Shown here: positions 1 through 64,000 of the stretch, piece by piece
Layout: the number at the start of each line of letters is the position of its first letter
Position numbering within the stretch: position 1 is the first letter of the stretch
Assembly (NCBI GenBank): GCA_030625815.1
Contig: DAOUQF010000004.1
Span: 1 to 64,000, forward strand
DNA length: 64,000 bases
Source of the DNA: Eubacteriales bacterium
Lineage (GTDB): Bacteria; Bacillota; Clostridia; Tissierellales; GPF-1
Direction: 5' to 3'
Program-made: the position numbers and the translations under genes
The notes under the pieces: model-generated
What the model saw: the letters and a program-made list of their open reading frames with translations, nothing else
Told to the model about the DNA's origin: nothing
Database searches by the model: none

Positions 1-1
1 A

Positions 2-679
2 ATATTCTCGCAGGTTCCGTCAAAAGAAATTCAATCGCATCCCTCTTCAAGAGGAACGTCAAACCCGAAACACTACCAGCACTATTCAAAGGAAACCGAG
101 CAATTGCACCTGGCCTTGGGGCTTCAATTCCAACCCCTGACTGAATTGAAGGATCGCATCTATATGTCCATAATCAACAGCTACCTGGGATCAAGCATGA
201 GTTCGCGCCTCTTTCAGGAGTTTCGAGAGGAGCGGGGATGGGTGTATTCGATCTATTCCTATTCGCAATTGTTTCAGCATCATTCCGCCTTCAATATCTA
301 CGCGGGATTCCAGCCGGAACGCACGGAAGAAGTCATTTCCTTGCTGACTGCAATCTTTCAAGATCTTCGCGCAAATGGCATCGATCGCGATTCCATTCAC
401 ACCTTTCAGCGATATTTAAAGGGCACTCTCGCCATCAGCGATGAAAGCCCCACAAGCCGCATGAATTATCTGGGCAGGGCAACCCTCTTTGAGGAACCCC
501 TGTATGATTCAGAAGAGATTTTAGCCGGTGTGGAGGCAGTTGATGAAGAAGAACTCAATGCCTTCTTGATCGCTCTATTGAAACAAGAAGTCAGTGTCGT
601 CACACTCGGTCCCATTAGCGCGGCGCGCGCAGAAGCCCTAGCAATTTCCGTCAAGGGACTCAACGCGAAAGAGGAATAA
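2..679 (+). CDS. M16 family zinc peptidase, C-terminal part (5' end outside window)
   Basis: The reading frame is open from the first bases of the window, so the gene starts upstream and only the C-terminal half is seen. The visible part matches the second domain of M16 (pitrilysin/insulinase-like) peptidases of the bacterial YmfF/YmfH/YmxG type. It has the SSRLFQEFREERGWVYS-like stretch (near base 200), where the conserved Arg and Tyr of M16 C-terminal domains sit. The HxxEH zinc site would be in the missing N-terminal part. The gene lies directly upstream of ftsK, 22 bp away, as M16 genes often do near ftsK/pgsA/recA in Firmicutes. Substrate unknown. Confidence 0.85.
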   Translation: MFSQVPSKEIQSHPSSRGTSNPKHYQHYSKETEQLHLALGLQFQPLTELKDRIYMSIINSYLGSSMSSRLFQEFREERGWVYSIYSYSQLFQHHSAFNIYAGFQPERTEEVISLLTAIFQDLRANGIDRDSIHTFQRYLKGTLAISDESPTSRMNYLGRATLFEEPLYDSEEILAGVEAVDEEELNAFLIALLKQEVSVVTLGPISAARAEALAISVKGLNAKEE

Positions 680-701
680 AAGAAATCATCAGGAGGGAAA
701 C

Positions 702-2909
702 ATGCCAAGACAAAAAAAGAAAAAACAAACTTCAGACCCAAACATTCGAAAACGGCGTGCACAATCGCTGCTCTTATTTTCAATTGGTGTGGTCTTGCTG
801 TTGGGACTCTTAAACCTTTCCACCGGTTTTATTACCGATCGCCTCTTATGGGGATTTCAATGGCTGTTTGGAAAATCAGCCGGGATTCTGGCCGCTCTTT
901 TCTTCTTCTTTTCCTTTCAGGTACTGAAAGGGGAAGAGCTGAAAATACGCGATGTGCTGGATTTCACCATCTTATTTTTGCTCGCTATCACCCTGGTTGA
1001 ATTGCTGGCAAGTCCTTCTGGAAGTTTGCAGGACACCTATTCCGTCATGCTGAATGGCCGCACCGAAGATCTGCGCGTTCATCTGGTTTCTGCCGGCGGT
1101 GCGATTGGACTCTCCCTTGCATACCTGATGGTGGCTGCCATTGGCCGAATGGCAAGTTTTGTCATTTTATTGGCCACAGTCAGCTTTTACCTGATTCATC
1201 TTCTATTCACCGATGAATTGAAAAATCAATTTGCCGCCTATCAGGCGAAACGCAAGGAAGAACGGAAAACAAAAAAAACGGAAGCCATTGAGAAATCGAT
1301 TCGCAAAAAAACAGTACGAAAACCAAAAAAAATGATCGAACCAATCGAGGCCGCAGCTGTGAAACCGGAGAGTAAAAACAAACCGATCCCGGTACCCAAG
1401 CCCGTGAAAAAAAGAACAGCGGAACCGCCGAAAGAAATGGTCATTCCTAAGAAGGATCATTCGGGCTATCAACGGCCAGGCTTTGATCTTTTGAAGCGCG
1501 GCAATCAAAACCCCGCCCGCGGCAATATGCACGCCCAGGAACAAGGGGAGCAATTGGTGGCGCTACTGCAAAGCTTTGGCGTAGAATCCAAAATTTTGAA
1601 TATCAGCTATGGCCCATCCATTACGCGATTTGAATTGCAGCCGGCTCCCGGTGTGAAAATCAGCCGCATCAAAAATCTGTCGGACGATATTGCCTTGGGC
1701 ATGGCCAGCGCGGATGTGCGCATTGAAGCGCCGATTCCCGGAAAAAAAGCCATCGGCATCGAGGTGCCAAATGAGAAAAAACAAATGGTTCTCTTTCGAG
1801 AGGTGATCGAAACCACGCAGTTTCAAAATTCCGATTCCAATTTGACTATCGGCCTGGGCAAAACCATCGCCGGAAAGCCATTGATCGCGGATATTGAAAA
1901 AATGCCTCATCTCTTGATAGCCGGCGCAACGGGTTCAGGCAAGAGCGTCTGCGTCAACACCATTATCTGCAGCATCCTCTATAAGGCTTCGCCCGAGGAG
2001 GTCAAGCTGCTTTTAATCGATCCGAAGATGGTGGAGCTCTCTTCCTATAATCAGATCCCGCATCTTTTGATCCCCGTCGTTGTGGATCCTAAGAAAGCGG
2101 CTTCAGCCTTGCATTGGGCAGTGGGAGAGATGACCAAACGCTATAAATTGTTCTCCGAGGAGCGGGTGCGTAACTATCGTGCCTACAACGAGAAGATGGC
2201 AGATCGGGAGGGTGTGCAAACCCTGCCTCAAATCGTCATTATTATCGATGAATTAGCGGACCTGATGATGACATCCCCCGGCGAGGTGGAAGACAGCATC
2301 TGTCGATTGGCGCAAATGGCGCGTGCGGCGGGGATTCACCTGATTGTCGCAACGCAGCGGCCATCCGTCGACGTCATCACCGGTTTGATCAAAGCCAATA
2401 TTCCTTCTCGAATTTCCTTCGCCGTCAGCTCGCAGGTCGATTCTCGAACGATTCTGGATATGGCCGGTGCGGAAAAATTGTTGGGAAAAGGGGATATGCT
2501 TTTTTACCCGGTCGGTGCATCGAAACCCATTCGCACCCAGGGTGCTTTTATCTCCGAAGAAGAAGTCAATCGACTGGTTCAGTCCCTGGCAAAACCGGCT
2601 GAGTTTCAAGAAGAGCTCGTGCAGGAGTTGGAAAAGCCGAAAATTGATTCCTCTCAGGACTCCCTCGATTCGCTCTATGAAACCGCCTTGCAATTGGTTA
2701 TTGACGAGCAACGGGCTTCAACTTCATTGATTCAACGAAGACTGAAGGTGGGCTATGCCCGTGCCGGACGAATTATCGATCAATTGGAAGAAAACGGAAT
2801 GATCAGCGGGCACCAGGGCAGTAAGGCTCGATCCGTGCTCGTAGATGCCGATTACATCAATCGGCTAGATGAAAAGGAGGATTCTGTTGCTACCCGTACA
2901 GAAAATTAG
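702..2909 (+). CDS. ftsK: DNA translocase FtsK/SpoIIIE family
   Basis: 735-aa membrane-anchored ATPase that pumps chromosomal DNA toward the terminus during division. Residues about 20-170 hold four to five hydrophobic segments. A Lys/Pro-rich linker (about 175-255) joins them to the motor domain. Walker A GATGSGKS lies near residue 407 and the Walker B-like VIIIDELADLMM near 511. The C-terminal winged-helix gamma domain (about 650-725) should read polar guide sequences. The start is ATG 702, preceded by AGGAGGG. The family covers both vegetative FtsK/SftA and sporulation SpoIIIE. Since sporulation genes look absent around here, a vegetative role is inferred. Confidence 0.95.
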   Translation: MPRQKKKKQTSDPNIRKRRAQSLLLFSIGVVLLLGLLNLSTGFITDRLLWGFQWLFGKSAGILAALFFFFSFQVLKGEELKIRDVLDFTILFLLAITLVELLASPSGSLQDTYSVMLNGRTEDLRVHLVSAGGAIGLSLAYLMVAAIGRMASFVILLATVSFYLIHLLFTDELKNQFAAYQAKRKEERKTKKTEAIEKSIRKKTVRKPKKMIEPIEAAAVKPESKNKPIPVPKPVKKRTAEPPKEMVIPKKDHSGYQRPGFDLLKRGNQNPARGNMHAQEQGEQLVALLQSFGVESKILNISYGPSITRFELQPAPGVKISRIKNLSDDIALGMASADVRIEAPIPGKKAIGIEVPNEKKQMVLFREVIETTQFQNSDSNLTIGLGKTIAGKPLIADIEKMPHLLIAGATGSGKSVCVNTIICSILYKASPEEVKLLLIDPKMVELSSYNQIPHLLIPVVVDPKKAASALHWAVGEMTKRYKLFSEERVRNYRAYNEKMADREGVQTLPQIVIIIDELADLMMTSPGEVEDSICRLAQMARAAGIHLIVATQRPSVDVITGLIKANIPSRISFAVSSQVDSRTILDMAGAEKLLGKGDMLFYPVGASKPIRTQGAFISEEEVNRLVQSLAKPAEFQEELVQELEKPKIDSSQDSLDSLYETALQLVIDEQRASTSLIQRRLKVGYARAGRIIDQLEENGMISGHQGSKARSVLVDADYINRLDEKEDSVATRTEN

Positions 2910-3939
2910 TATTTCAGAATTGTTGCAGAATCAGGATGACTATGTCATTGTCGATGTGCGAACAACCCATGAATTTTTAGAAGACCATATTCCCGGTGCC
3001 ATCTCGATGCCGATCTTAACCGATGAAGAGCATCATGAGGTGGGCACCATCTTCAAACAGGTCTCCCGGGAGACTGCAAAGGAAAAAGGCTTGGTCTATG
3101 CCGCGCCCAAATTATTGGATTTCTATCGTTATGCCCGCGGAGTTGTCAAATCCGGAAAACGGATTTGCTTTCAATGCTTCCGAGGGGGAATGAGAAGTCA
3201 ATCCATCGCTACTGTCGTCACCATGATGAACCTTCCCGCCTATGTATTAGAGGGCGGCTACAAGGGCTTTCGGCAAGAGGTCAATCGATTCTTCGAATCG
3301 CCCATGCCGTTTCATCTCTTGGTACTGCACGGCTATACCGGCGTTGGAAAAAGCCTGGCTTTGGAACAACTGGAAAAGAAAAACGAACCGATTATTCATC
3401 TGGAGCGATTGGCCAAAAACTCCGGATCCGTTTACGGCAATGTATTTTACAACGATCAAACCATTACCCAAAAGAATTTTGAATCCATGCTCTATGCACA
3501 GATTCAAGCAAATCTTAAAGCGGGAAAAGACTATGCCTGGATCGAAAGCGAAGGAAAGCGGGTTGGAAAGGTTGTACTGCCGCCCGTCTTTTATCAAACC
3601 AGCGAAAAAGGCATCCATATTCGATTGAAAACCAGTCGCGGCCAGCGGGTGAAAAATCTCTATCGCGACTACTCCATGGGGGGAAGGGCCGATGTTTTAA
3701 TTGCGGCCACCAATCGATTGCGCAAACGCCTCGGCCATGCGCGTTGCGATAAAATCCTTGCGGCCATTGAAGCCGACAACCTGGATTTCGCCATCGAAGA
3801 GCTATTGGTTTACTATTATGATCCCCTTTATGAACACACCTTAGACTGGCCCTACGCCACAACCATTTTCTACGAGAAGCCGGAAACCTTGTCCCTTCTC
3901 TTGATGGAATGGCGAAAGGCACAAAAGGAGAAGAAATGA
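2887..3939 (+). CDS. mnmH: tRNA 2-selenouridine synthase (SelU/MnmH)
   Basis: Converts 2-thiouridine at wobble U34 of tRNAs for Lys, Glu and Gln to 2-selenouridine through a geranylated intermediate, with selenophosphate as donor. A rhodanese domain spans residues 1-125 with the essential Cys in FQCFRGGMRS. From this start it falls at residue 97, the same number as the catalytic Cys in E. coli. A P-loop domain follows with GYTGVGKS near 149. A longer frame begins at ATG 2869, but the Shine-Dalgarno AAGGAGG (2874-2880) lies inside it and points to TTG 2887. That gives 350 aa and a 23-bp overlap with ftsK. The gene implies a selenophosphate synthetase (selD) elsewhere in the genome. Confidence 0.92.
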   Translation: MLPVQKISISELLQNQDDYVIVDVRTTHEFLEDHIPGAISMPILTDEEHHEVGTIFKQVSRETAKEKGLVYAAPKLLDFYRYARGVVKSGKRICFQCFRGGMRSQSIATVVTMMNLPAYVLEGGYKGFRQEVNRFFESPMPFHLLVLHGYTGVGKSLALEQLEKKNEPIIHLERLAKNSGSVYGNVFYNDQTITQKNFESMLYAQIQANLKAGKDYAWIESEGKRVGKVVLPPVFYQTSEKGIHIRLKTSRGQRVKNLYRDYSMGGRADVLIAATNRLRKRLGHARCDKILAAIEADNLDFAIEELLVYYYDPLYEHTLDWPYATTIFYEKPETLSLLLMEWRKAQKEKK

Positions 3940-5255
3940 GCGAGTATTTTTATATAGAAACCTTGGGTTGCTCTAAAAACGAAGTCGACAGCCAGCAAAT
4001 CGCAGGCTATCTAACCCAAGCGGGGTATCCGCTAACGACCGACCCAACCCAGGCCAGCTTTATCATTGTCAACACCTGCACCTTTATTCTGGATGCCAAG
4101 GAAGATTCCATTGCGGCAATCCTTGAACTGGCCGATCTTAAAACCCAGGGAAAGGCGAAACGTCTGATCGTCGCCGGCTGCTTAAGCCAACGATACGGAC
4201 AGGAGCTTCTGAATGAATTGCCGGAGATCGACGGTTTGATCGGAACAGGGAATTTGCAGAAAATTGTCGAGGCGATCGAGGCCCCTGGACCCTTTCTTGA
4301 TCTGAACGAGCTGAACAGCCCCTATTGCGAAGATATTCTTCGCGTCTTGCCCGAAAAACGAACAACCCGATACGTAAAAATCGCAGAAGGGTGCAACAAG
4401 AATTGCAGCTATTGCATTATTCCCTCGATTCGCGGGAATCTGCGCAGCCGCTCCATCGAATCGATTCAAGCCGAAGTGGAAGCCTTGGTGATTGATGGCG
4501 CCAAGGAAATTATTCTAATCGCTCAAGACACCACCCGTTTTGGCGCCGATTGGGCAGGAAGTCCTCAACTGGATCGCTTGCTTCAGACCCTTGACGAAAT
4601 CGGCGGTGATTTTTGGATTCGTGTTTTTTATATGTATCCTGAAGGGCTTGACGATAAAACCCTATCGGTTTTTCAGCATGCAAAGCATCTATTGCCGTAT
4701 TTTGATCTACCGCTTCAGCATGCCAACGACAAGGTCCTCAGCGAGATGAACCGCGCCTCGACTCAAGCGGGGATTGAAACCTTGGTGACGAAAATCCGCA
4801 CCATGATTCCCGAGGCCATCATCCGCACCACCTTTATTGTTGGATTCCCCGGTGAGTCGGAAGCGGAATTCCAGGAGCTGGTTGATTTCTTGCAACGGGT
4901 TCCCCTGGATAAAGTTGGAGTTTTTCCCTATTCTGCGGAAGAGGGAACTGCTGCGGCAACCCGAACCGATCAAATCCCCGAAGCAATCAAATTGAAGCGG
5001 AAAGAACAATTGATGCGAACGCAAATGCAGGTTTCTTCCAACTCTCTGACCCGATGGGTAGGGAGAGAGATGACAGCCTTGATCGAAGAAATCGATGCGG
5101 ACGAAAAACTCATGATCGGTCGAACCTGGATTGACGCGCCGGAAATTGACGGGATCGTAGTTCTTCCCATGGATCGCCATGTTTCCATTGGCGACTGGGT
5201 GCGTATTCGCATTGCCGATACAAATGAATATGATTTGAGAGGAGAAGTGCTATGA
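3936..5255 (+). CDS. rimO: ribosomal protein S12 methylthiotransferase RimO
   Basis: Radical-SAM methylthiotransferase that modifies a conserved aspartate of ribosomal protein S12. The N-terminal UPF0004 domain has the three auxiliary-cluster cysteines at about residues 12, 48 and 82 (TLGCSKNE, NTCTF, GCLSQRY). The radical-SAM cluster is CNKNCSYC at about 153-160, and a TRAM domain closes the protein. TLGCSKN and its placement before pgsA favour RimO over MiaB, which has its own gene at 17497. ATG 3936 is chosen because AAAGGAGAAGAA precedes it and it overlaps the mnmH stop as ATGA. The upstream in-frame ATG 3909 has no such site. Confidence 0.93.
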   Translation: MSEYFYIETLGCSKNEVDSQQIAGYLTQAGYPLTTDPTQASFIIVNTCTFILDAKEDSIAAILELADLKTQGKAKRLIVAGCLSQRYGQELLNELPEIDGLIGTGNLQKIVEAIEAPGPFLDLNELNSPYCEDILRVLPEKRTTRYVKIAEGCNKNCSYCIIPSIRGNLRSRSIESIQAEVEALVIDGAKEIILIAQDTTRFGADWAGSPQLDRLLQTLDEIGGDFWIRVFYMYPEGLDDKTLSVFQHAKHLLPYFDLPLQHANDKVLSEMNRASTQAGIETLVTKIRTMIPEAIIRTTFIVGFPGESEAEFQELVDFLQRVPLDKVGVFPYSAEEGTAAATRTDQIPEAIKLKRKEQLMRTQMQVSSNSLTRWVGREMTALIEEIDADEKLMIGRTWIDAPEIDGIVVLPMDRHVSIGDWVRIRIADTNEYDLRGEVL

Positions 5256-5785
5256 ATTTACCAAACAAACTCACCATTGTCAGGATTTTAATGATTCCCG
5301 TCTTTATGTTCTTATTGTTGTATGACTCTCAATCCTATCAAACCTGGGCGGCCATCGTCTTTATTATCGCCAGTTTGACAGACACCTTGGATGGATATAT
5401 TGCAAGAAAATATAATCTGGTCACAAATTTCGGCAAATTTATGGATCCTTTAGCCGACAAATTATTGGTAACCTCCGCGTTCCTTTGCTTTATGGAAATA
5501 GGCATCCTTCCCGCATGGTTCGTCATGGTAATTCTGACTCGGGAATTTGCCATCACCGGCATTCGTACCCTGGCAGCCAAAGAAGGGATCGTAATCGCCG
5601 CCAGCAAGTGGGGAAAATTAAAAACGATCAGTCAAATGACGGCGATTGTTGTCGTATTGTTCAACAATTTGTCCCTCAGCTTCCCCTTGGATCAAATCTT
5701 GCTCTATATTGCCCTGGGACTCACCATCATTTCCGGTGCCGACTATGTCGTGAAAAATACAAAACTCTTTAAAAATGTCAATTGA
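5252..5785 (+). CDS. pgsA: CDP-diacylglycerol-glycerol-3-phosphate phosphatidyltransferase
   Basis: Membrane enzyme that makes phosphatidylglycerol phosphate from CDP-diacylglycerol, the committed step to phosphatidylglycerol and cardiolipin. The 177-aa protein has several hydrophobic helices. The complete CDP-alcohol phosphatidyltransferase signature D-x2-D-G-x2-A-R-x8-G-x3-D-x3-D begins near residue 44. Its start overlaps the rimO stop by 4 bp (ATGA), so the two are probably translationally coupled. The order rimO-pgsA-recA is common in Firmicutes. Here the cinA gene often found between pgsA and recA is absent. Confidence 0.93.
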   Translation: MNLPNKLTIVRILMIPVFMFLLLYDSQSYQTWAAIVFIIASLTDTLDGYIARKYNLVTNFGKFMDPLADKLLVTSAFLCFMEIGILPAWFVMVILTREFAITGIRTLAAKEGIVIAASKWGKLKTISQMTAIVVVLFNNLSLSFPLDQILLYIALGLTIISGADYVVKNTKLFKNVN

Positions 5786-5787
5786 TG

Positions 5788-5816
5788 TTGACGAAAGGGA
5801 ACGTTTGTACTAAAAT
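5788..5816 (+). promoter_or_regulatory. recA promoter
   Basis: TTGACG (5788-5793), a 17-bp spacer and TAAAAT (5811-5816) form a near-consensus sigma-A promoter starting just after pgsA. The predicted start of transcription (about 5823) falls on the LexA box. Confidence 0.75.
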
Positions 5817-5822
5817 GAAATC

Positions 5823-5836
5823 AGAACAATTGTTCG
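5823..5836 (+). promoter_or_regulatory. LexA (SOS) box of recA
   Basis: AGAACAATTGTTCG matches the Gram-positive LexA consensus CGAAC-N4-GTTCG at all but the first base. It covers the predicted transcription start, where bound LexA would block the promoter. Confidence 0.85.
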
Positions 5837-5855
5837 AATAAGGATGGTGACTTTC

Positions 5856-6863
5856 ATGAGCAGAGAAAAAGCATTAGAAATGGCATTGAGTCAGATTGAA
5901 AAACAATATGGGAAAGGCGCGGTTATGCGGTTAGGCGAAAGCGCCCATATCAAGATGGAATCCATCTCGACGGGATCCCTGCAATTGGATTTGGCCTTGG
6001 GAATCGGCGGACTGCCAAAGGGACGAATTGTAGAAATCTACGGGCCTGAATCTTCCGGAAAAACAACCGTAGCGCTGCATTGTATCGCTGAAGCGCAAAA
6101 AGCCGGTGGAAACGCCGCCTTTATCGATGCGGAGCATGCCTTGGATCCGCTCTATGCGGAAAAATTGGGTGTTGATATTGAAAATCTCATCGTCGCTCAA
6201 CCGGACACAGGGGAGCAAGCCCTTGAGATCGCTGAAGCGCTCGTACGAAGCGGCGCGATCGACATTCTGGTTATCGATTCCGTAGCGGCCTTGGTTCCGA
6301 AAGCGGAAATTGATGGAGAAATGGGTGATAGCCATATGGGCCTGCAAGCTCGCTTGATGTCTCAAGCCCTGAGAAAATTGGCTGGCTCCATTAAAAAATC
6401 CAATACCATCGCAGTCTTTATCAATCAATTGCGTGAAAAAATTGGCGTCATGTTCGGGAATCCCGAAACGACAACCGGCGGTCGGGCACTCAAATTCTAT
6501 GCCTCCGTCCGCCTCGACATTCGACGCATTGAAGCCATCAAGAGCGGCGATGAATTCATTGGAAACCGAACCCGTGTCAAGGTTGTGAAAAACAAGGTTG
6601 CGCCTCCCTTCAAAAAGGTTGAATTCGATATCATTTACGGAAAAGGGATTTCCAGATCCGGAGATGTTTTAGACCTCTCTGTGGCAGAGGGGTATGTGCG
6701 CAAATCGGGATCATGGTTTAGCTACGGTGATGAAAAATTGGGGCAGGGTCGCAACAACGCCCGCGATTATTTGGAATCTCATTCCGGTCTGATGGAAGAA
6801 TTGGATCGAAAAATTCGAATCAAATATGAATTGATTGAACCGACAGAGGCTGAAAAAGAGTAG
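5856..6863 (+). CDS. recA: recombinase RecA
   Basis: DNA-dependent ATPase that forms filaments on single-stranded DNA, performs strand exchange and triggers LexA self-cleavage. The 335-aa protein is the usual length. Walker A GPESSGKT lies at about 63-70, and the loop L2 region contains [17 protein letters not shown] near 205-220. ATG 5856 is chosen because its product begins [11 protein letters not shown] like other RecA proteins and GGTGA sits at proper distance. In-frame ATG 5844 is too close to AAGG. A LexA box lies 20 bp upstream. There is no intein or insertion. Confidence 0.97.
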
Positions 6864-6885
6864 GGATTCCCTGCTCTTTTTTTTT
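6858..6885 (+). terminator. recA intrinsic terminator
   Basis: An 8-bp stem (GAGTAGGG/CCCTGCTC, one G-U pair) with a 3-nt loop is followed by nine T. The left arm includes the recA stop codon. Confidence 0.8.
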
Positions 6886-6902
6886 CTAACCCTTTGTCAA
6901 TC

Positions 6903-6931
6903 TTGACACTCAAATTGATTAGTAATAAAAT
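6903..6931 (+). promoter_or_regulatory. rny promoter
   Basis: TTGACA (6903-6908), 17-bp spacer, TAAAAT (6926-6931). Transcription should begin near 6938. The in-frame ATG at 6930 therefore lies within the -10 element and cannot be the start of rny. Confidence 0.8.
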
Positions 6932-6974
6932 GTATAAGATACAACAATTTGATAACGACAGGGAGGTGAAGACA

Positions 6975-8510
6975 ATCGATAATTCAATTTTTATTGCAGT
7001 AGGTACAGGCGCCGCATCATTGCTGGCTGGATATATGATTCGAAAGAAAATAGCAGAATCAAAAATCACCTCAGCAGAGGATGAGGCGAAAAGGATTATA
7101 GATGAAAGCAGACGAACAGGGGAAACCTTAAAGAAGGAAGTCCTCATTGAAGGGAAAGAGGAAATTCAAAAGATGCGCTCTTCAGCGGAGGCTGAAAGCA
7201 AAGAGCGGAGAAATGAACTTCAATCTCTCGAAAAGCGTCTGATTAACAAAGAATCAATCCTGGACAGAAAAGCAGAGAATCTCGAACGAAAAGATGAAGG
7301 CTTGTCGAAGAAAGTCAGAAAAATCGACAACCGAGAAAATGAAATCGAAAAACTCTACCACGAACAAAAAGAAGAGTTGGAACGAGTCGCGGGCTTAACC
7401 GGAAATCAGGCCAAGCAAATTCTTTTGGACGATTTGGAAAAAGAGATTGTCCACGAATCCGCGAAAATCATCAAAGACAACGAAGCAAAAACAAAAATGG
7501 AATCAGAAAAAAAAGCACGAAACATTATCACGTACGCCATTCAAAAATGTTCAACCGATCATGTGGCGGAATCAACGGTATCTGTTGTAGCGCTTCCTTC
7601 GGATGAAATGAAGGGACGAATCATTGGCCGAGAGGGACGAAACATCCGAACCCTTGAAACCCTGACTGGTGTCGATCTGATCATCGATGACACACCAGAA
7701 GCAGTGATCTTGTCAAGCTTCGATCCGGTCCGACGAGAAATCGCGCGATCCGCTTTAGAAAAACTAATCGCGGACGGTCGAATTCATCCGGCTCGAATTG
7801 AGGAAATGGTCAACAAGGCAAAAAAAGAATTGGAAGCGCAATTGCTCGAATTTGGCGAACAGGCTACCTTCGACGCAAACATTCATGGCGTTCATCCGGA
7901 ACTGATCAAACTTTTGGGCCGCTTGAACTTCCGAACAAGCTATGGACAAAACGTTTTGAAGCACTCCATTGAGGTTGCCTATTTGGCGGGAACCATGGCG
8001 GCAGAACTTGGCGCCGACGTACGAATTGCAAAACGGGCCGGACTCTTGCATGACATTGGCAAAGCCGTCGATCATGAAATTGAGGGAACTCATATTGAGA
8101 TCGGTATCGACCTTTGTAAAAAGTACAAGGAAAACGCAAAGGTTCTTCATGCAATTGCAGCACATCACGGCGATATTGAGCCGCAAACCATTGAAGCAAT
8201 TTTGGTTCAAGCAGCCGATGCAATTTCTGCTGCACGACCAGGTGCCAGAAGAGAGACCCTGGAAACCTATATCAAGCGTCTCGAAAAACTGGAAGAAATT
8301 TCGAACTCCTTTGATGGGGTCGATAAGTCTTTCGCAATTCAGGCGGGTCGTGAAATTCGCATCATGGTGAACTCCGATTTAGTCAATGACGATCAGATTA
8401 TCCATATGTCTCGCGATATTGTCAAGCGCATCGAAGATGAATTGGAATATCCCGGACAAATCAAAGTGAATGTTATCCGTGAAACACGGGCAATTGAATA
8501 CGCAAAATAA
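6975..8510 (+). CDS. rny: ribonuclease Y
   Basis: Membrane-tethered endoribonuclease that starts bulk mRNA decay. In order it has one N-terminal transmembrane helix, a long Glu/Lys-rich coiled coil (about 25-190), a KH domain with the [13 protein letters not shown] loop, and an HD domain with HSIEVAYL and LLHDIGK. The start is uncertain. A perfect Shine-Dalgarno GGAGGTGA lies at 6962-6969, but the first codon at normal spacing is ATC 6975, which gives 511 aa beginning [11 protein letters not shown] 6966 is also in frame but lies inside the Shine-Dalgarno. The next ATG would remove most of the membrane helix. Non-AUG initiation is inferred. Confidence 0.9.
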
Positions 8511-8511
8511 G

Positions 8512-8540
8512 GATAAGTCTTCGGACTTATCTTTTTTTTT
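8512..8540 (+). terminator. rny intrinsic terminator
   Basis: GATAAGTC and GACTTATC pair perfectly around a stable TTCG tetraloop, followed by nine T, directly after the rny stop. Confidence 0.92.
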
Positions 8541-8601
8541 GCAAGTTTATGCAATTAAACTTTCATTTTTATTATTAAATTGTAATATAATGAAATTTAA
8601 A

Positions 8602-8630
8602 TTGCATAACCAAAGTGTAAATGGTATTAT
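8602..8630 (+). promoter_or_regulatory. korDABC promoter candidate
   Basis: TTGCAT (8602-8607), 17-bp spacer, TATTAT (8625-8630), 20 bp before the ribosome binding site of the first gene. A second TATAAT at 8586-8591 lacks a good -35. The AT-rich gap 8541-8658 holds nothing else recognisable. Confidence 0.55.
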
Positions 8631-8658
8631 AAAGGCGACAAAACAGAGGAGGGTACAC

Positions 8659-8856
8659 ATGGCCAACAAGAACGTTCATTTACGAATCAATCCATCCTGG
8701 TGCAAGGGTTGCGGTATTTGTGTCGCTTTTTGCCCGAAAGGCGTTCTATCCATCGTTGAGGAAAAGGTTTCCATTACAGATGAAGAACTTTGCATTCGCT
8801 GCGGGCTATGTGAACAACGTTGCCCCGACTACGCGATCTATTTAGAGGAGGACTAA
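8659..8856 (+). CDS. korD: 2-oxoacid:ferredoxin oxidoreductase delta subunit (2x[4Fe-4S] ferredoxin)
   Basis: 65-aa ferredoxin-like subunit with two CxxCxxCxxxC motifs (CKGCGICVAFC and CIRCGLCEQRC). It should carry two [4Fe-4S] clusters that pass electrons from the TPP centre to free ferredoxin. ATG 8659 is used because AGAGGAGGG lies 5 bp before it. The frame continues further upstream without a ribosome binding site. It is the first gene of a four-subunit operon in the order D-A-B-C. Confidence 0.88.
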   Translation: MANKNVHLRINPSWCKGCGICVAFCPKGVLSIVEEKVSITDEELCIRCGLCEQRCPDYAIYLEED

Positions 8857-10008
8857 ATGGAAACAGAATCGAAATTAATGCAGGGAAATGAAGCCTGCGT
8901 AATGGGCGCCCTGCATGCAGGCATGCGTTTTTTTGCAGGATATCCCATCACACCATCGACAGAAATTGCAGAATTATCTTCCCTTTTGCTTCCGAAACAC
9001 GGAGGAAAGTTCATTCAAATGGAAGATGAAATCGCGAGTATGGCAGCCGCCATTGGTGCCTCAATCGCTGGCGTTAAATCCATGACCGCCACAAGCGGGC
9101 CGGGATTTTCCTTAAAGCAAGAAAATCTGGGCTATGCCGCCATGGCAGAGATTCCATGTGTCATCGTCAATGTGCAACGTTGCGGACCCAGCACTGGATT
9201 GCCTACCTCTCCAGCGCAAGGGGACATTATGCAGGCCAGGTGGGGAACCCACGGCGATCATCCGATGATCGTGCTAACGCCGTCATCGGTTTCTGAAACC
9301 TTTTCGCTAACGGTTCACGCCTTTAATCTTGCAGAACAATTTATGACTCCGGTCATCTTGTTGATGGATGAAGTCGTTGGCCATATGCGTGAAAAGGTGA
9401 ATATGACGAAACTACAATCGATGCCTCCTTACAACCGCCGTCGTTTTGACGGAAATCCAGACGAATACTATGCGTACCGTCCCGATCAAAGCCTAACACC
9501 GGCATTGATGCCCTTTGGGGAAGGATATCGCTATCATATTACCGGTCTCTATCACGACGAAACCGGATTCCCAACCAATTCAACAGAAAATGCGCGGAAT
9601 CAACTAACGCGATTACATCAAAAAATCGAAGATCAAGACGTCCTTTGCCTCTATGAAGAAGTCAATGTCGACGAGGAAGTTGATCTTTTGATCCTCTCCT
9701 ATGGGTCCACCTATCGCTCGGCCAGAAAGGCTGCGCGCTTGGCAAGAAAAGAAGGAAAAAACATCGGGGAATTCCGGGTGATCAGCCTGTGGCCATCCCC
9801 GGAAGAAGCCATTTTAAAAGCGGCTAAAAGAGCCAAAGCCATTTTGGTTGTTGAAATGAACGAAGGGCAATACGTGCAAGAGATCGAACGAATCGTGAAA
9901 AATGAAGCCCCCATTCATTTCTTGGGGAATGGCGCCGGAGAGCTGATTGATCCCGAGGATGTCTATCAAAAAATTGAGGAGGTGCTGACATGTCAAGCGA
10001 ACTCATAA
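8857..10008 (+). CDS. korA: 2-oxoacid:ferredoxin oxidoreductase alpha subunit
   Basis: 383-aa subunit carrying the pyrimidine-binding and transketolase C-terminal-like domains. GNEACVMGAL and FFAGYPITPSTEIAE near the N-terminus are typical of KorA/VorB. The complex decarboxylates a 2-oxoacid to its acyl-CoA and reduces ferredoxin, a CO2-reversible anaerobic step. The four-gene architecture and this N-terminus suggest a 2-oxoglutarate or branched-chain 2-oxoacid substrate rather than pyruvate. The sequence alone does not settle which. It starts right after the korD stop with GAGGAGG within korD. Confidence 0.88.
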   Translation: METESKLMQGNEACVMGALHAGMRFFAGYPITPSTEIAELSSLLLPKHGGKFIQMEDEIASMAAAIGASIAGVKSMTATSGPGFSLKQENLGYAAMAEIPCVIVNVQRCGPSTGLPTSPAQGDIMQARWGTHGDHPMIVLTPSSVSETFSLTVHAFNLAEQFMTPVILLMDEVVGHMREKVNMTKLQSMPPYNRRRFDGNPDEYYAYRPDQSLTPALMPFGEGYRYHITGLYHDETGFPTNSTENARNQLTRLHQKIEDQDVLCLYEEVNVDEEVDLLILSYGSTYRSARKAARLARKEGKNIGEFRVISLWPSPEEAILKAAKRAKAILVVEMNEGQYVQEIERIVKNEAPIHFLGNGAGELIDPEDVYQKIEEVLTCQANS

Positions 10009-10820
10009 CGAAATACTTTCGTGAAGAACGCCTGCCGCATATTTGGTGCCCGGGTTGCGGCCACGGCATTGCCACTCGAGCGGTCATGGAAGCGGTTGAC
10101 AGACTTGGATGGGAAAAAGACGATGTCTGCATTGTATCCGGCATCGGTTGTTCCTCCCGTGCTCCAGGCTACCTGGATTTCAACACCCTGCATACAACCC
10201 ATGGTCGCGCCCTGGCCTTTGCAACGGGAATCAAGCTGGCCAAGCCGCACCTGCATGTGATCGTTCTCACAGGGGACGGAGACACCAGCGCCATCGGCGG
10301 GAACCACTTGATCCATGCGGCACGACGAAATATCGATATCACCACGGTTGTTTACAACAACTATATTTATGGAATGACCGGAGGGCAGTACTCGCCGACA
10401 ACACCTTTCCATGACAAGGGCACAACCGCACCATACGGCAATATCGATCAACCTTTCGACATCTGCAGCTTGGCACAAGCTGCCGGCGCCACCTATGTGG
10501 CTCGCTCGACGGTTTTCCACGCGAAGCAATTGTCGCAATTTGTTGAAAAAGCCTTGCAAAAGAAGGGCTTTTCCCTGGTGGAAGCCATCAGTTCTTGCCC
10601 GACCTATTATGGCCGCAAGAATAAAAAAGGGTCAGCCGTAGATATGATGAACTTTTTGAAGTTTCGAGCGGTTCCCTCTAGCCGCTTCGCAGCCCTTTCG
10701 GAAAAAGAAAAATTAGAACATGTGGAGACTGGCGAATTTATAAACCGTACAGCACCAGAATATACGGAATCGTATCAAAAAATCATTGATTTGGTCCAAG
10801 AAAGGAAGGAATCAAAATGA
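9990..10820 (+). CDS. korB: 2-oxoacid:ferredoxin oxidoreductase beta subunit (TPP-binding)
   Basis: 276-aa catalytic subunit. The thiamine diphosphate/Mg motif GDGDTSAIGGNH near residue 91 continues to NNYIYGMTGGQ. The N-terminal WCPGCGHG supplies two cysteines of the usual beta-subunit pattern. It overlaps korA by 19 bp, with GAGGAGGTG just before its ATG, and overlaps korC by 4 bp. Together these indicate a tightly coupled operon. Confidence 0.9.
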   Translation: MSSELITKYFREERLPHIWCPGCGHGIATRAVMEAVDRLGWEKDDVCIVSGIGCSSRAPGYLDFNTLHTTHGRALAFATGIKLAKPHLHVIVLTGDGDTSAIGGNHLIHAARRNIDITTVVYNNYIYGMTGGQYSPTTPFHDKGTTAPYGNIDQPFDICSLAQAAGATYVARSTVFHAKQLSQFVEKALQKKGFSLVEAISSCPTYYGRKNKKGSAVDMMNFLKFRAVPSSRFAALSEKEKLEHVETGEFINRTAPEYTESYQKIIDLVQERKESK

Positions 10821-11356
10821 CGGAACAAGAGATTCGATTAAGCGGAACGGGTGGACAGGGTCTTATTCTAGGCGGGATCATTCTTGCGGAAGCGGCCATG
10901 TTGGACGGAAAAGAGGTTACCCAGTCTCAATCCTACGGGCCGGAAGCGAGGGGCGGCGCCAGCAAGGCGGAAGTTATCATCTCAGACGAAGAAATTGATT
11001 TTCCGAAATTTCACAAATGCGATTGCCTTCTCTCATTGAGCCAAACTGCATGCGACAAATATTTACATTCTATTAAGACCAATGGTATACTGATAGTTGA
11101 TGACACAGTGAAAGAGATCGACCGCTCCGACATCCACATTGTCCGCCTTCCATTATTGAATACGGCCAAGGAACAAGTGGGCAAGAGCATCGTCGCCAAT
11201 ATTGTGTCCATTACAGCGATGAACGCTATCTGTCATTACGTCAGCGACGAAGCGCTCAAACAAGCCATTCAAAATCGTGTTCCAAAAGAAGCGCTTGCAC
11301 TCAATCAGGCGGCCTTTGACGCAGGAAAAGAATTGGCATTAAAATTTGCGGGGTGA
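10817..11356 (+). CDS. korC: 2-oxoacid:ferredoxin oxidoreductase gamma subunit
   Basis: 179-aa gamma subunit of the pyruvate/ketoisovalerate oxidoreductase family. It has GTGGQGLILGG at the N-terminus and SYGPEARGGASKAEV near residue 38, both hallmarks of this CoA-binding domain. It is coupled to korB by an ATGA overlap and completes the KorDABC complex. Confidence 0.9.
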   Translation: MTEQEIRLSGTGGQGLILGGIILAEAAMLDGKEVTQSQSYGPEARGGASKAEVIISDEEIDFPKFHKCDCLLSLSQTACDKYLHSIKTNGILIVDDTVKEIDRSDIHIVRLPLLNTAKEQVGKSIVANIVSITAMNAICHYVSDEALKQAIQNRVPKEALALNQAAFDAGKELALKFAG

Positions 11357-11360
11357 AACC

Positions 11361-12224
11361 ATGAAGGATCGAATTGATCTGATACGACAAATCAACCTAA
11401 GTTATGAATCCTTGAGCAAGGGACATCGAAAAATTGCGGATTATATCATCAACAATAGTGAGAGGGTTGCATTTATGACCGCTGCCGATCTTGGAAAAAA
11501 AGTCGGCACCAGCGAGTCTACTGTCGTTCGATTCGCAAAAGCCTTGAATTTTTCCGGATATCCCAAGCTGCAAAAGGCTTTGCAGCAATTGATCCGAAAT
11601 AAATTAACGACCGTGCAAAGAATGAAAATGACGGATCAGGAAAACCAAAGTGAAATCTTGAAAAAAGTGTTGGATTCAGACATTCAAAATATCCGAAACA
11701 GTCTGACCGAACTGAATCCGGAAGTCTTTCAGCAGGTGGTTCAAGAAATTCAAAATGCCAAACATATTTTTATTATGGGCATGCGAAGCTCGAAACTCTT
11801 AGCGGAATATTTTGTATTTTATTTAAAATTGATTCGACCGGGGGTGTATATCGTAGATTCGGAATACAACGAACCCATTGAGAGTCTTTTGCACATTGCA
11901 AAAGATGATTTGGTTATTACCATCAGTTACCCCCGGTACTCGTACAAGACCATTGAAACTCTCGAGTTTATTCGAAAAAGGGGAATCAAAATTGTAGGAA
12001 TTACCGATAGTACGGAATCGCCGATCTATTCGGTTTCTCACTATCCATTGATTGCTCAAGGCAATATGTTTTCTATTGTCGATTCTTTGGTCGCGCCCAT
12101 GAGCGTGATCAACGCCTTAATTGTCGCCATTGGCAACGAAAGGCGAGAAGCATTGACGGAACGCTTCACAGAACTGGAAGAAATATGGGATTCCATTCAC
12201 ACGTATAGCCAAGGAAACAAATAA
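11361..12224 (+). CDS. MurR/RpiR family transcriptional regulator
   Basis: 287-aa regulator with an N-terminal HTH_6 domain (residues 1-75; TAADLGKKVGTSESTVVRFAK is the helix-turn-helix) and a C-terminal SIS phosphosugar-binding domain (about 120-260). Family members sense phosphosugars or related metabolites. ATG 11361 is used, with GGGGTG upstream. The gene begins only 4 bp after korC and is followed by a terminator, so it is the last gene of the kor operon. It may control that operon. The ligand is unknown. Confidence 0.85.
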   Translation: MKDRIDLIRQINLSYESLSKGHRKIADYIINNSERVAFMTAADLGKKVGTSESTVVRFAKALNFSGYPKLQKALQQLIRNKLTTVQRMKMTDQENQSEILKKVLDSDIQNIRNSLTELNPEVFQQVVQEIQNAKHIFIMGMRSSKLLAEYFVFYLKLIRPGVYIVDSEYNEPIESLLHIAKDDLVITISYPRYSYKTIETLEFIRKRGIKIVGITDSTESPIYSVSHYPLIAQGNMFSIVDSLVAPMSVINALIVAIGNERREALTERFTELEEIWDSIHTYSQGNK

Positions 12225-12252
12225 ATAGAGCCGAATGGCTTTATTTTTTTTT
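12223..12252 (+). terminator. kor-rpiR operon terminator
   Basis: AAATAGAGCC and GGCTTTATTT pair (one G-U) around GAAT, followed by a nine-T run. Confidence 0.85.
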
Positions 12253-12261
12253 GATTCATGG

Positions 12262-12290
12262 TTGTTACTGGTCCCAAAGTATTATATAAT
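12262..12290 (+). promoter_or_regulatory. cmk-ispH/rpsA promoter
   Basis: TTGTTA (12262-12267), 17-bp spacer, TATAAT (12285-12290), 38 bp before the cmk start. Confidence 0.75.
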
Positions 12291-12327
12291 TGATGGGAAT
12301 GTGAAATAGAAGGATTTGGTGGACATC

Positions 12328-12990
12328 ATGATTATTGCCATAGACGGACCTGCAGGCGCTGGAAAGAGCACCATTTCAAAACTTGTTGCTTCCAAACTCA
12401 ATTTTCAATATATCGATACGGGTGCCATGTATCGCGGCGTGACCCTCAAGTTTTTGCGCTTGAACATTCAGCCCGATCGCGTATCCGAAAAAATCACCGA
12501 GCTGCAAACTGAGATTCAAATGGACGGCGAGAGAATCTTTTTGGACGGGGAAGATGTTTCCCAAGAGATTCGAAGCATCGAAATCAATCAGGCGGTCTCG
12601 GCATACTCTGCCATTCCTGCCGTTCGACTTTTTCTAGTCGAGTTGCAACGCGCCATGGCTGTCGACCAAAACATCTTGGTCGATGGACGAGATATTGGCA
12701 CTTATGTCTTTCCAAAGGCAGAATTAAAAATCTTTTTGACGGCCAATGTTGAAGTTCGTGCAAAGAGACGTTTTTTGGAGATGCAGGAAAAAGGGGAATC
12801 CGTTTCTTTTGAAGAAATTGTATCCAATATAGAATCGCGGGATCGAATTGATAGCCAGCGAGAAATGGCGCCCCTCAAAAAGGCGGATGACGCCATTGAA
12901 ATTGACACCTCGGCTATGAATATCGCAGAGGTAGTGAATCGGATCCTGTCTCTATATGAAATGAAGCAGAGAGAGGGCTTGAATCGTTGA
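12328..12990 (+). CDS. cmk: cytidylate kinase
   Basis: 220-aa kinase that phosphorylates CMP and dCMP to the diphosphates. The P-loop GPAGAGKST lies at residues 7-15. The NMP-binding and lid regions include DGRDIGTYVFP near 115. ATG 12328 gives the family N-terminus MIIAIDGPAG with GGTGG at proper spacing. cmk directly before ispH and rpsA is a classic Firmicute arrangement, and here the next gene fuses the two. Confidence 0.95.
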   Translation: MIIAIDGPAGAGKSTISKLVASKLNFQYIDTGAMYRGVTLKFLRLNIQPDRVSEKITELQTEIQMDGERIFLDGEDVSQEIRSIEINQAVSAYSAIPAVRLFLVELQRAMAVDQNILVDGRDIGTYVFPKAELKIFLTANVEVRAKRRFLEMQEKGESVSFEEIVSNIESRDRIDSQREMAPLKKADDAIEIDTSAMNIAEVVNRILSLYEMKQREGLNR

Positions 12991-15050
12991 AAATAAAATT
13001 TGCTGCAACCTATGGGTTTTGTTTCGGTGTGAAACGCTCCATGGAATTGGCCGATGCCGAAGCGAGAGCGGACGTGCCGGTTTGCACTTATGGTCCTTTG
13101 ATTCACAACGAGCAGGTCATTGAAGACCTTCAATCAAAGGGGATTGCGAAGATTGAATCCATTGATGAAATTCTTGCCGCCTATGAGCGCGTCATCATTC
13201 GTTCCCATGGCATTTCCCATGCGGAGTATCAGCGATTCGTCGAGTCCGGTTTGGACGTAATCGACGCGACCTGTCCATTTGTTAAAAAGATACACAAGCA
13301 CGTGCAGACCTGTCACAAGCAGGGTCAACCCGTGATTATTATAGGAGACGCACAACACAAAGAAGTCATTGGCATCAATGGCTGGTGCGGGAATCAAGGA
13401 TACATCATCGCTCGAAAAGAACAGATCGATGAACTGCCTGATCTCGACCATCCCTGTGTTGTCGCGCAGACCACATTCTCACTCACTCGATTCAATTCGA
13501 TTCTAACGGAATTGAAGAAACGATTCGATCCGCTGCAAATTTATCGCACCATTTGCGCAGCGACTGAGAAGCGACAAAATGCTTGTATCGAACTGGCTAA
13601 AACCGTAGATGCTCTTTTGGTCATCGGAGGCAAACACAGTTCGAATACGAAAAAGTTGGTAGAAATTGGGGGGCTATACTGTCCTGTGGTGTTTCATATC
13701 GAAACAGCACAAGAAATTCCCTTTCAAGATTTATCGAAATATCATACAATAGGTATAACAGCAGGGGCTTCAACCCCTGACTGGATAACTAAGGAGGTTC
13801 TAAAGACTTTGAATCAACAAGGAAATGAACAAACAATGCAAGAAATGATGGAAGAAATGGAAAAGGAAATGCAAAAAATTTATACCCGGGCTATCGTAAC
13901 AGGAACAATCCTTTCTGTATCAGAAGAAGGCGTTCTCGTGAATATCGGGTACAAATCAGATGCAATGATTCCGAAAAATGAACTTTCTTTCAAAAAGGAC
14001 GTTCCATTGACGGAGCAGTTCAATGTGGGTGATGAGATTGAAGCCGTTGTTGTCAACATGAACGACGGAGAGGGCAATGTTGTCCTATCAACTCGACGTC
14101 TCGCACAAAAAGCAGCTTGGAAAAAAGTAAAAGAAATCCAAGATGCTGATCAATCAGTTAAGGTAACAATCGACGAAGTAAATAAAGGCGGATTGGTAGC
14201 GTACATCGAAGGCTTGCGTGCATACATGCCAGCTTCTCAACTCTCTGTAAGCTACGTCAAAGATTTAACGCAATACCTGAATCAAGAAATTGAAGCAAAA
14301 ATCATTGAGTTGAACCCTCGCAAGAACCGCATCATCCTTTCACACAAAGTAATCGAAGAGGTTATTTTGAAAGTTAAGGCTGACGCATTCTGGGAAACCC
14401 TTGAAAAAGAGCAAAAGATCGTTGGAAAAGTCAAGAAGATCATGCCATTTGGCGTTTTCGTTGAATTGGGCGGAGTTGACGGCCTGATCCACATTTCTGA
14501 CTTGTCATGGGGCAAAATCAAGCATCCAAAAGAGGTTCTTACTGTTGGAGACGACGTGGAAACAATCGTTCTTGATTTCAACCGTGAAACAAACCGAATT
14601 TCTTTGGGCTACAAGCAATTGATTCCTCATCCATGGGACAACATCGAAGCAAACTACGTGGTTGGCGAAGTGTATGAAGGCAAAATTGCTCGATTCACTG
14701 ACTTCGGCGCGTTTATCGAGTTGACTCAAGGCGTTGACGGTTTGGTTCATATCTCTCAAATCGCCTACGAACGAATCAACAAGGTTTCCGACGTTTTGGA
14801 AATCGGCCAAATGGTGAATGTAAAGGTATTGAGCGTTGATGCTGAAAACCACCGAATTAGCTTGAGCATCAAGGAGACCCTTGAGAAGCCAGAACGTCCT
14901 GAGCGTCCTGAGCGTCCAGCATCGGACTCCAAGCCAAAGCGTAAACGAGCGCCTAAGAAGAGAGAAGAAAAGTTTGAGTCTTACACATCAGGCGATGATT
15001 CTGAAATCACAATCGGCGACTTGTTCAAAGATTTGGATCTAGACAAATAA
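12987..15050 (+). CDS. ispH-rpsA: IspH (HMBPP reductase) fused to ribosomal protein S1
   Basis: 687-aa two-module protein. Residues 1-280 are 4-hydroxy-3-methylbut-2-enyl diphosphate reductase, the last MEP-pathway enzyme making IPP and DMAPP. Its cluster cysteines are at about 12, 96 and 190 (GFCFGVKR, DATCPFV, TICAAT). Residues about 300-630 are four S1 RNA-binding domains, ending in an ERP-repeat and a Lys/Arg-rich tail. This bifunctional fusion is known in Clostridia. Translation starts at TTG 12987, overlapping the cmk stop. A strong internal Shine-Dalgarno AAGGAGG (13791-13797) lies at the domain junction and may allow separate synthesis of S1 from TTG 13809 or ATG 13836. Confidence 0.95.
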   Translation: MKIKFAATYGFCFGVKRSMELADAEARADVPVCTYGPLIHNEQVIEDLQSKGIAKIESIDEILAAYERVIIRSHGISHAEYQRFVESGLDVIDATCPFVKKIHKHVQTCHKQGQPVIIIGDAQHKEVIGINGWCGNQGYIIARKEQIDELPDLDHPCVVAQTTFSLTRFNSILTELKKRFDPLQIYRTICAATEKRQNACIELAKTVDALLVIGGKHSSNTKKLVEIGGLYCPVVFHIETAQEIPFQDLSKYHTIGITAGASTPDWITKEVLKTLNQQGNEQTMQEMMEEMEKEMQKIYTRAIVTGTILSVSEEGVLVNIGYKSDAMIPKNELSFKKDVPLTEQFNVGDEIEAVVVNMNDGEGNVVLSTRRLAQKAAWKKVKEIQDADQSVKVTIDEVNKGGLVAYIEGLRAYMPASQLSVSYVKDLTQYLNQEIEAKIIELNPRKNRIILSHKVIEEVILKVKADAFWETLEKEQKIVGKVKKIMPFGVFVELGGVDGLIHISDLSWGKIKHPKEVLTVGDDVETIVLDFNRETNRISLGYKQLIPHPWDNIEANYVVGEVYEGKIARFTDFGAFIELTQGVDGLVHISQIAYERINKVSDVLEIGQMVNVKVLSVDAENHRISLSIKETLEKPERPERPERPASDSKPKRKRAPKKREEKFESYTSGDDSEITIGDLFKDLDLDK

Positions 15051-15067
15051 AAATGAAACAAATAAAA

Positions 15068-15097
15068 AACGATCATCCTGAAGGATGATCGTTTTTT
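15068..15097. terminator. bidirectional terminator between rpsA and the aminotransferase
   Basis: An 11-bp perfect stem (AACGATCATCC with its complement) around TGAA, with T runs on both strands. It serves both converging transcripts. Confidence 0.92.
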
Positions 15098-15108
15098 ATT
15101 GCTTATGC

Positions 15109-16296
15109 TTACTTTTCTTGATAAGCCTCCAAGGCTAGCTGCAAGAGCTCCATGGCGCGAATCAGATCTTCTTTTTTTAACACATAGGAAATTCGAACTT
15201 CAGAGAGGCCTCGGCCCGCGGTCTTGTAAAAATCCTTTGCCGGCGACACCATCAAGGTCTCTCCATGATCCTGGAATTCTCCCAGCATCCAACGCACAAA
15301 ATCCTCGGCATCGGAAACCGGCAATTCGATAATCATATAAAAAGCGCCCTCGGGGCAATGGAATTTCACGCCGGGAATCTTTTTCAACATCTCCATCATC
15401 ACATCGCGCCTAACACGATACTCTTCAATCATGGGGGGCAGGGTAGTGTCGGTATCGCGAAGCAACTCGACAGCGCCTATTTGTTCCAAGGTGGGAACGC
15501 ACAATCTCCCCTGACAGAGCTTTAAGGTTTCCTTGATGAACAATGTGTTCTTCGATGCTAAAACGCCAATACGGGCGCCACAAGCACTATAACGCTTGGA
15601 TACGCTGTCAACCACAATTAGATTCTCCGCAAGTTCCGTAAATTCGGCAAATGATCGCCAAGCGCCGCCATAAACGAATTCACGATAGACTTCATCCGCG
15701 ATCAAAAAGAGATCATGGTCCTTAACCAGATCCTTCAAGAGTTTCATCTCGTCGCTATGCAAGACTTTGCCCGTTGGATTTCCAGGGTTTGAAACCAGGA
15801 CCGCACGGGTTTTTGGCGTTATCAAAGCCTCGATGATTTCCTTGTCGGGCAAGGAAAATCCCGTATCCCTTGTTGTGGGAATGGGAACGATTTCAATATC
15901 GCCGGCGAGGGCGAAGGCGTTGTAATTGGTGTAGAAAGGTTCCGGCACCATCACTTGATCGCCCGGGTCGCAGATGGTCATCAATGCAAACAGGAGGGCT
16001 TCACTGCCTCCATTTGTCACCAAGAGTTCATCTGTTGAGAAGGAAAATCCCGCCCGGTCATAATAGTCCTGATATGCCTCCCGCAAGGGAAGAATTCCAC
16101 GGGAATCCGCATAGGCAAGTACCGGTTGATTGAAGTCTCCAATGGCTTGATAAAAGGCTTGCGGCGTTTGAATGTCCGGTTGCCCGATATTCAAATGATA
16201 GACGTGAACCCCTTGCTTTTTCACCTGGTCGCTGACGGGGATCAATTTTCGTATCGGTGATTCTGATAGTCTTTTAATTCGTTTGGATACTTCCAT
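15109..16296 (-). CDS. pyridoxal-phosphate aminotransferase, class I/II
   Basis: 395-aa fold-type I aminotransferase. Visible motifs are LNIGQPDIQTP near residue 35, SNPGNPTGKV near 167, DEVYREF near 200 and the Schiff-base lysine in DSVSKRYSACGARIG near 234. The specific amino acid is not evident. It has a good ribosome binding site (AAGGAGGCCAAA) and lies 10 bp downstream of two XRE regulators in the same direction, so it is likely the structural gene of a small regulated unit. It is not closely similar to the aspartate-type enzyme at 29372. Confidence 0.85.
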   Translation of the reverse strand: MEVSKRIKRLSESPIRKLIPVSDQVKKQGVHVYHLNIGQPDIQTPQAFYQAIGDFNQPVLAYADSRGILPLREAYQDYYDRAGFSFSTDELLVTNGGSEALLFALMTICDPGDQVMVPEPFYTNYNAFALAGDIEIVPIPTTRDTGFSLPDKEIIEALITPKTRAVLVSNPGNPTGKVLHSDEMKLLKDLVKDHDLFLIADEVYREFVYGGAWRSFAEFTELAENLIVVDSVSKRYSACGARIGVLASKNTLFIKETLKLCQGRLCVPTLEQIGAVELLRDTDTTLPPMIEEYRVRRDVMMEMLKKIPGVKFHCPEGAFYMIIELPVSDAEDFVRWMLGEFQDHGETLMVSPAKDFYKTAGRGLSEVRISYVLKKEDLIRAMELLQLALEAYQEK

Positions 16297-16306
16297 TTTG
16301 GCCTCC

Positions 16307-16936
16307 TTAGACTTGCTTCATAGAATGAATAACATGGGTCAAAATACCTACCACTGCTTCCGGGTTCCATTGAGGCACCCACTCGGGCGAAGCATAGGAT
16401 ACTACACTGACTAGAATGACTCCGTTAGGGCGTTGATAAAAGGTTTTCATTTCCACTTTTCCATTCCTTCTCAACAGCACCTGATCTCCGCTTGCCGGCT
16501 GAACATCAGTCTTTACTACCCAGATGTCCTTCGGTGCGTAGTGGGGCATATACTCGCGGCTTTCAAGCCTTACAAATAGCAAATCGCCCTCGCGATCCAA
16601 CTCAAAAAGAGGGAAGGAGCCTTGGGTTTCCAAGTCTTGGATTTCCAAATTTCCTTCTCGCAGGCGCATTTGCGCTTTTACGGACACGATTACACGGGCT
16701 TTCAATGAATTCTCCGTTCCTCTTCGATCTGTAATTCCCAATAAATAATCGGTAGAAACAGAAAAAAGAGAAGCCATTCGAATCAGGGTTTCAAAGCTGG
16801 GAAATCGATCTCCCTTTTCATACCTTACTATCGTACTCCTATGGCTGTCAAGCATTCCGGCAAAATTCTCCGGTGTCCAGCGCTTTTCCAATCGCAAAAA
16901 GCGAAGTCTCTCAGGAAATCGAACCTGTTCCGACAT
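16307..16936 (-). CDS. XRE-family regulator with degenerate LexA/S24-like C-terminal domain
   Basis: 209-aa protein. The N-terminal Cro/cI helix-turn-helix (about 8-62) ends in DYLLGITDR. The C-terminal domain resembles the S24/LexA fold, but the catalytic GDSM is replaced by SREYM, so the serine is missing. A lysine aligns with the catalytic lysine of LexA in the KTFYQR context. It is therefore probably not self-cleaving and may be a ligand- or partner-controlled repressor. ATG 16936 has AAGGAG upstream and follows the preceding gene's stop by one base. Confidence 0.75.
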   Translation of the reverse strand: MSEQVRFPERLRFLRLEKRWTPENFAGMLDSHRSTIVRYEKGDRFPSFETLIRMASLFSVSTDYLLGITDRRGTENSLKARVIVSVKAQMRLREGNLEIQDLETQGSFPLFELDREGDLLFVRLESREYMPHYAPKDIWVVKTDVQPASGDQVLLRRNGKVEMKTFYQRPNGVILVSVVSYASPEWVPQWNPEAVVGILTHVIHSMKQV

Positions 16937-16937
16937 C

Positions 16938-17318
16938 CTATTGCTCCTTCCTGATGGATCGGGAAAGCCGGAGGGAAGAGCGAAGAGACTCATTAATCAA
17001 CAATCGATCGATCGATTCAATTTCATGACCGTCCAATTGCATCCCCGGTATTTCCATCAGCACCTGGAAAAGCTCTTCCAGGTTTGAAGAATGAATAAAT
17101 TCCTTGCTTAAAATATTGCGATGCTTGGTGCGTCCCAATAGATAATCTGTTGAAACTTGAAATTCATCCGCCAATCGAACAAGGGTCTCCAAGTCTGGAT
17201 GGCGTTTGTTTGCTTCATAAAGACTAATGGTCTGTTGGGATAAAGACAACTTCTGCGCCAATTCAGACTGCTTCATTTTTGACGCTCTACGTAAAGATTT
17301 CAATCGTTCACTAAACAT
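16938..17318 (-). CDS. XRE-family transcriptional regulator
   Basis: 126-aa protein with a Cro/cI-type helix-turn-helix (about residues 5-60; SELAQKLSLSQQTISLYE) and a short C-terminal region without a known domain. ATG 17318 follows AGAGGTGA. It is the first gene of the unit with the next XRE gene and the aminotransferase, and it diverges from miaB. The 178-bp divergent region contains two copies of TTGACAA-like sequence that could be operator half sites. Target unknown. Confidence 0.8.
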   Translation of the reverse strand: MFSERLKSLRRASKMKQSELAQKLSLSQQTISLYEANKRHPDLETLVRLADEFQVSTDYLLGRTKHRNILSKEFIHSSNLEELFQVLMEIPGMQLDGHEIESIDRLLINESLRSSLRLSRSIRKEQ

Positions 17319-17340
17319 GGCCGTCACCTCTCTTAACCTT

Positions 17341-17369
17341 ATTATACCGAAAGAACTTGACAATTTGAA
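17341..17369 (-). promoter_or_regulatory. promoter of the XRE-XRE-aminotransferase unit
   Basis: On the minus strand TTCAAA, 17-bp spacer and TATAAT (17341-17346), placed 23 bp before the first gene. Repeats of TTGACAA/TTGTCAA nearby (17358-17400) may bind the regulators. Confidence 0.55.
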
Positions 17370-17496
17370 ATAAGATATTAAGGAATTGACAACTAATTGT
17401 TAATTCTTATCAACATTCCCCCAAACCGTTGTTGGATTCTCTGGAAGTGGCAGGGGGGATTTGATATAATAAAGTGATTTGTAAACGGAGGGTAAA

Positions 17497-18915
17497 ATGG
17501 AAGAAATTATCGAACTAACACAAGAACCAACAGCACAAACCGGCGAGCTTGGAATCACGATATTGAATCAATGGATCCGAGAAAATTACACCGAACACCC
17601 CTTGACCTATATCATCAAAACCTGGGGCTGCCAAATGAACGAACGCGATTCCGAGATTATGGCCGGCGTCGTCGAAGAATGCGGATACACACGCGTTGAT
17701 CGGGAAGAAGAAGCCGATTTGATCGTATATAACACCTGTTTGATTCGAGAAAATGCAGAGATGAAGGTATTTGGAAATCTGGGACAATTAAAGGCGTTAA
17801 AAAAGAAAAATCCAAAAATGCGGATCGCCTTGTGCGGATGCATGGCTCAAAAAGAACATATTGTTGAAAAGTTAAAAAAAAGCTATCCCCATGTGGATCT
17901 GGTGTTTGGCACGCATAATATTCATGAACTGCCCGTCCTGCTGATGGATAGCTACAAGGTTAATCGACGCCAAATCCACGTCCTGGAAGACGGTGTTAAA
18001 ACCTATCAAAATCTGCCATCCAGACGCCTCTATGATTTCAAGGGCTTCGTCAATATTATGTTTGGCTGCAACAATTTCTGTTCCTATTGTGTTGTGCCCT
18101 ATACCCGGGGACGGGAACAAAGCCGTTCCAAGGATGAAATCCTCGCTGAAGTACAAGAGATGGCGGACTCGGGTTATCAGGAAATCACCTTGCTGGGTCA
18201 AAACGTCAACTCTTACGGAAATGATTTGGATTCCTCCGTGGTCTTTGCCGATCTATTGGAAGAGATCGCTGCCATTGAAGGGATCAAGCGCATCCGATTT
18301 ATGACCAGCCACCCCAAGGATATCTCTCATCATCTGATTGATATCATGGCGAAATATCCAACGATCTGCAATCAATTGCATCTGCCTGTTCAAGCCGGCA
18401 GCAACCGAATCCTAAAAAAGATGAATCGAAAATATACCAAAGAGTCTTATCTTGAAAAATTAAACTATGCGAAGTCTGTTATTCCCAATCTGACGATCTC
18501 GACCGATTTGATTGTCGGATTTCCAGGAGAGACAGAAGCAGATTTCCAAGATACCTTGTCCATGGTAAGAGAAGCCGAGTACGATTTTGCCTTTTCCTAT
18601 CTCTATTCTCCCAGAGCGGGCACCCCTGCCGCGACGGATCCCGATCAGGTGCCGGATGATGTCAAACACCATCGATTTGACCGGTTGATGGAAACCGTGA
18701 ATCCCATCTTTTTGCGAAAAAATGAAGCCTTGGTTGGAAAAACACTTACAGTCTTGGTCGAAGGAGTCAGCAAAAATGATTCCTCTATTCTCAACGGAAG
18801 AACGAAAGGCAGTAAATTGATTCATTTCCCGGGAGACCCTGGTCTGATCGGCAGTATTGTCCGTGTAAACGTCAAGAGAGCACAGACCTTTATTCTATTC
18901 GGAGAAGTGGAGTGA
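17497..18915 (+). CDS. miaB: tRNA-2-methylthio-N6-dimethylallyladenosine synthase MiaB
   Basis: 472-aa radical-SAM methylthiotransferase that adds the 2-methylthio group to i6A37 of tRNAs reading UNN codons. The UPF0004 domain has cysteines in TWGCQMNERDSE, NTCLIRENA and CGCMAQ. The radical-SAM motif is CNNFCSYC near residue 190, followed by a C-terminal TRAM domain. It acts after MiaA, encoded at 23411 in the same direction. ATG 17497 follows CGGAGGGT. A TATAAT (17465-17470) lies 26 bp upstream, but its -35 is weak. Confidence 0.95.
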   Translation: MEEIIELTQEPTAQTGELGITILNQWIRENYTEHPLTYIIKTWGCQMNERDSEIMAGVVEECGYTRVDREEEADLIVYNTCLIRENAEMKVFGNLGQLKALKKKNPKMRIALCGCMAQKEHIVEKLKKSYPHVDLVFGTHNIHELPVLLMDSYKVNRRQIHVLEDGVKTYQNLPSRRLYDFKGFVNIMFGCNNFCSYCVVPYTRGREQSRSKDEILAEVQEMADSGYQEITLLGQNVNSYGNDLDSSVVFADLLEEIAAIEGIKRIRFMTSHPKDISHHLIDIMAKYPTICNQLHLPVQAGSNRILKKMNRKYTKESYLEKLNYAKSVIPNLTISTDLIVGFPGETEADFQDTLSMVREAEYDFAFSYLYSPRAGTPAATDPDQVPDDVKHHRFDRLMETVNPIFLRKNEALVGKTLTVLVEGVSKNDSSILNGRTKGSKLIHFPGDPGLIGSIVRVNVKRAQTFILFGEVE

Positions 18916-18919
18916 TTGG

Positions 18920-21535
18920 ATGAAAAAAATGACACCAATGATGGAACAATATTTTTCAATTAAAGAAAAACACCCGAATGAAATTCTATTTTTCCGCATG
19001 GGTGATTTTTATGAGATGTTTTATGAGGATGCAATACTCGCCTCCAAGGAGCTCGAGATTGCCTTAACCGCAAGAGCAAGCGGCAACAAGGAAAAGGCAC
19101 CCATGTGCGGCGTGCCCTTTCATTCCGCCCAAGGCTACATTGTGCGTTTGATTAAAAAAGGATATCGCGTTGCAATCTGCGAGCAAACGGAATTGCCGCA
19201 AAAGGGCAAAACCCTTGTCAATCGAGAAGTGGTAAGGATCATCACGCCCGGAACCCTTAACGATGAGAAGCTCTGGGTCAGTGAATCCAATCAATTTCTT
19301 TGCGCCCTGCATATTGGCTTGGAAGGCGTTGGACTCTCCGCCGTCGACATTACAACGGGAGAATGGTATGCGACACGCACTTCCTTTATCGACGATGCGG
19401 ATCACCATGCCTTGCTGGCGGAGATCTACAAGTATCGCCCCGTTGAGATTCTTATCTCCAATGAAAACAAGGCTGCCGGTCCCATCACGGAAAAACTGAC
19501 TCAGTACATGCCCACTCTGCGATTAACGCCATGGGTTGAACTGATTGAAACGGAAGCCATGAAAATATTCGAAAAAAAACCGGAGCTTTTGACCCGTGGG
19601 GAAGAGGAATTCCAGGAACCTTTGGCGATCAAATCCTCCGCCATGCTGCTGGATTATCTCTTTGAGACGCAGAAAATGACTCTTTCGCATCTCAAACCCA
19701 TTTCCTTCTATCACCTTCGACAATTGCTGCGCCTGGACGCGACGACCCGCAGGAATCTCGAATTAACAGAAACCCTTCGAGACGGTTCCACCAGAGGAAG
19801 CCTGTTTTGGGTGTTGAATCGCACCAAAACCGCCATGGGGGCTCGATTGCTGAAGCAATGGATCGAACAACCACTTCTGGACTTGGATCAAATCAAGGCG
19901 CGACAGGACATGATCAATGGCCTGATTTCCAATTACAGCCGCATGCTTCAGCTCAAAGACTCCCTCAAAGACGTGTATGACTATGAGCGCTTATTGGGAA
20001 AGCTCGGGTATGGGAATTTCAGTCCAAAGGACTTTGCTTCTCTAAGGCGCTCCTTTGCGCCCCTGCCGCAGATCCGAGCCCTTCTTTTGGAACACCCGGA
20101 AGAGAATTTATTAATCATGGGAGAAACCCTGGATGATCTGTCGGATCTTTGGACCCTGATTCAATCCGCAATTTCCGATGATCCGCCTTTTCTTATAAAA
20201 GACGGAGGAGTCATCCGTCAAGGATACTCGCCGGAGCTCGATGAAATTCGCGGTCTTGTCAACAACAGCCAAGCCTGGCTGATTGAATTTGAAGCACAAG
20301 AACGGGAACGGACGGGTATTAAATCTTTGAAGGTGAAATTCAATAAGGTGTTTGGCTACTATATCGAAATCACCAAATCAAATCTCGCCAACGCCCCTTT
20401 GGATTATCACCGAAAGCAAACCCTCGTAAACGCGGAGCGGTTTATCACACCGGAACTGAAACAGATGGAGGATCAGATCCTCGGAGCGGAAGAGCGCGCG
20501 TTGCGCCTGGAACAGGCCTTGATCAAGACCTTACAGGAGGAACTCTCAAAGTCCATTCCACGCATCCAGAAAACGGCCTCACAGGTCGCTCGGCTCGACT
20601 CCGTCATTTCCTTGGCCACCGTAGCCCGCGAGGGGCAATATGTGCGGCCGGAAATCAAAGAGTCCGGTGATCTACGCATCGAGAACGGACGCCATCCAGT
20701 AATCGAAAAAATGATAGGCAAATCAGATTTTATCGCCAATCACACCCTGTTGAACCAAGAGGATCACCGCATGTTGATCCTCACGGGACCCAATATGGCA
20801 GGTAAATCCACCTATATGAGACAGGTAGCCCTGATAACGTTAATGGCGCAGATGGGATCCTATGTCCCTGCAGATTCTGCTGAGATTCCCCTTGTCGATC
20901 AGATTTTCACAAGAATCGGCGCCTCCGACGACCTGGCTCAAGGCCAGAGCACCTTTATGGTCGAAATGAACGAGGTCGCCAACATCCTGAGCCATGCCAC
21001 CGCTTCCAGCCTTGTGATTCTCGATGAAATTGGTCGAGGAACAAGCACCTACGATGGATTGAGCATCGCTTGGGCTGTCGTCGAATACCTCTCCAACAAA
21101 AAACGCTGCGGGGCGAAGACCCTGTTTGCCACCCATTACCATGAACTCAGCGAATTGGAAGAGAAGGTGGACGGTGTCAAAAACTATAAGATTTCCGTCA
21201 AAGAAGACGGAGAACAGATCTATTTTACACGCAAGATTTCCCGTGGCAGCGCGGATAAGAGCTATGGCATTGAAGTGGCAAAATTAGCCGGGGTGCCGAA
21301 TCCGATCATCCACCGCGCCAAATCAATTCTTCAAGCGCTGGAAGAAAGCGATTTGACTCGCCAGGATCGCGCGATCCAAATGGAGATGAAACTGACGAGT
21401 CCTTCTGCGGAAGCCGAAGTGACTCCACAGCATCAAGAAGTGATTGAAGCCCTAAAAAATCTGGACACCAATCAGATCAGACCCATTGAAGCTTTGGTTT
21501 TACTAGATGAATTAATTGCGAAATGCAATAATTAG
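18920..21535 (+). CDS. mutS: DNA mismatch repair protein MutS
   Basis: 871-aa mismatch-recognition ATPase. The N-terminal mismatch-binding domain has the Phe-x-Glu element within GDFYEMFYEDA near residue 30. The C-terminal ABC-type ATPase has Walker A GPNMAGKST near 620 and the signature/Walker B LVILDEIGRGTSTYDG near 697. It lies 4 bp after miaB and directly before mutL, an operon order common in Firmicutes. Confidence 0.97.
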   Translation: MKKMTPMMEQYFSIKEKHPNEILFFRMGDFYEMFYEDAILASKELEIALTARASGNKEKAPMCGVPFHSAQGYIVRLIKKGYRVAICEQTELPQKGKTLVNREVVRIITPGTLNDEKLWVSESNQFLCALHIGLEGVGLSAVDITTGEWYATRTSFIDDADHHALLAEIYKYRPVEILISNENKAAGPITEKLTQYMPTLRLTPWVELIETEAMKIFEKKPELLTRGEEEFQEPLAIKSSAMLLDYLFETQKMTLSHLKPISFYHLRQLLRLDATTRRNLELTETLRDGSTRGSLFWVLNRTKTAMGARLLKQWIEQPLLDLDQIKARQDMINGLISNYSRMLQLKDSLKDVYDYERLLGKLGYGNFSPKDFASLRRSFAPLPQIRALLLEHPEENLLIMGETLDDLSDLWTLIQSAISDDPPFLIKDGGVIRQGYSPELDEIRGLVNNSQAWLIEFEAQERERTGIKSLKVKFNKVFGYYIEITKSNLANAPLDYHRKQTLVNAERFITPELKQMEDQILGAEERALRLEQALIKTLQEELSKSIPRIQKTASQVARLDSVISLATVAREGQYVRPEIKESGDLRIENGRHPVIEKMIGKSDFIANHTLLNQEDHRMLILTGPNMAGKSTYMRQVALITLMAQMGSYVPADSAEIPLVDQIFTRIGASDDLAQGQSTFMVEMNEVANILSHATASSLVILDEIGRGTSTYDGLSIAWAVVEYLSNKKRCGAKTLFATHYHELSELEEKVDGVKNYKISVKEDGEQIYFTRKISRGSADKSYGIEVAKLAGVPNPIIHRAKSILQALEESDLTRQDRAIQMEMKLTSPSAEAEVTPQHQEVIEALKNLDTNQIRPIEALVLLDELIAKCNN

Positions 21536-21551
21536 AAATATGAGGTGCAAT

Positions 21552-23411
21552 ATGAATGCGAATCGTAGTGTAATTAATTTATTAGATGCCAATACGATTA
21601 ATCAAATTGCCGCAGGCGAGGTCATTGAACGTCCTGCTTCCATCGTAAAAGAACTGGTGGAAAATGCCATTGATGCGGGTTCCTCGCAAATCGTTGTGGA
21701 TTTTCAAGAAGGCGGCAAGAAAAGAATTCGTGTTTCCGACAATGGAAAAGGCATCTATAAGGAAGATTTTTCTAAGGTCTTTCTGCGCCATACCACCAGC
21801 AAGATCTCCCAGGCCAAGGACCTCTACGCCATTACTTCCTTGGGCTTTCGCGGAGAAGCCTTAGCCAGCATTGCTGCTGTAGCCTCGATTCAACTTTTCT
21901 CCAAAGGGGAAGAGGAGGAATCCGGGCATTATATTCATTTCCGCGGAGGCAAACAGTTGGATTTTCATCCGACAGGAAGCAATCAGGGAACGCAAATTGT
22001 GGTAGAGGATCTCTTCTTCAATACCCCGGTGCGCAGCAAATTTTTAAAGTCAACCCAGGTGGAGTCTGCGCGAATTTATGATATTGTCAAACGCACAGCC
22101 CTTAGTTTTCCCTTTATCTCCTTTGAATGCATCCGGGAGGAACAGCAAATTTTCTATTCCTCCGGAAACGGCAAGGTCGAAGACATCCTCTTGGACCTGC
22201 AGGGGATCCACTATTTCGAACAATTATTTCCTCTGAATGAGAAAAATGCAGGGATTCGGGTTTCAGGATTCCTATCGGAACCCAACGCCTCGAGAGGCAG
22301 TCGCAATCATCAATACTTCTTTTTGAATCATCGATTTGTTTCCAGCCGCATCTTCAGATTTGCTCTGGAAGAAGCCTATAAGCCCTTTCTGATGAAGGGA
22401 CGGTTTCCCATCGCAATTCTCTCCGTCGAAATGGATCCGAGCCGAATTGACGTGAATGTTCACCCCACCAAACTGGAGGTTCGATTCCAAGAGGAGAAAG
22501 AGGTGCAGGGGCAAATGACAGACCTTCTGCAATCCGCGCTGATTGCGCATCAGCAACCGAAAACTTGGAAATTCGAAGAAAAACAGAAACCGGCGGATAA
22601 ACACGAACCCCTCAAGCTGGAAAAAGTCGAAGAATCGTCTGAAGCCCTTTCACAATGGATCAATCGATATGCCATGGATGAAGCTGAATCCATTCAGCTC
22701 AATCTTTCGGAGCCGAAAGAGCCTGAGGCTCAAGACTCACATCTGGAACAAACGGGATATGAAGTTCCATATCGGAACAATTCTCCATTCCAGCCATCCT
22801 TGACGCCAAAATCCGCTCCTCCATTTTCCTATCCCAGCCTGTATGTATCCGAGATTTTCGGAACCTATCTATTGGCAAAATCAGAAGCTCCGGAGGCTCT
22901 GTACCTGATCGATCAACATGCGGCCCATGAACGGATCCTCTACGAAAAAATCCGAAACTACGCAAGGGATAGCAAAAAGAATCAACAATTGCTCTTGCAA
23001 CCTCGCATCATTTCCTTGAACCAAAGCGAACGGGAGCTGGCGGAGCGATTCTGTGATCGCTTTGCCCGATACGGGATTGAAATCGAGAGCCTTGGGGAAC
23101 AGACCATGGTATTGAGAAGCGTTCCTCTGGAGCTGTCTACTACGGATCCCGAGCGGTTTTTCATTCGTCTTTTGGATGAAATCAGCCGCTTGAGCGAACG
23201 GGCTTTATCCTCGGAACAGGAGGCGGCAATCGCTCAAGCCGCCTGTAAAGCCGCCGTCAAAGCCGGAGATCCTCTCACTGAAAAAGAGGTGTCCGCCTTA
23301 TTTAAAGAGCTGCAAAAATGCGAAGATCCGTTTCATTGTCCCCATGGACGACCGACGATGATCCGGCTGACTCAAGCAGAACTTGAAAAGAAATTTGGGA
23401 GAAGAACATAA
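21552..23411 (+). CDS. mutL: DNA mismatch repair endonuclease MutL
   Basis: 619-aa partner of MutS. The GHKL ATPase N-terminus has IAAGEVIERPASIVKELVENAIDAG-type motifs (E for catalysis, N for Mg). The C-terminal domain keeps the endonuclease motif DQHAxxExxxxE near residue 452, the ACKAAVKAG motif and CPHGRP. It is therefore a nicking MutL, typical of bacteria without MutH. ATG 21552 has GAGGTG upstream. An earlier in-frame ATG lies inside mutS. Confidence 0.96.
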   Translation: MNANRSVINLLDANTINQIAAGEVIERPASIVKELVENAIDAGSSQIVVDFQEGGKKRIRVSDNGKGIYKEDFSKVFLRHTTSKISQAKDLYAITSLGFRGEALASIAAVASIQLFSKGEEEESGHYIHFRGGKQLDFHPTGSNQGTQIVVEDLFFNTPVRSKFLKSTQVESARIYDIVKRTALSFPFISFECIREEQQIFYSSGNGKVEDILLDLQGIHYFEQLFPLNEKNAGIRVSGFLSEPNASRGSRNHQYFFLNHRFVSSRIFRFALEEAYKPFLMKGRFPIAILSVEMDPSRIDVNVHPTKLEVRFQEEKEVQGQMTDLLQSALIAHQQPKTWKFEEKQKPADKHEPLKLEKVEESSEALSQWINRYAMDEAESIQLNLSEPKEPEAQDSHLEQTGYEVPYRNNSPFQPSLTPKSAPPFSYPSLYVSEIFGTYLLAKSEAPEALYLIDQHAAHERILYEKIRNYARDSKKNQQLLLQPRIISLNQSERELAERFCDRFARYGIEIESLGEQTMVLRSVPLELSTTDPERFFIRLLDEISRLSERALSSEQEAAIAQAACKAAVKAGDPLTEKEVSALFKELQKCEDPFHCPHGRPTMIRLTQAELEKKFGRRT

Positions 23412-24364
23412 TGCGAAAATCATTGAATTCATCCGTCATCTTTGTTGTTGGACCCACTGCGGCAGGAAAGACCGGTCTATCCATCGAACTGGCACACCGC
23501 TATCAGGGAGAAATACTCTCCTCAGATTCCATGCAAATCTATCAGGGCTTCACCATCGGAACCGCAAAAGCAACCCGGGAAGAACGGGCTGAAATTCCAC
23601 ATCATCTCTTGGATATGGTGGAACCCACCGGCAGCTATTCCGTTGCCGAATATCAGCAAGAGGCGTTAGCCTTGATCCCCGATATTCAAGAGAGAGGAAA
23701 AACCCCCATTGTTGTCGGGGGAACTGGCCTCTATATGCAGGCCTTGCTCTATCAGCTTGATTTCTCGGAAACCAAGAGAAACGATGCTCTGCGGCAACAG
23801 CTGGAAGCCCGAGACACAGAAAGTCTATACGCGGATTTGATTGCCAAAGATCCAAAGGCAAATAATCAGATCCATCCCAATAACCGAAAGCGGATCATTC
23901 GCGCCCTGGAAATCTTAAGCGATCAAGAAACGCGAAAGACCGATTCCTTCCGTAAACCACGAGAGGAGTTTTCCTCAATTCTGATCGGCGTCAATTTTCG
24001 AAATCGAGATTCCCTCTATCAGCGAATCAACGACCGCGTTGATATCATGATAAAAGACGGATGGCTGGAAGAGATTCAAGGCTTGATTGATCAAGGCGTG
24101 CCAAAATCAGCTCAAGCCTTTCAAGCCATTGGCTATCCGGAACTGCTTCAGGTAGTTGAAGGAGAAATATCGCTGGAATCGGCGATTGAAAAGATCAAGC
24201 AAAATTCAAGGCGATACGCAAAACGACAATTGACTTGGTTTCGAAAAGAACCCAATATCCAATGGTTTTATTGGGAGGATTATGATTTAAATCCAGAAAA
24301 ACTCTTTCAAGCCGTGGATGAAGCCATCATGAGCCCCAAGACAGAAACCACCGAGGAGGCGTAG
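23411..24364 (+). CDS. miaA: tRNA dimethylallyltransferase MiaA
   Basis: 317-aa enzyme that transfers dimethylallyl from DMAPP to A37 of UNN-decoding tRNAs, giving the substrate of MiaB. The P-loop GPTAAGKT starts near residue 13. Conserved SSDSMQIYQG and the GGTGLY motif follow. The start overlaps the mutL stop (TAATG). Its DMAPP co-substrate comes from the MEP pathway represented here by ispH. Confidence 0.96.
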   Translation: MRKSLNSSVIFVVGPTAAGKTGLSIELAHRYQGEILSSDSMQIYQGFTIGTAKATREERAEIPHHLLDMVEPTGSYSVAEYQQEALALIPDIQERGKTPIVVGGTGLYMQALLYQLDFSETKRNDALRQQLEARDTESLYADLIAKDPKANNQIHPNNRKRIIRALEILSDQETRKTDSFRKPREEFSSILIGVNFRNRDSLYQRINDRVDIMIKDGWLEEIQGLIDQGVPKSAQAFQAIGYPELLQVVEGEISLESAIEKIKQNSRRYAKRQLTWFRKEPNIQWFYWEDYDLNPEKLFQAVDEAIMSPKTETTEEA

Positions 24365-24365
24365 T

Positions 24366-25643
24366 ATGACAGACTTTCAACAATCCGATTCTCCATTTTC
24401 ATCATTCTCCTGCTCGCCGGCAGACAAGATCTTCTTAGATGGCGCCTATGTCCGGATCTTGCCACAATTTGCAAAACTCGAAGCCATTCAAATACAAAAC
24501 GAAAAAAAGATTCTGGATATCTTTCGGGAATCTCGATTGGAAAGCGCACATTTCCAATGGAACACCGGATATGGCTACGATGATGTGGGGCGTGAAAAGG
24601 TAGAAGAAATTTATGCCAAACTCTTCCGCGCGGAAGCCGCTTTGGTGCGCCCAACCATCGCGTCAGGCACCCATGCCTTGGCCTTAACCCTGCGGGGTTT
24701 GCTGCTGCCGGGGGATGAGGTTGTCTCCATTACGGGAACGCCCTATGACACGCTTTTAAAGGTTTTGGGCATCAGCGGCGATGAGCCGGGAAATCTCCGC
24801 GAGTTCGGCATCGGATTTCGCGAACTGCCCCTCTCGGCCCAGGGGAAGATCCAGATTTCAGAGCTGGCGAATTTTCTTTCCAATACGACCAAGGTCGTCA
24901 TGATCCAACGCTCTACAGGCTATGCAGTCCGGCCAGCCATCCGCATGGAAGAGATGGAGGCGGCGATTGCCGCAATCAAGCAAATTCGATCCGATTTGAT
25001 TGTCATGGTAGACAATTGCTATGGCGAGTTTGTTGAAACCAAGGAACCCGTTGAAATCGGCGCCGATCTCGCTGTGGGATCATTGATTAAAAATCCCGGC
25101 GGCGGGCTCGCCTTATCCGGCGGATATGTAGCCGGAACCGAATCCCTGATCAATCGAATCGCCAATTTCTTGACAGCTCCAGGGGTAGGGAAGGAGTGCG
25201 GCTTAACCTTCGGACAATCTCGTTCGATTCTCCAAGGTCTGTTTTTCGCTCCACAAGTCGTCAACAACGCATTGAAGAGCGCCCTGCTTTTTGCCTCCGT
25301 ATTTGAGGATTTAGGGTATGAAACCTATCCAGATACAAAAACAAGTCGAGGCGATATCGTACAAACCATCCTATTGAAAAACGAAAAAAACATCGAGGTT
25401 TTCTGCGAAACCATTCAAAAATTCTCACCTGTAGATTCTTTCGTGCGTCCGATTCCATGGGAGATGCCAGGCTATTCAGATCCCGTTATCATGGCTGCCG
25501 GCACCTTTGTTCAAGGCGCTTCCATCGAACTCAGCGCCGATGCGCCCATGCGCGAACCTTTCGCCGTTTATGTACAGGGCGGATTGATTTTCACCCAGGC
25601 GCTCTACGCCGTTGCTGAAATGATCGCATATTTTCGGCAATAG
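24366..25643 (+). CDS. methionine gamma-lyase family / aluminium-resistance-like PLP protein
   Basis: 425-aa fold-type I PLP protein of the Met_gamma_lyase family (B. subtilis YnbB type), often annotated as aluminium resistance protein. The PLP-binding core includes RPTIASGTHALALTLRG near residue 95 and the putative lysine in GSLIKNPGGGLA near 240. Its physiological substrate is not established. It follows miaA by 1 bp with GAGGAGG upstream, and precedes lexA as in many Firmicutes. A bidirectional terminator follows. Confidence 0.85.
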   Translation: MTDFQQSDSPFSSFSCSPADKIFLDGAYVRILPQFAKLEAIQIQNEKKILDIFRESRLESAHFQWNTGYGYDDVGREKVEEIYAKLFRAEAALVRPTIASGTHALALTLRGLLLPGDEVVSITGTPYDTLLKVLGISGDEPGNLREFGIGFRELPLSAQGKIQISELANFLSNTTKVVMIQRSTGYAVRPAIRMEEMEAAIAAIKQIRSDLIVMVDNCYGEFVETKEPVEIGADLAVGSLIKNPGGGLALSGGYVAGTESLINRIANFLTAPGVGKECGLTFGQSRSILQGLFFAPQVVNNALKSALLFASVFEDLGYETYPDTKTSRGDIVQTILLKNEKNIEVFCETIQKFSPVDSFVRPIPWEMPGYSDPVIMAAGTFVQGASIELSADAPMREPFAVYVQGGLIFTQALYAVAEMIAYFRQ

Positions 25644-25689
25644 GGTAATCTGATAAGCAACCAACACACAAAGAAAATAGGGCATAAAA

Positions 25690-25718
25690 AAAGAAGTTCC
25701 AAACAGGAACTTCTTTTT
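25690..25718. terminator. bidirectional terminator (miaA operon / lexA)
   Basis: An 11-bp stem (AAAGAAGTTCC with its complement) around AAACA, with A/T runs on both sides, lies between converging genes. Confidence 0.88.
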
Positions 25719-25755
25719 GTTTATATTCCAAACTGTCACACTTTTGCTGCTGAAT

Positions 25756-26385
25756 TCAATGAAGTTGTCGAAATACCCCAACAACCTTTCCAATCACAAC
25801 AGCATCACTGCTGTAAATCGGTTTATACAGCTCATTTTCCGGTTGGAGACGAATGCGATCTTTTTCCTTATAGAATCTTTTTACTGTGGCTTCATCTTCC
25901 AATAAGGCGACAACGATCTCTCCGTCTTGAGCCGTTTTTTGCTGGCTGACCAAGATATAATCGCCATCGTGAATTCCCGCATTAATCATGCTGTCTCCAC
26001 GAACCGTCAGCATAAAGCATTGCTTGTTGCCGATAAAATCAGCCGGAACGGGGAAGCTGTCTTCTATATTTTCAATGGCTAAAATTGGAGCGCCCGCCGT
26101 TACTTTTCCAACAACAGGAACATTGATAACCTCCCGCTTAGTGGCAAAAGAAAAGTCATCTCGATCGAGAATCTCGATCGCCCGCGGTTTTGTCGGATCT
26201 TTGCGGATATATCCCTTTTTCTCAAGGGAGGAAAGATGGGCATGGACGGTAGAAGGAGATTTCAGTCCAACAGCCGTACAGATCTCACGCACCGCTGGGG
26301 GATAACCACGATCCATTAAGCTCTGTTTGATATAATTGAGAATGTTCAATTGCTTGTTACTTAGATCTTCATACACATTATTCAT
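25756..26385 (-). CDS. lexA: SOS repressor LexA
   Basis: 209-aa self-cleaving repressor. The winged helix-turn-helix (about 1-72) is followed by the cleavage site Ala97-Gly98 (KVTAGAPI). The S24 domain has catalytic Ser132 (GDSM) and Lys169 (TVKRFY). All catalytic residues are intact. It diverges from a yneA-like gene across a region with three LexA boxes, so it should repress itself and yneA. recA at 5856 has a matching box. Confidence 0.97.
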
Positions 26386-26410
26386 CTCCTTTCAGGTTTC
26401 GTATAGCCTG

Positions 26411-26439
26411 ATTATATCAGAACTTCAGCCGTTTTTCAA
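26411..26439 (-). promoter_or_regulatory. lexA promoter
   Basis: TTGAAA (26434-26439), 17-bp spacer and TATAAT (26411-26416) on the minus strand. The -35 overlaps the LexA box at 26437-26450, which fits autorepression. Confidence 0.8.
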
Positions 26440-26450
26440 ACATTTGTTCG
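26437..26450. promoter_or_regulatory. LexA box 1 (lexA-proximal)
   Basis: CAAACATTTGTTCG differs from CGAAC-N4-GTTCG at one base and overlaps the lexA -35. Confidence 0.82.
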
Positions 26451-26458
26451 AAAAGCCC

Positions 26459-26487
26459 TTGACACCGAACGCGCGTTCTTTTATAAT
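26459..26487 (+). promoter_or_regulatory. yneA promoter
   Basis: Perfect TTGACA (26459-26464) and TATAAT (26482-26487) with a 17-bp spacer. The spacer contains LexA box 2. This is a full-strength promoter held by LexA. Confidence 0.88.
26466..26479. promoter_or_regulatory. LexA box 2 (within yneA promoter)
   Basis: CGAACGCGCGTTCT matches the consensus except the last base and sits between the -35 and -10 of the yneA promoter. Confidence 0.87.
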
Positions 26488-26493
26488 GAATTT

Positions 26494-26507
26494 AGAACAA
26501 GCGTTCG
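26494..26507. promoter_or_regulatory. LexA box 3 (yneA leader)
   Basis: AGAACAAGCGTTCG matches the consensus except the first base and lies at the predicted yneA transcription start, just before GGAGGTG. Confidence 0.85.
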
Positions 26508-26520
26508 GAGGTGCTTAGAG

Positions 26521-26865
26521 ATGAAAAAATGGATGAATTGGACAATCGCAATACTCACAATTGCAGTAATTTTATCCGGGGTTACTATTGTATTTGCCAT
26601 GGGAAACGAATCGAATTCCCATCAAATCGATCCCTCGCTGCAAACGAAAGAAACTGCAGAACCTTCAGGGTTGTACGAAACCGAAACGCCATACAAGATT
26701 CAATCGGGCGACAGTCTGTGGAAACTCACTGCAAGTTATTCGGGAACCCTCAGCCGTCAAGATGTAATCCTGCAAATCATGGCGCACAACGATCTGACTG
26801 ACGCGGCCAAATTGCAAATCCATCAAGTTATTTATCTTCCGGGATGCCTTTCTTTAACTGACTGA
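26521..26865 (+). CDS. yneA: YneA-like SOS cell-division inhibitor (membrane + LysM)
   Basis: 114-aa protein with one N-terminal transmembrane helix (about 5-27), an extracellular linker and a LysM domain (about 57-107; YKIQSGDSLWKL). This is the architecture and location of B. subtilis YneA, the SOS-induced division suppressor transcribed divergently from lexA. Sequence identity to YneA cannot be judged here. The assignment rests on architecture, divergence from lexA and two LexA boxes in its promoter region. Its 3' end overlaps the converging recombinase gene by 38 bp. Confidence 0.78.
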   Translation: MKKWMNWTIAILTIAVILSGVTIVFAMGNESNSHQIDPSLQTKETAEPSGLYETETPYKIQSGDSLWKLTASYSGTLSRQDVILQIMAHNDLTDAAKLQIHQVIYLPGCLSLTD

Positions 26866-27790
26866 GCGGATGGGTATTTAAAGCTTGGCGCAATCGATCA
26901 TCATCAATATGGGTGTAGATCTGTGTCGTGGCAACGCTCTCGTGTCCGAGAATTTGTTGCAGCGCGCGAATGTCGACATGACCGTGTTGATACATCAGGG
27001 TAGCCGCCGTATGACGAAGCTTATGGGGCGAGTATTTTTTCGGATCCAAACCCGCTGCCAAGAGATGCCGTTTGATCAGATGTTGAACCGCACGCACACT
27101 AATTCTCTCTTTTCTCTTGCTTAAGAATAGCGCGTTTTTATCCTTTTGAGATGGGGGACGGACTGCTAAATAAGCGCCGAGCGCCGCTATACACGCCTCA
27201 TTCAAATAGATCGTCCTTTCTTTATTGCCTTTGCCAATCACGGTTAGGGTATCCTCTTTAATCCTGTCAATATCAATGCCCACCAATTCAGAGATCCTCA
27301 TTCCGCAATTCAAAAACAGCATAATGATCGCATAATCCCGTTTTGCATTTTCACCCTGCACATGTTCAAGAAGTCCAATGGACTCATCCAAGGTCAAAAA
27401 CTGCGGATGTCGCATACTGCTTTTGGGCGATTCCAAGCGCTCCGCTGGATTTTCCGAAATCAACCCCACGATTTGATGATAGTACTTGAAGAAGGAACGG
27501 ATGCTGGCCACTTTTCTTGCGCGGGTTCTGCTGCCGTTGCCGCATTCCCGCTCCAGATATCCAATATAGGAGAAGAGGTCTTGGAGGGTAATCTGTTTAA
27601 AATCATTGACGTCATAGGACACATATCGTTTTTCGCTGACATCTTCCAATTTCGCCAAACGATCTTTTCGAAGAATCATATATTTTACAAAACGCCTGAG
27701 ATCATATCGGTATTCACGAACGGTATTCGGCGACTTGCCGCGAATCGTTGATAAGTAGTCAATAAAATCCATAATCAGATTGGGATCCAT
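26828..27790 (-). CDS. xerD: XerC/XerD-type tyrosine recombinase
   Basis: 320-aa site-specific recombinase. The N-terminal SAM-like core-binding domain covers about 1-90. The catalytic residues are in order: Arg in NCGMRISELVG, HKLRH, the His of LGHESVATTQIY and the final Tyr. It is probably the chromosome dimer resolution enzyme or a paralogue; XerC or XerD cannot be decided. ATG 27790 (MDPNLIMDF) has AGGAGG at ideal spacing. The long upstream in-frame extension crosses the promoter. A perfect inverted repeat lies in its leader. Confidence 0.9.
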   Translation of the reverse strand: MDPNLIMDFIDYLSTIRGKSPNTVREYRYDLRRFVKYMILRKDRLAKLEDVSEKRYVSYDVNDFKQITLQDLFSYIGYLERECGNGSRTRARKVASIRSFFKYYHQIVGLISENPAERLESPKSSMRHPQFLTLDESIGLLEHVQGENAKRDYAIIMLFLNCGMRISELVGIDIDRIKEDTLTVIGKGNKERTIYLNEACIAALGAYLAVRPPSQKDKNALFLSKRKERISVRAVQHLIKRHLLAAGLDPKKYSPHKLRHTAATLMYQHGHVDIRALQQILGHESVATTQIYTHIDDDRLRQALNTHPLSQLKKGIPEDK

Positions 27791-27823
27791 ATTTTCCTCC
27801 TGTTTTTCTGATTTTTTATGCTT

Positions 27824-27849
27824 AGTCGCAAAATAGATATTTTGCGACT
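27824..27849. promoter_or_regulatory. perfect 12-bp inverted repeat at the recombinase transcription start
   Basis: AGTCGCAAAATA and its exact complement are separated by GA. The element lies directly downstream of TATAAT (27852-27857, minus strand; -35 TTGCTT at 27875-27880) and 34 bp before the start codon. No T-run follows, so it is more like an operator, or a leader hairpin, than a terminator. Confidence 0.7.
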
Positions 27850-27867
27850 TTATTATACCAAAAAAAC

Positions 27868-27898
27868 AAAAAAAAAGCAAATATCCGAAGATTTTCGC
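27868..27898 (-). terminator. purB operon terminator
   Basis: On the minus strand a 9-bp stem (one mismatch) closes a TTCG loop and is followed by nine T. It overlaps the -35 of the recombinase promoter. Confidence 0.75.
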
Positions 27899-27924
27899 CT
27901 TTTTTTGCTTGTTTTCCGCTAAAT

Positions 27925-29352
27925 TTAGATAGTCAGCTCTACATGAACGTTTAATTGATCTTGATAAGCCTCTAAAATCGGTTGTACAACTATTTCTACG
28001 TATTCTTGAACCTGTTCTGCAGATCGTCCCGTATATTTCATCGGATTCAAAATATCTTTCAGCTCGGATTCCGTCAGATCAAAATGATCGTTCGCAATAA
28101 TCCTTTCCATCAAATCATTGGACTTGCCTTTGACTTTCACTTCAGCGCCGGCTTCCATGGACAATACGCGAATCTGTTCATGAAGCTCTTGTCGGTCGCC
28201 GCCTTTTTTTACGGCTTCCATCAGAATGTTTTCCGTTGCGATAAATGGCAATTCTTCCATGATGTGCTTGTGAATCACTTCCGGATAAACCACCAATCCA
28301 TCAAAGATATTGATCCCGATTGACAAGATTGCATCGGTTGCCAAATATCCTTGCGCCACTGCCAAACGTTTGTTCGCAGAATCGTCCAGGGTTCGTTCAA
28401 ACCATTGCGTTGCTTCCACCAAGGCTGGATTCATTGTATTGGCGATTACAAATTTTGCTAATGCAGAAATCCGTTCCGAACGCATCGGATTTCTTTTATA
28501 GGCCATGGCAGATGAACCGATCTGCTTCTTTCCAAAGGGCTCTTCCACTTCCTTCAAATGCTGCAGCAAACGAATGTCGTTGGTGATTTTATGCAAGGAT
28601 TGCGCGATGCCTCCCAAGACATTCAATGCAAAGCTATCCAATTTTCGCGTATAGGTTTGACCCGTTAAGGCAAAGGTTTGTTCAAATCCCATTTTCGCCG
28701 CTACTTTTTCTTCCAAAGCTTTGACCTGCGCATGATCATTGTCAAAGAGCTTCATATAGCTGGCTTGCGTTCCTGTGGTTCCCTTTACGCCTCGGAACCG
28801 GTACATCTTTTTCAAATCCATCAGCATTTCATAATCGAGCACCAGATCCTGAAGCCATAAACCGGCTCTCTTCCCCACCGTTGTCAGCTGCGCCGGTTGA
28901 AAATGAGTAAATCCCAGGGTTGGCTGTGAACGATATTCCATGGCGAATTTCGCGACTCGCTCAATCAGATTGACCAGTTTATGCTCGATCTCTTCAGAAG
29001 CCGCTCGAATCTGGATCACATCCGTATTGTCTCCAACATAAGCGCTGGTCGCGCCCAGATGAATGATTCCTTTGGCGCTGGGGCAAACTTCCCCGTATGT
29101 ATGAATATGCGCCATCACGTCATGACGAAACTCTTTTTCCTTAACCTTCGCCAACTCATAATCAATATTTTCGATCTGCGCCTTCATTTCAACCAATTGC
29201 GCTTCTTTAATGGGAAGCCCCAATTCTTTTTGAGATTCGGCCAAGGCGACCCACAACTTTCTCCAGGTTGTAAACTTATAGTCCGGAGAAAAAACATAGG
29301 ACATTTCTTTGCTGGCATACCGGGTGATCAATGGATTTTGATACTCTTTCAT
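27925..29352 (-). CDS. purB: adenylosuccinate lyase
   Basis: 475-aa fumarase/aspartase-superfamily enzyme that removes fumarate from SAICAR and adenylosuccinate in purine synthesis. The signature SSAMAYKRNPMRSE lies near residue 285, and TSAYVGDNTD near 105 contributes to the active site. ATG 29352 (MKEYQNPL) follows GAGGAGGAG. It stands apart from other pur genes, next to an aspartate aminotransferase. Aspartate is consumed in the reaction that makes PurB's substrate. Confidence 0.95.
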   Translation of the reverse strand: MKEYQNPLITRYASKEMSYVFSPDYKFTTWRKLWVALAESQKELGLPIKEAQLVEMKAQIENIDYELAKVKEKEFRHDVMAHIHTYGEVCPSAKGIIHLGATSAYVGDNTDVIQIRAASEEIEHKLVNLIERVAKFAMEYRSQPTLGFTHFQPAQLTTVGKRAGLWLQDLVLDYEMLMDLKKMYRFRGVKGTTGTQASYMKLFDNDHAQVKALEEKVAAKMGFEQTFALTGQTYTRKLDSFALNVLGGIAQSLHKITNDIRLLQHLKEVEEPFGKKQIGSSAMAYKRNPMRSERISALAKFVIANTMNPALVEATQWFERTLDDSANKRLAVAQGYLATDAILSIGINIFDGLVVYPEVIHKHIMEELPFIATENILMEAVKKGGDRQELHEQIRVLSMEAGAEVKVKGKSNDLMERIIANDHFDLTESELKDILNPMKYTGRSAEQVQEYVEIVVQPILEAYQDQLNVHVELTI

Positions 29353-29371
29353 TCTACTCCTCCTCATGAAT

Positions 29372-30544
29372 CTATCTCGTTAAATATGCGCGAATTCGCT
29401 CTAACCCCTCTTCGATCAAGGCTTCCGATGTCGCATAAGACAATCGGATATAGGTGTTCATCCCGAAGGCGTCCCCTGGTATTACCGCAATTGACGCTTC
29501 TTCCAGCATCGCCTGCGCCAATTCCGAAGCAGAATCAAAATGGAATTTCTTTAAATAATAGGAACAATCCACCATTACATAAAAGGCGCCCTGGGGATCG
29601 ATAAATTGAATTTCAGGAATCGTACTGACAATCTTGACCATCAATTCCTTTCGCTTTTCGAAAACAACCCGCATGGCTTCAACTTCCCCAGACTCCTTCT
29701 CCAATGCAGCCAAGGCCGCGTATTGAGAGATTGTATTGGGATTGGAGGAGACATGACTTTGCAGGCTTGTCATTCCCTTTGTGATTTCGACTGGAGCCGC
29801 TGAGTACCCAATTCGCCAGCCAGTCATGGCATAGGCTTTTGAGAATCCATTGATAATGATCGTTTTTTTATGAATCTCTTTGGATAAACTGGCGATACTG
29901 ATATGTTCCACGTCGCCATATACCAATTTTTCATAGATTTCATCGGAGATTATCCAAATGTCATGTTCAACTGCCCAAGTCCCAATGGCCAACAATTCTT
30001 TCTCCATATACACAACCCCAGTTGGGTTGTTGGGCGAATTCAAAATAATCGCCTTGGTCTTGTCTGTCCTTGCCGCTTCCAATTCAGCCACTGTCAATTT
30101 GTACTGGTTCTCTTCTTTTGTTTCAACAAAGACGGGTACGCCATCGGCTACCTTAACCAACTCAGGATAACTCACCCAATACGGCACCCCGATCAAGACT
30201 TCATCACCGGGATTGAGGATCGCTTGAAAGGTGTTAAAGAGCGCTTGTTTCGCTCCCGTGGAAATCACGATTTGGTTTTCTTGATAACCAACCCCTTGAT
30301 CCGCTTGCAATTTCTTGCATATTGCAGTTTTGAGCTCTAGAATACCACTTGCTGCTGTATATCCAATATGGCCTTCCTCTACTTTTTCAATGGCCGCATC
30401 ACGAATATACCTTGGGGTAGGAAAATCAGGTTCTCCTGCTCCAAAACTGATCACATCGACACCAGCTTGTTTCAATGCCTTTGCCTTTGCTGTGATCGCA
30501 AGGGTCATAGACGGTTGAATCTTTTGAATCCGATTTGATAACAT
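29372..30544 (-). CDS. aspartate/aromatic-type aminotransferase
   Basis: 390-aa class I PLP aminotransferase. GAGEPDFPTP lies near residue 37, NSPNNPTGVVY near 170, DEIYEKLVYG near 202 and the Schiff-base lysine in INGFSKAYAMTGWRIGY near 235. This pattern is typical of thermophile/Gram-positive AspC-type enzymes with broad acidic and aromatic specificity. It is cotranscribed with purB (20 bp apart). AAGGAGG precedes its ATG. A minus-strand TATTAT before it has no clear -35. Confidence 0.88.
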   Translation of the reverse strand: MLSNRIQKIQPSMTLAITAKAKALKQAGVDVISFGAGEPDFPTPRYIRDAAIEKVEEGHIGYTAASGILELKTAICKKLQADQGVGYQENQIVISTGAKQALFNTFQAILNPGDEVLIGVPYWVSYPELVKVADGVPVFVETKEENQYKLTVAELEAARTDKTKAIILNSPNNPTGVVYMEKELLAIGTWAVEHDIWIISDEIYEKLVYGDVEHISIASLSKEIHKKTIIINGFSKAYAMTGWRIGYSAAPVEITKGMTSLQSHVSSNPNTISQYAALAALEKESGEVEAMRVVFEKRKELMVKIVSTIPEIQFIDPQGAFYVMVDCSYYLKKFHFDSASELAQAMLEEASIAVIPGDAFGMNTYIRLSYATSEALIEEGLERIRAYLTR

Positions 30545-30589
30545 ACGATCGCCTCCTTATATTCCTTTGTATAATATATCATAAATATG

Positions 30590-30615
30590 AAAAAAAATAA
30601 TCCTTTCGGACTATT
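30590..30615 (-). terminator. terminator of the carboxyltransferase unit
   Basis: AATAGTCC and GGATTATT pair (one G-U) around GAAA, followed by eight T on the minus strand. Confidence 0.85.
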
Positions 30616-30621
30616 TTTTTC

Positions 30622-32019
30622 CTAAACTGGATAGGTTTCATCCTCATTATCCATCTGCCATAAATCTGTATCGATTTTATATAGACCCGTCTCTCGCCTT
30701 TGGAAAAACTCCAAAGCAACCTGCGGAAACAGCAAATATGTCAATTCATCCTCATCCTGCTCCATATATTTTTTAATCTCGCTTGGGATCTTATGCATCA
30801 TCGGTTCCAGCAAATCCGCCGGACGAACTTGAATCTGACGTTCGTCGCCAATAATCTTTTGAACAATTTCCTTTGAAATTTCAACCGGCGGCCGGCCGTA
30901 CATGCCTCTCACATAATTTTTTATTTCTTTCGGCACAATTTTATAGCGCTCTCCCAAAAGCACATTGAACACGGCTTGGGTTGCCACCATTTGACTCATC
31001 GGTGTCACAAGCGGCGGATACCCCAGATCCTTTCGAACATAAGGCACTTCCTCCAGCACCTCTTCCAATCGATCTTGCGCCTGCTGTTGTCCCAATTGTG
31101 AAAGAAGATTCGAATACATCCCCCCCGGCACCTGATTAATCAAAGTAGAAACATTGGTTCTCATTACCTTCGGATTTAAGAGCCCTTCGCTCGCATAGTT
31201 GGCGCGCAATTTCTCAAAATACTCTGCGATTTCAGCAAGGGGTTTGAGATCAAGCCCAGTATCATAGGGTGTATTGGCAAACTGAGCAATAACCGCCTCT
31301 GTAGGGGGTTGGCTCGTCCCATTTGCAAAGGGAGACAGGGCAGTATCCAGAATATCGACACCCGCTTCTACCGCTTTCATATAGGATTGATTGGCCATTC
31401 CCGTTGTACAATGGGAATGAAGCTCCAAGGGCACATCCACAGTTTCCTTGATTCGAGAAACCAGTTCATAGGCGTCATAGGGCAACAAGATCCCCGACAT
31501 ATCCTTGATACAGATGGAATCGGCGCCAAGATTTACGTATTCTCGCGCTTTCTCTACATAATAGCCGATATCATGAACCGGACTTTTGGTATAAGAAATG
31601 GCCGCTTGCGCATGGGCACCCGCTTCCTTGGTCTCATAAATGGCCAGCCGAATATTTCTCGCGTCATTTAGGGCATCAAATATTCGAATAATATCAATTC
31701 CGTTGCGTACAGAGGCATGGATAAAGGCGCTGACGACATCATCGGGATAATGACGATATCCCAACAGGTTCTGCCCCCTGAGCAGCATCTGCAATTTTGT
31801 ATTGGGCATAGCAGCTCTAAGGGTTCTCAATCGCTCCCATGGATCTTCGTTTAAAAACCGAAGGCTTGCGTCAAAGGTTGCTCCACCCCATACTTCCATG
31901 GCATGATACCCAATCTGATCCAAAGCGGTTGCAATGGGAACCATTTCACTGGTTCTCATCCTTGTCGCAATCAATGACTGATGCGCATCTCGAAAAATCG
32001 TTTCTGTAATTCGAATCAT
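30622..32019 (-). CDS. oxaloacetate decarboxylase alpha / pyruvate carboxylase subunit B carboxyltransferase
   Basis: 465-aa HMG-CoA-lyase-like TIM barrel plus the conserved carboxyltransferase domain. FRDAHQSLIATRMR at the N-terminus, the metal-site HSHCTTGM near 200 and the KDMSG lysine near 172 are visible. It acts on pyruvate/oxaloacetate carboxyl groups carried on biotin. The protein ends after the carboxyltransferase domain, without the biotinyl domain and its MKM motif, and no biotin carrier or carboxylase gene is nearby. Partner subunits must be elsewhere. ATG 32019 follows AAAGGAG. Confidence 0.87.
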   Translation of the reverse strand: MIRITETIFRDAHQSLIATRMRTSEMVPIATALDQIGYHAMEVWGGATFDASLRFLNEDPWERLRTLRAAMPNTKLQMLLRGQNLLGYRHYPDDVVSAFIHASVRNGIDIIRIFDALNDARNIRLAIYETKEAGAHAQAAISYTKSPVHDIGYYVEKAREYVNLGADSICIKDMSGILLPYDAYELVSRIKETVDVPLELHSHCTTGMANQSYMKAVEAGVDILDTALSPFANGTSQPPTEAVIAQFANTPYDTGLDLKPLAEIAEYFEKLRANYASEGLLNPKVMRTNVSTLINQVPGGMYSNLLSQLGQQQAQDRLEEVLEEVPYVRKDLGYPPLVTPMSQMVATQAVFNVLLGERYKIVPKEIKNYVRGMYGRPPVEISKEIVQKIIGDERQIQVRPADLLEPMMHKIPSEIKKYMEQDEDELTYLLFPQVALEFFQRRETGLYKIDTDLWQMDNEDETYPV

Positions 32020-32585
32020 GAAGTTCTCCTTTTTTCCAAACAATACATCACTGGCGGATTATTTTTTTGATTCAAAAATGTGAATTTCCAAGTCTGAAAT
32101 CTTCGCTGGTCATATGTGGCCAAATGGGATTCAACCCCTTCGCATTCCGCTTTTCCAGCATTATGTCCAGGGTATGCGATCATCATAATCACACCACCGA
32201 CCTTCAGGAGCTCACTGGCTGCTTGAATACTCTGAATGGTAGTTGTCCCCTGGGTTGAGATGGATTTGTCTCCACGGGGCAAATACCCAAGATTGTACAA
32301 GACACAGGCAATTTCTTGAAATCCGTATTGCATCAGATTCTCGTGGCCATCTAGCTGCAGGGCCAAGTTTTCGAAGTTCCCCAATCGATTTCTTGTGGAT
32401 TCCAGGGCTTCCGCTTGAATATCAAAACCGGTTACATGGCCCTCTGGTCCAACAGCCTCCAATAGCCACTCTGTGTCATGACCATTGCCGACAGTTGCAT
32501 CGATAACAGCCTCACCCTCAAAGCTGTAGTTCTGCTGCAAATAGAATTTTGAAAATGCCATCGCTGAATTGAACTCATGCTTCAT
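32016..32585 (-). CDS. mnmM: tRNA 5-aminomethyl-2-thiouridine methyltransferase MnmM (YtqB family)
   Basis: 189-aa Rossmann methyltransferase of the former rRNA_methylase/YtqB family. The SAM motif is DATVGNGHDTEWL near residue 29, and a conserved NLGYLPRGDKS lies near 97. In Gram-positive bacteria MnmM methylates nm5s2U34 to mnm5s2U34. With mnmH at 2887 it suggests that this organism makes mnm5se2U-type wobble bases. It overlaps the next gene by 4 bp and the upstream small gene by 11 bp. Confidence 0.85.
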   Translation of the reverse strand: MKHEFNSAMAFSKFYLQQNYSFEGEAVIDATVGNGHDTEWLLEAVGPEGHVTGFDIQAEALESTRNRLGNFENLALQLDGHENLMQYGFQEIACVLYNLGYLPRGDKSISTQGTTTIQSIQAASELLKVGGVIMMIAYPGHNAGKAECEGVESHLATYDQRRFQTWKFTFLNQKNNPPVMYCLEKRRTS

Positions 32586-32952
32586 GGTGACAGGATCCCT
32601 TCAAGAGGCTTTCGATCTCCGCCTTGGCTTCAAATTGAAATTCCTTCATCAGAAAGACGCAGTTCTCCGCGGCCTGCAAAAAAAAGGCTCCTCGAGTGGT
32701 CATGGCGCCCAAAATACCCTTGAAGAAAAAGTCCCGCATCACGGGTTGGTTGGACAAGGGTTCCATGGCAAAACTCCGAATAACCACGGTTAAATCCACT
32801 CGTTCCACGGCCGCAAACCCAATGACTTCCTTATTTCCATTATACAGGCTGAACCCCTCCCAATTGGGTTGGAAGTTCTTACAATCTGTCCATTCATTTA
32901 TGACAATTTCTTGAATTCTTGTTTCGCTTCGAACTTGCTCGACTGAAAACAT
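32575..32952 (-). CDS. small protein of unknown function, possibly GNAT-like
   Basis: 125-aa soluble protein. A beta-rich centre (NKEVIGFAAVERVDLTVVI) followed by helical segments is reminiscent of a minimal N-acetyltransferase fold, but no acetyl-CoA loop (Q/RxxGxG/A) is seen, so the similarity is weak. No signal or membrane segment. It starts with GGGAGGT 2 bp after rluB and overlaps mnmM, so it is cotranscribed with two RNA-modification genes. Function unknown. Confidence 0.7.
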   Translation of the reverse strand: MFSVEQVRSETRIQEIVINEWTDCKNFQPNWEGFSLYNGNKEVIGFAAVERVDLTVVIRSFAMEPLSNQPVMRDFFFKGILGAMTTRGAFFLQAAENCVFLMKEFQFEAKAEIESLLKGSCHHEA

Positions 32953-32954
32953 CG

Positions 32955-33662
32955 CTACCTCCCTGCGGTTAAGGCGTCAATTTCATTTTTTGTAAGGATC
33001 CGATACTCTCCGGGTTTTAACTCTCCCAGTTGAAGGCTTCCCATTTGAATTCGTTTTAATTCGATCACAGGATGTTCAATCACATCGCACATTCTTCGCA
33101 CTTGGCGATTTCTTCCCTCTTGGATCGTCATTTGAAATTGAAGATCGTTCCCTTTTGGAACTATGTTTTCAACAAGTGCCACTTTGGTTTTTCGACCTTC
33201 CAATTCAATTCCGTCTCTCAATCGATCCAGTGCCGCTGGAGATGGTCTTCCCTTCACCAGCACCTGATAGGTCTTGTTCACCTCATGGCGTGGATGAATC
33301 ATATAATTGGTAAAATCTCCATCATTGGTTAAAAGAATCAAACCGGATGTCATAAAATCCAAGCGTCCCACCGGATATACCCGAGGCTCCTTCGGCAAAT
33401 AATCGGTTACCACCCGACGGCCATGGGGATCACTCACAGAAGTAATTACGTGAATGGGTTTATACAAAAGATAATAAACATACTCCTTCTGCAGGGTCAC
33501 CACTCTTCCATCGACTACCACGTGATCCTCGCCCGGAGTCACTTGGATCCCCATTTCAGTTACAATTTCTCCATTAACGATTACCCGTCCATCTGCGATC
33601 CATTGCTCCGCTTTTCGACGCGAGGTAATTCCCGCCGAAGCGATATATTTTTGCAGTCTCAT
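32955..33662 (-). CDS. rluB: 23S rRNA pseudouridine synthase RluB family
   Basis: 235-aa RsuA/RluB-type pseudouridine synthase. The N-terminal S4 RNA-binding domain (about 1-60; RLQKYIASAGITSRRKAE) is followed by the catalytic domain with Asp in GRLDFMTSGLILLTNDG near 98. It probably modifies helix 89/92 region of 23S rRNA. It overlaps scpB by 4 bp, giving the conserved scpA-scpB-rluB order but without the spore maturation genes found between them in Bacillus. Confidence 0.93.
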   Translation of the reverse strand: MRLQKYIASAGITSRRKAEQWIADGRVIVNGEIVTEMGIQVTPGEDHVVVDGRVVTLQKEYVYYLLYKPIHVITSVSDPHGRRVVTDYLPKEPRVYPVGRLDFMTSGLILLTNDGDFTNYMIHPRHEVNKTYQVLVKGRPSPAALDRLRDGIELEGRKTKVALVENIVPKGNDLQFQMTIQEGRNRQVRRMCDVIEHPVIELKRIQMGSLQLGELKPGEYRILTKNEIDALTAGR

Positions 33663-34177
33663 AATTTCTTCTCTTTTCTGGCGACTTGATAATTAGGCAA
33701 TTCCTCGATTTTATCCAAACCGAAGTGAATCAAAAATTCATCGGTTGTTCCATAGATCATCGGCTTTCCCGGCGCATTCTTTCGACCGCGTATACAAATC
33801 ACACCGCGCTCCAAAAGCGTATGCAGACTGCTTTCCGCCCGCACGCCGCGAATCGCTTCGATTTCCGCCCGTGTAATAGGTTGCCGGTAGGCAATAATCG
33901 AGAGGGTTTCCAAACAAGCCGTCGATAAACGCACCTGTTTTTCGCCTTGAATCAATCGGGTTGCCGCCTCATAATATCTCTTATTGGTGCAGAATTGATA
34001 TCCACCGCTGATTTTTCGGATATTGATCCCCTTATCCACGTATTGCACGATCAATTCTTCCATTTCCTTTTCAATTAAACTTGGATCCACCTGCAGCACC
34101 TTCGCCAAATCATCTCGCTTGACTGGCTCGCCATGCGCAAATAAGATACACTCCATCGCATTTTGCAAATGATTCAC
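33659..34177 (-). CDS. scpB: segregation and condensation protein B
   Basis: 172-aa winged-helix partner of ScpA in the SMC-ScpAB condensin. Conserved TACLETLSIIAYRQPITRAEIE and a VRAESSLHTLLERG stretch lie near 85-125. The start is GTG 34177, overlapping the scpA stop and preceded by AGAGGTGAG. Confidence 0.93.
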   Translation of the reverse strand: MNHLQNAMECILFAHGEPVKRDDLAKVLQVDPSLIEKEMEELIVQYVDKGINIRKISGGYQFCTNKRYYEAATRLIQGEKQVRLSTACLETLSIIAYRQPITRAEIEAIRGVRAESSLHTLLERGVICIRGRKNAPGKPMIYGTTDEFLIHFGLDKIEELPNYQVARKEKKL

Positions 34178-34902
34178 GCGCTCACCTCTTTCCTTGATAA
34201 GATCAATGTTTTATCTTCACCCGTCTCAACACAAATTTCTTGCTGTTTCAATAATTCCAAGATTCCCAGAAAGACTGAAATGTAAAATCCCACCGGCTCT
34301 CCCGCGGGGAAACAATCTTGGAAAGAAACCTTGGATCTTTTCAAGTGATTGCGGACCGTACGAATTCCGTCTTGAATCGTGAATTGTTTCGATTCCAATT
34401 TCAACTGCGGGATCTGTTCCATCAATTCTTGAGAGCCGACAAATCGATCCATCACCCGTTGAAAGGCACCCAAAAGATCCATGCTCCGGACATCATCAAG
34501 CATCAATTGCGTTTCATCAACAGGAATCGATTCTTTCTCACGCACCACGAAAGGCGCCGCATCCGACTCTTTATGCACCAGCCATTGTGCGATCTCTTGG
34601 ACCTGTTTGTATGCCAAGAGTTGCTGCACCAATTCATCCCGCGGATCATCGACTTCTTCCGCCTGCAGGGATGCCTGATATTGCGGCAACAGCATTTTCG
34701 ACTTGATCTCCACGAGTGTAGAGGCCATTACGAGAAATTCGCTCGCTATTTCAAGATTGAACTGCTTCATGGCACCCAAATATGAGAAATATTGATCCGT
34801 GATTGTTGAAATCGAAATATCATAGAGATCCATTTGATTCTTTTCAATTAAGTGAAATAGCAGCTCAAAGGGACCTTCGAACTGCTTCAAGATAATCTTC
34901 AT
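34174..34902 (-). CDS. scpA: segregation and condensation protein A
   Basis: 242-aa kleisin that bridges SMC heads in chromosome condensation. The N-terminal FEGPFELLFHLIEKNQMDLYDI and the ASEFLVMASTLVEIKSKMLLP stretch near 57 are family hallmarks. It lies directly before scpB with ATG 34902 after AAGGATG. Confidence 0.95.
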   Translation of the reverse strand: MKIILKQFEGPFELLFHLIEKNQMDLYDISISTITDQYFSYLGAMKQFNLEIASEFLVMASTLVEIKSKMLLPQYQASLQAEEVDDPRDELVQQLLAYKQVQEIAQWLVHKESDAAPFVVREKESIPVDETQLMLDDVRSMDLLGAFQRVMDRFVGSQELMEQIPQLKLESKQFTIQDGIRTVRNHLKRSKVSFQDCFPAGEPVGFYISVFLGILELLKQQEICVETGEDKTLILSRKEVSA

Positions 34903-34914
34903 CGCGCCACATCC

Positions 34915-35508
34915 TTAATAAATTAAGTTCATATATCCCATCACTAAAGGACCCATCACCTTGCTGATTGCATTGGTCATAATGGCAATCAACAAAAAGA
35001 TATACAAATATCGTTGGTTGCGATACATCCAAAATTCCATCCGCGTTGGCAAAAGACTCATCACGATCTTGGAACCGTCCAATGGCGGTAGAGGCAGTAA
35101 ATTAAAGAAACCCAACCCAAGATTGACATAGATTAAAAACAAAACAGTTTCCAACAGAAAGGCATTGGTCGGAAAATAGACCTTTAGCCCCAATAGTAAA
35201 ATCGTTGCAAGACCAAGATTGATTGCAGGACCTGCCAGAGAAACCAAAATCGTATCGCGTTTTCGATTTTTAAAGAGACTTGGATTAATGGGTACCGGCT
35301 TTGCCCATCCAAATCGAAGGAACAACATGCATAAAGCGCCGACAGGATCGATGTGGTGAATAGGATTCAGGCTGAGTCGCCCGCTTCTTCGAGCCGTATC
35401 GTCCCCAAGCCAATCGGCCACCTGACCATGGGCATATTCGTGAATGCTGATGGTAAACAAAACAGCTATTGCATTTAATATCCACTGAAAAATTGATGCT
35501 GTCGTCAT
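34915..35508 (-). CDS. M50-family site-2 protease (rhomboid-like membrane metalloprotease)
   Basis: 197-aa integral-membrane zinc protease of the YwhC/S2P subgroup. HEYAHG (HExxH) lies near residue 23 in the first helix region, NPIHHIDPVG near 50, and the distal Asp in LPPLDGSKI completes the zinc site. Four to five hydrophobic segments. It has no PDZ domain and probably cuts membrane substrates, unknown here. ATG 35508 overlaps the nudix stop (ATGA). It commonly neighbours scpA in Firmicutes. Confidence 0.9.
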   Translation of the reverse strand: MTTASIFQWILNAIAVLFTISIHEYAHGQVADWLGDDTARRSGRLSLNPIHHIDPVGALCMLFLRFGWAKPVPINPSLFKNRKRDTILVSLAGPAINLGLATILLLGLKVYFPTNAFLLETVLFLIYVNLGLGFFNLLPLPPLDGSKIVMSLLPTRMEFWMYRNQRYLYIFLLIAIMTNAISKVMGPLVMGYMNLIY

Positions 35509-36041
35509 CCAATCAATCCTTTCTGCTTCGCAATGAAATACGCGCACAATGTTTTCGCGTCGCGAAATTCTCCGCGCAGAATTCTCGATTCAAACTCCCC
35601 GCGATCCATCCAGGTGATTTCGACAGATTCATCTTCGTCAAGTTCCTGTGCGCCCTGCGACTGAATCTGATCGGCAAAGTAGAGATGAATCTTCTCATCG
35701 GTATATCCCACGGATGGATATATTTCTCCAAGGTCCGTCATGGATTCGACAATGATGCCCGTTTCTTCCCGCAGTTCCCGAGCCGCGCAAACAGAAGTCT
35801 CTTCCTGAAAATCCAATTTTCCAGCAGGAATTTCCAAAATCATTTCATCCATTGCTTTTCGATATTGTTGAACCAAAAGAATTTTCTCCTGATCAACAAC
35901 CAAAACACCAACCCCGCCCGGATGTTCAATAATCTCTCGCTTGGAATACTTTTGATCCGTTAATTCAACGGTGTCCACGCGTAATTTTATAATTTTTCCA
36001 TCATAAATTTTTTTTGAACTAATGGTAACTTCTTGTTTCAT
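35505..36041 (-). CDS. nudF: NUDIX hydrolase, ADP-ribose pyrophosphatase type
   Basis: 178-aa hydrolase with a complete Nudix box, G-x5-E-x7-RELREETGI, at about residues 85-107. Family members of this length cleave ADP-ribose to AMP and ribose-5-phosphate. ATG 36041 gives the family N-terminus MKQEVTISSKKIYDGK. AAAGGA lies upstream at slightly long spacing. It follows recN by 1 bp. In endospore formers spoIVB and spo0A usually occupy this recN-downstream position. Confidence 0.9.
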   Translation of the reverse strand: MKQEVTISSKKIYDGKIIKLRVDTVELTDQKYSKREIIEHPGGVGVLVVDQEKILLVQQYRKAMDEMILEIPAGKLDFQEETSVCAARELREETGIIVESMTDLGEIYPSVGYTDEKIHLYFADQIQSQGAQELDEDESVEITWMDRGEFESRILRGEFRDAKTLCAYFIAKQKGLIG

Positions 36042-36042
36042 A

Positions 36043-37719
36043 CTATTTTTGTTCCTTTCTCTTCTCTGCATAGTTAATCATTTCTCGCGCATACGCCTGT
36101 CCAGAATGTGCTGCTTCATCCCCCGACACCAATTGCGACAGCGCAGTAATTCGTTCCTCGCCATCCCTTCGGATTGCGCTGGTATAAACTTGATCCTGAT
36201 TTGTTGTCTTCCTAAGTTGAAAATATTGATCGGCAAACGCAGCAATCTGCGGTTGATGGGTGACACAAATCACCTGATGCTCTCGTCCCAAAGCATTTAA
36301 AGCTTCTGCGACTCGCAGAGCCGCCTTTCCGCTCAAACCCGAATCGATTTCATCGAACACCATAATATCCGTTGTGCCCGACTCGCCTTGACAGATCAAC
36401 AAAGCCAAAAGAATTCGAGAAGCCTCTCCACCGGATGCGATCTTTCTCAATGGCATAAGAGGAACGCCCGGATTCGTACGAATATAGAATTCGATCTCAT
36501 CACGCCCGGAAGCATTCAACTCCGCCCGCTGCATCACTTGAACCTCAAAGCTGGCATCCCGCATCTCCAATCCTTGAATCTGCGCTGTGATCAAAGCGGA
36601 AATTTTTTGACTCACTCGCCGTCTTTCCCGAGTCAAAGTCTTGGCGGCAGTCTCCGTATTCTCTTTGGCTATCCGACAATGCGACTGCAGTTCACTCTTC
36701 TTTTCTGCCGCCTCGCAAAAATCAAATAATTGTTCTTGAATGCCGCGAAGATACACCAGAAGATCGGGAAGGTTCATATCGTATTTTCGAGTAAGATCAA
36801 AATAAATTTGCAACTGATTTTCGATATATTCCAAGCGTTGCGGATTCAGTTCAAGGTCAAGTACGGCTTCATTGATAGTTGCGCCGACCTCTAAAAATGA
36901 TTCCGACATCACTGATATTTCCGATATAAAGGGCTTCAATTGTTCATAATAACTAGCCAAGACTTCAAGGTCTTGCTGCAACCCTTCAGTCAATTCAATC
37001 AACCGATTGGTCCCGTGAATTCGGTCGAGAACCTGTTGCCCCCGCATTACGATTTCTTTTCCATTTTCCAATACACGCAATTCCTCTTCCAAATCATGGA
37101 GTTCTTCTTCGCTCAAATTGGCAGCGTTTAATTCCTCTTCCTGAAACTTCAGAAAACTCTCCTCTTTCGCGGAGATCAAATTTGATTGAAACGTCTCATA
37201 GACACGCAAGGCCTCTTGATAGATGGCCCATTGTTTTCGATAAGATTGTATTGCAGTTTGTAATTTATCATCGCCATAAGAATCTAAATACAACGAATGA
37301 TAGGCTTTTTTCATCAAATCCACACTTTGATTTTGAGAATGCAAGAGAATCAAAGGGCGAAACAACTCCCGTAAAAATCCAACCGTAATATGTCGATGAT
37401 TCAGTAAAATTCGCGAAGAACCAGAACGGAAAATTTGCCGAAAGACAATCAAGGTTTCAGGATCTTCCCACCCTTGATCTTGCAATATTTCCCGAATCGA
37501 CGCTGGTGGTTGATCCAGAACCATCTCGACTGAGGCGTATTCTTTTCCGTCACGAATCATGCTGCGATCAGCACGCAAACCTGTCAGCCATGCAAAGGCT
37601 TCAAGAAATATTGATTTGCCCGCTCCGGTTTCACCGGTTAAGATATTTAATCCTGTCCCCAACGAAAGTTGCAGATCCGCAATCGTTGCGAGATTTTGTA
37701 TGCGGATGTCTCTGATCAT
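36043..37719 (-). CDS. recN: DNA repair protein RecN
   Basis: 558-aa SMC-like ATPase acting early in double-strand break repair. Walker A GETGAGKSIF lies near residue 31, a long coiled-coil middle spans about 150-370, and the signature/Walker B VFDEIDSGLSGKAA lies near 475. TAGGAGAG precedes ATG 37719. No LexA box is seen in front of it; it is cotranscribed with argR. The argR-recN order is conserved in Firmicutes. Confidence 0.95.
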   Translation of the reverse strand: MIRDIRIQNLATIADLQLSLGTGLNILTGETGAGKSIFLEAFAWLTGLRADRSMIRDGKEYASVEMVLDQPPASIREILQDQGWEDPETLIVFRQIFRSGSSRILLNHRHITVGFLRELFRPLILLHSQNQSVDLMKKAYHSLYLDSYGDDKLQTAIQSYRKQWAIYQEALRVYETFQSNLISAKEESFLKFQEEELNAANLSEEELHDLEEELRVLENGKEIVMRGQQVLDRIHGTNRLIELTEGLQQDLEVLASYYEQLKPFISEISVMSESFLEVGATINEAVLDLELNPQRLEYIENQLQIYFDLTRKYDMNLPDLLVYLRGIQEQLFDFCEAAEKKSELQSHCRIAKENTETAAKTLTRERRRVSQKISALITAQIQGLEMRDASFEVQVMQRAELNASGRDEIEFYIRTNPGVPLMPLRKIASGGEASRILLALLICQGESGTTDIMVFDEIDSGLSGKAALRVAEALNALGREHQVICVTHQPQIAAFADQYFQLRKTTNQDQVYTSAIRRDGEERITALSQLVSGDEAAHSGQAYAREMINYAEKRKEQK

Positions 37720-37728
37720 TTTTCTCTC

Positions 37729-38184
37729 CTATTTCTCGATAATTTTGTGAAATTCAGCCTTGATACCATCAATATCCGCTTGATCGGATATGGCGATAAA
37801 CACCGTATCGTCTCCAGCAATCGTACCGATAATTTCATGCATATCCAATACATCAATCGCCGATGCCGTGATAGATGCAGCACCTGAAATTGTTTTAATA
37901 ATCACCATTCTTCCGGAGGAGTCAATCGCCAAGACAGAATTCTTGAAAATATTCGTCAAACGCTCTCGAAGGGCATCAAAATTGGTCTCCATCGTTGCAT
38001 ATTTGTATCGTCCATTTCTCGTCAATGCCTTGATCAAACCCAATTCCTTTAAATCCCTCGATACCGTCGCCTGTGTGATCGCAAATCCGTCTCGTTTCAA
38101 AAGCGCCGACAATTCTTCTTGGGTCTCGATTTCATGGAGCTTAATTAATTTCAATATATGGCTCTGTCTCGCATACTTTCTCAT
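37729..38184 (-). CDS. argR: arginine repressor ArgR
   Basis: 151-aa hexameric arginine-responsive regulator. The N-terminal winged helix (ATVSRDLKELGLIK near 40) binds ARG boxes. The C-terminal domain has IAGDDTVFIAI near 125, which binds arginine through its aspartates. It overlaps the tlyA stop (ATGA) and precedes recN. Confidence 0.95.
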   Translation of the reverse strand: MRKYARQSHILKLIKLHEIETQEELSALLKRDGFAITQATVSRDLKELGLIKALTRNGRYKYATMETNFDALRERLTNIFKNSVLAIDSSGRMVIIKTISGAASITASAIDVLDMHEIIGTIAGDDTVFIAISDQADIDGIKAEFHKIIEK

Positions 38185-38978
38185 TTCTTCTCCCCCTTTT
38201 GATACGCGTCAAATACGATTTTCTCGATTTCTTCCGCCGGTATTGACCCGTTTTTATCCGCATTGATATGTAAAAGAAACTCAACATTCCCCTTCTTTCC
38301 CTGGATCGGAGAGGGAATGATTCCCTGCAAATAATAGTGTCCGGCTTCCAACTCAAGGATCAATCTGCGCAAACTCTGAAGCACAACCTTTGGATTTCTT
38401 ACAATGCCATTCTTCGAAAGCGCTTTCTTCTCCGTCTCGAATTGCGGCTTGAACAAAAACAGAAAACAGGCTTCTCGATCAGACAATCTCAATATATCAG
38501 ACCAGATTTTTCGAATCGAAATAAAGGAAACATCCGCCACAACAAGCTTGGGTTTCACGAAAAGCTCCTCGATTTCAATGGAGCGAATATCTCGATTTTC
38601 CATCACTAAAATCTGCGGATTGCTCCTGAGGGAATCGCTTAATTGACAGTTTCCCACATCGATGGCATACACAGATTTTGCTCCATGATTCAACAGGCAT
38701 TGCGTAAAACCGCCCGTCGATGCGCCGACATCCATGCACACTTGATCTTCTACGGGAACTGCAAACTCTTGAAGCGCAGCTTCGAGTTTCAATCCCCCTC
38801 GACTCACAAATGGAATGGAATTGCAGCTCTCTTCAATTCGATCTCCCTCGTGAATGGAATGGCTGGGTTTTTTTATGATCCGCCCATTCACGGTGAAATC
38901 TCCATTCTTTATCCGTTGTACAGCTCGCGAACGACTGATTTCTGCAAATAATTGGGTGATTGCTACATCAAAACGCAT
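38181..38978 (-). CDS. tlyA: TlyA-family rRNA methyltransferase
   Basis: 265-aa protein with an S4 RNA-binding domain (about 1-60) and an FtsJ/RrmJ-like SAM methyltransferase domain (DVGASTGGFTQCLL near 80; K-D-K-E-like catalytic set expected). Family members 2'-O-methylate rRNA cytidines (16S C1409 and/or 23S C1920) and are called TlyA/YqxC. It starts within the oapA stop (TAATG). dxs, usually beside tlyA in this cluster, is absent. Confidence 0.9.
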   Translation of the reverse strand: MRFDVAITQLFAEISRSRAVQRIKNGDFTVNGRIIKKPSHSIHEGDRIEESCNSIPFVSRGGLKLEAALQEFAVPVEDQVCMDVGASTGGFTQCLLNHGAKSVYAIDVGNCQLSDSLRSNPQILVMENRDIRSIEIEELFVKPKLVVADVSFISIRKIWSDILRLSDREACFLFLFKPQFETEKKALSKNGIVRNPKVVLQSLRRLILELEAGHYYLQGIIPSPIQGKKGNVEFLLHINADKNGSIPAEEIEKIVFDAYQKGEKK

Positions 38979-39544
38979 TATTTCTTCTTCCCCTTCTTCA
39001 ACTCCTTCATCACACGGATATGAAATTTCTCATCCAAAATCTGCAGGATCCGTGCAACCTCCATAACGATCTCCTTATGGCGAGACAAGGCCAACTCTTT
39101 TCCAAAAGCCTTGCCGCCTACCGTTATCGCGGCAAGAACCCCGCTGAAAACAATCGAAAGCCAAAACAAATCTTCTCCCGGAAAACGAGAAACAACACGA
39201 AAAATGATAGAGGCGCCTGCGACACCGCTAATGATTCCGCAAATATCGCCGATCACATCATTGCAGAAGTTGGATACTTGGCTCGCATTGCGCACCAATA
39301 AAACCGCATATTTCGCCTGATAGTTTCCCTTCGCCGACATGGCATGAAAGGGCTTCTCAGAGCTTGCGGCCACTGCAATTCCAATGGTATCAAAAACAAC
39401 CCCTACAAATACGATAAAAAACAGAATCAAGAAGGCCAAAACGAGGTTTGCGCGACTGATGACTTGATCTGAAATTAAGCTTGTAAAGATTGCAAGTATA
39501 AATGTTATCAATATGGTTTTATAAATCCAATTATATCGTTTCAT
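38978..39544 (-). CDS. oapA: OLE-associated membrane protein OapA
   Basis: 188-aa integral-membrane protein with four predicted helices (about 7-25, 34-60, 98-118, 126-147) and a strongly basic C-terminus (KELKKGKKK). A DxxxD motif lies at Asp96/Asp100 (NDVIGD), and DTIGIAVAAS follows helix 2. In OLE-carrying Firmicutes, OapA binds OLE RNA, localises it to the membrane and carries a DxxxD motif. This gene lies immediately downstream of the RNA, with AAAGGAG directly after the RNA's terminator. Identification is by architecture, motif and location. The protein's biochemical activity is unresolved; roles in Mg2+ and stress tolerance have been reported for the complex. Confidence 0.88.
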   Translation of the reverse strand: MKRYNWIYKTILITFILAIFTSLISDQVISRANLVLAFLILFFIVFVGVVFDTIGIAVAASSEKPFHAMSAKGNYQAKYAVLLVRNASQVSNFCNDVIGDICGIISGVAGASIIFRVVSRFPGEDLFWLSIVFSGVLAAITVGGKAFGKELALSRHKEIVMEVARILQILDEKFHIRVMKELKKGKKK

Positions 39545-39555
39545 AAGACTCCTTT

Positions 39556-39584
39556 AAAAAAAGCTGATAGCATAGGCTACCAGC
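39556..39584 (-). terminator. terminator hairpin at the 3' end of OLE RNA
   Basis: On the minus strand a 9-bp stem (GCTGGTAGC/GCTATCAGC, one G-U) around CTAT is followed by seven T. The oapA ribosome binding site begins within two bases of the T-run, so partial readthrough would feed oapA. Confidence 0.85.
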
Positions 39585-40132
39585 TAATAGATGGAGGGTT
39601 AATGGTAAATTTTGCGGCTTAGGTCCAGCAGGATTTCCCAAACGAAAACTGCCTGTCGCCATAGCAGCGGTTCCCCTTTCATTTCGTTTCATCCGCGTCG
39701 CCACAAGAAGAGCTGGATCACCACTTAGGCCACACTGCAATCCCAATAACCTCTAAGTCTAGGAGTTTTCCTCTACAACCTCTGCGTATCCTTATCCGCT
39801 TTTGCAGAAGGGGTTTCAATAGCAAAGTGTTTTTTCTCTTGGCCTTCGATCAAAAACACCGATCTATTATCCACCGCTCCCACTCATGGCAGGCTACGCT
39901 GCAGCGAGTTTACACTCTCTGCAGGTTATCTTATTACGCTTCCATAATAAGTCTCCACGGAGGTAGGGTCATCGCCCGCATGCCATTGCAGATCGCCCCA
40001 TCCTCCTTACTCCCAGAATCTCCCCCCGACTGGGCGTCAGAAGAATCAACCAGGAACTTCATCGATATGCCCTTTGACGGATTTTTAGCCCCGCCTTCAG
40101 GATACGTTCAGTTGACTAGAATACTTTTCCAT
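39556..40132 (-). ncRNA. ole: OLE RNA (ornate, large, extremophilic)
   Basis: The 624-bp gap between ispA and oapA has no credible gene but a promoter, a terminator and dense RNA structure on the minus strand. Structures include a nested hairpin with CTGCAG arms and a GTAA-capped inner stem (39899-39924), a 7-bp hairpin (39930-39951) and an 8-bp helix joining 39640-39647 with 39682-39689. The 577-nt size, the setting (xseA-xseB-ispA-RNA-oapA-tlyA-argR-recN) and the downstream four-helix DxxxD protein match OLE RNA. OLE forms a membrane-bound complex with OapA in extremophilic and anaerobic Firmicutes and is linked to cold, alcohol and metal tolerance. Its mechanism is unknown. Confidence 0.93.
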
Positions 40133-40138
40133 CAATTT

Positions 40139-40167
40139 ATTATAGCATGAACTGGTTTTTTGAACAA
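40139..40167 (-). promoter_or_regulatory. OLE RNA promoter
   Basis: TTGTTC (40162-40167), 17-bp spacer and perfect TATAAT (40139-40144) on the minus strand, overlapping the ispA stop codon area. Transcription should begin at about 40132. The RNA can therefore be made independently of the long upstream operon. Confidence 0.82.
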
Positions 40168-40168
40168 A

Positions 40169-41029
40169 TTAAGATCTTCGATTTAACATTTCATTTACAA
40201 TGGTTTGCAATTCTTCATTGTTTCCAAAGGAAGACACAAGCTCATCCGCCTGAACAAACAAGTCTCGAATTGTTTCTTTTGTCTGTTCAACCCCATACAA
40301 TTTCAAAAATGTCAGTTTTTCATTCTTTTTATCCGATCCGATGGGTTTCCCCAGCTCTTCAACGGTTGAAAAGACATCCAAAAGGTCATCCTGCAATTGA
40401 AACGCATATCCGATCACTTCGCCTAATTTTTTCAGCGTTTCGCATTCCTTCTCGCTCGCGCCCCCCAAAATACCACCGACTTCCAAGGCCGTTCGGATGA
40501 GTGCCGCGGTTTTCTTTTGATGAATAAAAAGCAAGTCGTTTTCCTTCGCTTCTTTGCCTTCAAAGAGCAGATCCGCTGTTTGACCGCCGATCATCCCCTG
40601 AATCCCGGCAGCGGTAAACAGAGAACGAGCTGCTCGCAAAGAGGTTTTCGGTTCTTCCGCCGACAATCCCGCTGCAACGACAAGCTCCATTGCCTGATTC
40701 AATAACCCGTCACCGGCTAAAATCGCATTTGCTTCTCCATGAGCAATATGGCAGGAAGGACGGCCGCGACGCAGATCGTCATCGTCCATGGCAGGCAGAT
40801 CGTCATGAATTAAGGAGTAGGTATGAATCATTTCCAAGGCTGCCGCATAGGGATAAATCGCCTCTTCCCGCTCTTCAAACATTCGATATGCCGCAATCAT
40901 CAAAGAGGGGCGTACACGCTTGCCTCCCCCCAATAAACTATACCGCATGGCATGGATAACCGGCGCTTCATATCCCGAGCGCTCGGGAATTGCCTCCGAT
41001 AAGAAATTTTCAAACATTTCATGGTTCAT
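40169..41029 (-). CDS. ispA: polyprenyl diphosphate synthase (farnesyl/geranylgeranyl type)
   Basis: 286-aa class I trans-prenyltransferase that condenses IPP with allylic diphosphates. The first Asp-rich motif DDLPAMDDDD lies near residue 77 and the second, DDLLD, near 216. Both are intact. Residues before the first motif (YSLIH) fit C15 to C20 products; exact chain length is uncertain. It overlaps the xseB stop by 4 bp and lies directly upstream of the OLE promoter. Confidence 0.93.
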   Translation of the reverse strand: MNHEMFENFLSEAIPERSGYEAPVIHAMRYSLLGGGKRVRPSLMIAAYRMFEEREEAIYPYAAALEMIHTYSLIHDDLPAMDDDDLRRGRPSCHIAHGEANAILAGDGLLNQAMELVVAAGLSAEEPKTSLRAARSLFTAAGIQGMIGGQTADLLFEGKEAKENDLLFIHQKKTAALIRTALEVGGILGGASEKECETLKKLGEVIGYAFQLQDDLLDVFSTVEELGKPIGSDKKNEKLTFLKLYGVEQTKETIRDLFVQADELVSSFGNNEELQTIVNEMLNRRS

Positions 41030-41235
41030 CCCTCTGTATCCTCCACATCTAAAAAGATTGTGTGAATTTCTCTTTTTGCAGTGTCCAGGATTCGATTTCC
41101 TTCATGGGTCAATGCTTTTAATTGCTTCGCTTTCTCCATCATCACACTCAAATCCATGGTTTCATTTTCCTTTAGTTCTCGGTTCAGTTCTTCAATTTCC
41201 TTAAAGATTTCATCAAAGCGTTTATAGGTTTCCAC
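41026..41235 (-). CDS. xseB: exodeoxyribonuclease VII small subunit
   Basis: 69-aa helical small subunit that assembles on XseA. The start is GTG 41235, with GAGGAGG inside the end of xseA at correct spacing. The longer frame upstream lacks a ribosome binding site. Conserved helical pattern (FKEIEELNREL...LDLSVMMEKAKQL-type) is present. Confidence 0.85.
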   Translation of the reverse strand: METYKRFDEIFKEIEELNRELKENETMDLSVMMEKAKQLKALTHEGNRILDTAKREIHTIFLDVEDTEG

Positions 41236-42391
41236 CCTGTTCCTCCTCAACGAGAATTTTTTGACTTGTCGTCGATCCATGCAGCTGATAAACTCCTGCC
41301 GGTACCGTTTGATCATTCCTCACAAATTGTCCTTTTTTGTCTTGGAGCAAAAACCGAAACGGTTCCCATCGTTTTACAAGGGCGACTTCCGTCTCCCGGG
41401 AATCGGCTAGGATTCGATTCCATGTATCCAAGCGATTCACACTTTCACGAAATACTCGCTTGTGCTGCTTTGAAAATCTCAATTCCAATTCACCGATTCG
41501 CTGTTCGATCTCTCTCGCGATCGACCGCTGGAATTTTGATTGCTGAGATTCAATCCGCTTCAACCGAAAGGTGATTTCAATCCTTGCCTTCCATTGCCCC
41601 TCAACCAGCCTTTGACGGATTTGTGAAATCGTTGGAACTGCCAGTTCCGCAGCTCCAGTAGGTGTAGAGGCCCGGGCATCGGCGGCAAATTCCGCAAAGG
41701 TCCAGTCCTTTTCATGTCCGATTGCGGCAATCACAGGAACTTTAGAATCAAATACCGCTTGAACCACTCGGATATCGTCAAAGACCTCGAGATCGCTCGT
41801 ATCTCCGCCGCCACGCGTCAAAATTACGCAATCCAGCTTATGACTTGCAATACGGCGAAACGCCGTCTGAATGGCTCCAGCCGCTTGATCTCCCTGTACC
41901 AACACTGGAACAACAACCAACTCCACAAAGGGATAGCGGCGTTCCATATTTCGCCGAACATCATCGATTGCAGCTCCATCCTTCGATGTGATAAGGCCAA
42001 CCACCCGCGGATATTTTTTTAGGCTTCGCTGATTGACAAAGAGGCCTTTTTTCTTCATCTCTTCAAACTGCAGATTGCGCTGAATTTCTCGCTCTTCCTT
42101 CTTCGAAATTTCAATCGATTCAACATGGAGCCGCAGGGTTCCCCGTTTGCTGTAATACCGCACAGCACCAGTAACAATATATTCGTTTCCTTCCTGCAAT
42201 GTTTCTTCTATGGACTGAAACGAAACACAGGCCAGCATCGCTTCCTCATCTTTCAAATGAAAAAACGACCACTGGCTCGACTGTCGCAGATTCGCCATTT
42301 CTCCAACGACTCGAATCTTTCTAAGCACAGGATCGGTTCTCAGATGCTCTTCAATATAATAGTTGATTTGACTAACCTGTAAAGGATTCAT
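41222..42391 (-). CDS. xseA: exodeoxyribonuclease VII large subunit
   Basis: 389-aa catalytic subunit that degrades single-stranded DNA. The N-terminal OB fold ([12 protein letters not shown] to about 100) is followed by the catalytic domain with LTRGGGDTSDLEVFDD near 190 and IGHEKDWTFAEFAADARASTPT near 230. ATG 42391 follows GGAGGG. It overlaps xseB by 14 bp. Confidence 0.94.
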   Translation of the reverse strand: MNPLQVSQINYYIEEHLRTDPVLRKIRVVGEMANLRQSSQWSFFHLKDEEAMLACVSFQSIEETLQEGNEYIVTGAVRYYSKRGTLRLHVESIEISKKEEREIQRNLQFEEMKKKGLFVNQRSLKKYPRVVGLITSKDGAAIDDVRRNMERRYPFVELVVVPVLVQGDQAAGAIQTAFRRIASHKLDCVILTRGGGDTSDLEVFDDIRVVQAVFDSKVPVIAAIGHEKDWTFAEFAADARASTPTGAAELAVPTISQIRQRLVEGQWKARIEITFRLKRIESQQSKFQRSIAREIEQRIGELELRFSKQHKRVFRESVNRLDTWNRILADSRETEVALVKRWEPFRFLLQDKKGQFVRNDQTVPAGVYQLHGSTTSQKILVEEEQGGNL

Positions 42392-43331
42392 TAAATTCCC
42401 TCCATGCACGCCAAGCGCATCCCAATGCATGATCCGCCGAATAGTCTCCCCGCACAAAAAGCAAGGCTAGATCAAGATTTGCCAATTGTTTCTTAAGCGC
42501 CTCGCGGATGGTTCGACTCTCTGCAACACCACCGACAAGAATGACCGTCCTGCGATTCCTCTTTCTCGTTTCATAACGAATCATCTCCGCCAAGGCTTCT
42601 GAAATCTGGCAAAAGAGGGTTGCCGCAATGGTCTCCGGCGATTCCTGACCGATCATTTGATTTTGGAACCAGGTCTCGATCCCGGAAAGATTCCACCAAT
42701 CGTCAACGCGATGAACCCGATTTCTTGTCTTTATCGGCTTTGCATCAATCGCCATTTGGTCCAGCCACGGACCTGCTGGAAATCCCCCCTTGAGAGATAC
42801 CCCGATTCGATCAATCAATTGTCCGAAACTGATGTCCCGGGTCCCGCCGATCAATTCCGCGCCCGATTCGAACCAATGGCTCACATCGAGAATTTCGGTT
42901 GTTCCACCAGACAAATGAAACACCACGCATGGCTCCGGCGCAACACGCTCAAAAAAATCCGCAGCGTATAGATGATTCATTTGATGGGAAATCCGTACAA
43001 TCGGCGCATCATATATGGCAGCCAAGGATTCAGCGAAGGCAATTCCAACCTCAAAAACCGGCATATACGAGCCTTCTGCATCCCGCGGCTTATCTGATAC
43101 GGCAATCCCCGCTACGCTTCCTGTGCGCAAAACGGATGCCGCCCCTTCAATAAGGCGGGGAAGGTTTTGAACATGCTGAAAAAGGGCCTCCTGTTGTCGA
43201 AGCCCCCGTTTTCCCTCTGGAACCAATAAAACCTTTTTCTCCGAAAAAAGGATCTGCTGATTCTCATCAAGCACAACCATAGAGGTTGTATATGCACTTG
43301 TATCAATCCCGAGAAAGAGTCGATTCTGCAT
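42372..43331 (-). CDS. Kae1/TsaD-like protein (M22 family paralogue)
   Basis: 319-aa actin-like ATPase-fold protein. [12 protein letters not shown] lies at the N-terminus and HQMNH (HxxxH metal pair) near residue 113. [10 protein letters not shown] near 137 and a C-terminal [10 protein letters not shown]-like nucleotide loop follow. It is shorter and more divergent than true TsaD, which makes t6A37 in tRNA, and Clostridia often carry this paralogue between nusB and xseA. Its substrate is unknown; it may be a second carbamoyltransferase-like enzyme. It occupies the place of folD in the Bacillus cluster and overlaps nusB by 29 bp. Confidence 0.8.
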
Positions 43332-43743
43332 ACCCGTTCCCCTTCACAAATCCTGCCAATACGCCATTGATAAATTTTGAGGATCCTTCTCCGCCATATT
43401 TCTTGGCAAGCTCAATCGCCTCATTGATCACGACTGCGTATGGAGCGTCATCGCGCTCTGAAAGCTCATATGCCGCAACCAACAACAAACTGCCGTCTAC
43501 CTTTGTCAAGCGTTCGAAGGTCCAGTTTTCCAAATAGGCTTCATAACTATATTGAATATCATAACGATGTTCCAAAATCCATAGATAGGCTTGATGCAAA
43601 CGCTCTTGCTCTTTCTCCTTTACATGGGTGTCCATCTCTTCCTGACACGACATGAGTAATTGGGAAAAATTTGCTTCTTCGACTTCAAAAAAACCACTAT
43701 ATACCAAACGGAACAATAACTCACGAAAATGAACTGCTTTCAT
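43303..43743 (-). CDS. nusB: transcription antitermination factor NusB
   Basis: 146-aa all-helical protein that binds boxA RNA with S10 in rRNA antitermination. [14 protein letters not shown] at the N-terminus and the conserved [25 protein letters not shown] near 107-132 are diagnostic. GGAGGAAAAG precedes ATG 43743. It is preceded by a hairpin that separates it from asp23. Confidence 0.93.
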
Positions 43744-43763
43744 CTACTTTTCCTCCACAAAAT

Positions 43764-43789
43764 AAACCCTCTGATTCCTCAGAGGGTTT
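43764..43789 (-). terminator. hairpin between asp23 and nusB (partial terminator)
   Basis: An 11-bp perfect stem (AAACCCTCTGA and complement) around a 4-nt loop is followed by TATTTTGT on the minus strand. The weak T-run suggests attenuation or RNA processing rather than a full stop. Confidence 0.6.
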
Positions 43790-43793
43790 CACG

Positions 43794-44144
43794 TTACTCT
43801 TTGGTTTCAATCGCTACATCACATACATGAACAACGACTTCTGCAACCCGCAAGTCCGTCATGGTTTCAACAATTTCTTTGATATGTTCTTGCAAATCTG
43901 TTGCGATCACTTGAATTTTCTTTTCGGATTCCACAACAACATAGGTTTCAATGAAAACAGAATCGCCTTCGATCTTCACCTCTACCCCTTGTTCCAATTT
44001 ATTTCCAAAAATTCGTTTCGTCCAATCGGAATACATCCCGACCACGCCTTCAACCTCATTGGCAGCGATCCCAGCAATAATGCTGATGACATTATCCACG
44101 ATTTTAACTTCACCTATATTTTGTTCTACTTGATCAATTGTCAT
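43794..44144 (-). CDS. Asp23/Gls24 family envelope stress protein
   Basis: 116-aa protein of the Asp23 (DUF322, YqhY) family, found just upstream of nusB across Firmicutes. Family features are the conserved NVISIIAGIAANEVEGVVGM-like start and a beta-alpha core. YqhY in Bacillus is linked to acetyl-CoA carboxylase control and others to envelope stress. In endospore formers the spoIIIA operon lies between efp and this gene; here only 88 bp separate them. TATAAT (44176-44181, minus strand) precedes it, with weak -35. Confidence 0.88.
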   Translation of the reverse strand: MTIDQVEQNIGEVKIVDNVISIIAGIAANEVEGVVGMYSDWTKRIFGNKLEQGVEVKIEGDSVFIETYVVVESEKKIQVIATDLQEHIKEIVETMTDLRVAEVVVHVCDVAIETKE

Positions 44145-44232
44145 GATTAGCCCTCCAACTCTTTGCTATGGGACTATTATATCAAATGCCTCATAAAAAA
44201 TATATGAAAAACTCTTGGCACCGGCCTTTTGT

Positions 44233-44790
44233 TTACGCTCTGGACAAATAATCCCCTGTTCTTGTATCCACTTTAATCTTATCTCCTACATTGACAAAGA
44301 GTGGAACCTGAACAATCGCACCGGTTTCACATGTTGCCGGCTTAGTCGCTCCAGTTGCTGTATTTCCCTTCACTCCAGGATCCGCTTCCGTTACTTCCAA
44401 CTCGACAAAGTTTGGCGGCTCAACCTGGAATGCTCGTCCATCATGGAATTTCATAGTCGCAACATCATTTTCCTTGATGTATTTAATCGCCGCTTCCACT
44501 TGCTCGTAATTCAATGGAATTTGCTCAAATGAAACTGTATCCATAAAATAATACAATTCCCCATCATTGTATAGGTATTGCATATCTTTTGTTTCAATCA
44601 TTGCTTTTTCGAATTTTTCAGTTGGATTGAAAGTTTCCTCTCGAATGGATCCAGTCTTCAAGTTTTTAATCGTTGCTCGAACAAAAGCAGCGCCTTTTCC
44701 TGGCTTTACATGAAGAAAATCAACGATCACGTAAATATCGTTATTTCGTAAAAATGTTAAACCCTTTTTAAAATCACCCGCAGAAATCAT
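44233..44790 (-). CDS. efp: translation elongation factor P
   Basis: 185-aa three-domain factor that rescues ribosomes stalled at polyproline. The N-terminal KOW domain carries the tip lysine in KPGKGAAF at about residue 32, the usual modification site. The C-terminal OB domains end in [13 protein letters not shown], the conserved signature. AGGAGG precedes ATG 44790. Confidence 0.97.
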
Positions 44791-44825
44791 AATTTTCCTC
44801 CTAAATTCTTAAATCATCAATGCTT

Positions 44826-44855
44826 ATTCTACCATACAAACGGGTCAGGAAACAA
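44826..44855 (-). promoter_or_regulatory. efp promoter
   Basis: TTGTTT (44850-44855), 18-bp spacer and TAGAAT (44826-44831) on the minus strand, immediately after aroK. Confidence 0.65.
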
Positions 44856-44856
44856 G

Positions 44857-45381
44857 CTATTTCCGCCGTTCCAACTCCCAATAATACAAGATTTCCTCAA
44901 CAACTTCTTCGTGTGCTTTTTGACCCACATAAATTCGATAATCCGCGGCATCCTCATACAAAGGACGCCGTTGCTCAATCAAATCGCATACGATCGATTT
45001 CCAATTCTCCCGCATCAGCAACGGTCGCTTGATATAGGCATTTTCCAATCGATAAATCAAATTTTTCGGTGTGTTTTCCAAGAGGAAAACAACGCCATGC
45101 TTTTTAAGCAATTCAAGATTTTTGGGGTTCAATATCGTTCCGCCCCCCGTCGAGATCACCGCTTTTTTGTATCGGTGCACCCGTTGAATGGTGTTGTGCT
45201 CCAAATTCCGAAAATACTTCTCGCCATTTTGATCAAAGATTTGAGGAATGGTCCGCTGTTCACGTTTCTCGATCAGAAGATCCGTATCAACAAATTCATA
45301 TCCAATTTGTTTTGCCACGCGCCTTCCGTTGGTGGTTTTTCCCGTTCCCATGAAACCGACCAAGATGATATTTGATTTCAT
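44857..45381 (-). CDS. aroK: shikimate kinase
   Basis: 174-aa P-loop kinase of the aromatic amino-acid pathway. Walker A GFMGTGKTT lies at about 9-17, the shikimate-binding DTD near 33 and RN-L-E near 58, and STGGGTILN near 80. It follows the last pilin-like gene by 11 bp with GGGGAGG upstream, so it is the final gene of the pilus operon. pilMNOPQ-aroK is also the order in gamma-proteobacteria, but here it is probably convergent. Confidence 0.93.
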   Translation of the reverse strand: MKSNIILVGFMGTGKTTNGRRVAKQIGYEFVDTDLLIEKREQRTIPQIFDQNGEKYFRNLEHNTIQRVHRYKKAVISTGGGTILNPKNLELLKKHGVVFLLENTPKNLIYRLENAYIKRPLLMRENWKSIVCDLIEQRRPLYEDAADYRIYVGQKAHEEVVEEILYYWELERRK

Positions 45382-45392
45382 TTTGCCTCCCC

Positions 45393-45872
45393 TTATCCCT
45401 CTTTCTTATAAAGATATATGCGATTTGTCCATACGTCAACTGTGATTTTCCTGCGATATGTCTTTTTTTCATCAAAGAAGGTTAAGGTCCCCGGCATCCC
45501 CAGTGTCAAATTCGGATCAAAGCGAATTTTTGTGCCCATATTCGACTGAATCAACAACCGTTCCGGAAGCTCTACAGTCTTTATGATTTCCCAATTGGGG
45601 TATTTCTCTCGGCAATCTAATCTTTCAATAAAGACTGTCCGATATCCCCCTAAACCATCCACGATATCATGATCGTAAAACTCCATACGGTACAGGGACT
45701 CCGTGCGATAGGTATACTCCCGCAGATTGATCATTTCATAATAAAAGCCCTTGACGAAAGAATCGTATTTCAAGGTGTTTATCGGAATCCTCGGAATGGC
45801 CAAGGAAAGAATAATTCCCATAACGGCCAAAGCCATCAGCAATTCCAATAGCGTAAACCCACATCGCTTCAT
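45393..45872 (-). CDS. prepilin-like protein (type IV pilin N-terminus)
   Basis: 159-aa protein. MKRCG is a very short leader; cleavage before FTLLELLMAL gives an N-terminal Phe with Glu5 and a hydrophobic alpha1 helix. The C-terminal part is beta-rich and unlike major pilins. It is probably a minor pilin or pseudopilin (GspH/FimT-like). It overlaps the upstream gene by 4 bp. Confidence 0.85.
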   Translation of the reverse strand: MKRCGFTLLELLMALAVMGIILSLAIPRIPINTLKYDSFVKGFYYEMINLREYTYRTESLYRMEFYDHDIVDGLGGYRTVFIERLDCREKYPNWEIIKTVELPERLLIQSNMGTKIRFDPNLTLGMPGTLTFFDEKKTYRRKITVDVWTNRIYLYKKEG

Positions 45873-46402
45873 CCTAGATTCCTCATAGCAAAATAGAAAT
45901 CATAGGACTTTTTCAAGTTTCCCTCTTCGAAGATTAAAAAAAGGTGAAGGAGCGGGGTCCCCTTATGATCTTCTCTTTCTATCCATGTGCATTGAGCGTC
46001 AATAATATGATTCGCAAGAGGTTTTTTCACATGCACATATCCATCGGTCACATCCCAAAGCTGCAATTGTTTTCCCTCTTGAACAAATCGAATTGTCTTC
46101 CATCCTGAAAAGCCAAGGATCGGACAATTATTTTCATGATACGAAAAATCAATAGCAGAAATCGGCATTCGCGCATCGGTAGAATGAATCGATACTTCTT
46201 CGACCGAATACAGGGTTTCAAAGAAAAATTCAGAAATATATCGTTCTTCGTCTTCAATGCAAATCCGTTCCGCAATGCCAGCCGCGATTCGATTCTCCAC
46301 AACGATGATCTGAATCAAAATCACAAGAAAAACCCCGACAACTCCTAGCGTAACCAGCAGTTCGATCAGGGTAAATCCAATCTTTCGAGTATCTGTTTTC
46401 AT
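45869..46402 (-). CDS. prepilin-like protein (minor pilin)
   Basis: 177-aa protein with leader MKTDTRKIG, cleavage before FTLIELLVTL, Glu5 and a hydrophobic helix to about residue 30. The globular region is of the GspJ/PilW-like size, without a recognised domain. AAGGAAG lies upstream. Part of the pilus operon. Confidence 0.85.
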   Translation of the reverse strand: MKTDTRKIGFTLIELLVTLGVVGVFLVILIQIIVVENRIAAGIAERICIEDEERYISEFFFETLYSVEEVSIHSTDARMPISAIDFSYHENNCPILGFSGWKTIRFVQEGKQLQLWDVTDGYVHVKKPLANHIIDAQCTWIEREDHKGTPLLHLFLIFEEGNLKKSYDFYFAMRNLG

Positions 46403-46429
46403 TTTCCTTCTTCCACTTCCTTATCCTTG

Positions 46430-47041
46430 TTAGTCGAATTTTAAATTCCTCAAGTGATAAAAAAGATCATATTGCTTTGTAATGCCATCATGTAGGTAAT
46501 TGATCTTCACTTTTACCAGGCTCACCACGCGGCGATCCTGCGACAATCTTCGATAGAAAGCGACATGAGGTTCGATCCCAGTTGCAAGATGCTCCCCAAG
46601 TGTCGCTGTATCTATTAAATTTGCAACAACAACTGAATCCGTATACCGATTCATAACCAATTCATTGGCATTCGTCGCGTCGCGACCAAAGGTTACAATT
46701 ACTTTAGCTGTACTATCATCAGACTTTGTATAACTCAATCGAGTATTTTCCAGAGGCACTTCATTGGGTGAAAAATAACCGGGAGTTCCTGAATTTTGAA
46801 GGATAGAGTTGTATCCGTTTCCATCTTCAAGATCAACAAGAACATCCTCTGCCGCGATAAACTCCTGAATAATACGATCATTCACATCTTTGTTTTCCGC
46901 ACTTAACACCAAATAGGCATCCACATCACGAATGATGGCATACTGAGAAGACATCATGGAGATGATAAATGTCATAATCACCCCGACAATGACAAGGGTT
47001 ACCAATAATTCAATTAAGGTAAAGCCATCATTTCTTTTCAT
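46430..47041 (-). CDS. prepilin-like protein (minor pilin, PilW/GspJ-like)
   Basis: 203-aa protein with leader MKRNDG, cleavage before FTLIELLVTL, Glu5 and one hydrophobic helix. Its beta-rich C-terminus carries two forms of a NLKFD-type ending shared with its neighbour (both end in HLRNL/AMRNL), suggesting duplication. Function as a minor pilin is inferred from position. Confidence 0.85.
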   Translation of the reverse strand: MKRNDGFTLIELLVTLVIVGVIMTFIISMMSSQYAIIRDVDAYLVLSAENKDVNDRIIQEFIAAEDVLVDLEDGNGYNSILQNSGTPGYFSPNEVPLENTRLSYTKSDDSTAKVIVTFGRDATNANELVMNRYTDSVVVANLIDTATLGEHLATGIEPHVAFYRRLSQDRRVVSLVKVKINYLHDGITKQYDLFYHLRNLKFD

Positions 47042-47056
47042 AATCCCGATTCTCCA

Positions 47057-47614
47057 TTACAGTGAATTTGAATAATTCAATTCCTTACCCACAAAAAAGC
47101 TTCCATAACCATCAGCCGGTCTTGCAGCTGGGAAAAAAAAGGTTACCCGAATCTTTCTATGCGAATTCCCTCCTGATACAAGAATATCCAGTTCCAATTC
47201 ATGGGTCGAGGCATCCGGCCAAAAACTCCCGCCGTTTGCATCCGTAACTGAAATTGTCAAACTAGAAAAAGCCGACTCGCCAACAATGGTTTCGACCGTC
47301 GGATACATAAACCCAGACAATCCATATAAATAATCATCATGCGTGTCAGTCGTATAATTGGTTATTAACTGACCGACTTCAATAGATTCTATCGCATCGT
47401 CATTTGCAAGTTCCTCTAGCAGATAAAATTCAATAGAATCAGCAACCCCTTCTGCCAAGTACATTGCCTGTTCATTTTCCGCTTCAATTGCGGCAAAACG
47501 AATATTTTGCGTATTGAACCGCAAGAGAGAAGCGACGATCAAAACAACGGCGCTCATCATGACAATCAACAAAAGAAGGACAGCGCCCTCTTCGCTTTTT
47601 CGATGTCGTCTCAT
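47057..47614 (-). CDS. PilX/GspK-like minor pilin
   Basis: 185-aa protein. EEGAVLLLLIVMMSAVVLIV replaces the usual FTLIE start. It has a glycine cleavage site but no Glu5, as in GspK/PilX pseudopilins that sit at the pilus tip. A conserved-looking MYLAEGVADS follows the helix, typical of this group. ATG 47614 overlaps the upstream stop, with GGAGG before it; GTG 47617 is less well placed. Confidence 0.78.
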   Translation of the reverse strand: MRRHRKSEEGAVLLLLIVMMSAVVLIVASLLRFNTQNIRFAAIEAENEQAMYLAEGVADSIEFYLLEELANDDAIESIEVGQLITNYTTDTHDDYLYGLSGFMYPTVETIVGESAFSSLTISVTDANGGSFWPDASTHELELDILVSGGNSHRKIRVTFFFPAARPADGYGSFFVGKELNYSNSL

Positions 47615-48051
47615 CACAATTCCTCCAAGTTCTTGACCGTCATTAAAATCACTTTACGATCATTCTCATCCTTGCTCCTGGCAATGACCGCAATCTGATA
47701 GAGGACCTTATGGCTGTTATTGCCATCTTCCAAACGGTAGGCGCCGATTGCATATTCGTATTCCGTTCCCACGGTTCGATAAGTGGGTGAATCGATCCAC
47801 CCCTGATACGCCGTATCGCTCGTATAGACATAATTGGCGGTCATCACCGAATACATCTCCGTTACGGATTCCGCCGCCATCACCAATTCCATCTGATTCT
47901 GCACAATAATATTCAGATCGGTAACGGTTTTATCGATTTCCTCCGCCCGTTTCACCGCATACAAATAGGAAAAAGTGGAAACGATAACAATGGATAACAA
48001 GCCCAAGGCTAGCAATACTTCAATTAGTGTAAAGCCTGACCGTTTTGACAT
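47614..48051 (-). CDS. prepilin-like protein (GspI/PilV-like)
   Basis: 145-aa protein with leader MSKRSG, cleavage before FTLIEVLLAL and Glu5. The FTLIEVLLALGLLSI helix resembles PilV/GspI minor pilins. It is the first of five pilin-like genes after pilO. Confidence 0.85.
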   Translation of the reverse strand: MSKRSGFTLIEVLLALGLLSIVIVSTFSYLYAVKRAEEIDKTVTDLNIIVQNQMELVMAAESVTEMYSVMTANYVYTSDTAYQGWIDSPTYRTVGTEYEYAIGAYRLEDGNNSHKVLYQIAVIARSKDENDRKVILMTVKNLEEL

Positions 48052-48062
48052 AAACTCATCCC

Positions 48063-48707
48063 CTAAACGTCTGTTTCATTCAGCAACACATATAAAGTGG
48101 TTTCCAGATTCACCGTATAATTCGATCCGTCCAAATCATCTTCTGGCTTTTCCAAGTCAATGACATTGATATTCACGGATTTCAAATTCGTATGCAGGGA
48201 CTCGACCAAGTTAACCAATTCATCGTAATTGCAGGTCAGCTCCGTGTAGAATTTGATTTTCCCAATGGACAGGCTCGGATTCGCTGTCTCTTCTTTGACA
48301 AGATCAGTAAAATTGATGTAATCATACTCCAGATCCACGGCGCTAAAGGCGTTATTAACGTCCCGTACAATCAAAGTCTGGCTGGGCTGAATATACCATT
48401 GATCCGAATTGAATTCAATCTGATCAATTTCTTGATAGTATTGTTCCTCCAAGATTCCTTGTTCCGCAATCCGTTGATTGATTTGATCCAAGGTTTCTTG
48501 TGAAGTTTCCTTCACCTGTCTCAATTCTCTCAGCTCTGTGTTCTTTGGCATATAGAGTAAAACAAAGATCAACAAAACCAAAACGAGCGGAAGGTATTGC
48601 AGCAAGTTTTTCGATTGCTGCGAGAGGGGCGCACGTTTCTTGACATCTTGATTTTCATTTTCATTGTTCTCATTAGGTTTTTTCTTGAAGATATTATTGA
48701 TTTTCAT
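48063..48707 (-). CDS. pilO: PilO-like pilus assembly protein
   Basis: 214-aa bitopic protein with an Asn/Glu/Lys-rich cytoplasmic N-terminus (1-32), one transmembrane helix (about 36-53), a coiled coil (about 58-95) and a periplasmic-type ferredoxin-like domain, here facing outward in a monoderm. It is assigned by architecture and by following pilM and pilN, and overlaps pilN by 14 bp. Confidence 0.75.
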   Translation of the reverse strand: MKINNIFKKKPNENNENENQDVKKRAPLSQQSKNLLQYLPLVLVLLIFVLLYMPKNTELRELRQVKETSQETLDQINQRIAEQGILEEQYYQEIDQIEFNSDQWYIQPSQTLIVRDVNNAFSAVDLEYDYINFTDLVKEETANPSLSIGKIKFYTELTCNYDELVNLVESLHTNLKSVNINVIDLEKPEDDLDGSNYTVNLETTLYVLLNETDV

Positions 48708-49248
48708 AATCGCTGCCCTCTAGTTCGCAATTGATGTTTGCGACATACTCGCCAAGATCTGTCCGCGCAATATTATCGACCTGTACCTGTTCAAAAAAAT
48801 CACTGGAATCGAGATTGCTTTGGAAGATAAACAATTCGGTTTCATCCGTCGTTCTTGCCTGCATATACACATTCTTGCCGTTCAACCGGAATTCATCCAG
48901 CTGGATTCCATCAGCCATCAGCTGCCGTGTGTTTTTCAACACATTGGCATTGATCAAATAATAGCCATCCAATCGCGTTGAGACATCCAAGACCGTTGTG
49001 TTCAACGCGCTTGCATTGGCAATATCGGTTTCACTCAAAAAATTCGCTTGCATTGCCTGAGCCGTTTCAATCATCCGATCGAGTTGAACGATCTCTTCTT
49101 CCGTATTCTTAATATTTGTTCGAACCAAGATGTAAAGCGTAATCATCGCAAAAATCGTCACACCATACAATGTCGCAAGAAACCAGCGTCTCTGATTGCT
49201 TCTTCTATGCTTTTTTAAGTTGATCGAGAAAAAGTTAATATCATACAT
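48694..49248 (-). CDS. pilN: PilN-like pilus assembly protein
   Basis: 184-aa bitopic protein. The N-terminal cytoplasmic MYDINFFSINLKKHRR is the short PilN-type segment that docks on PilM (INFF/NLL motif), followed by one helix (about 25-45) and a coiled coil. ATG 49248 is preceded by GGGAGGTGAG; an earlier in-frame start has no ribosome binding site. Confidence 0.78.
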   Translation of the reverse strand: MYDINFFSINLKKHRRSNQRRWFLATLYGVTIFAMITLYILVRTNIKNTEEEIVQLDRMIETAQAMQANFLSETDIANASALNTTVLDVSTRLDGYYLINANVLKNTRQLMADGIQLDEFRLNGKNVYMQARTTDETELFIFQSNLDSSDFFEQVQVDNIARTDLGEYVANINCELEGSDYENQ

Positions 49249-49252
49249 GAAC

Positions 49253-50248
49253 TCACCTCCCAGCCCGACGACTTGATTGAACCTCAATTGCGGCTCCGAT
49301 CATCGGGAGAAAAAGATTGGACTTGGTTTGATTGGTCACATTGGATATGGAACGAATCGTCTTGGCAGGCACCAAAAGGCTCTCTTCAAACAACTCATCC
49401 AGATTTTCCCCTTGTGTCGCTTGACCCATCAACAAGATATTCGATATGCTTTTATTCTTTTTATGCGTCAGATAAAACCGAAACGTATTTTGAATTGTAT
49501 CAAATTGCTGATAGATCCGATCCACCAACGGCCGTTCATCTTCGGCATCCAAGAGAATTTTTCGATTTAAGTCGACATTGCCATCACTGATAAAATAGAG
49601 ATTGATTCGATTGAAATCAATATCGAAAATCGCAAAGGTTTGATCGCGCTGAATCGGTATATTGTTGAAAGACTGTACCGCCATGATTTGTTTCGTCAAG
49701 GCATTGGAGTTGATATCCAAACGACCCGGTTTCAATCCCAGCTCGCCGACAAGGACCCAAATATCTTGATAAAGGGTTTTTGACAGAATCACAGTAGACA
49801 TGACATATTTCTTGGCACCATCGTCGATCTGATCCACAAGCCTATATTGGAGATGATAATCCGCCGTATCGATCAATAGAGATTCTTTGATCTCATAGGC
49901 TACAACAGAATCCAACAGCTTTTTCTCGACCTGCGGAATTTGAACGTCCCGCGTCAAGACCAAACTGTTTTCCAAAGAAAGCGCCAATCGTTTTGACTTT
50001 GGTTTCAACTCGCTAATCGCCTTTGCCAATTCCGCTTGAAGCATTTCTGGTTTCAGAATATGCGACTTGTCCATCACCTCTTCATCAAATCCATAGCTCT
50101 TCACTCCGCGGATCGTGAAATCACACTGAATGCGATCAACTAGACCCTCTTTCATAAGCACATTGTCGAAAGTCGATCGATAGTCGATGACTCGAAAATA
50201 ATTTGAGCCGAGTTCGATTCCAATCCAATCTTGATTCTTATTCGCCAC
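49253..50248 (-). CDS. pilM: PilM-like actin-fold pilus protein
   Basis: 331-aa cytoplasmic actin-like ATPase-fold protein that links PilN to the pilus machinery. GIELGSNYFRVIDY near residue 10 is the first phosphate loop, and FAIFDIDFNRINLYF near 185 the second. GTG 50248 has GGGTGA at proper distance and is preferred to GTG 50257. The sequence is divergent; assignment is helped by the pilD-pilM-pilN-pilO order. Confidence 0.8.
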   Translation of the reverse strand: MANKNQDWIGIELGSNYFRVIDYRSTFDNVLMKEGLVDRIQCDFTIRGVKSYGFDEEVMDKSHILKPEMLQAELAKAISELKPKSKRLALSLENSLVLTRDVQIPQVEKKLLDSVVAYEIKESLLIDTADYHLQYRLVDQIDDGAKKYVMSTVILSKTLYQDIWVLVGELGLKPGRLDINSNALTKQIMAVQSFNNIPIQRDQTFAIFDIDFNRINLYFISDGNVDLNRKILLDAEDERPLVDRIYQQFDTIQNTFRFYLTHKKNKSISNILLMGQATQGENLDELFEESLLVPAKTIRSISNVTNQTKSNLFLPMIGAAIEVQSSRRAGR

Positions 50249-50264
50249 TTTCTTCACCCTCTCT

Positions 50265-51017
50265 CTATAGATTAAACCATTGAAAATACCAATTCATTAT
50301 TGGATCTGCAAAAAATATGCCGAAAATCGCGGCAAGCGATATAAAGGGTCCAAAGGGAATTCGATCTTTTCTTGTTTTCACCTTCGCTGCCAATAAAAAG
50401 ACAGACAAAATCGCACCGACAATAATCGAAAAAAACAAAACAAACAGTCCGTTTTTAAAACCAAACCAAAGACCCAATACGGCAAACATCTTCGCATCTC
50501 CCATACCCATTCCATTGGTTAAAACCACAATAAGCAATATTAATAAACCACATACTGCAAATCCCAATAATTCGGTCCAATAGCTTTGACTCACTATCAT
50601 CTTAATAATTGCAAGGATCCCAATTCCAAGATTAAACTCGTCCGGAATAATCATCTCCTTGTAATCCACCAAAAAGATCACGATCAAGAACGAGTAAAAC
50701 AGCCAATTCAACACCACCAACGCAATCTCAGCCCCGTTGCTCGGCTGCATAAAACTCCAGATCAGGGCGAATCCAATGCCCGTTATGGTTTCGATCAAGG
50801 GATATTGCCAAGATATTTTTTCTCTGCAATACCGGCATCTCCCCTTCATCATTAAAAAACTGACAACTGGCACCAAATCCAATGGTCCCAATCGATGATC
50901 ACAATTTGGACAATGAGATGGTGGAAATATCAAACTCTCTTCTCTCGGTACCCGATAGGCCACAACGTTTAGAAAGGATCCCCAAATCAATCCCAATACT
51001 CCTGTCAATATCGTCAT
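50265..51017 (-). CDS. pilD: prepilin peptidase PilD
   Basis: 250-aa polytopic membrane aspartyl protease/N-methyltransferase that cuts prepilin leaders and methylates the new N-terminus. The zinc-binding four cysteines (CPNC, CRYC) lie near 34-61. The catalytic aspartates are in VDYKEMIIPD near 120 and GMGMGDAK near 170. It should process the pilin-like proteins encoded downstream. Confidence 0.93.
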   Translation of the reverse strand: MTILTGVLGLIWGSFLNVVAYRVPREESLIFPPSHCPNCDHRLGPLDLVPVVSFLMMKGRCRYCREKISWQYPLIETITGIGFALIWSFMQPSNGAEIALVVLNWLFYSFLIVIFLVDYKEMIIPDEFNLGIGILAIIKMIVSQSYWTELLGFAVCGLLILLIVVLTNGMGMGDAKMFAVLGLWFGFKNGLFVLFFSIIVGAILSVFLLAAKVKTRKDRIPFGPFISLAAIFGIFFADPIMNWYFQWFNL

Positions 51018-51029
51018 CTGTCGCTCCTT

Positions 51030-52235
51030 CTACATGATTTGTTCAAACATCCCAAACATCGGAAGCAGCATCGCAATTACAATGGTTCCGACCATGCCTG
51101 CAACCAATATAAGCATTGCCGGCTCTAACATCTGTGTGAATTTCTTTAAGGCGAAATCAACTTCTTCTTCAAAATAAACCGCCGTATCATCAAGAATGGA
51201 ATCCAATGTACCAGATTCTTCGCCTATTCGAACCATCAGGGACAACATTTCCGGAAACTGGGAGATCGCTCTCAATTTCGTTGACAATTGATGTCCGCGT
51301 TTGATATCCTCTTGCACACTCATCAATTGTTCCTGAAAGACAACGTTTTTCAAGACGGAGGCAGACTGGCCCAATGCTTCCACAATATCCAAACCGCTGG
51401 CTAAAAGTGTCGAAAGGGTTCGGGTGAAAAGTGCTGTCTTTGAACCGATATAGACATGCTTGTACCCCGGGATCTGCGTCTTGAAACGATCAATGATATA
51501 CCGTCCCCGCTTGGTCTGTTGAAATGCACGCCCAGCCAGGAACAGGACAACCATTCCCCCTAAAAGTAAATACCAATAATTTTCCAAAAAATCACCCATC
51601 GCAACAACCGCTGCTGTTAATCCGGGCAACTCCGCATCATTTTGCGAAAAGATCTCGACAAATGTCGGCATAACAAAGGTTAAAATGAAGACCAACACAG
51701 AAACGGCAACACCGACGACAATCAAAGGATACCGCGTCGCATTGGCCAGCTTTCGCTGCAAATCCGTTTCCTTCTCATATTGAACGGCCAGGCGTTCAAA
51801 AATAATATCCAACTGCCCGCTCTGCTCGCCCGCTGAGATCATATTGGTATAAAATGCATCGAAATACTTGGGGTATTTCCCCATCGCCTTTGACAGATAA
51901 AAACCCTTTTGCACATCATCCGCAATCTTTCGCAGAGCTTCAGAAAAAGATTTGTTTTTTGTCTGCCGCGCATAGATCTCCAGGGTGTCTATCATCGGCA
52001 AACCAGCACGAAACATCGTGCTTACTTGCCGACTAAAAATCGCCAAATCACGCTTCTTCATTTTTTTTGCGCCGAAAGACAAGGAAATTTCTCTCGATCC
52101 CCGGCTCTGCTTGATCTTCAGCGGCATGAGCTTTTGCTTTTCCAATTGCAGCACTGCAGCTTCGTGACTGTCAGCCGATAGGACGCCTTCTATTACATTT
52201 CCATTTTGTAACGCGCTATACTTGAAATTCGCCAT
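51030..52235 (-). CDS. pilC: type IV pilus inner-membrane platform protein PilC
   Basis: 401-aa GspF/PilC family platform with two T2SSF domains and three transmembrane helices (near 170, 220 and 375). The conserved SRQVSTMFRAGLP motif is near 68 and its repeat RTLSTLLASGLDIVEAL near 270. It couples the PilB and PilT motors to pilin assembly. Confidence 0.93.
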   Translation of the reverse strand: MANFKYSALQNGNVIEGVLSADSHEAAVLQLEKQKLMPLKIKQSRGSREISLSFGAKKMKKRDLAIFSRQVSTMFRAGLPMIDTLEIYARQTKNKSFSEALRKIADDVQKGFYLSKAMGKYPKYFDAFYTNMISAGEQSGQLDIIFERLAVQYEKETDLQRKLANATRYPLIVVGVAVSVLVFILTFVMPTFVEIFSQNDAELPGLTAAVVAMGDFLENYWYLLLGGMVVLFLAGRAFQQTKRGRYIIDRFKTQIPGYKHVYIGSKTALFTRTLSTLLASGLDIVEALGQSASVLKNVVFQEQLMSVQEDIKRGHQLSTKLRAISQFPEMLSLMVRIGEESGTLDSILDDTAVYFEEEVDFALKKFTQMLEPAMLILVAGMVGTIVIAMLLPMFGMFEQIM

Positions 52236-52253
52236 AAGCTCACCCTTTTCCCA

Positions 52254-53282
52254 TTAATCCATAAAGAACCGTTCGAAAGTTTCGCGGTCAATCTTTCCGC
52301 TTTGATTCATCTGAGTCAGATATTGATTAAAGGTTCTCATCCCCAACCCCGCATTGGTCTGAATCATATTATTGATTTGATGCGTCTTTCCTTCCCGGAT
52401 CAGATTTCGGATCGCATTGTTTGCAATCATGATTTCCAATGCCGGAATCAATCCATTATGCTGCGCATTTGGCAACAAACGTTGCGAAATAACTGAGATC
52501 AACACATTGGCCAATTGAACTCGAATTTGCTGTTGCTGATCTGGAGGAAACACGTCCACAATCCGGTCAATCGTCTTTGCCGATCCCATGGTATGCAGGG
52601 TGGAAAAAACCAAGTGTCCGGTTTCAGCGGCAACAAGCGCCGTTGTAATGGTTTCCAAGTCACGCATCTCGCCCACGAGGATAACATCGGGATCCTGCCG
52701 CAGGGCAGCACGCAAACTCTTGCCAAAACTGATCGTGTCGTCGCCCAATTCCCTTTGATTGACAATACAGCTGTGATGCTGATGCACATATTCAATCGGG
52801 TCTTCAATGGTGACAATATGTCCCCGTTTTCGGTGATTGATAATATCGATCATGGAAGCCAGCGAAGTTGATTTTCCACTCCCCGTCGGTCCTGTTACAA
52901 TGATCAGCCCTTGCTCTTTCATGCATAAGTCCCCAAGGCTTGCGGGAAGCGAAAGCTCTTCCAAGGATGGAATCGAGGCATTCAACCGACGCAACGCAAA
53001 GGCATATTTCCCCTTTTGCCGATAGGCATTGACTCGATATCGCGTTCCGGATCTTGAGGTATAGGCAAAATCGCAATCGCCTGTTTTTTCAAATGTGCGT
53101 TTGTGCTTATCGGACACAAAACTATTATACAACTCAAAGAGCAGATCATCATCGATAACCCCCTCGGAAAGAGACACGAGTTCTTTGTTGACGCGGATTT
53201 TCGGCGGCGACCCAAAGGTAAGATGCAGGTCAGAAGCACGGTATCGCTCAGTAAGTTCCAATAATCGCTCTAGATAGTTCAT
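52254..53282 (-). CDS. pilT: pilus retraction ATPase PilT
   Basis: 342-aa hexameric ATPase powering pilus retraction (twitching, DNA uptake). Walker A GPTGSGKST lies near residue 130, the Asp box/Walker B VGEMRDLET near 198, the His box HTMGSAKTID near 225, and the PilT-specific AIRNLIREGKTHQ near 290. These separate it from PilB. TAGGAGG precedes its ATG. Confidence 0.95.
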   Translation of the reverse strand: MNYLERLLELTERYRASDLHLTFGSPPKIRVNKELVSLSEGVIDDDLLFELYNSFVSDKHKRTFEKTGDCDFAYTSRSGTRYRVNAYRQKGKYAFALRRLNASIPSLEELSLPASLGDLCMKEQGLIIVTGPTGSGKSTSLASMIDIINHRKRGHIVTIEDPIEYVHQHHSCIVNQRELGDDTISFGKSLRAALRQDPDVILVGEMRDLETITTALVAAETGHLVFSTLHTMGSAKTIDRIVDVFPPDQQQQIRVQLANVLISVISQRLLPNAQHNGLIPALEIMIANNAIRNLIREGKTHQINNMIQTNAGLGMRTFNQYLTQMNQSGKIDRETFERFFMD

Positions 53283-53291
53283 GATAACCTC

Positions 53292-54977
53292 CTACATACT
53301 TCCCAAGACACGGTTCAATTCGTCGACACTCGTCAGCCCTTTCTTGATCAACTCGATACAGCTGTCCTTCAACGTCAGGTATCCCCTGCGTTTCAGAAGA
53401 TTCAACATCTCATCTTCCTGCATGCCGGTATAAACCAATGATCTTGCATACTCGTCCAACAAGAAGATCTCATAGACTGCTGTTCGGCCTTCATAACCCG
53501 TGCCGCCGCACTCAAAGCATCCCTTTGCGCGATACAGGGTTCGCGGCTCTTCCAGATCCATGGCACGCACTTCAAACTCGCTGCTCTCGTAGGCCTCCCT
53601 GCAATTCGGACATAATTTCCGCACCAGGCGTTGCGCAATAATCCCCTTCAGGGAAGACGCCACCAAATACGAAGGCACGCCCATATCTGTCAATCGAGTT
53701 ACCGTGGACAAAGCACTATTCGTATGGATGGTAGACAACACCAAGTGACCCGTAATAGCCGACTTAATCGCAATTTCCGCAGTCTCGTTATCTCGAATCT
53801 CACCAACCATGATGATGTCCGGATCCTGTCGCAAAATTGATCGAAGCCCTTTTGAGAAGGTCATTCCTGCCTTTTCGTGAACCTGCACCTGATTGACTCC
53901 ATGCAGCTTATATTCCACCGGATCTTCCAAGGTGACGATGTTTTTTGAGGAGGTATTCAATTCATTCAATACAGCATACAAAGTTGTTGTTTTACCGCTG
54001 CCTGTAGGTCCAGTAACGAGGATGATTCCATTCTGTCCACTGATTAAGCGGTGAAACGGATTGACGTGTTCTTCCATAAGACCCAGTTCTTCAACACTGC
54101 GAAGGCTGACAGACCGGTCTAGGATACGGATAACAACCTTTTCTCCGTATACCGTCGGCAAGGTCGATACACGCAAGTCAATGCTCTTGTTGTTGATAAC
54201 CAGTTCGATTCGACCATCCTGAGGAACACGGCGTTCCGCAATATCCATGGAGGACATAATTTTAATTCGAGCAACGATGGCTGGCAACGAGGCCAAGTCG
54301 GGATGCATGATTTCACGCAAAATCCCATCCACCCGGGTACGCACCCGAACTTCACTGGCAGTAGGTTCGATATGAATATCACTTGCTTTCAGGTTAACCG
54401 CTTGAGTAATCACCGTATTCACCAATCGCACGATCGGTGCGTTATCGATGGAGTTCGCTAAATCCTCTGTACTTAAACTCTCCGGTTTCACCTCTTCAAC
54501 GGAAAACTCATCAACGATTTCATCAATGGCTTCTCGCGCCGTGATATTGGTATACAATTGATTGATATACTTCATGATCTTGTCTTTTTTGGAGATTGCA
54601 ACTTTAATCTCGTATCCCGAAATAATATGAAGATCTTCGATCGCAAATACGTTGAGTGGATCTTCCATGGTGACCGTCAATTGATTCCCATCTTTTTTCA
54701 GAGCCAGCACCGTATATTTTCGCGCAATCTTCTCCGGCACGTAATAGACCACTTCCAAGTCAAACTTATACTTGTCCAGGTTGATGTAGTCGATCCCCTG
54801 CTGATACACCAAGGTATTGATGATCTCATTCTCCGTCACATACCCAAGATCCTGAAGCGTTTCTCCCAATTTCCCGCCATTCCGTTTTTGCGTTGCCAGG
54901 GCATCATTCAATTGATCATCTGTTATAATGCCGTTTTCAATTAACAAATCACCTAATCGCAGCTTATGTACACTCAT
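53292..54977 (-). CDS. pilB: pilus extension ATPase PilB
   Basis: 561-aa GspE/PilB motor for pilus assembly. The N-terminal MshEN domain (about 1-150; RLGDLLIENGIITDDQL) is known in relatives to bind c-di-GMP. The ATPase core has GPTGSGKTTTLY near 325 and VGEIRDNETAEIA near 390. A four-Cys zinc site (CPNC, CFECGG) lies near 455-500. First gene of the pilus operon, with GGGGGTGAG upstream. Confidence 0.95.
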   Translation of the reverse strand: MSVHKLRLGDLLIENGIITDDQLNDALATQKRNGGKLGETLQDLGYVTENEIINTLVYQQGIDYINLDKYKFDLEVVYYVPEKIARKYTVLALKKDGNQLTVTMEDPLNVFAIEDLHIISGYEIKVAISKKDKIMKYINQLYTNITAREAIDEIVDEFSVEEVKPESLSTEDLANSIDNAPIVRLVNTVITQAVNLKASDIHIEPTASEVRVRTRVDGILREIMHPDLASLPAIVARIKIMSSMDIAERRVPQDGRIELVINNKSIDLRVSTLPTVYGEKVVIRILDRSVSLRSVEELGLMEEHVNPFHRLISGQNGIILVTGPTGSGKTTTLYAVLNELNTSSKNIVTLEDPVEYKLHGVNQVQVHEKAGMTFSKGLRSILRQDPDIIMVGEIRDNETAEIAIKSAITGHLVLSTIHTNSALSTVTRLTDMGVPSYLVASSLKGIIAQRLVRKLCPNCREAYESSEFEVRAMDLEEPRTLYRAKGCFECGGTGYEGRTAVYEIFLLDEYARSLVYTGMQEDEMLNLLKRRGYLTLKDSCIELIKKGLTSVDELNRVLGSM

Positions 54978-54995
54978 TTTCTCACCCCCGTATTC

Positions 54996-55017
54996 AAAAA
55001 ACGGTCACAAGACCGCT
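54996..55017 (-). terminator. terminator-like hairpin in the pilus operon leader
   Basis: On the minus strand AGCGGTC/GACCGTT (7 bp, one G-U) closes a TTGT loop and runs into six T, between the pilB promoter and its ribosome binding site. It could attenuate the operon. Confidence 0.65.
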
Positions 55018-55031
55018 ATTTTGTTAGTTTC

Positions 55032-55060
55032 ATTATATTCCTTTAGGAAAACAGTGTCAA
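55032..55060 (-). promoter_or_regulatory. pilus operon promoter
   Basis: Perfect TTGACA (55055-55060), 17-bp spacer and perfect TATAAT (55032-55037) on the minus strand. The -35 lies just beyond the end of yqeG. The predicted start is about 55025, leaving a roughly 50-nt leader. Confidence 0.9.
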
Positions 55061-55061
55061 T

Positions 55062-55571
55062 TTACCAGGATTTGTTCTTTCCATAAACAAACCCTTTTCT
55101 TATCAATCCTTCCAGCTTTCGATTGATTTTCGTCTTCAATAAATCACCTTTGGCAACCGGATCCACCAACACGGACAGGAATCCCATTTGATTGGCCAGC
55201 CAAACATCGGTAAATACTTGATCGCCAATAAATACAATCCGATTTGGCGACGCTCCCAATTCCTTTGCGATTTGTCTGGTTCGGAAGGGCAAGGGTTTGT
55301 ATAAATTTGAAAAACCGGTTAATTTTGCTTCCTCACAAAAGTTTTTTACCCTTTCTTCTCCATTATTAGACAAAATATATATTTCCCAGCCCTCATTTTT
55401 TCGATTTTCCACCCACCTCAAGAATTTTTCTTCCGGAAAAGGCTTATCATAGGCAGAAACTGTATTGTCGAGATCACAAAAGAGGATGCGATACCCCTTC
55501 TCCCAGAATTCTTGACAGGGAAGATCATAAATGGATTTCAAGCATAGATGGGGCGTCCAATTCTCCATCAT
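55062..55571 (-). CDS. yqeG: YqeG-family HAD phosphatase
   Basis: 169-aa HAD-IIIA phosphatase. Motif I DLDNTVSAYD lies near residue 33, motif II SNNGEER near 68 and motif III GDQVFTDVWLAN near 116. YqeG relatives act on phosphatidylglycerol phosphate or related substrates, so it may complement pgsA, but this is inference. ATG 55571 follows the udk stop directly. It usually sits elsewhere (beside yqeH) in Bacillus. Confidence 0.87.
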   Translation of the reverse strand: MMENWTPHLCLKSIYDLPCQEFWEKGYRILFCDLDNTVSAYDKPFPEEKFLRWVENRKNEGWEIYILSNNGEERVKNFCEEAKLTGFSNLYKPLPFRTRQIAKELGASPNRIVFIGDQVFTDVWLANQMGFLSVLVDPVAKGDLLKTKINRKLEGLIRKGFVYGKNKSW

Positions 55572-55572
55572 C

Positions 55573-56196
55573 CTATTTCCCTTCTAAAATTGATTGCACT
55601 TTTGTTACCATCAAGTCAATCGCAACTTTATTGTACCCGCCTTCTGGGATAATCAAGTCCGCATAGCGTTTGCTCGGTTCAACAAATTGCAAATGCGCCG
55701 GCCGGACAGTTGTCATATACTGTTGAATCACAGAATCCAACGATCGTCCCCGATATTTCATATCCCGTTGAATGCGTCGAATCACACGAACATCCGGGTC
55801 TGTATCAACAAATACTTTGATGTCCAGCAAATCTCGAATTCGCGGATCTTCGTACAACAAGATTCCTTCTAGAATCACGATGTCTCTAGGCTCCACAAGA
55901 ATAGTTTCCTTTTTGCGATTATGGATTTCAAAGTCGTAAATCGGTTTCTCTACTGCTTGCCCTTCGCCTAAACACTTCAAATGTTCAATAAGCAAATCAT
56001 TGTCGAAGGCTAACGGGTGATCGTAATTTGTCTTTACACGATCCTCGTAAGAGAGCTCCGATTGATCTCGATAATAGGAGTCCTGCTCAATCACAGCAAC
56101 AGAGCTTGCTGGCATCGATTGGAACACCGCCCGCGCTACCGTGCTTTTTCCAGAGCCAGTTCCCCCGGCAATCCCAATAAAAACTGGTTTTTTCAT
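55573..56196 (-). CDS. udk: uridine kinase
   Basis: 207-aa P-loop kinase of pyrimidine salvage that phosphorylates uridine and cytidine. [12 protein letters not shown] lies near 8-19, and the uridine-binding YDHPLAFD near 59. It overlaps the U32 gene stop (ATGA), with AAAGGAG upstream. The mltG-trmR-U32-udk order is conserved in Firmicutes. Confidence 0.95.
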
Positions 56197-57425
56197 TCTG
56201 TCATCTCCTTTGCTTTTCTTAAAAAATCTCCTGTTTGGAGTGGTTCTGACGTTTCCAAGCGAATTCTCTGTTTCGGATGAGGGGCGCAGTCCATTGCCTC
56301 TCCCGATTCATTCCATATTTTTGTAACCACAAACTGGCCTGCATGATTCCCCGGTCCAAAATACTCCACCGTATCTCCAACGGAAAATTTGTTACGCTGC
56401 TCAACCAAAATCGTGTTTCCATCCAATCTTTCCAGTACAAGCCCAATAAAATCATGGGTTCGAATATAATGATTGTTTTGGTACAATTGTGCTTCTTCGC
56501 CCGCTTTTCCAAATAAAAATCCTGTGGTAAAATCGCGATGGCTCACTTTGCGCAATTCATCCATCCACTCATCTTTACATTTATACCCAATTGGATCCAA
56601 AAGATAAGCATCAATTGCCAATCGATACGCACGAACAATAGTTGCCACATAATATTGACTTTTCATTCTGCCTTCAATCTTCAAGCTAGTCACTCCCGCC
56701 TCAATATACTCCTTCAAATATGGCAAGAGACAGAGATCTTTCGAATTTAAAATATAGGTGCCCCGCTCGTCTTCTTCGACGGGGAAATATTCATTGGGTC
56801 GCTGTTCTTCCACCAAGTGATAACTCCAGCGGCAGGCTTGCGCGCAATTCCCTCGGTTGGCATCACGACCTGTCATATAATTGCTCAAAAGGCACCGACC
56901 GGAGTACGCCATGCACATCGCGCCATGCACAAAACTCTCAACTTCCATATCCTCCGGAAGCTGTTCCGAGATGCTTCTCATTTCGTCAAGGGTCACTTCT
57001 CTTGCAGTGACAATCCTTTTGACGCCCTGTTGATGCCAAAATTTTGCCGCATAGGCATTGGTAGTGTTTGCCTGCGTCGACAAATGCACTTCCATTTCAG
57101 GAACACTCTGGCGAACCACCATTAAGATTCCAGGATCGGAAACAATCACTGCATCGACTTCGATTCGAGCAAGGTCCAAAAGATATTCTTCCAGCCCTTC
57201 AAAATCCTCTTGATGCGCATAGATATTCAAGGTGACATAGACCTTTGCCTGATGCTCGTGGGCAAACACAACCCCTTCGCGCATTTCTTCAATCGAAAAA
57301 TTCTTTGATTGCGCCCGCAGCCCAAACCGCTGGCCGCCCATATATACAGCATCCGCACCATAAAGCACTGCCGTCTTCAATTTATCCAAATTACCTGCTG
57401 GTGCCAATAATTCTAATTTTTTCAT
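56193..57425 (-). CDS. trhP: U32-family protein, tRNA uridine 5-hydroxylation (TrhP/YrrO-like)
   Basis: 410-aa peptidase U32 family protein. [23 protein letters not shown] at the N-terminus is typical. The U32 signature with cysteines [16 protein letters not shown] lies near 163-178, followed by two more cysteines (NCAQACRW), consistent with a metal/cluster site. Members TrhP/RlhA carry out prephenate-dependent 5-hydroxylation of U34 in tRNA. TrmR, encoded next door, methylates that product. B. subtilis has two U32 genes here; this locus has one. Confidence 0.88.
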
Positions 57426-57427
57426 CG

Positions 57428-58045
57428 TTATCCTCTCTTTACAGAAATCGAAATGCCATCATCGATGGATAAGATTCGCGTTTCCAAGTCTGGGTGATTC
57501 CGTAGCGTTTCATGAAAAGCCTTCAGCTTTTTTATCATCGTGCGATACCGTTTCGGCACTTCTTCCGCTTCAACAAATCCGTGGAATAGCATATTGTCGC
57601 AAATCACAACGCCTCCGGGACGAATCCGTTTGATGGAATCTTCAAAAAATCTGCCATATTGCCCCTTCGCCGCATCGATAAAGACCAAATCATATTCTTC
57701 AGTCATCTCGGGAATCAACTCCAAAGCGTCTCCTTCATGCAGAACAATCTGCCCAACCAGCTCAAATTGCTGAATATTGGAACGTGCTTCTCTTGCCCGC
57801 TCCGGATCTTTTTCAATGGTATCGATTTTTGAATTCGGACTAACAAGAGCCATTCGTATCGCAGAATATCCGACGGCAGCCCCAACCTCTAAAATTCGAT
57901 CAGGCTTTAATAAGAGCAACCATGAATCAATCACCTTCGCGGCCTCATCCAATAGAATTGGTACGCGATCCTCCTTGGCCTGCTTATACAGGCTCTGCAT
58001 CATACTCCGTTTTTCATCATTCTTGATCCAAAGAAAATCTTCCAC
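57428..58045 (-). CDS. trmR: tRNA 5-hydroxyuridine methyltransferase TrmR
   Basis: 205-aa class I O-methyltransferase (COMT-like). The SAM motif is LEVGAAVGYSAIRMAL near 49, and the metal-binding FIDAAKGQY near 122 and CDNMLFHG near 147. TrmR turns ho5U34 into mo5U34, which widens wobble decoding. The start is GTG 58045, overlapping the mltG stop. The tight linkage to the U32 gene supports the assignment over other O-methyltransferases. Confidence 0.87.
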   Translation of the reverse strand: MEDFLWIKNDEKRSMMQSLYKQAKEDRVPILLDEAAKVIDSWLLLLKPDRILEVGAAVGYSAIRMALVSPNSKIDTIEKDPERAREARSNIQQFELVGQIVLHEGDALELIPEMTEEYDLVFIDAAKGQYGRFFEDSIKRIRPGGVVICDNMLFHGFVEAEEVPKRYRTMIKKLKAFHETLRNHPDLETRILSIDDGISISVKRG

Positions 58046-59058
58046 TATTCCGTTCCTGCTTTCTCTCTCGCTGCGTGAGTTGCAGCCAAATGCTCTTTAT
58101 AGGTTTCTGTAAATGTGTGGGTGCCTGTTCCATCCAGGTTTGAGGTGAAGAACAGGTAGCTTGTCTCAACAGGCGACAGGGCAGCCTGAAGGGCTGTTTT
58201 GCCTGGAGACCCAACAGGTCCCGGAGGAAATCCCGCATACATATAGGTGTTAAAGGGAGAATCGATTTCCAAATCAACATTCAATAGCCGTTCTTTTCGT
58301 TCACCCAACAAATACTGAATGGTTGCACAGGATTGAAGCGGCATCTCAATCTCGATACGATTGAGAAAAACCGATGCAATCACAGGAAATTCCTCAGCCA
58401 CCTTGCCCTCGCCCTGAATCATGGAAGCCAGTGTTGTCATCTGGTTCAGATTCGAAAAATCATTCTCCGTCAAGGCTCCGTATACCTGAACAAATTGATG
58501 AATCATCTTTGTGAGAATTTGCTCCTCCGAGACATCCGTGAAGAACTCATAGGTTTCCGGGAACAGAATTCCCTCCAAGGAGTTAAATCCCTGCACTTCC
58601 TTCGGAAAATCTTGATTTGACAACCATGCTTCATCGGCTAGAATCGATTCATAGCCTTCCGCTGTGCCGAGATTGTGATCCAATAAAACTTGAGTAATCT
58701 CACCCAAGGTATAGCCCTCAGGAATCGTCACACGAACAGTTTCCCGTAAAACCCCAGGACCTTCCGTCAATCCTTGCATCAAAGCTTCCAAGGGCTGATC
58801 GTTTCGCACTTGATAAGTTCCCGGACGAAACTGACTCTCCAAGCCTGTTTGCTTGGCGATGTAACGAAACGCATATTGGCTGCGGATCACGCCGGCAGAT
58901 TCCAATCCCTGAGCAATCATCGCTCCGCTCGCGCCCTCCAGAACCACAAAGGATTCTTCCATTCCATTCCCGGCCGAAGCAACGGGTTGAAATTGCAGAT
59001 ACCCGTATCCGCCAACTCCAAGTACTATGAGCAATAAAAAAACGAAACCTTTCTTCAT
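58045..59058 (-). CDS. mltG: endolytic murein transglycosylase MltG
   Basis: 337-aa membrane-anchored YceG-like enzyme. The N-terminal helix (about 3-20) is followed by a LysM-like subdomain (EGYTLGEITQVLLDHN near 117) and the catalytic domain with Glu in ASMIQGEGK near 208. Conserved PLQSCATIQYLLG and FNTYMYAGFPPGPVGSPG follow. It cuts nascent glycan strands to terminate them. GGGGGA lies before ATG 59058. Confidence 0.93.
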   Translation of the reverse strand: MKKGFVFLLLIVLGVGGYGYLQFQPVASAGNGMEESFVVLEGASGAMIAQGLESAGVIRSQYAFRYIAKQTGLESQFRPGTYQVRNDQPLEALMQGLTEGPGVLRETVRVTIPEGYTLGEITQVLLDHNLGTAEGYESILADEAWLSNQDFPKEVQGFNSLEGILFPETYEFFTDVSEEQILTKMIHQFVQVYGALTENDFSNLNQMTTLASMIQGEGKVAEEFPVIASVFLNRIEIEMPLQSCATIQYLLGERKERLLNVDLEIDSPFNTYMYAGFPPGPVGSPGKTALQAALSPVETSYLFFTSNLDGTGTHTFTETYKEHLAATHAAREKAGTE

Positions 59059-59077
59059 CTTCTTTCCCCCAACATAG

Positions 59078-59107
59078 AAATAACCAGACAGCTACATCTG
59101 GTCATTT
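59078..59107 (-). terminator. hairpin between rnjA and mltG
   Basis: An 11-bp stem (AAATGACCAGA with TCTGGTTATTT, one G-U) around an 8-nt loop lies on the minus strand. No T-run follows, so it is more likely a processing or stabilising hairpin than a strong terminator. Confidence 0.45.
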
Positions 59108-59135
59108 CTTCCTTTTTAATCTCTACAATCGTTTC

Positions 59136-60800
59136 TTATACATCCATGATAACTGGTAAAATCATTGGATTTCTCTTGATCTTCTCATAAATATAGTTAC
59201 GCAAACCCTCTTTGATCTTGGCCTTGATCGTTGACCAGTCCGTAATCTTTTTGGTTTCACATTCTTTCAATACCTTTAAAACAACTTTCCGGGCGCCTAC
59301 CATTAAATCTTCCGATTCACGCACATATACAAATCCCCTTGATACAATATCAGGACCCGAGACTGTTTTTGCAGTCTTCTTGTCGATCGTTACCACGACT
59401 ATAATCAAACCGTCTTCAGACAAGTGCTTGCGGTCCCGCAATACAATATTTCCAACATCACCGACTCCAAGACCATCAACAAGAATTTTCCCTGCAGTCA
59501 CTGTTCCTGTCGCTTTCGCTGACTTCTTTGTCAGTTCTATAACGGTTCCGTTTACACCAGTCAAAATATTTTCTGTCGGCATGCCCATGGAAATCGCCAA
59601 ATCCGCATGTGCTTTCAAATGCACCTGTTCCCCATGCACCGGCATAAAAAACTTCGGTTGCAAGAGCGCTTGGATCAGCTTGCACTCCTCGCGGCAGGCA
59701 TGTCCGGAAACATGGATATCGGCATTGCGATCATGGATGACCGTAACCCCTTTTTCCACCAACAGATTTATGATCTTTGAAATGGGCTTTTCATTCCCGG
59801 GAATCGGGCTAGCACTTAACATCACTGTATCGCCTGGAATCAATTCCATATTGCGATGCATGTTTGCTGCAAGGCGAGAAAGCGCCGACATGGGCTCTCC
59901 TTGACTGCCGGTTGAGATAACACAAACTTCTTCATTCGGATATTTCCCAATATCCCGCAACTCGATGATAGCGCCCTTGGGATATTTCAAATAGCCCAAT
60001 TCCGTGGCAACTCCGGAAACATTCAGCATGCTTCTTCCGGAAAATGCCACCTTCCGATTAAATCGAACCGCCGCGTTGATAATTTGTTGCACCCGATGCA
60101 CATTGGAAGCGAAACTTGCCACAATAATGCGGCCCTCCGCTTGCATAAACTGCGCTTCAAGAGCTTCTCCAACCGTTTTTTCAGACTGGGTATAGCCCTC
60201 TCGAATTGCATTCGTGCTGTCAGCCATTAAAAGGGTAACCCCTTTGTTTCCCAGCTCCGCCAATCGAGCAAAATCCATCGGCTCGCCGATAATCGGCGTA
60301 TAGTCAATCTTGAAGTCTCCCGTATGCACAATCACCCCTGCCGGCGTATGCAAGGCTATGGCAAAAGCGTCGGGAATGCTATGGTTGACATTGATGAATT
60401 CAGCCTTGAACGGGCCGACGGCGATGGTGTCGCCCGCATGGACTCGATTCAATTCAACATCAGTTAATCCATGTTCTTTCAATTTGTTCTCCACCAACCC
60501 CAGGGTCATTCTTGACCCGAAGATCGGCACATTGATTTTCTTTAAAAAATACGGCAGAGCACCGATATGGTCCTCGTGGCCGTGGGTCAATAAAATCCCC
60601 TTCACACGATGTTTGTTTTGTTCCAAATACGTAAAATCCGGAATAACAACATCAATGCCTAGCATTTCATCTTCTGGAAATGTCATTCCTACATCGATAA
60701 TGACAATCTCATTTTTACACTCAAAAACCGTTAGGTTCTTTCCAATTTCGTTCATTCCCCCTAAGGGAATAATCTTGACTTTTGTCAAATTTTTTCTCAC
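59136..60800 (-). CDS. rnjA: ribonuclease J
   Basis: 554-aa metallo-beta-lactamase/beta-CASP RNase with 5'-3' exo- and endonuclease activity. The zinc motif HGHEDH lies near 76, GDFKIDYTPI near 163 and the C-terminal beta-CASP HVSGHA near 367. GTG 60800 is chosen: AAGGAG lies 8 bp upstream, whereas TTG 60806 is only 2 bp from it. It starts 2 bp after the fur stop. With rny it covers the two main Firmicute RNA-decay nucleases. Confidence 0.93.
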   Translation of the reverse strand: MRKNLTKVKIIPLGGMNEIGKNLTVFECKNEIVIIDVGMTFPEDEMLGIDVVIPDFTYLEQNKHRVKGILLTHGHEDHIGALPYFLKKINVPIFGSRMTLGLVENKLKEHGLTDVELNRVHAGDTIAVGPFKAEFINVNHSIPDAFAIALHTPAGVIVHTGDFKIDYTPIIGEPMDFARLAELGNKGVTLLMADSTNAIREGYTQSEKTVGEALEAQFMQAEGRIIVASFASNVHRVQQIINAAVRFNRKVAFSGRSMLNVSGVATELGYLKYPKGAIIELRDIGKYPNEEVCVISTGSQGEPMSALSRLAANMHRNMELIPGDTVMLSASPIPGNEKPISKIINLLVEKGVTVIHDRNADIHVSGHACREECKLIQALLQPKFFMPVHGEQVHLKAHADLAISMGMPTENILTGVNGTVIELTKKSAKATGTVTAGKILVDGLGVGDVGNIVLRDRKHLSEDGLIIVVVTIDKKTAKTVSGPDIVSRGFVYVRESEDLMVGARKVVLKVLKECETKKITDWSTIKAKIKEGLRNYIYEKIKRNPMILPVIMDV

Positions 60801-60802
60801 GT

Positions 60803-61258
60803 TCAATTCTCCTTTTTATTTGAACGGGCGTTCTGACAATACTTGCAAGTCCCAAAAAATTTTACGCTGTGATCTGTAATCTGAAATCCATTGTTTTCTT
60901 CAATCGATGCTTCCAATCCTTCCAACAAATCAATTTCTACTTCCTCAACCCGACCGCACTGCAAACAAATAAGATGATGGTGTTGATGCGCATTGCTCAT
61001 GCACAATTCGTATCGACTCAACCCGTCATTAAAATTCATCTTATACACAATGCCTAAATCTTCCATTAGTTGTAGGGTGCGATAAATCGTCGCAAGCCCA
61101 ATTTCAGGATATTTATCCTTCACCCGATCGTAAATTTCTTCAGGACTTGGATGTTCGTTTGAGCCCTCGTAGAGAACCTCAAAGATCACCCGTCTCTGTG
61201 TTGTCAGTTTATACCCGTTTTCCCTAAATATCTCTAGATATTGTTCTTTATTGTCCAT
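60803..61258 (-). CDS. fur: Fur-family metal-responsive repressor
   Basis: 151-aa regulator. The winged helix ends in GLATIYRTLQLMEDLGIV near 55. The metal region has NAHQHHHLICLQCGRVEEVE, and a second CxxC (CKYCQN) at the C-terminus forms the structural zinc site. It is Fur, Zur or PerR; the lack of a clear PerR pattern favours Fur or Zur. It sits between yrzB and rnjA. Confidence 0.88.
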   Translation of the reverse strand: MDNKEQYLEIFRENGYKLTTQRRVIFEVLYEGSNEHPSPEEIYDRVKDKYPEIGLATIYRTLQLMEDLGIVYKMNFNDGLSRYELCMSNAHQHHHLICLQCGRVEEVEIDLLEGLEASIEENNGFQITDHSVKFFGTCKYCQNARSNKKEN

Positions 61259-61273
61259 GTCATCCTCAGCTTC

Positions 61274-61501
61274 TTATGAATCCAAGTCCATTAAAATGAG
61301 GTCGCGCACCTCTTGGTATTCGCTTTCTGTCCCAATTTGCTCCAAGATCAATTCTTCACCATGCTCTTGAACGCGGAAAATAAAGGCTTCCCCGTCTTCA
61401 TCAAATTGAACCAAAGCATATTGTTTCTCCGAATACTCAAACATCTCAAGAATTTCAAGCTCTTGCTTGACTCCCTGGTCGTTCAAAAAGGTTCCTGTCA
61501 T
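61274..61501 (-). CDS. yrzB: DUF1292 (YrzB-like) protein
   Basis: 75-aa acidic protein of the DUF1292 family with the typical LEILEMFEYSEKQYALVQ and a Glu-rich C-terminus. Function unknown. It occurs in the conserved alaS-ireB-ruvX-yrzB series. It overlaps ruvX by 4 bp, with AAAGGAG upstream. Confidence 0.87.
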   Translation of the reverse strand: MTGTFLNDQGVKQELEILEMFEYSEKQYALVQFDEDGEAFIFRVQEHGEELILEQIGTESEYQEVRDLILMDLDS

Positions 61502-61920
61502 GCCTTGCTCCTTTCCAGATCCAATACTGTTTGCAATATTTGAACTGCCGCTACTTGATCAACAAATTGCTTTCGGTTTTCCCGACGAATGCCGCTTTCA
61601 ATCAAAATCTGCGTGGATCGACTCGTCGTCAGTCGCTCATCGGAAAACTCAACGAGAACATCGAATCTTTTCTTCAGTCCTTCTCCAAATTCCATGGCCT
61701 TTTCCGCTTGCAAACCAATGGAATTATCCATGTTCTTTGGCAATCCCACCACAATTTTTTCAATGTCATAAGAGTGAAGCAGGGCTGCAATTGCAGCATA
61801 ATCTTTCTTTTTTCCGATGCGTTTGATTGTTTTCACCGGCTGTGCCATCCATCTCATTTCATCGCTGATGGCAACGCCAATTGTTTTATCTCCAACATCT
61901 AACCCTAAATATCTACCCAT
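61498..61920 (-). CDS. ruvX: RuvX/YqgF Holliday junction resolvase-like nuclease
   Basis: 140-aa RNase H-fold protein. GLDVGDKTIGVAIS at the N-terminus has the first catalytic Asp, VVGLPKNMDNSIG near 61 and FSDERLTTSRS near 94 follow. YqgF in E. coli processes pre-16S rRNA; RuvX homologues also act on branched DNA. ATG 61920 (MGRYLGLD) is the family start; the in-frame extension upstream overlaps the next gene without a ribosome binding site. Confidence 0.93.
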   Translation of the reverse strand: MGRYLGLDVGDKTIGVAISDEMRWMAQPVKTIKRIGKKKDYAAIAALLHSYDIEKIVVGLPKNMDNSIGLQAEKAMEFGEGLKKRFDVLVEFSDERLTTSRSTQILIESGIRRENRKQFVDQVAAVQILQTVLDLERSKA

Positions 61921-61921
61921 T

Positions 61922-62878
61922 TCACACAACCTTAATACAGAATTCTTTGCAGGCCTTGGCGCAATATCCGCACCGAACACATAGGGACTGATCCAAAACA
62001 ACGGCTTTGCCGTCTCGAAGCCCCAGTGCGTTTTGTTGACAAGCTTCAACGCAATGTCCGCAGCCTACACACCAATCTGCTATCTTTAATTTTTTTTCCT
62101 GAAAATGAAAACGCTCCTGTTCGGATTGCGTCCAAGTTCGATCCACGATGCTTCGAACGTTCAAATCAACTTCCGTTTTACTTTGCATCCCAATGGCAAT
62201 CACCGCATCCGGGAATTCCTCGTGAAGATACGAAATCGCCTGGGGATATTCCTTCAAAAGATGACCCCCGCCCAAGGGTTTCATCAAATAGCAGCCTATT
62301 CCACGAGCAATCTGCTCATGTATGGCTTCTTCCATCTCCATTCTTTCCCCATCCACAATGCCAATCCCTCGTCGATTGATCAAAGGATGAATCACATCCA
62401 TTGACGGAATAGTCGACGCCGCTTTTACCCCTCGAACAAAATGCGTCGAATAACCAATCCCTCGAATCACGCCTTTTTGCTTTTGTTCCAAAAAATACGC
62501 TATCGCTTCTCTATGACCCCTCAAGGTGTGTTCGCTTTCCTGTTCGTGAAGCATCATCAGATCCAAGTAGTCCGTGCCAACCTCCGTCAAGGCTCGCTCC
62601 AGACTTTCTTGAGCGGTCTTCCGATCATACGCATAACACTTTGTCGACAAGACAAACTCCCTTCGCTTCACCCGGTTGAGAAGGGCGCGAAAATGCGCGT
62701 AGTTTCCGTACAATTCCGCCGTATCAAAGAAATTGATTTGATGCTCTTTGATCGCATATGCAAACAACTCCGCGGCTTCCTCTGCAGAAAAATTCTTCTG
62801 GAGCCGGCTCGTTGTCAAACTGCCAAAACAAATTTTCGAAACGCGAATTCCCGTCGTACCTAATTCAGTAAACTGCAT
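61922..62878 (-). CDS. aldo/keto reductase fused to a two-cluster ferredoxin domain
   Basis: 318-aa protein. The AKR barrel (about 1-255) has the Asp and Tyr of FFDTAELYGNY near 52 and Lys in LSTKCY near 78. The C-terminal domain has two CxxCxxCxxxC motifs (CVGCGHCVEAC, CVRCGYCAKAC) for two [4Fe-4S] clusters. It resembles clostridial ferredoxin-linked aldo/keto reductases of unknown substrate. It is inserted between ireB and ruvX in an otherwise conserved cluster. ATG 62878 follows AAGAGG. Confidence 0.87.
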   Translation of the reverse strand: MQFTELGTTGIRVSKICFGSLTTSRLQKNFSAEEAAELFAYAIKEHQINFFDTAELYGNYAHFRALLNRVKRREFVLSTKCYAYDRKTAQESLERALTEVGTDYLDLMMLHEQESEHTLRGHREAIAYFLEQKQKGVIRGIGYSTHFVRGVKAASTIPSMDVIHPLINRRGIGIVDGERMEMEEAIHEQIARGIGCYLMKPLGGGHLLKEYPQAISYLHEEFPDAVIAIGMQSKTEVDLNVRSIVDRTWTQSEQERFHFQEKKLKIADWCVGCGHCVEACQQNALGLRDGKAVVLDQSLCVRCGYCAKACKEFCIKVV

Positions 62879-62901
62879 AAATTCCTCTTTCACTTAAAGA
62901 A

Positions 62902-62928
62902 AAGTACAGCAAATACGGCTGTACTTTC
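62902..62928 (-). terminator. ireB terminator
   Basis: A 10-bp perfect stem (AAAGTACAGC and complement) around a 7-nt loop, followed by TCTTT on the minus strand, between ireB and the aldo/keto reductase. Confidence 0.75.
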
Positions 62929-62934
62929 TTCCCC

Positions 62935-63213
62935 TTACTTGGTCACATTATTTTGAATATACTCGCGCAGAATTTCTTCCAATAATTCATCCCGCTCAAT
63001 TCTACGAATCAGGCTCCTCGCGTTGTTGTAGCTTGTAATATACGTCGGATCCCCTGATAAGAAATAGCCGATCAGTTGATTGATTGAATGATACCCTTTC
63101 TCTTCAAGCGCTAGATAGACGTCGCGTAGAATTTCTTTTGCATCATTTTTATCGTCGACTGCAACCTGTAAATGAATGGTATGATTTGAATCAACGGTTT
63201 TTTCTTCTGTCAT
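62935..63213 (-). CDS. ireB: IreB-family regulatory phosphoprotein (UPF0297)
   Basis: 92-aa protein of the IreB/YrzL family, in which N-terminal threonines are targets of a PASTA Ser/Thr kinase controlling envelope homeostasis. The core [27 protein letters not shown] is diagnostic. It is directly downstream of alaS, as in most Firmicutes. ATG 63213 follows AGAAAGGAG at slightly long spacing. Confidence 0.92.
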
Positions 63214-63269
63214 AATGGTATCACTCCTTTCTCTCAAATTATACCACAGAAAGAAGATCCATCAAGGAT

Positions 63270-64000
63270 TTATAAAAACTTCTTCGCCTCTTCTTTAGCA
63301 AAAGTCAAAATTTCATCAATTTTTTCCGTGTTCGGAGCGCCTGCTTGCGCCATATTGGGACGTCCGCCACCGCCGCCGCCAGCCAATTTCGCCATGGCGC
63401 GAATCAAATTTCCTGCATGGAATCCTTTTTTCACAAGATCTTCACTGCCGGAAACAAGAAGCAACAGCTTGCCTTTCGACTCTGTAACCCCCGCAAACAA
63501 ATATGATGGGGATTGATCCTTCATGCGATCCATCAGGCCTCGCAATCCATCGCCGTCTTGTCCCTCGAAAGCCGCAATCAAGACTTTGGTTTCGCCCACA
63601 ACCTCTACTGCATCAAAGATCGATTCAAACATTTGATTGCGCAATTGAGCCGTCGCTTGCTCCAATTCCTTCTTCAATTGCTTCTGCTCCGCCAAAAGGT
63701 CAGAGACTCGACCTATCAAATTGTCCTTTTTCGTGCGTAAGAGTACCGCCATTTCAGCCTGTTCCTTCTCCAATTCGTTTGTATAGGCATAGGCCGACTT
63801 GCCCGTAACCGCTTCAATTCTTCGTACACCTGCCGCAATCCCGTTTTCATGCAAGATCTTGAAAATTCCAATATCGCCGGATCGAGAAACATGGGTTCCT
63901 CCACACAGCTCTTGGCTGTATCCTTCCACCGATACAACCCGCACCTTATCCCCGTATTTGTCAGAGAACAAAGCCGTCGCTCCAGATTGAACCGCCTCTT
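63270..64000 (-). CDS. alaS: alanine-tRNA ligase, C-terminal part (5' end outside window)
   Basis: The frame is open to the window edge, so only about the last 243 residues are seen. They include the ALFSDKYGDKVRVVSV stretch and CGGTHVSRSGDIG of the editing domain, a coiled coil, and the Gly-rich C-Ala domain (GGGGGGRPNMAQAG) that binds tRNA. The aminoacylation domain lies beyond the window. Confidence 0.96.
   Translation of the reverse strand, partial: EAVQSGATALFSDKYGDKVRVVSVEGYSQELCGGTHVSRSGDIGIFKILHENGIAAGVRRIEAVTGKSAYAYTNELEKEQAEMAVLLRTKKDNLIGRVSDLLAEQKQLKKELEQATAQLRNQMFESIFDAVEVVGETKVLIAAFEGQDGDGLRGLMDRMKDQSPSYLFAGVTESKGKLLLLVSGSEDLVKKGFHAGNLIRAMAKLAGGGGGGRPNMAQAGAPNTEKIDEILTFAKEEAKKFL

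Follow-up and report, generated by a model that had tools for sequence, protein, structure and literature searches.

Organization of the OLE-oapA locus

Few bacterial RNAs whose biochemical function is unknown are as large as OLE, which has the membrane protein OapA as an obligate partner. In the window, by which we mean the whole 64,000-nucleotide stretch of DNA analysed here, from a bacterium of the order Tissierellales, an OLE RNA and an oapA gene lie in a neighbourhood that reads xseA, probable xseB, ispA, OLE, oapA, tlyA, argR and recN. The features of the locus are as follows.

38181..38978, minus strand: tlyA (S4 + FtsJ methyltransferase), the next gene after oapA
38978..39544, minus strand: oapA, 188 aa, ATG start, four predicted transmembrane helices, basic C-terminus
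39245..39259, minus strand: DxxxD codons (D96-V-I-G-D100), invariant in relatives and equivalent to H. halodurans D100/D104
39549..39555, minus strand: Shine-Dalgarno sequence AAAGGAG of oapA, read from the sequence
39556..39562, minus strand: run of seven T 3' of the hairpin, read from the sequence
39562..39585, minus strand: hairpin AGCTGGTAGC-CTAT-GCTATCAGCT at the OLE/oapA junction, stem letters conserved across the order
39575..40148, minus strand: OLE RNA (RF01071), covariance-model match to the full model
40169..41029, minus strand: ispA-type polyprenyl synthase, the upstream gene of the operon

The OLE RNA lies upstream of oapA on the same strand, at a distance of 30 nt, and starts 20 nt after the end of ispA. 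Because of this 20-nt spacing, and because a promoter scan of the operon gave matches no more numerous than in shuffled sequence, ispA and OLE are likely to be co-transcribed. On the minus strand, OLE is followed by the hairpin, the seven T (39562-39556), AAAGGAG, TCTT and the ATG at 39544. The interval from the T-run to the ATG, which an earlier note on this DNA had put at 11 bp, is exactly 11 nt and contains the Shine-Dalgarno sequence. At the other end of the gene, the oapA stop codon and the tlyA ATG overlap by one base. Upstream of xseA, the minus-strand frame 42372-43331 encodes a TsaD/Kae1-like protein, which passed the Pfam cut-off for TsaD and missed the TsaD equivalog cut-off by far; its product is likely a Kae1-like paralogue.

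The gene behind the OLE RNA encodes a typical OapA

The RF01071 match in the window spans the whole model (1-616) with 430.5 bits, against a gathering cut-off of 50, and is the sole OLE RNA in the genome. Its score is below those of the rest of the order, which reach 455-536 bits outside the genus. When this genome and 40 relatives were searched with the whole protein, strong OapA matches were obtained in 31 of the 41. OLE RNA was present in exactly those 31 genomes and in none of the remaining 10. The identity of the window's OapA to the proteins of the 30 other OLE genomes ranged from 40 to 95%. One additional weak match (G017, E 9e-4) was a 460-aa CNNM protein. That oapA is a real gene is indicated by the 94-95% identity of its product in two congeners and by a dN/dS within the genus of 0.035-0.045.

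The 188-aa product carries the aspartates Asp96 and Asp100 just where the earlier note had placed them, with DVIGD read at residues 96-100. D96, G99 and D100 were invariant in an alignment of 26 relatives collected without a motif filter. A second set of 66 sequences, nearly all taken from named genome records, showed the same invariance, although this set was collected via motif patterns and is not independent evidence for the invariance of DxxxD. From 30 fetched loci, 28 pairs of DxxxD and TxGGK motifs could be read, and the OapA of one locus (L104) contains DxxxD as NICNDVIGDT. A class-wide OapA profile search matched 94 of 196 genomes, about 90 of them strongly. In Halalkalibacter homologues the two motif aspartates are at 100 and 104, the same numbers as in H. 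halodurans, and three Halalkalibacter relatives (L060, L064 and L080), standing in for H. halodurans OapA, were 42-46% identical to the window's protein.

Genes for the other two proteins of the complex, which the earlier note proposed to look for, are both present elsewhere in the genome. OapB is a 96-aa protein encoded between map and infA, with a match to PDB 7k9b, "OLE-associated protein B" (E 6e-9); a KOW Pfam search of the genome did not pick it up, and its location between map and infA revealed it. OapC is an L7Ae-type protein encoded between rpoC and rpsL, with a YbxF match (PDB 3v7e, E 1e-15). A second L7Ae protein, of the YlxQ type, is encoded beside nusA.

The window's locus thus resembles that of H. 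halodurans in having the gene directly 3' of ole, four predicted transmembrane helices, basic residues, DxxxD, and a genome that also encodes OapB and OapC. On the basis of the adjacency to OLE, the co-occurrence with it in 41 genomes, the invariant DxxxD, and the presence of OapB and OapC, we conclude with a probability of about 0.9 that the minus-strand product of 38978-39544 is OapA, a member of the OLE ribonucleoprotein. The earlier note was right to place OapA directly behind the OLE RNA, but its description of a divergent copy has to be given up. There are only five departures from residues common to at least 75% of 64 relatives, and the window's OapA is a typical, routine member of the family, which by itself opens no new question.

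Two observations were made on other members of the family. A 0.8 Mb genome of the same class (G083) has two OapA-like genes (C1:74260-74757 and 171482-171982). In two genomes, G032 (L009) and G021 (L031), the oapA frame contains one internal stop codon beside a high-scoring OLE RNA, which may reflect either an error of sequencing or a recent degeneration of the gene.

A conserved hairpin at the OLE-oapA junction

The hairpin between OLE and oapA has a sequence-conserved stem, GCTG(A/G)TAGC / GCTATCAGC, and a variable loop. Most OLE loci of the order have the stem, as does one other family of the class. The RF01071 model does not include it as a helix, and the hairpin covers the final 11 nt of the RF01071 match. 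A pattern search found the hairpin in 24 of the 41 genomes, at a single place in each and in 23 of them directly 3' of OLE, and a reversed control pattern gave no match in the same 41. Across the class, the pattern occurred in 8 of 196 genomes, six times at OLE and twice (G173 and G203) in unrelated gene neighbourhoods. In an alignment of 34 distinct hairpin sequences, pairing holds in 99.7% of cells; both partners differ in two of the pairs, and four pairs never vary. The junction hairpin is absent from the Halalkalibacter OLE loci; the window's oapA starts 11 nt past a type of terminator hairpin not seen there.

One genome without OLE and without oapA (G024) retains the hairpin between ispA and tlyA, at a site with no Rfam match. 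Two genomes of the same family (G008 and G037) have OLE, hairpin and oapA at the equivalent place. Besides the window, the hairpin was located at L166:1498-1523.

We considered whether these genomes use the hairpin widely as a terminator, and rejected this in view of its occurrence at one place per genome. That it accompanies tlyA independently of OLE was rejected as a general rule: of the eight genomes in which tlyA was found but OLE is missing, seven have no such hairpin in front of tlyA. The hairpin is probably the terminator of OLE. The conservation of its letters exceeds what a terminator needs, and shared ancestry also contributes to it. Since 11 nt separate the T-run from the start of oapA, expression of oapA would need either read-through of the hairpin or a start within a few bases after it.

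OapA is predicted to share the fold of CNNM transporters

An AlphaFold2 model of OapA, built with 66 sequences (mean pLDDT 86, pTM 0.78), has four long helices (residues 2-31, 34-60, 87-120 and 126-154) and a further helix at 156-174. Together with the basic C-terminal tail, KELKKGKKK, this agrees with the four-helix protein and basic tail that had been described from the sequence. A Phmmer search of the PDB with OapA gave no meaningful match. The model, compared with PDB structures, matched best to MtCorB (7m1t, Z 11.9, rmsd 2.9 over 132 residues) and, as a second CNNM-type match, to the transmembrane domain of a bacterial CorC (7cfg, Z 11.2), against Z 8.5 for the best unrelated fold, values of 11-12 being within the range for which the tool warns in the case of helical bundles. 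The Foldseek E-value of the model against CNNM was only 8e-3. At the level of profiles, the score of OapA with Pfam CNNM (PF01595) was 17.1 bits (E 0.0044), below the gathering cut-off of 28.4, and hhalign of the OapA profile with a profile of 18 CNNM proteins from this order gave P 1.6e-5.

The likeness to the CNNM/CorB/CorC/MpfA membrane domain lies in the predicted fold over OapA residues 32-171. As the structural match begins at residue 32, the membrane domain of OapA is predicted to consist of a CNNM/CorC fold with one extra N-terminal helix. In contrast to MpfA-type CNNM proteins, the 188-aa OapA has no CBS or CorC domains. A distant kinship of CNNM and OapA has already been published (PMC11332333); the match below the cut-off corresponds to it and does not move the protein into another membrane family.

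The Mg2+ ligands of MtCorB comprise Ser21, Ser25, Ser71 and Glu111 together with two carbonyls, those of Ser21 and Gly110; its Pro114 comes after a pi-helical turn (PMC8242095). Three MAFFT methods agreed in aligning G48 of OapA with Ser21, D52 with Ser25, G144 with Gly110, K145 with Glu111, G148 with Pro114, and K149 with Lys115; D100 aligned with Ser71 only to within one column. The equivalents of Gly110 and Lys115 are therefore retained in OapA, whereas Ser25 is replaced by Asp52, Ser/Asn71 by about Asp100, Glu111 by Lys145, and Pro114 by Gly148. Glu111 and Pro114 were invariant in all 18 CNNM proteins compared. By alignment, then, invariant residues of OapA appear to fall on the CNNM Mg2+ site, with two polar ligands changed to Asp and the sole acidic ligand to Lys, and Mg2+ binding at this site could have been lost with the ligand Glu. 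The missing proline and DxxxD are published differences between CNNM and OapA (PMC11332333); the Glu-to-Lys exchange did not come up in the accessible literature. The mapping of residues onto the Mg2+ site and the junction hairpin are modest, testable additions.

The weak Pfam match and the CNNM-like predicted fold would also suit a divergent CNNM/MpfA-type transporter that adjoins the OLE RNA by chance. We regard this as very improbable, since the Pfam score is under the curated cut-off, the conserved CNNM Glu and Pro are missing along with any CBS/CorC domain, oapA shares its genomes with OLE and is absent where OLE is absent, and 20 of the 31 OLE genomes encode a true CNNM protein as well as OapA. 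Strong CNNM proteins were likewise present in eight of the 10 OLE-less genomes (both counts from genomes G000-G040), and there were none in the window's genus. A family search of the window's genome revealed no MpfA/CNNM protein, the only match being OapA itself, below the cut-off. An anticorrelation of OLE and MpfA across Bacillota has been published (PMC11332333); in this order the exclusion is weak and only faint.

A possible role of OapA in the OLE complex

In H. halodurans, the DxxxD motif is altered in PM1, a D100A/D104A double mutant (PMC9723947). Its phenotypes are worse than those of an ole-oapA deletion and are relieved once the complex is otherwise broken (PMC9723947), which identifies PM1 as a dominant-negative allele of the assembled complex. 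The earlier note had described DxxxD mutants as reported to disrupt the complex, which is imprecise for a dominant-negative allele. Loss of the OLE complex leads to Mg2+ sensitivity (PMC9723947, PMC11332333).

By analogy with what has been shown or modelled for H. halodurans, OapA would sit in the membrane as a dimer and bind the OLE RNA encoded just upstream, holding the RNA at the membrane, while OapB and OapC, made from ribosomal-operon sites, would bind the RNA to form the OLE ribonucleoprotein. OapA might be nothing beyond a membrane anchor or assembly scaffold for the RNA, its CNNM-like fold being a relic without transport. The exchange of the ligand Glu for Lys145 and of the pi-helix proline for Gly148 is what such a relic might show, as is the loss of the regulatory CBS and CorC domains. 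However, D52, D96 and D100 put acidic side chains within predicted membrane helices; all three are invariant across the 66 relatives, and an anchor would have no need of them. The dominant-negative behaviour of PM1 and the Mg2+ sensitivity that follows loss of the complex (PMC9723947, PMC11332333) also speak against this reading. We think an anchor-only role unlikely, while giving it some weight.

On balance we favour a role in which OapA moves or senses divalent cations, as would fit the predicted fold, the Mg2+ phenotype, and the presence of aspartates within membrane helices. The invariant D52, D96, D100 and K145, being on or beside the CNNM Mg2+ ligands and of different chemistry, may form or gate an ion site. 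OLE RNA may take over the regulatory job of the CBS and CorC domains of MpfA, as has been proposed (PMC11332333, PMC12265935). In PM1, the complex would still assemble with a faulty transport or sensing step, giving the dominant-negative behaviour.

A more specific picture, which we hold only tentatively and find rather doubtful as a whole, is that OapA has the CNNM fold with a remodelled Mg2+ site (Ser25 to Asp52, Ser/Asn71 to Asp100 with Asp96 one turn earlier, and Glu111 to Lys145), now a membrane Asp/Lys switch gated by the OLE RNA in place of CBS/CorC, and that, separately, the GCTGATAGC/GCTATCAGC hairpin has a sequence-specific role here beyond termination.

The window's copy adds one ordinary member to the OapA family. 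For the family, the comparison names new residues to probe beside DxxxD, namely D52, K145 and G148, each with a structural reason, and the conserved OLE-oapA junction hairpin is an element to keep or test in OLE constructs from these anaerobes.
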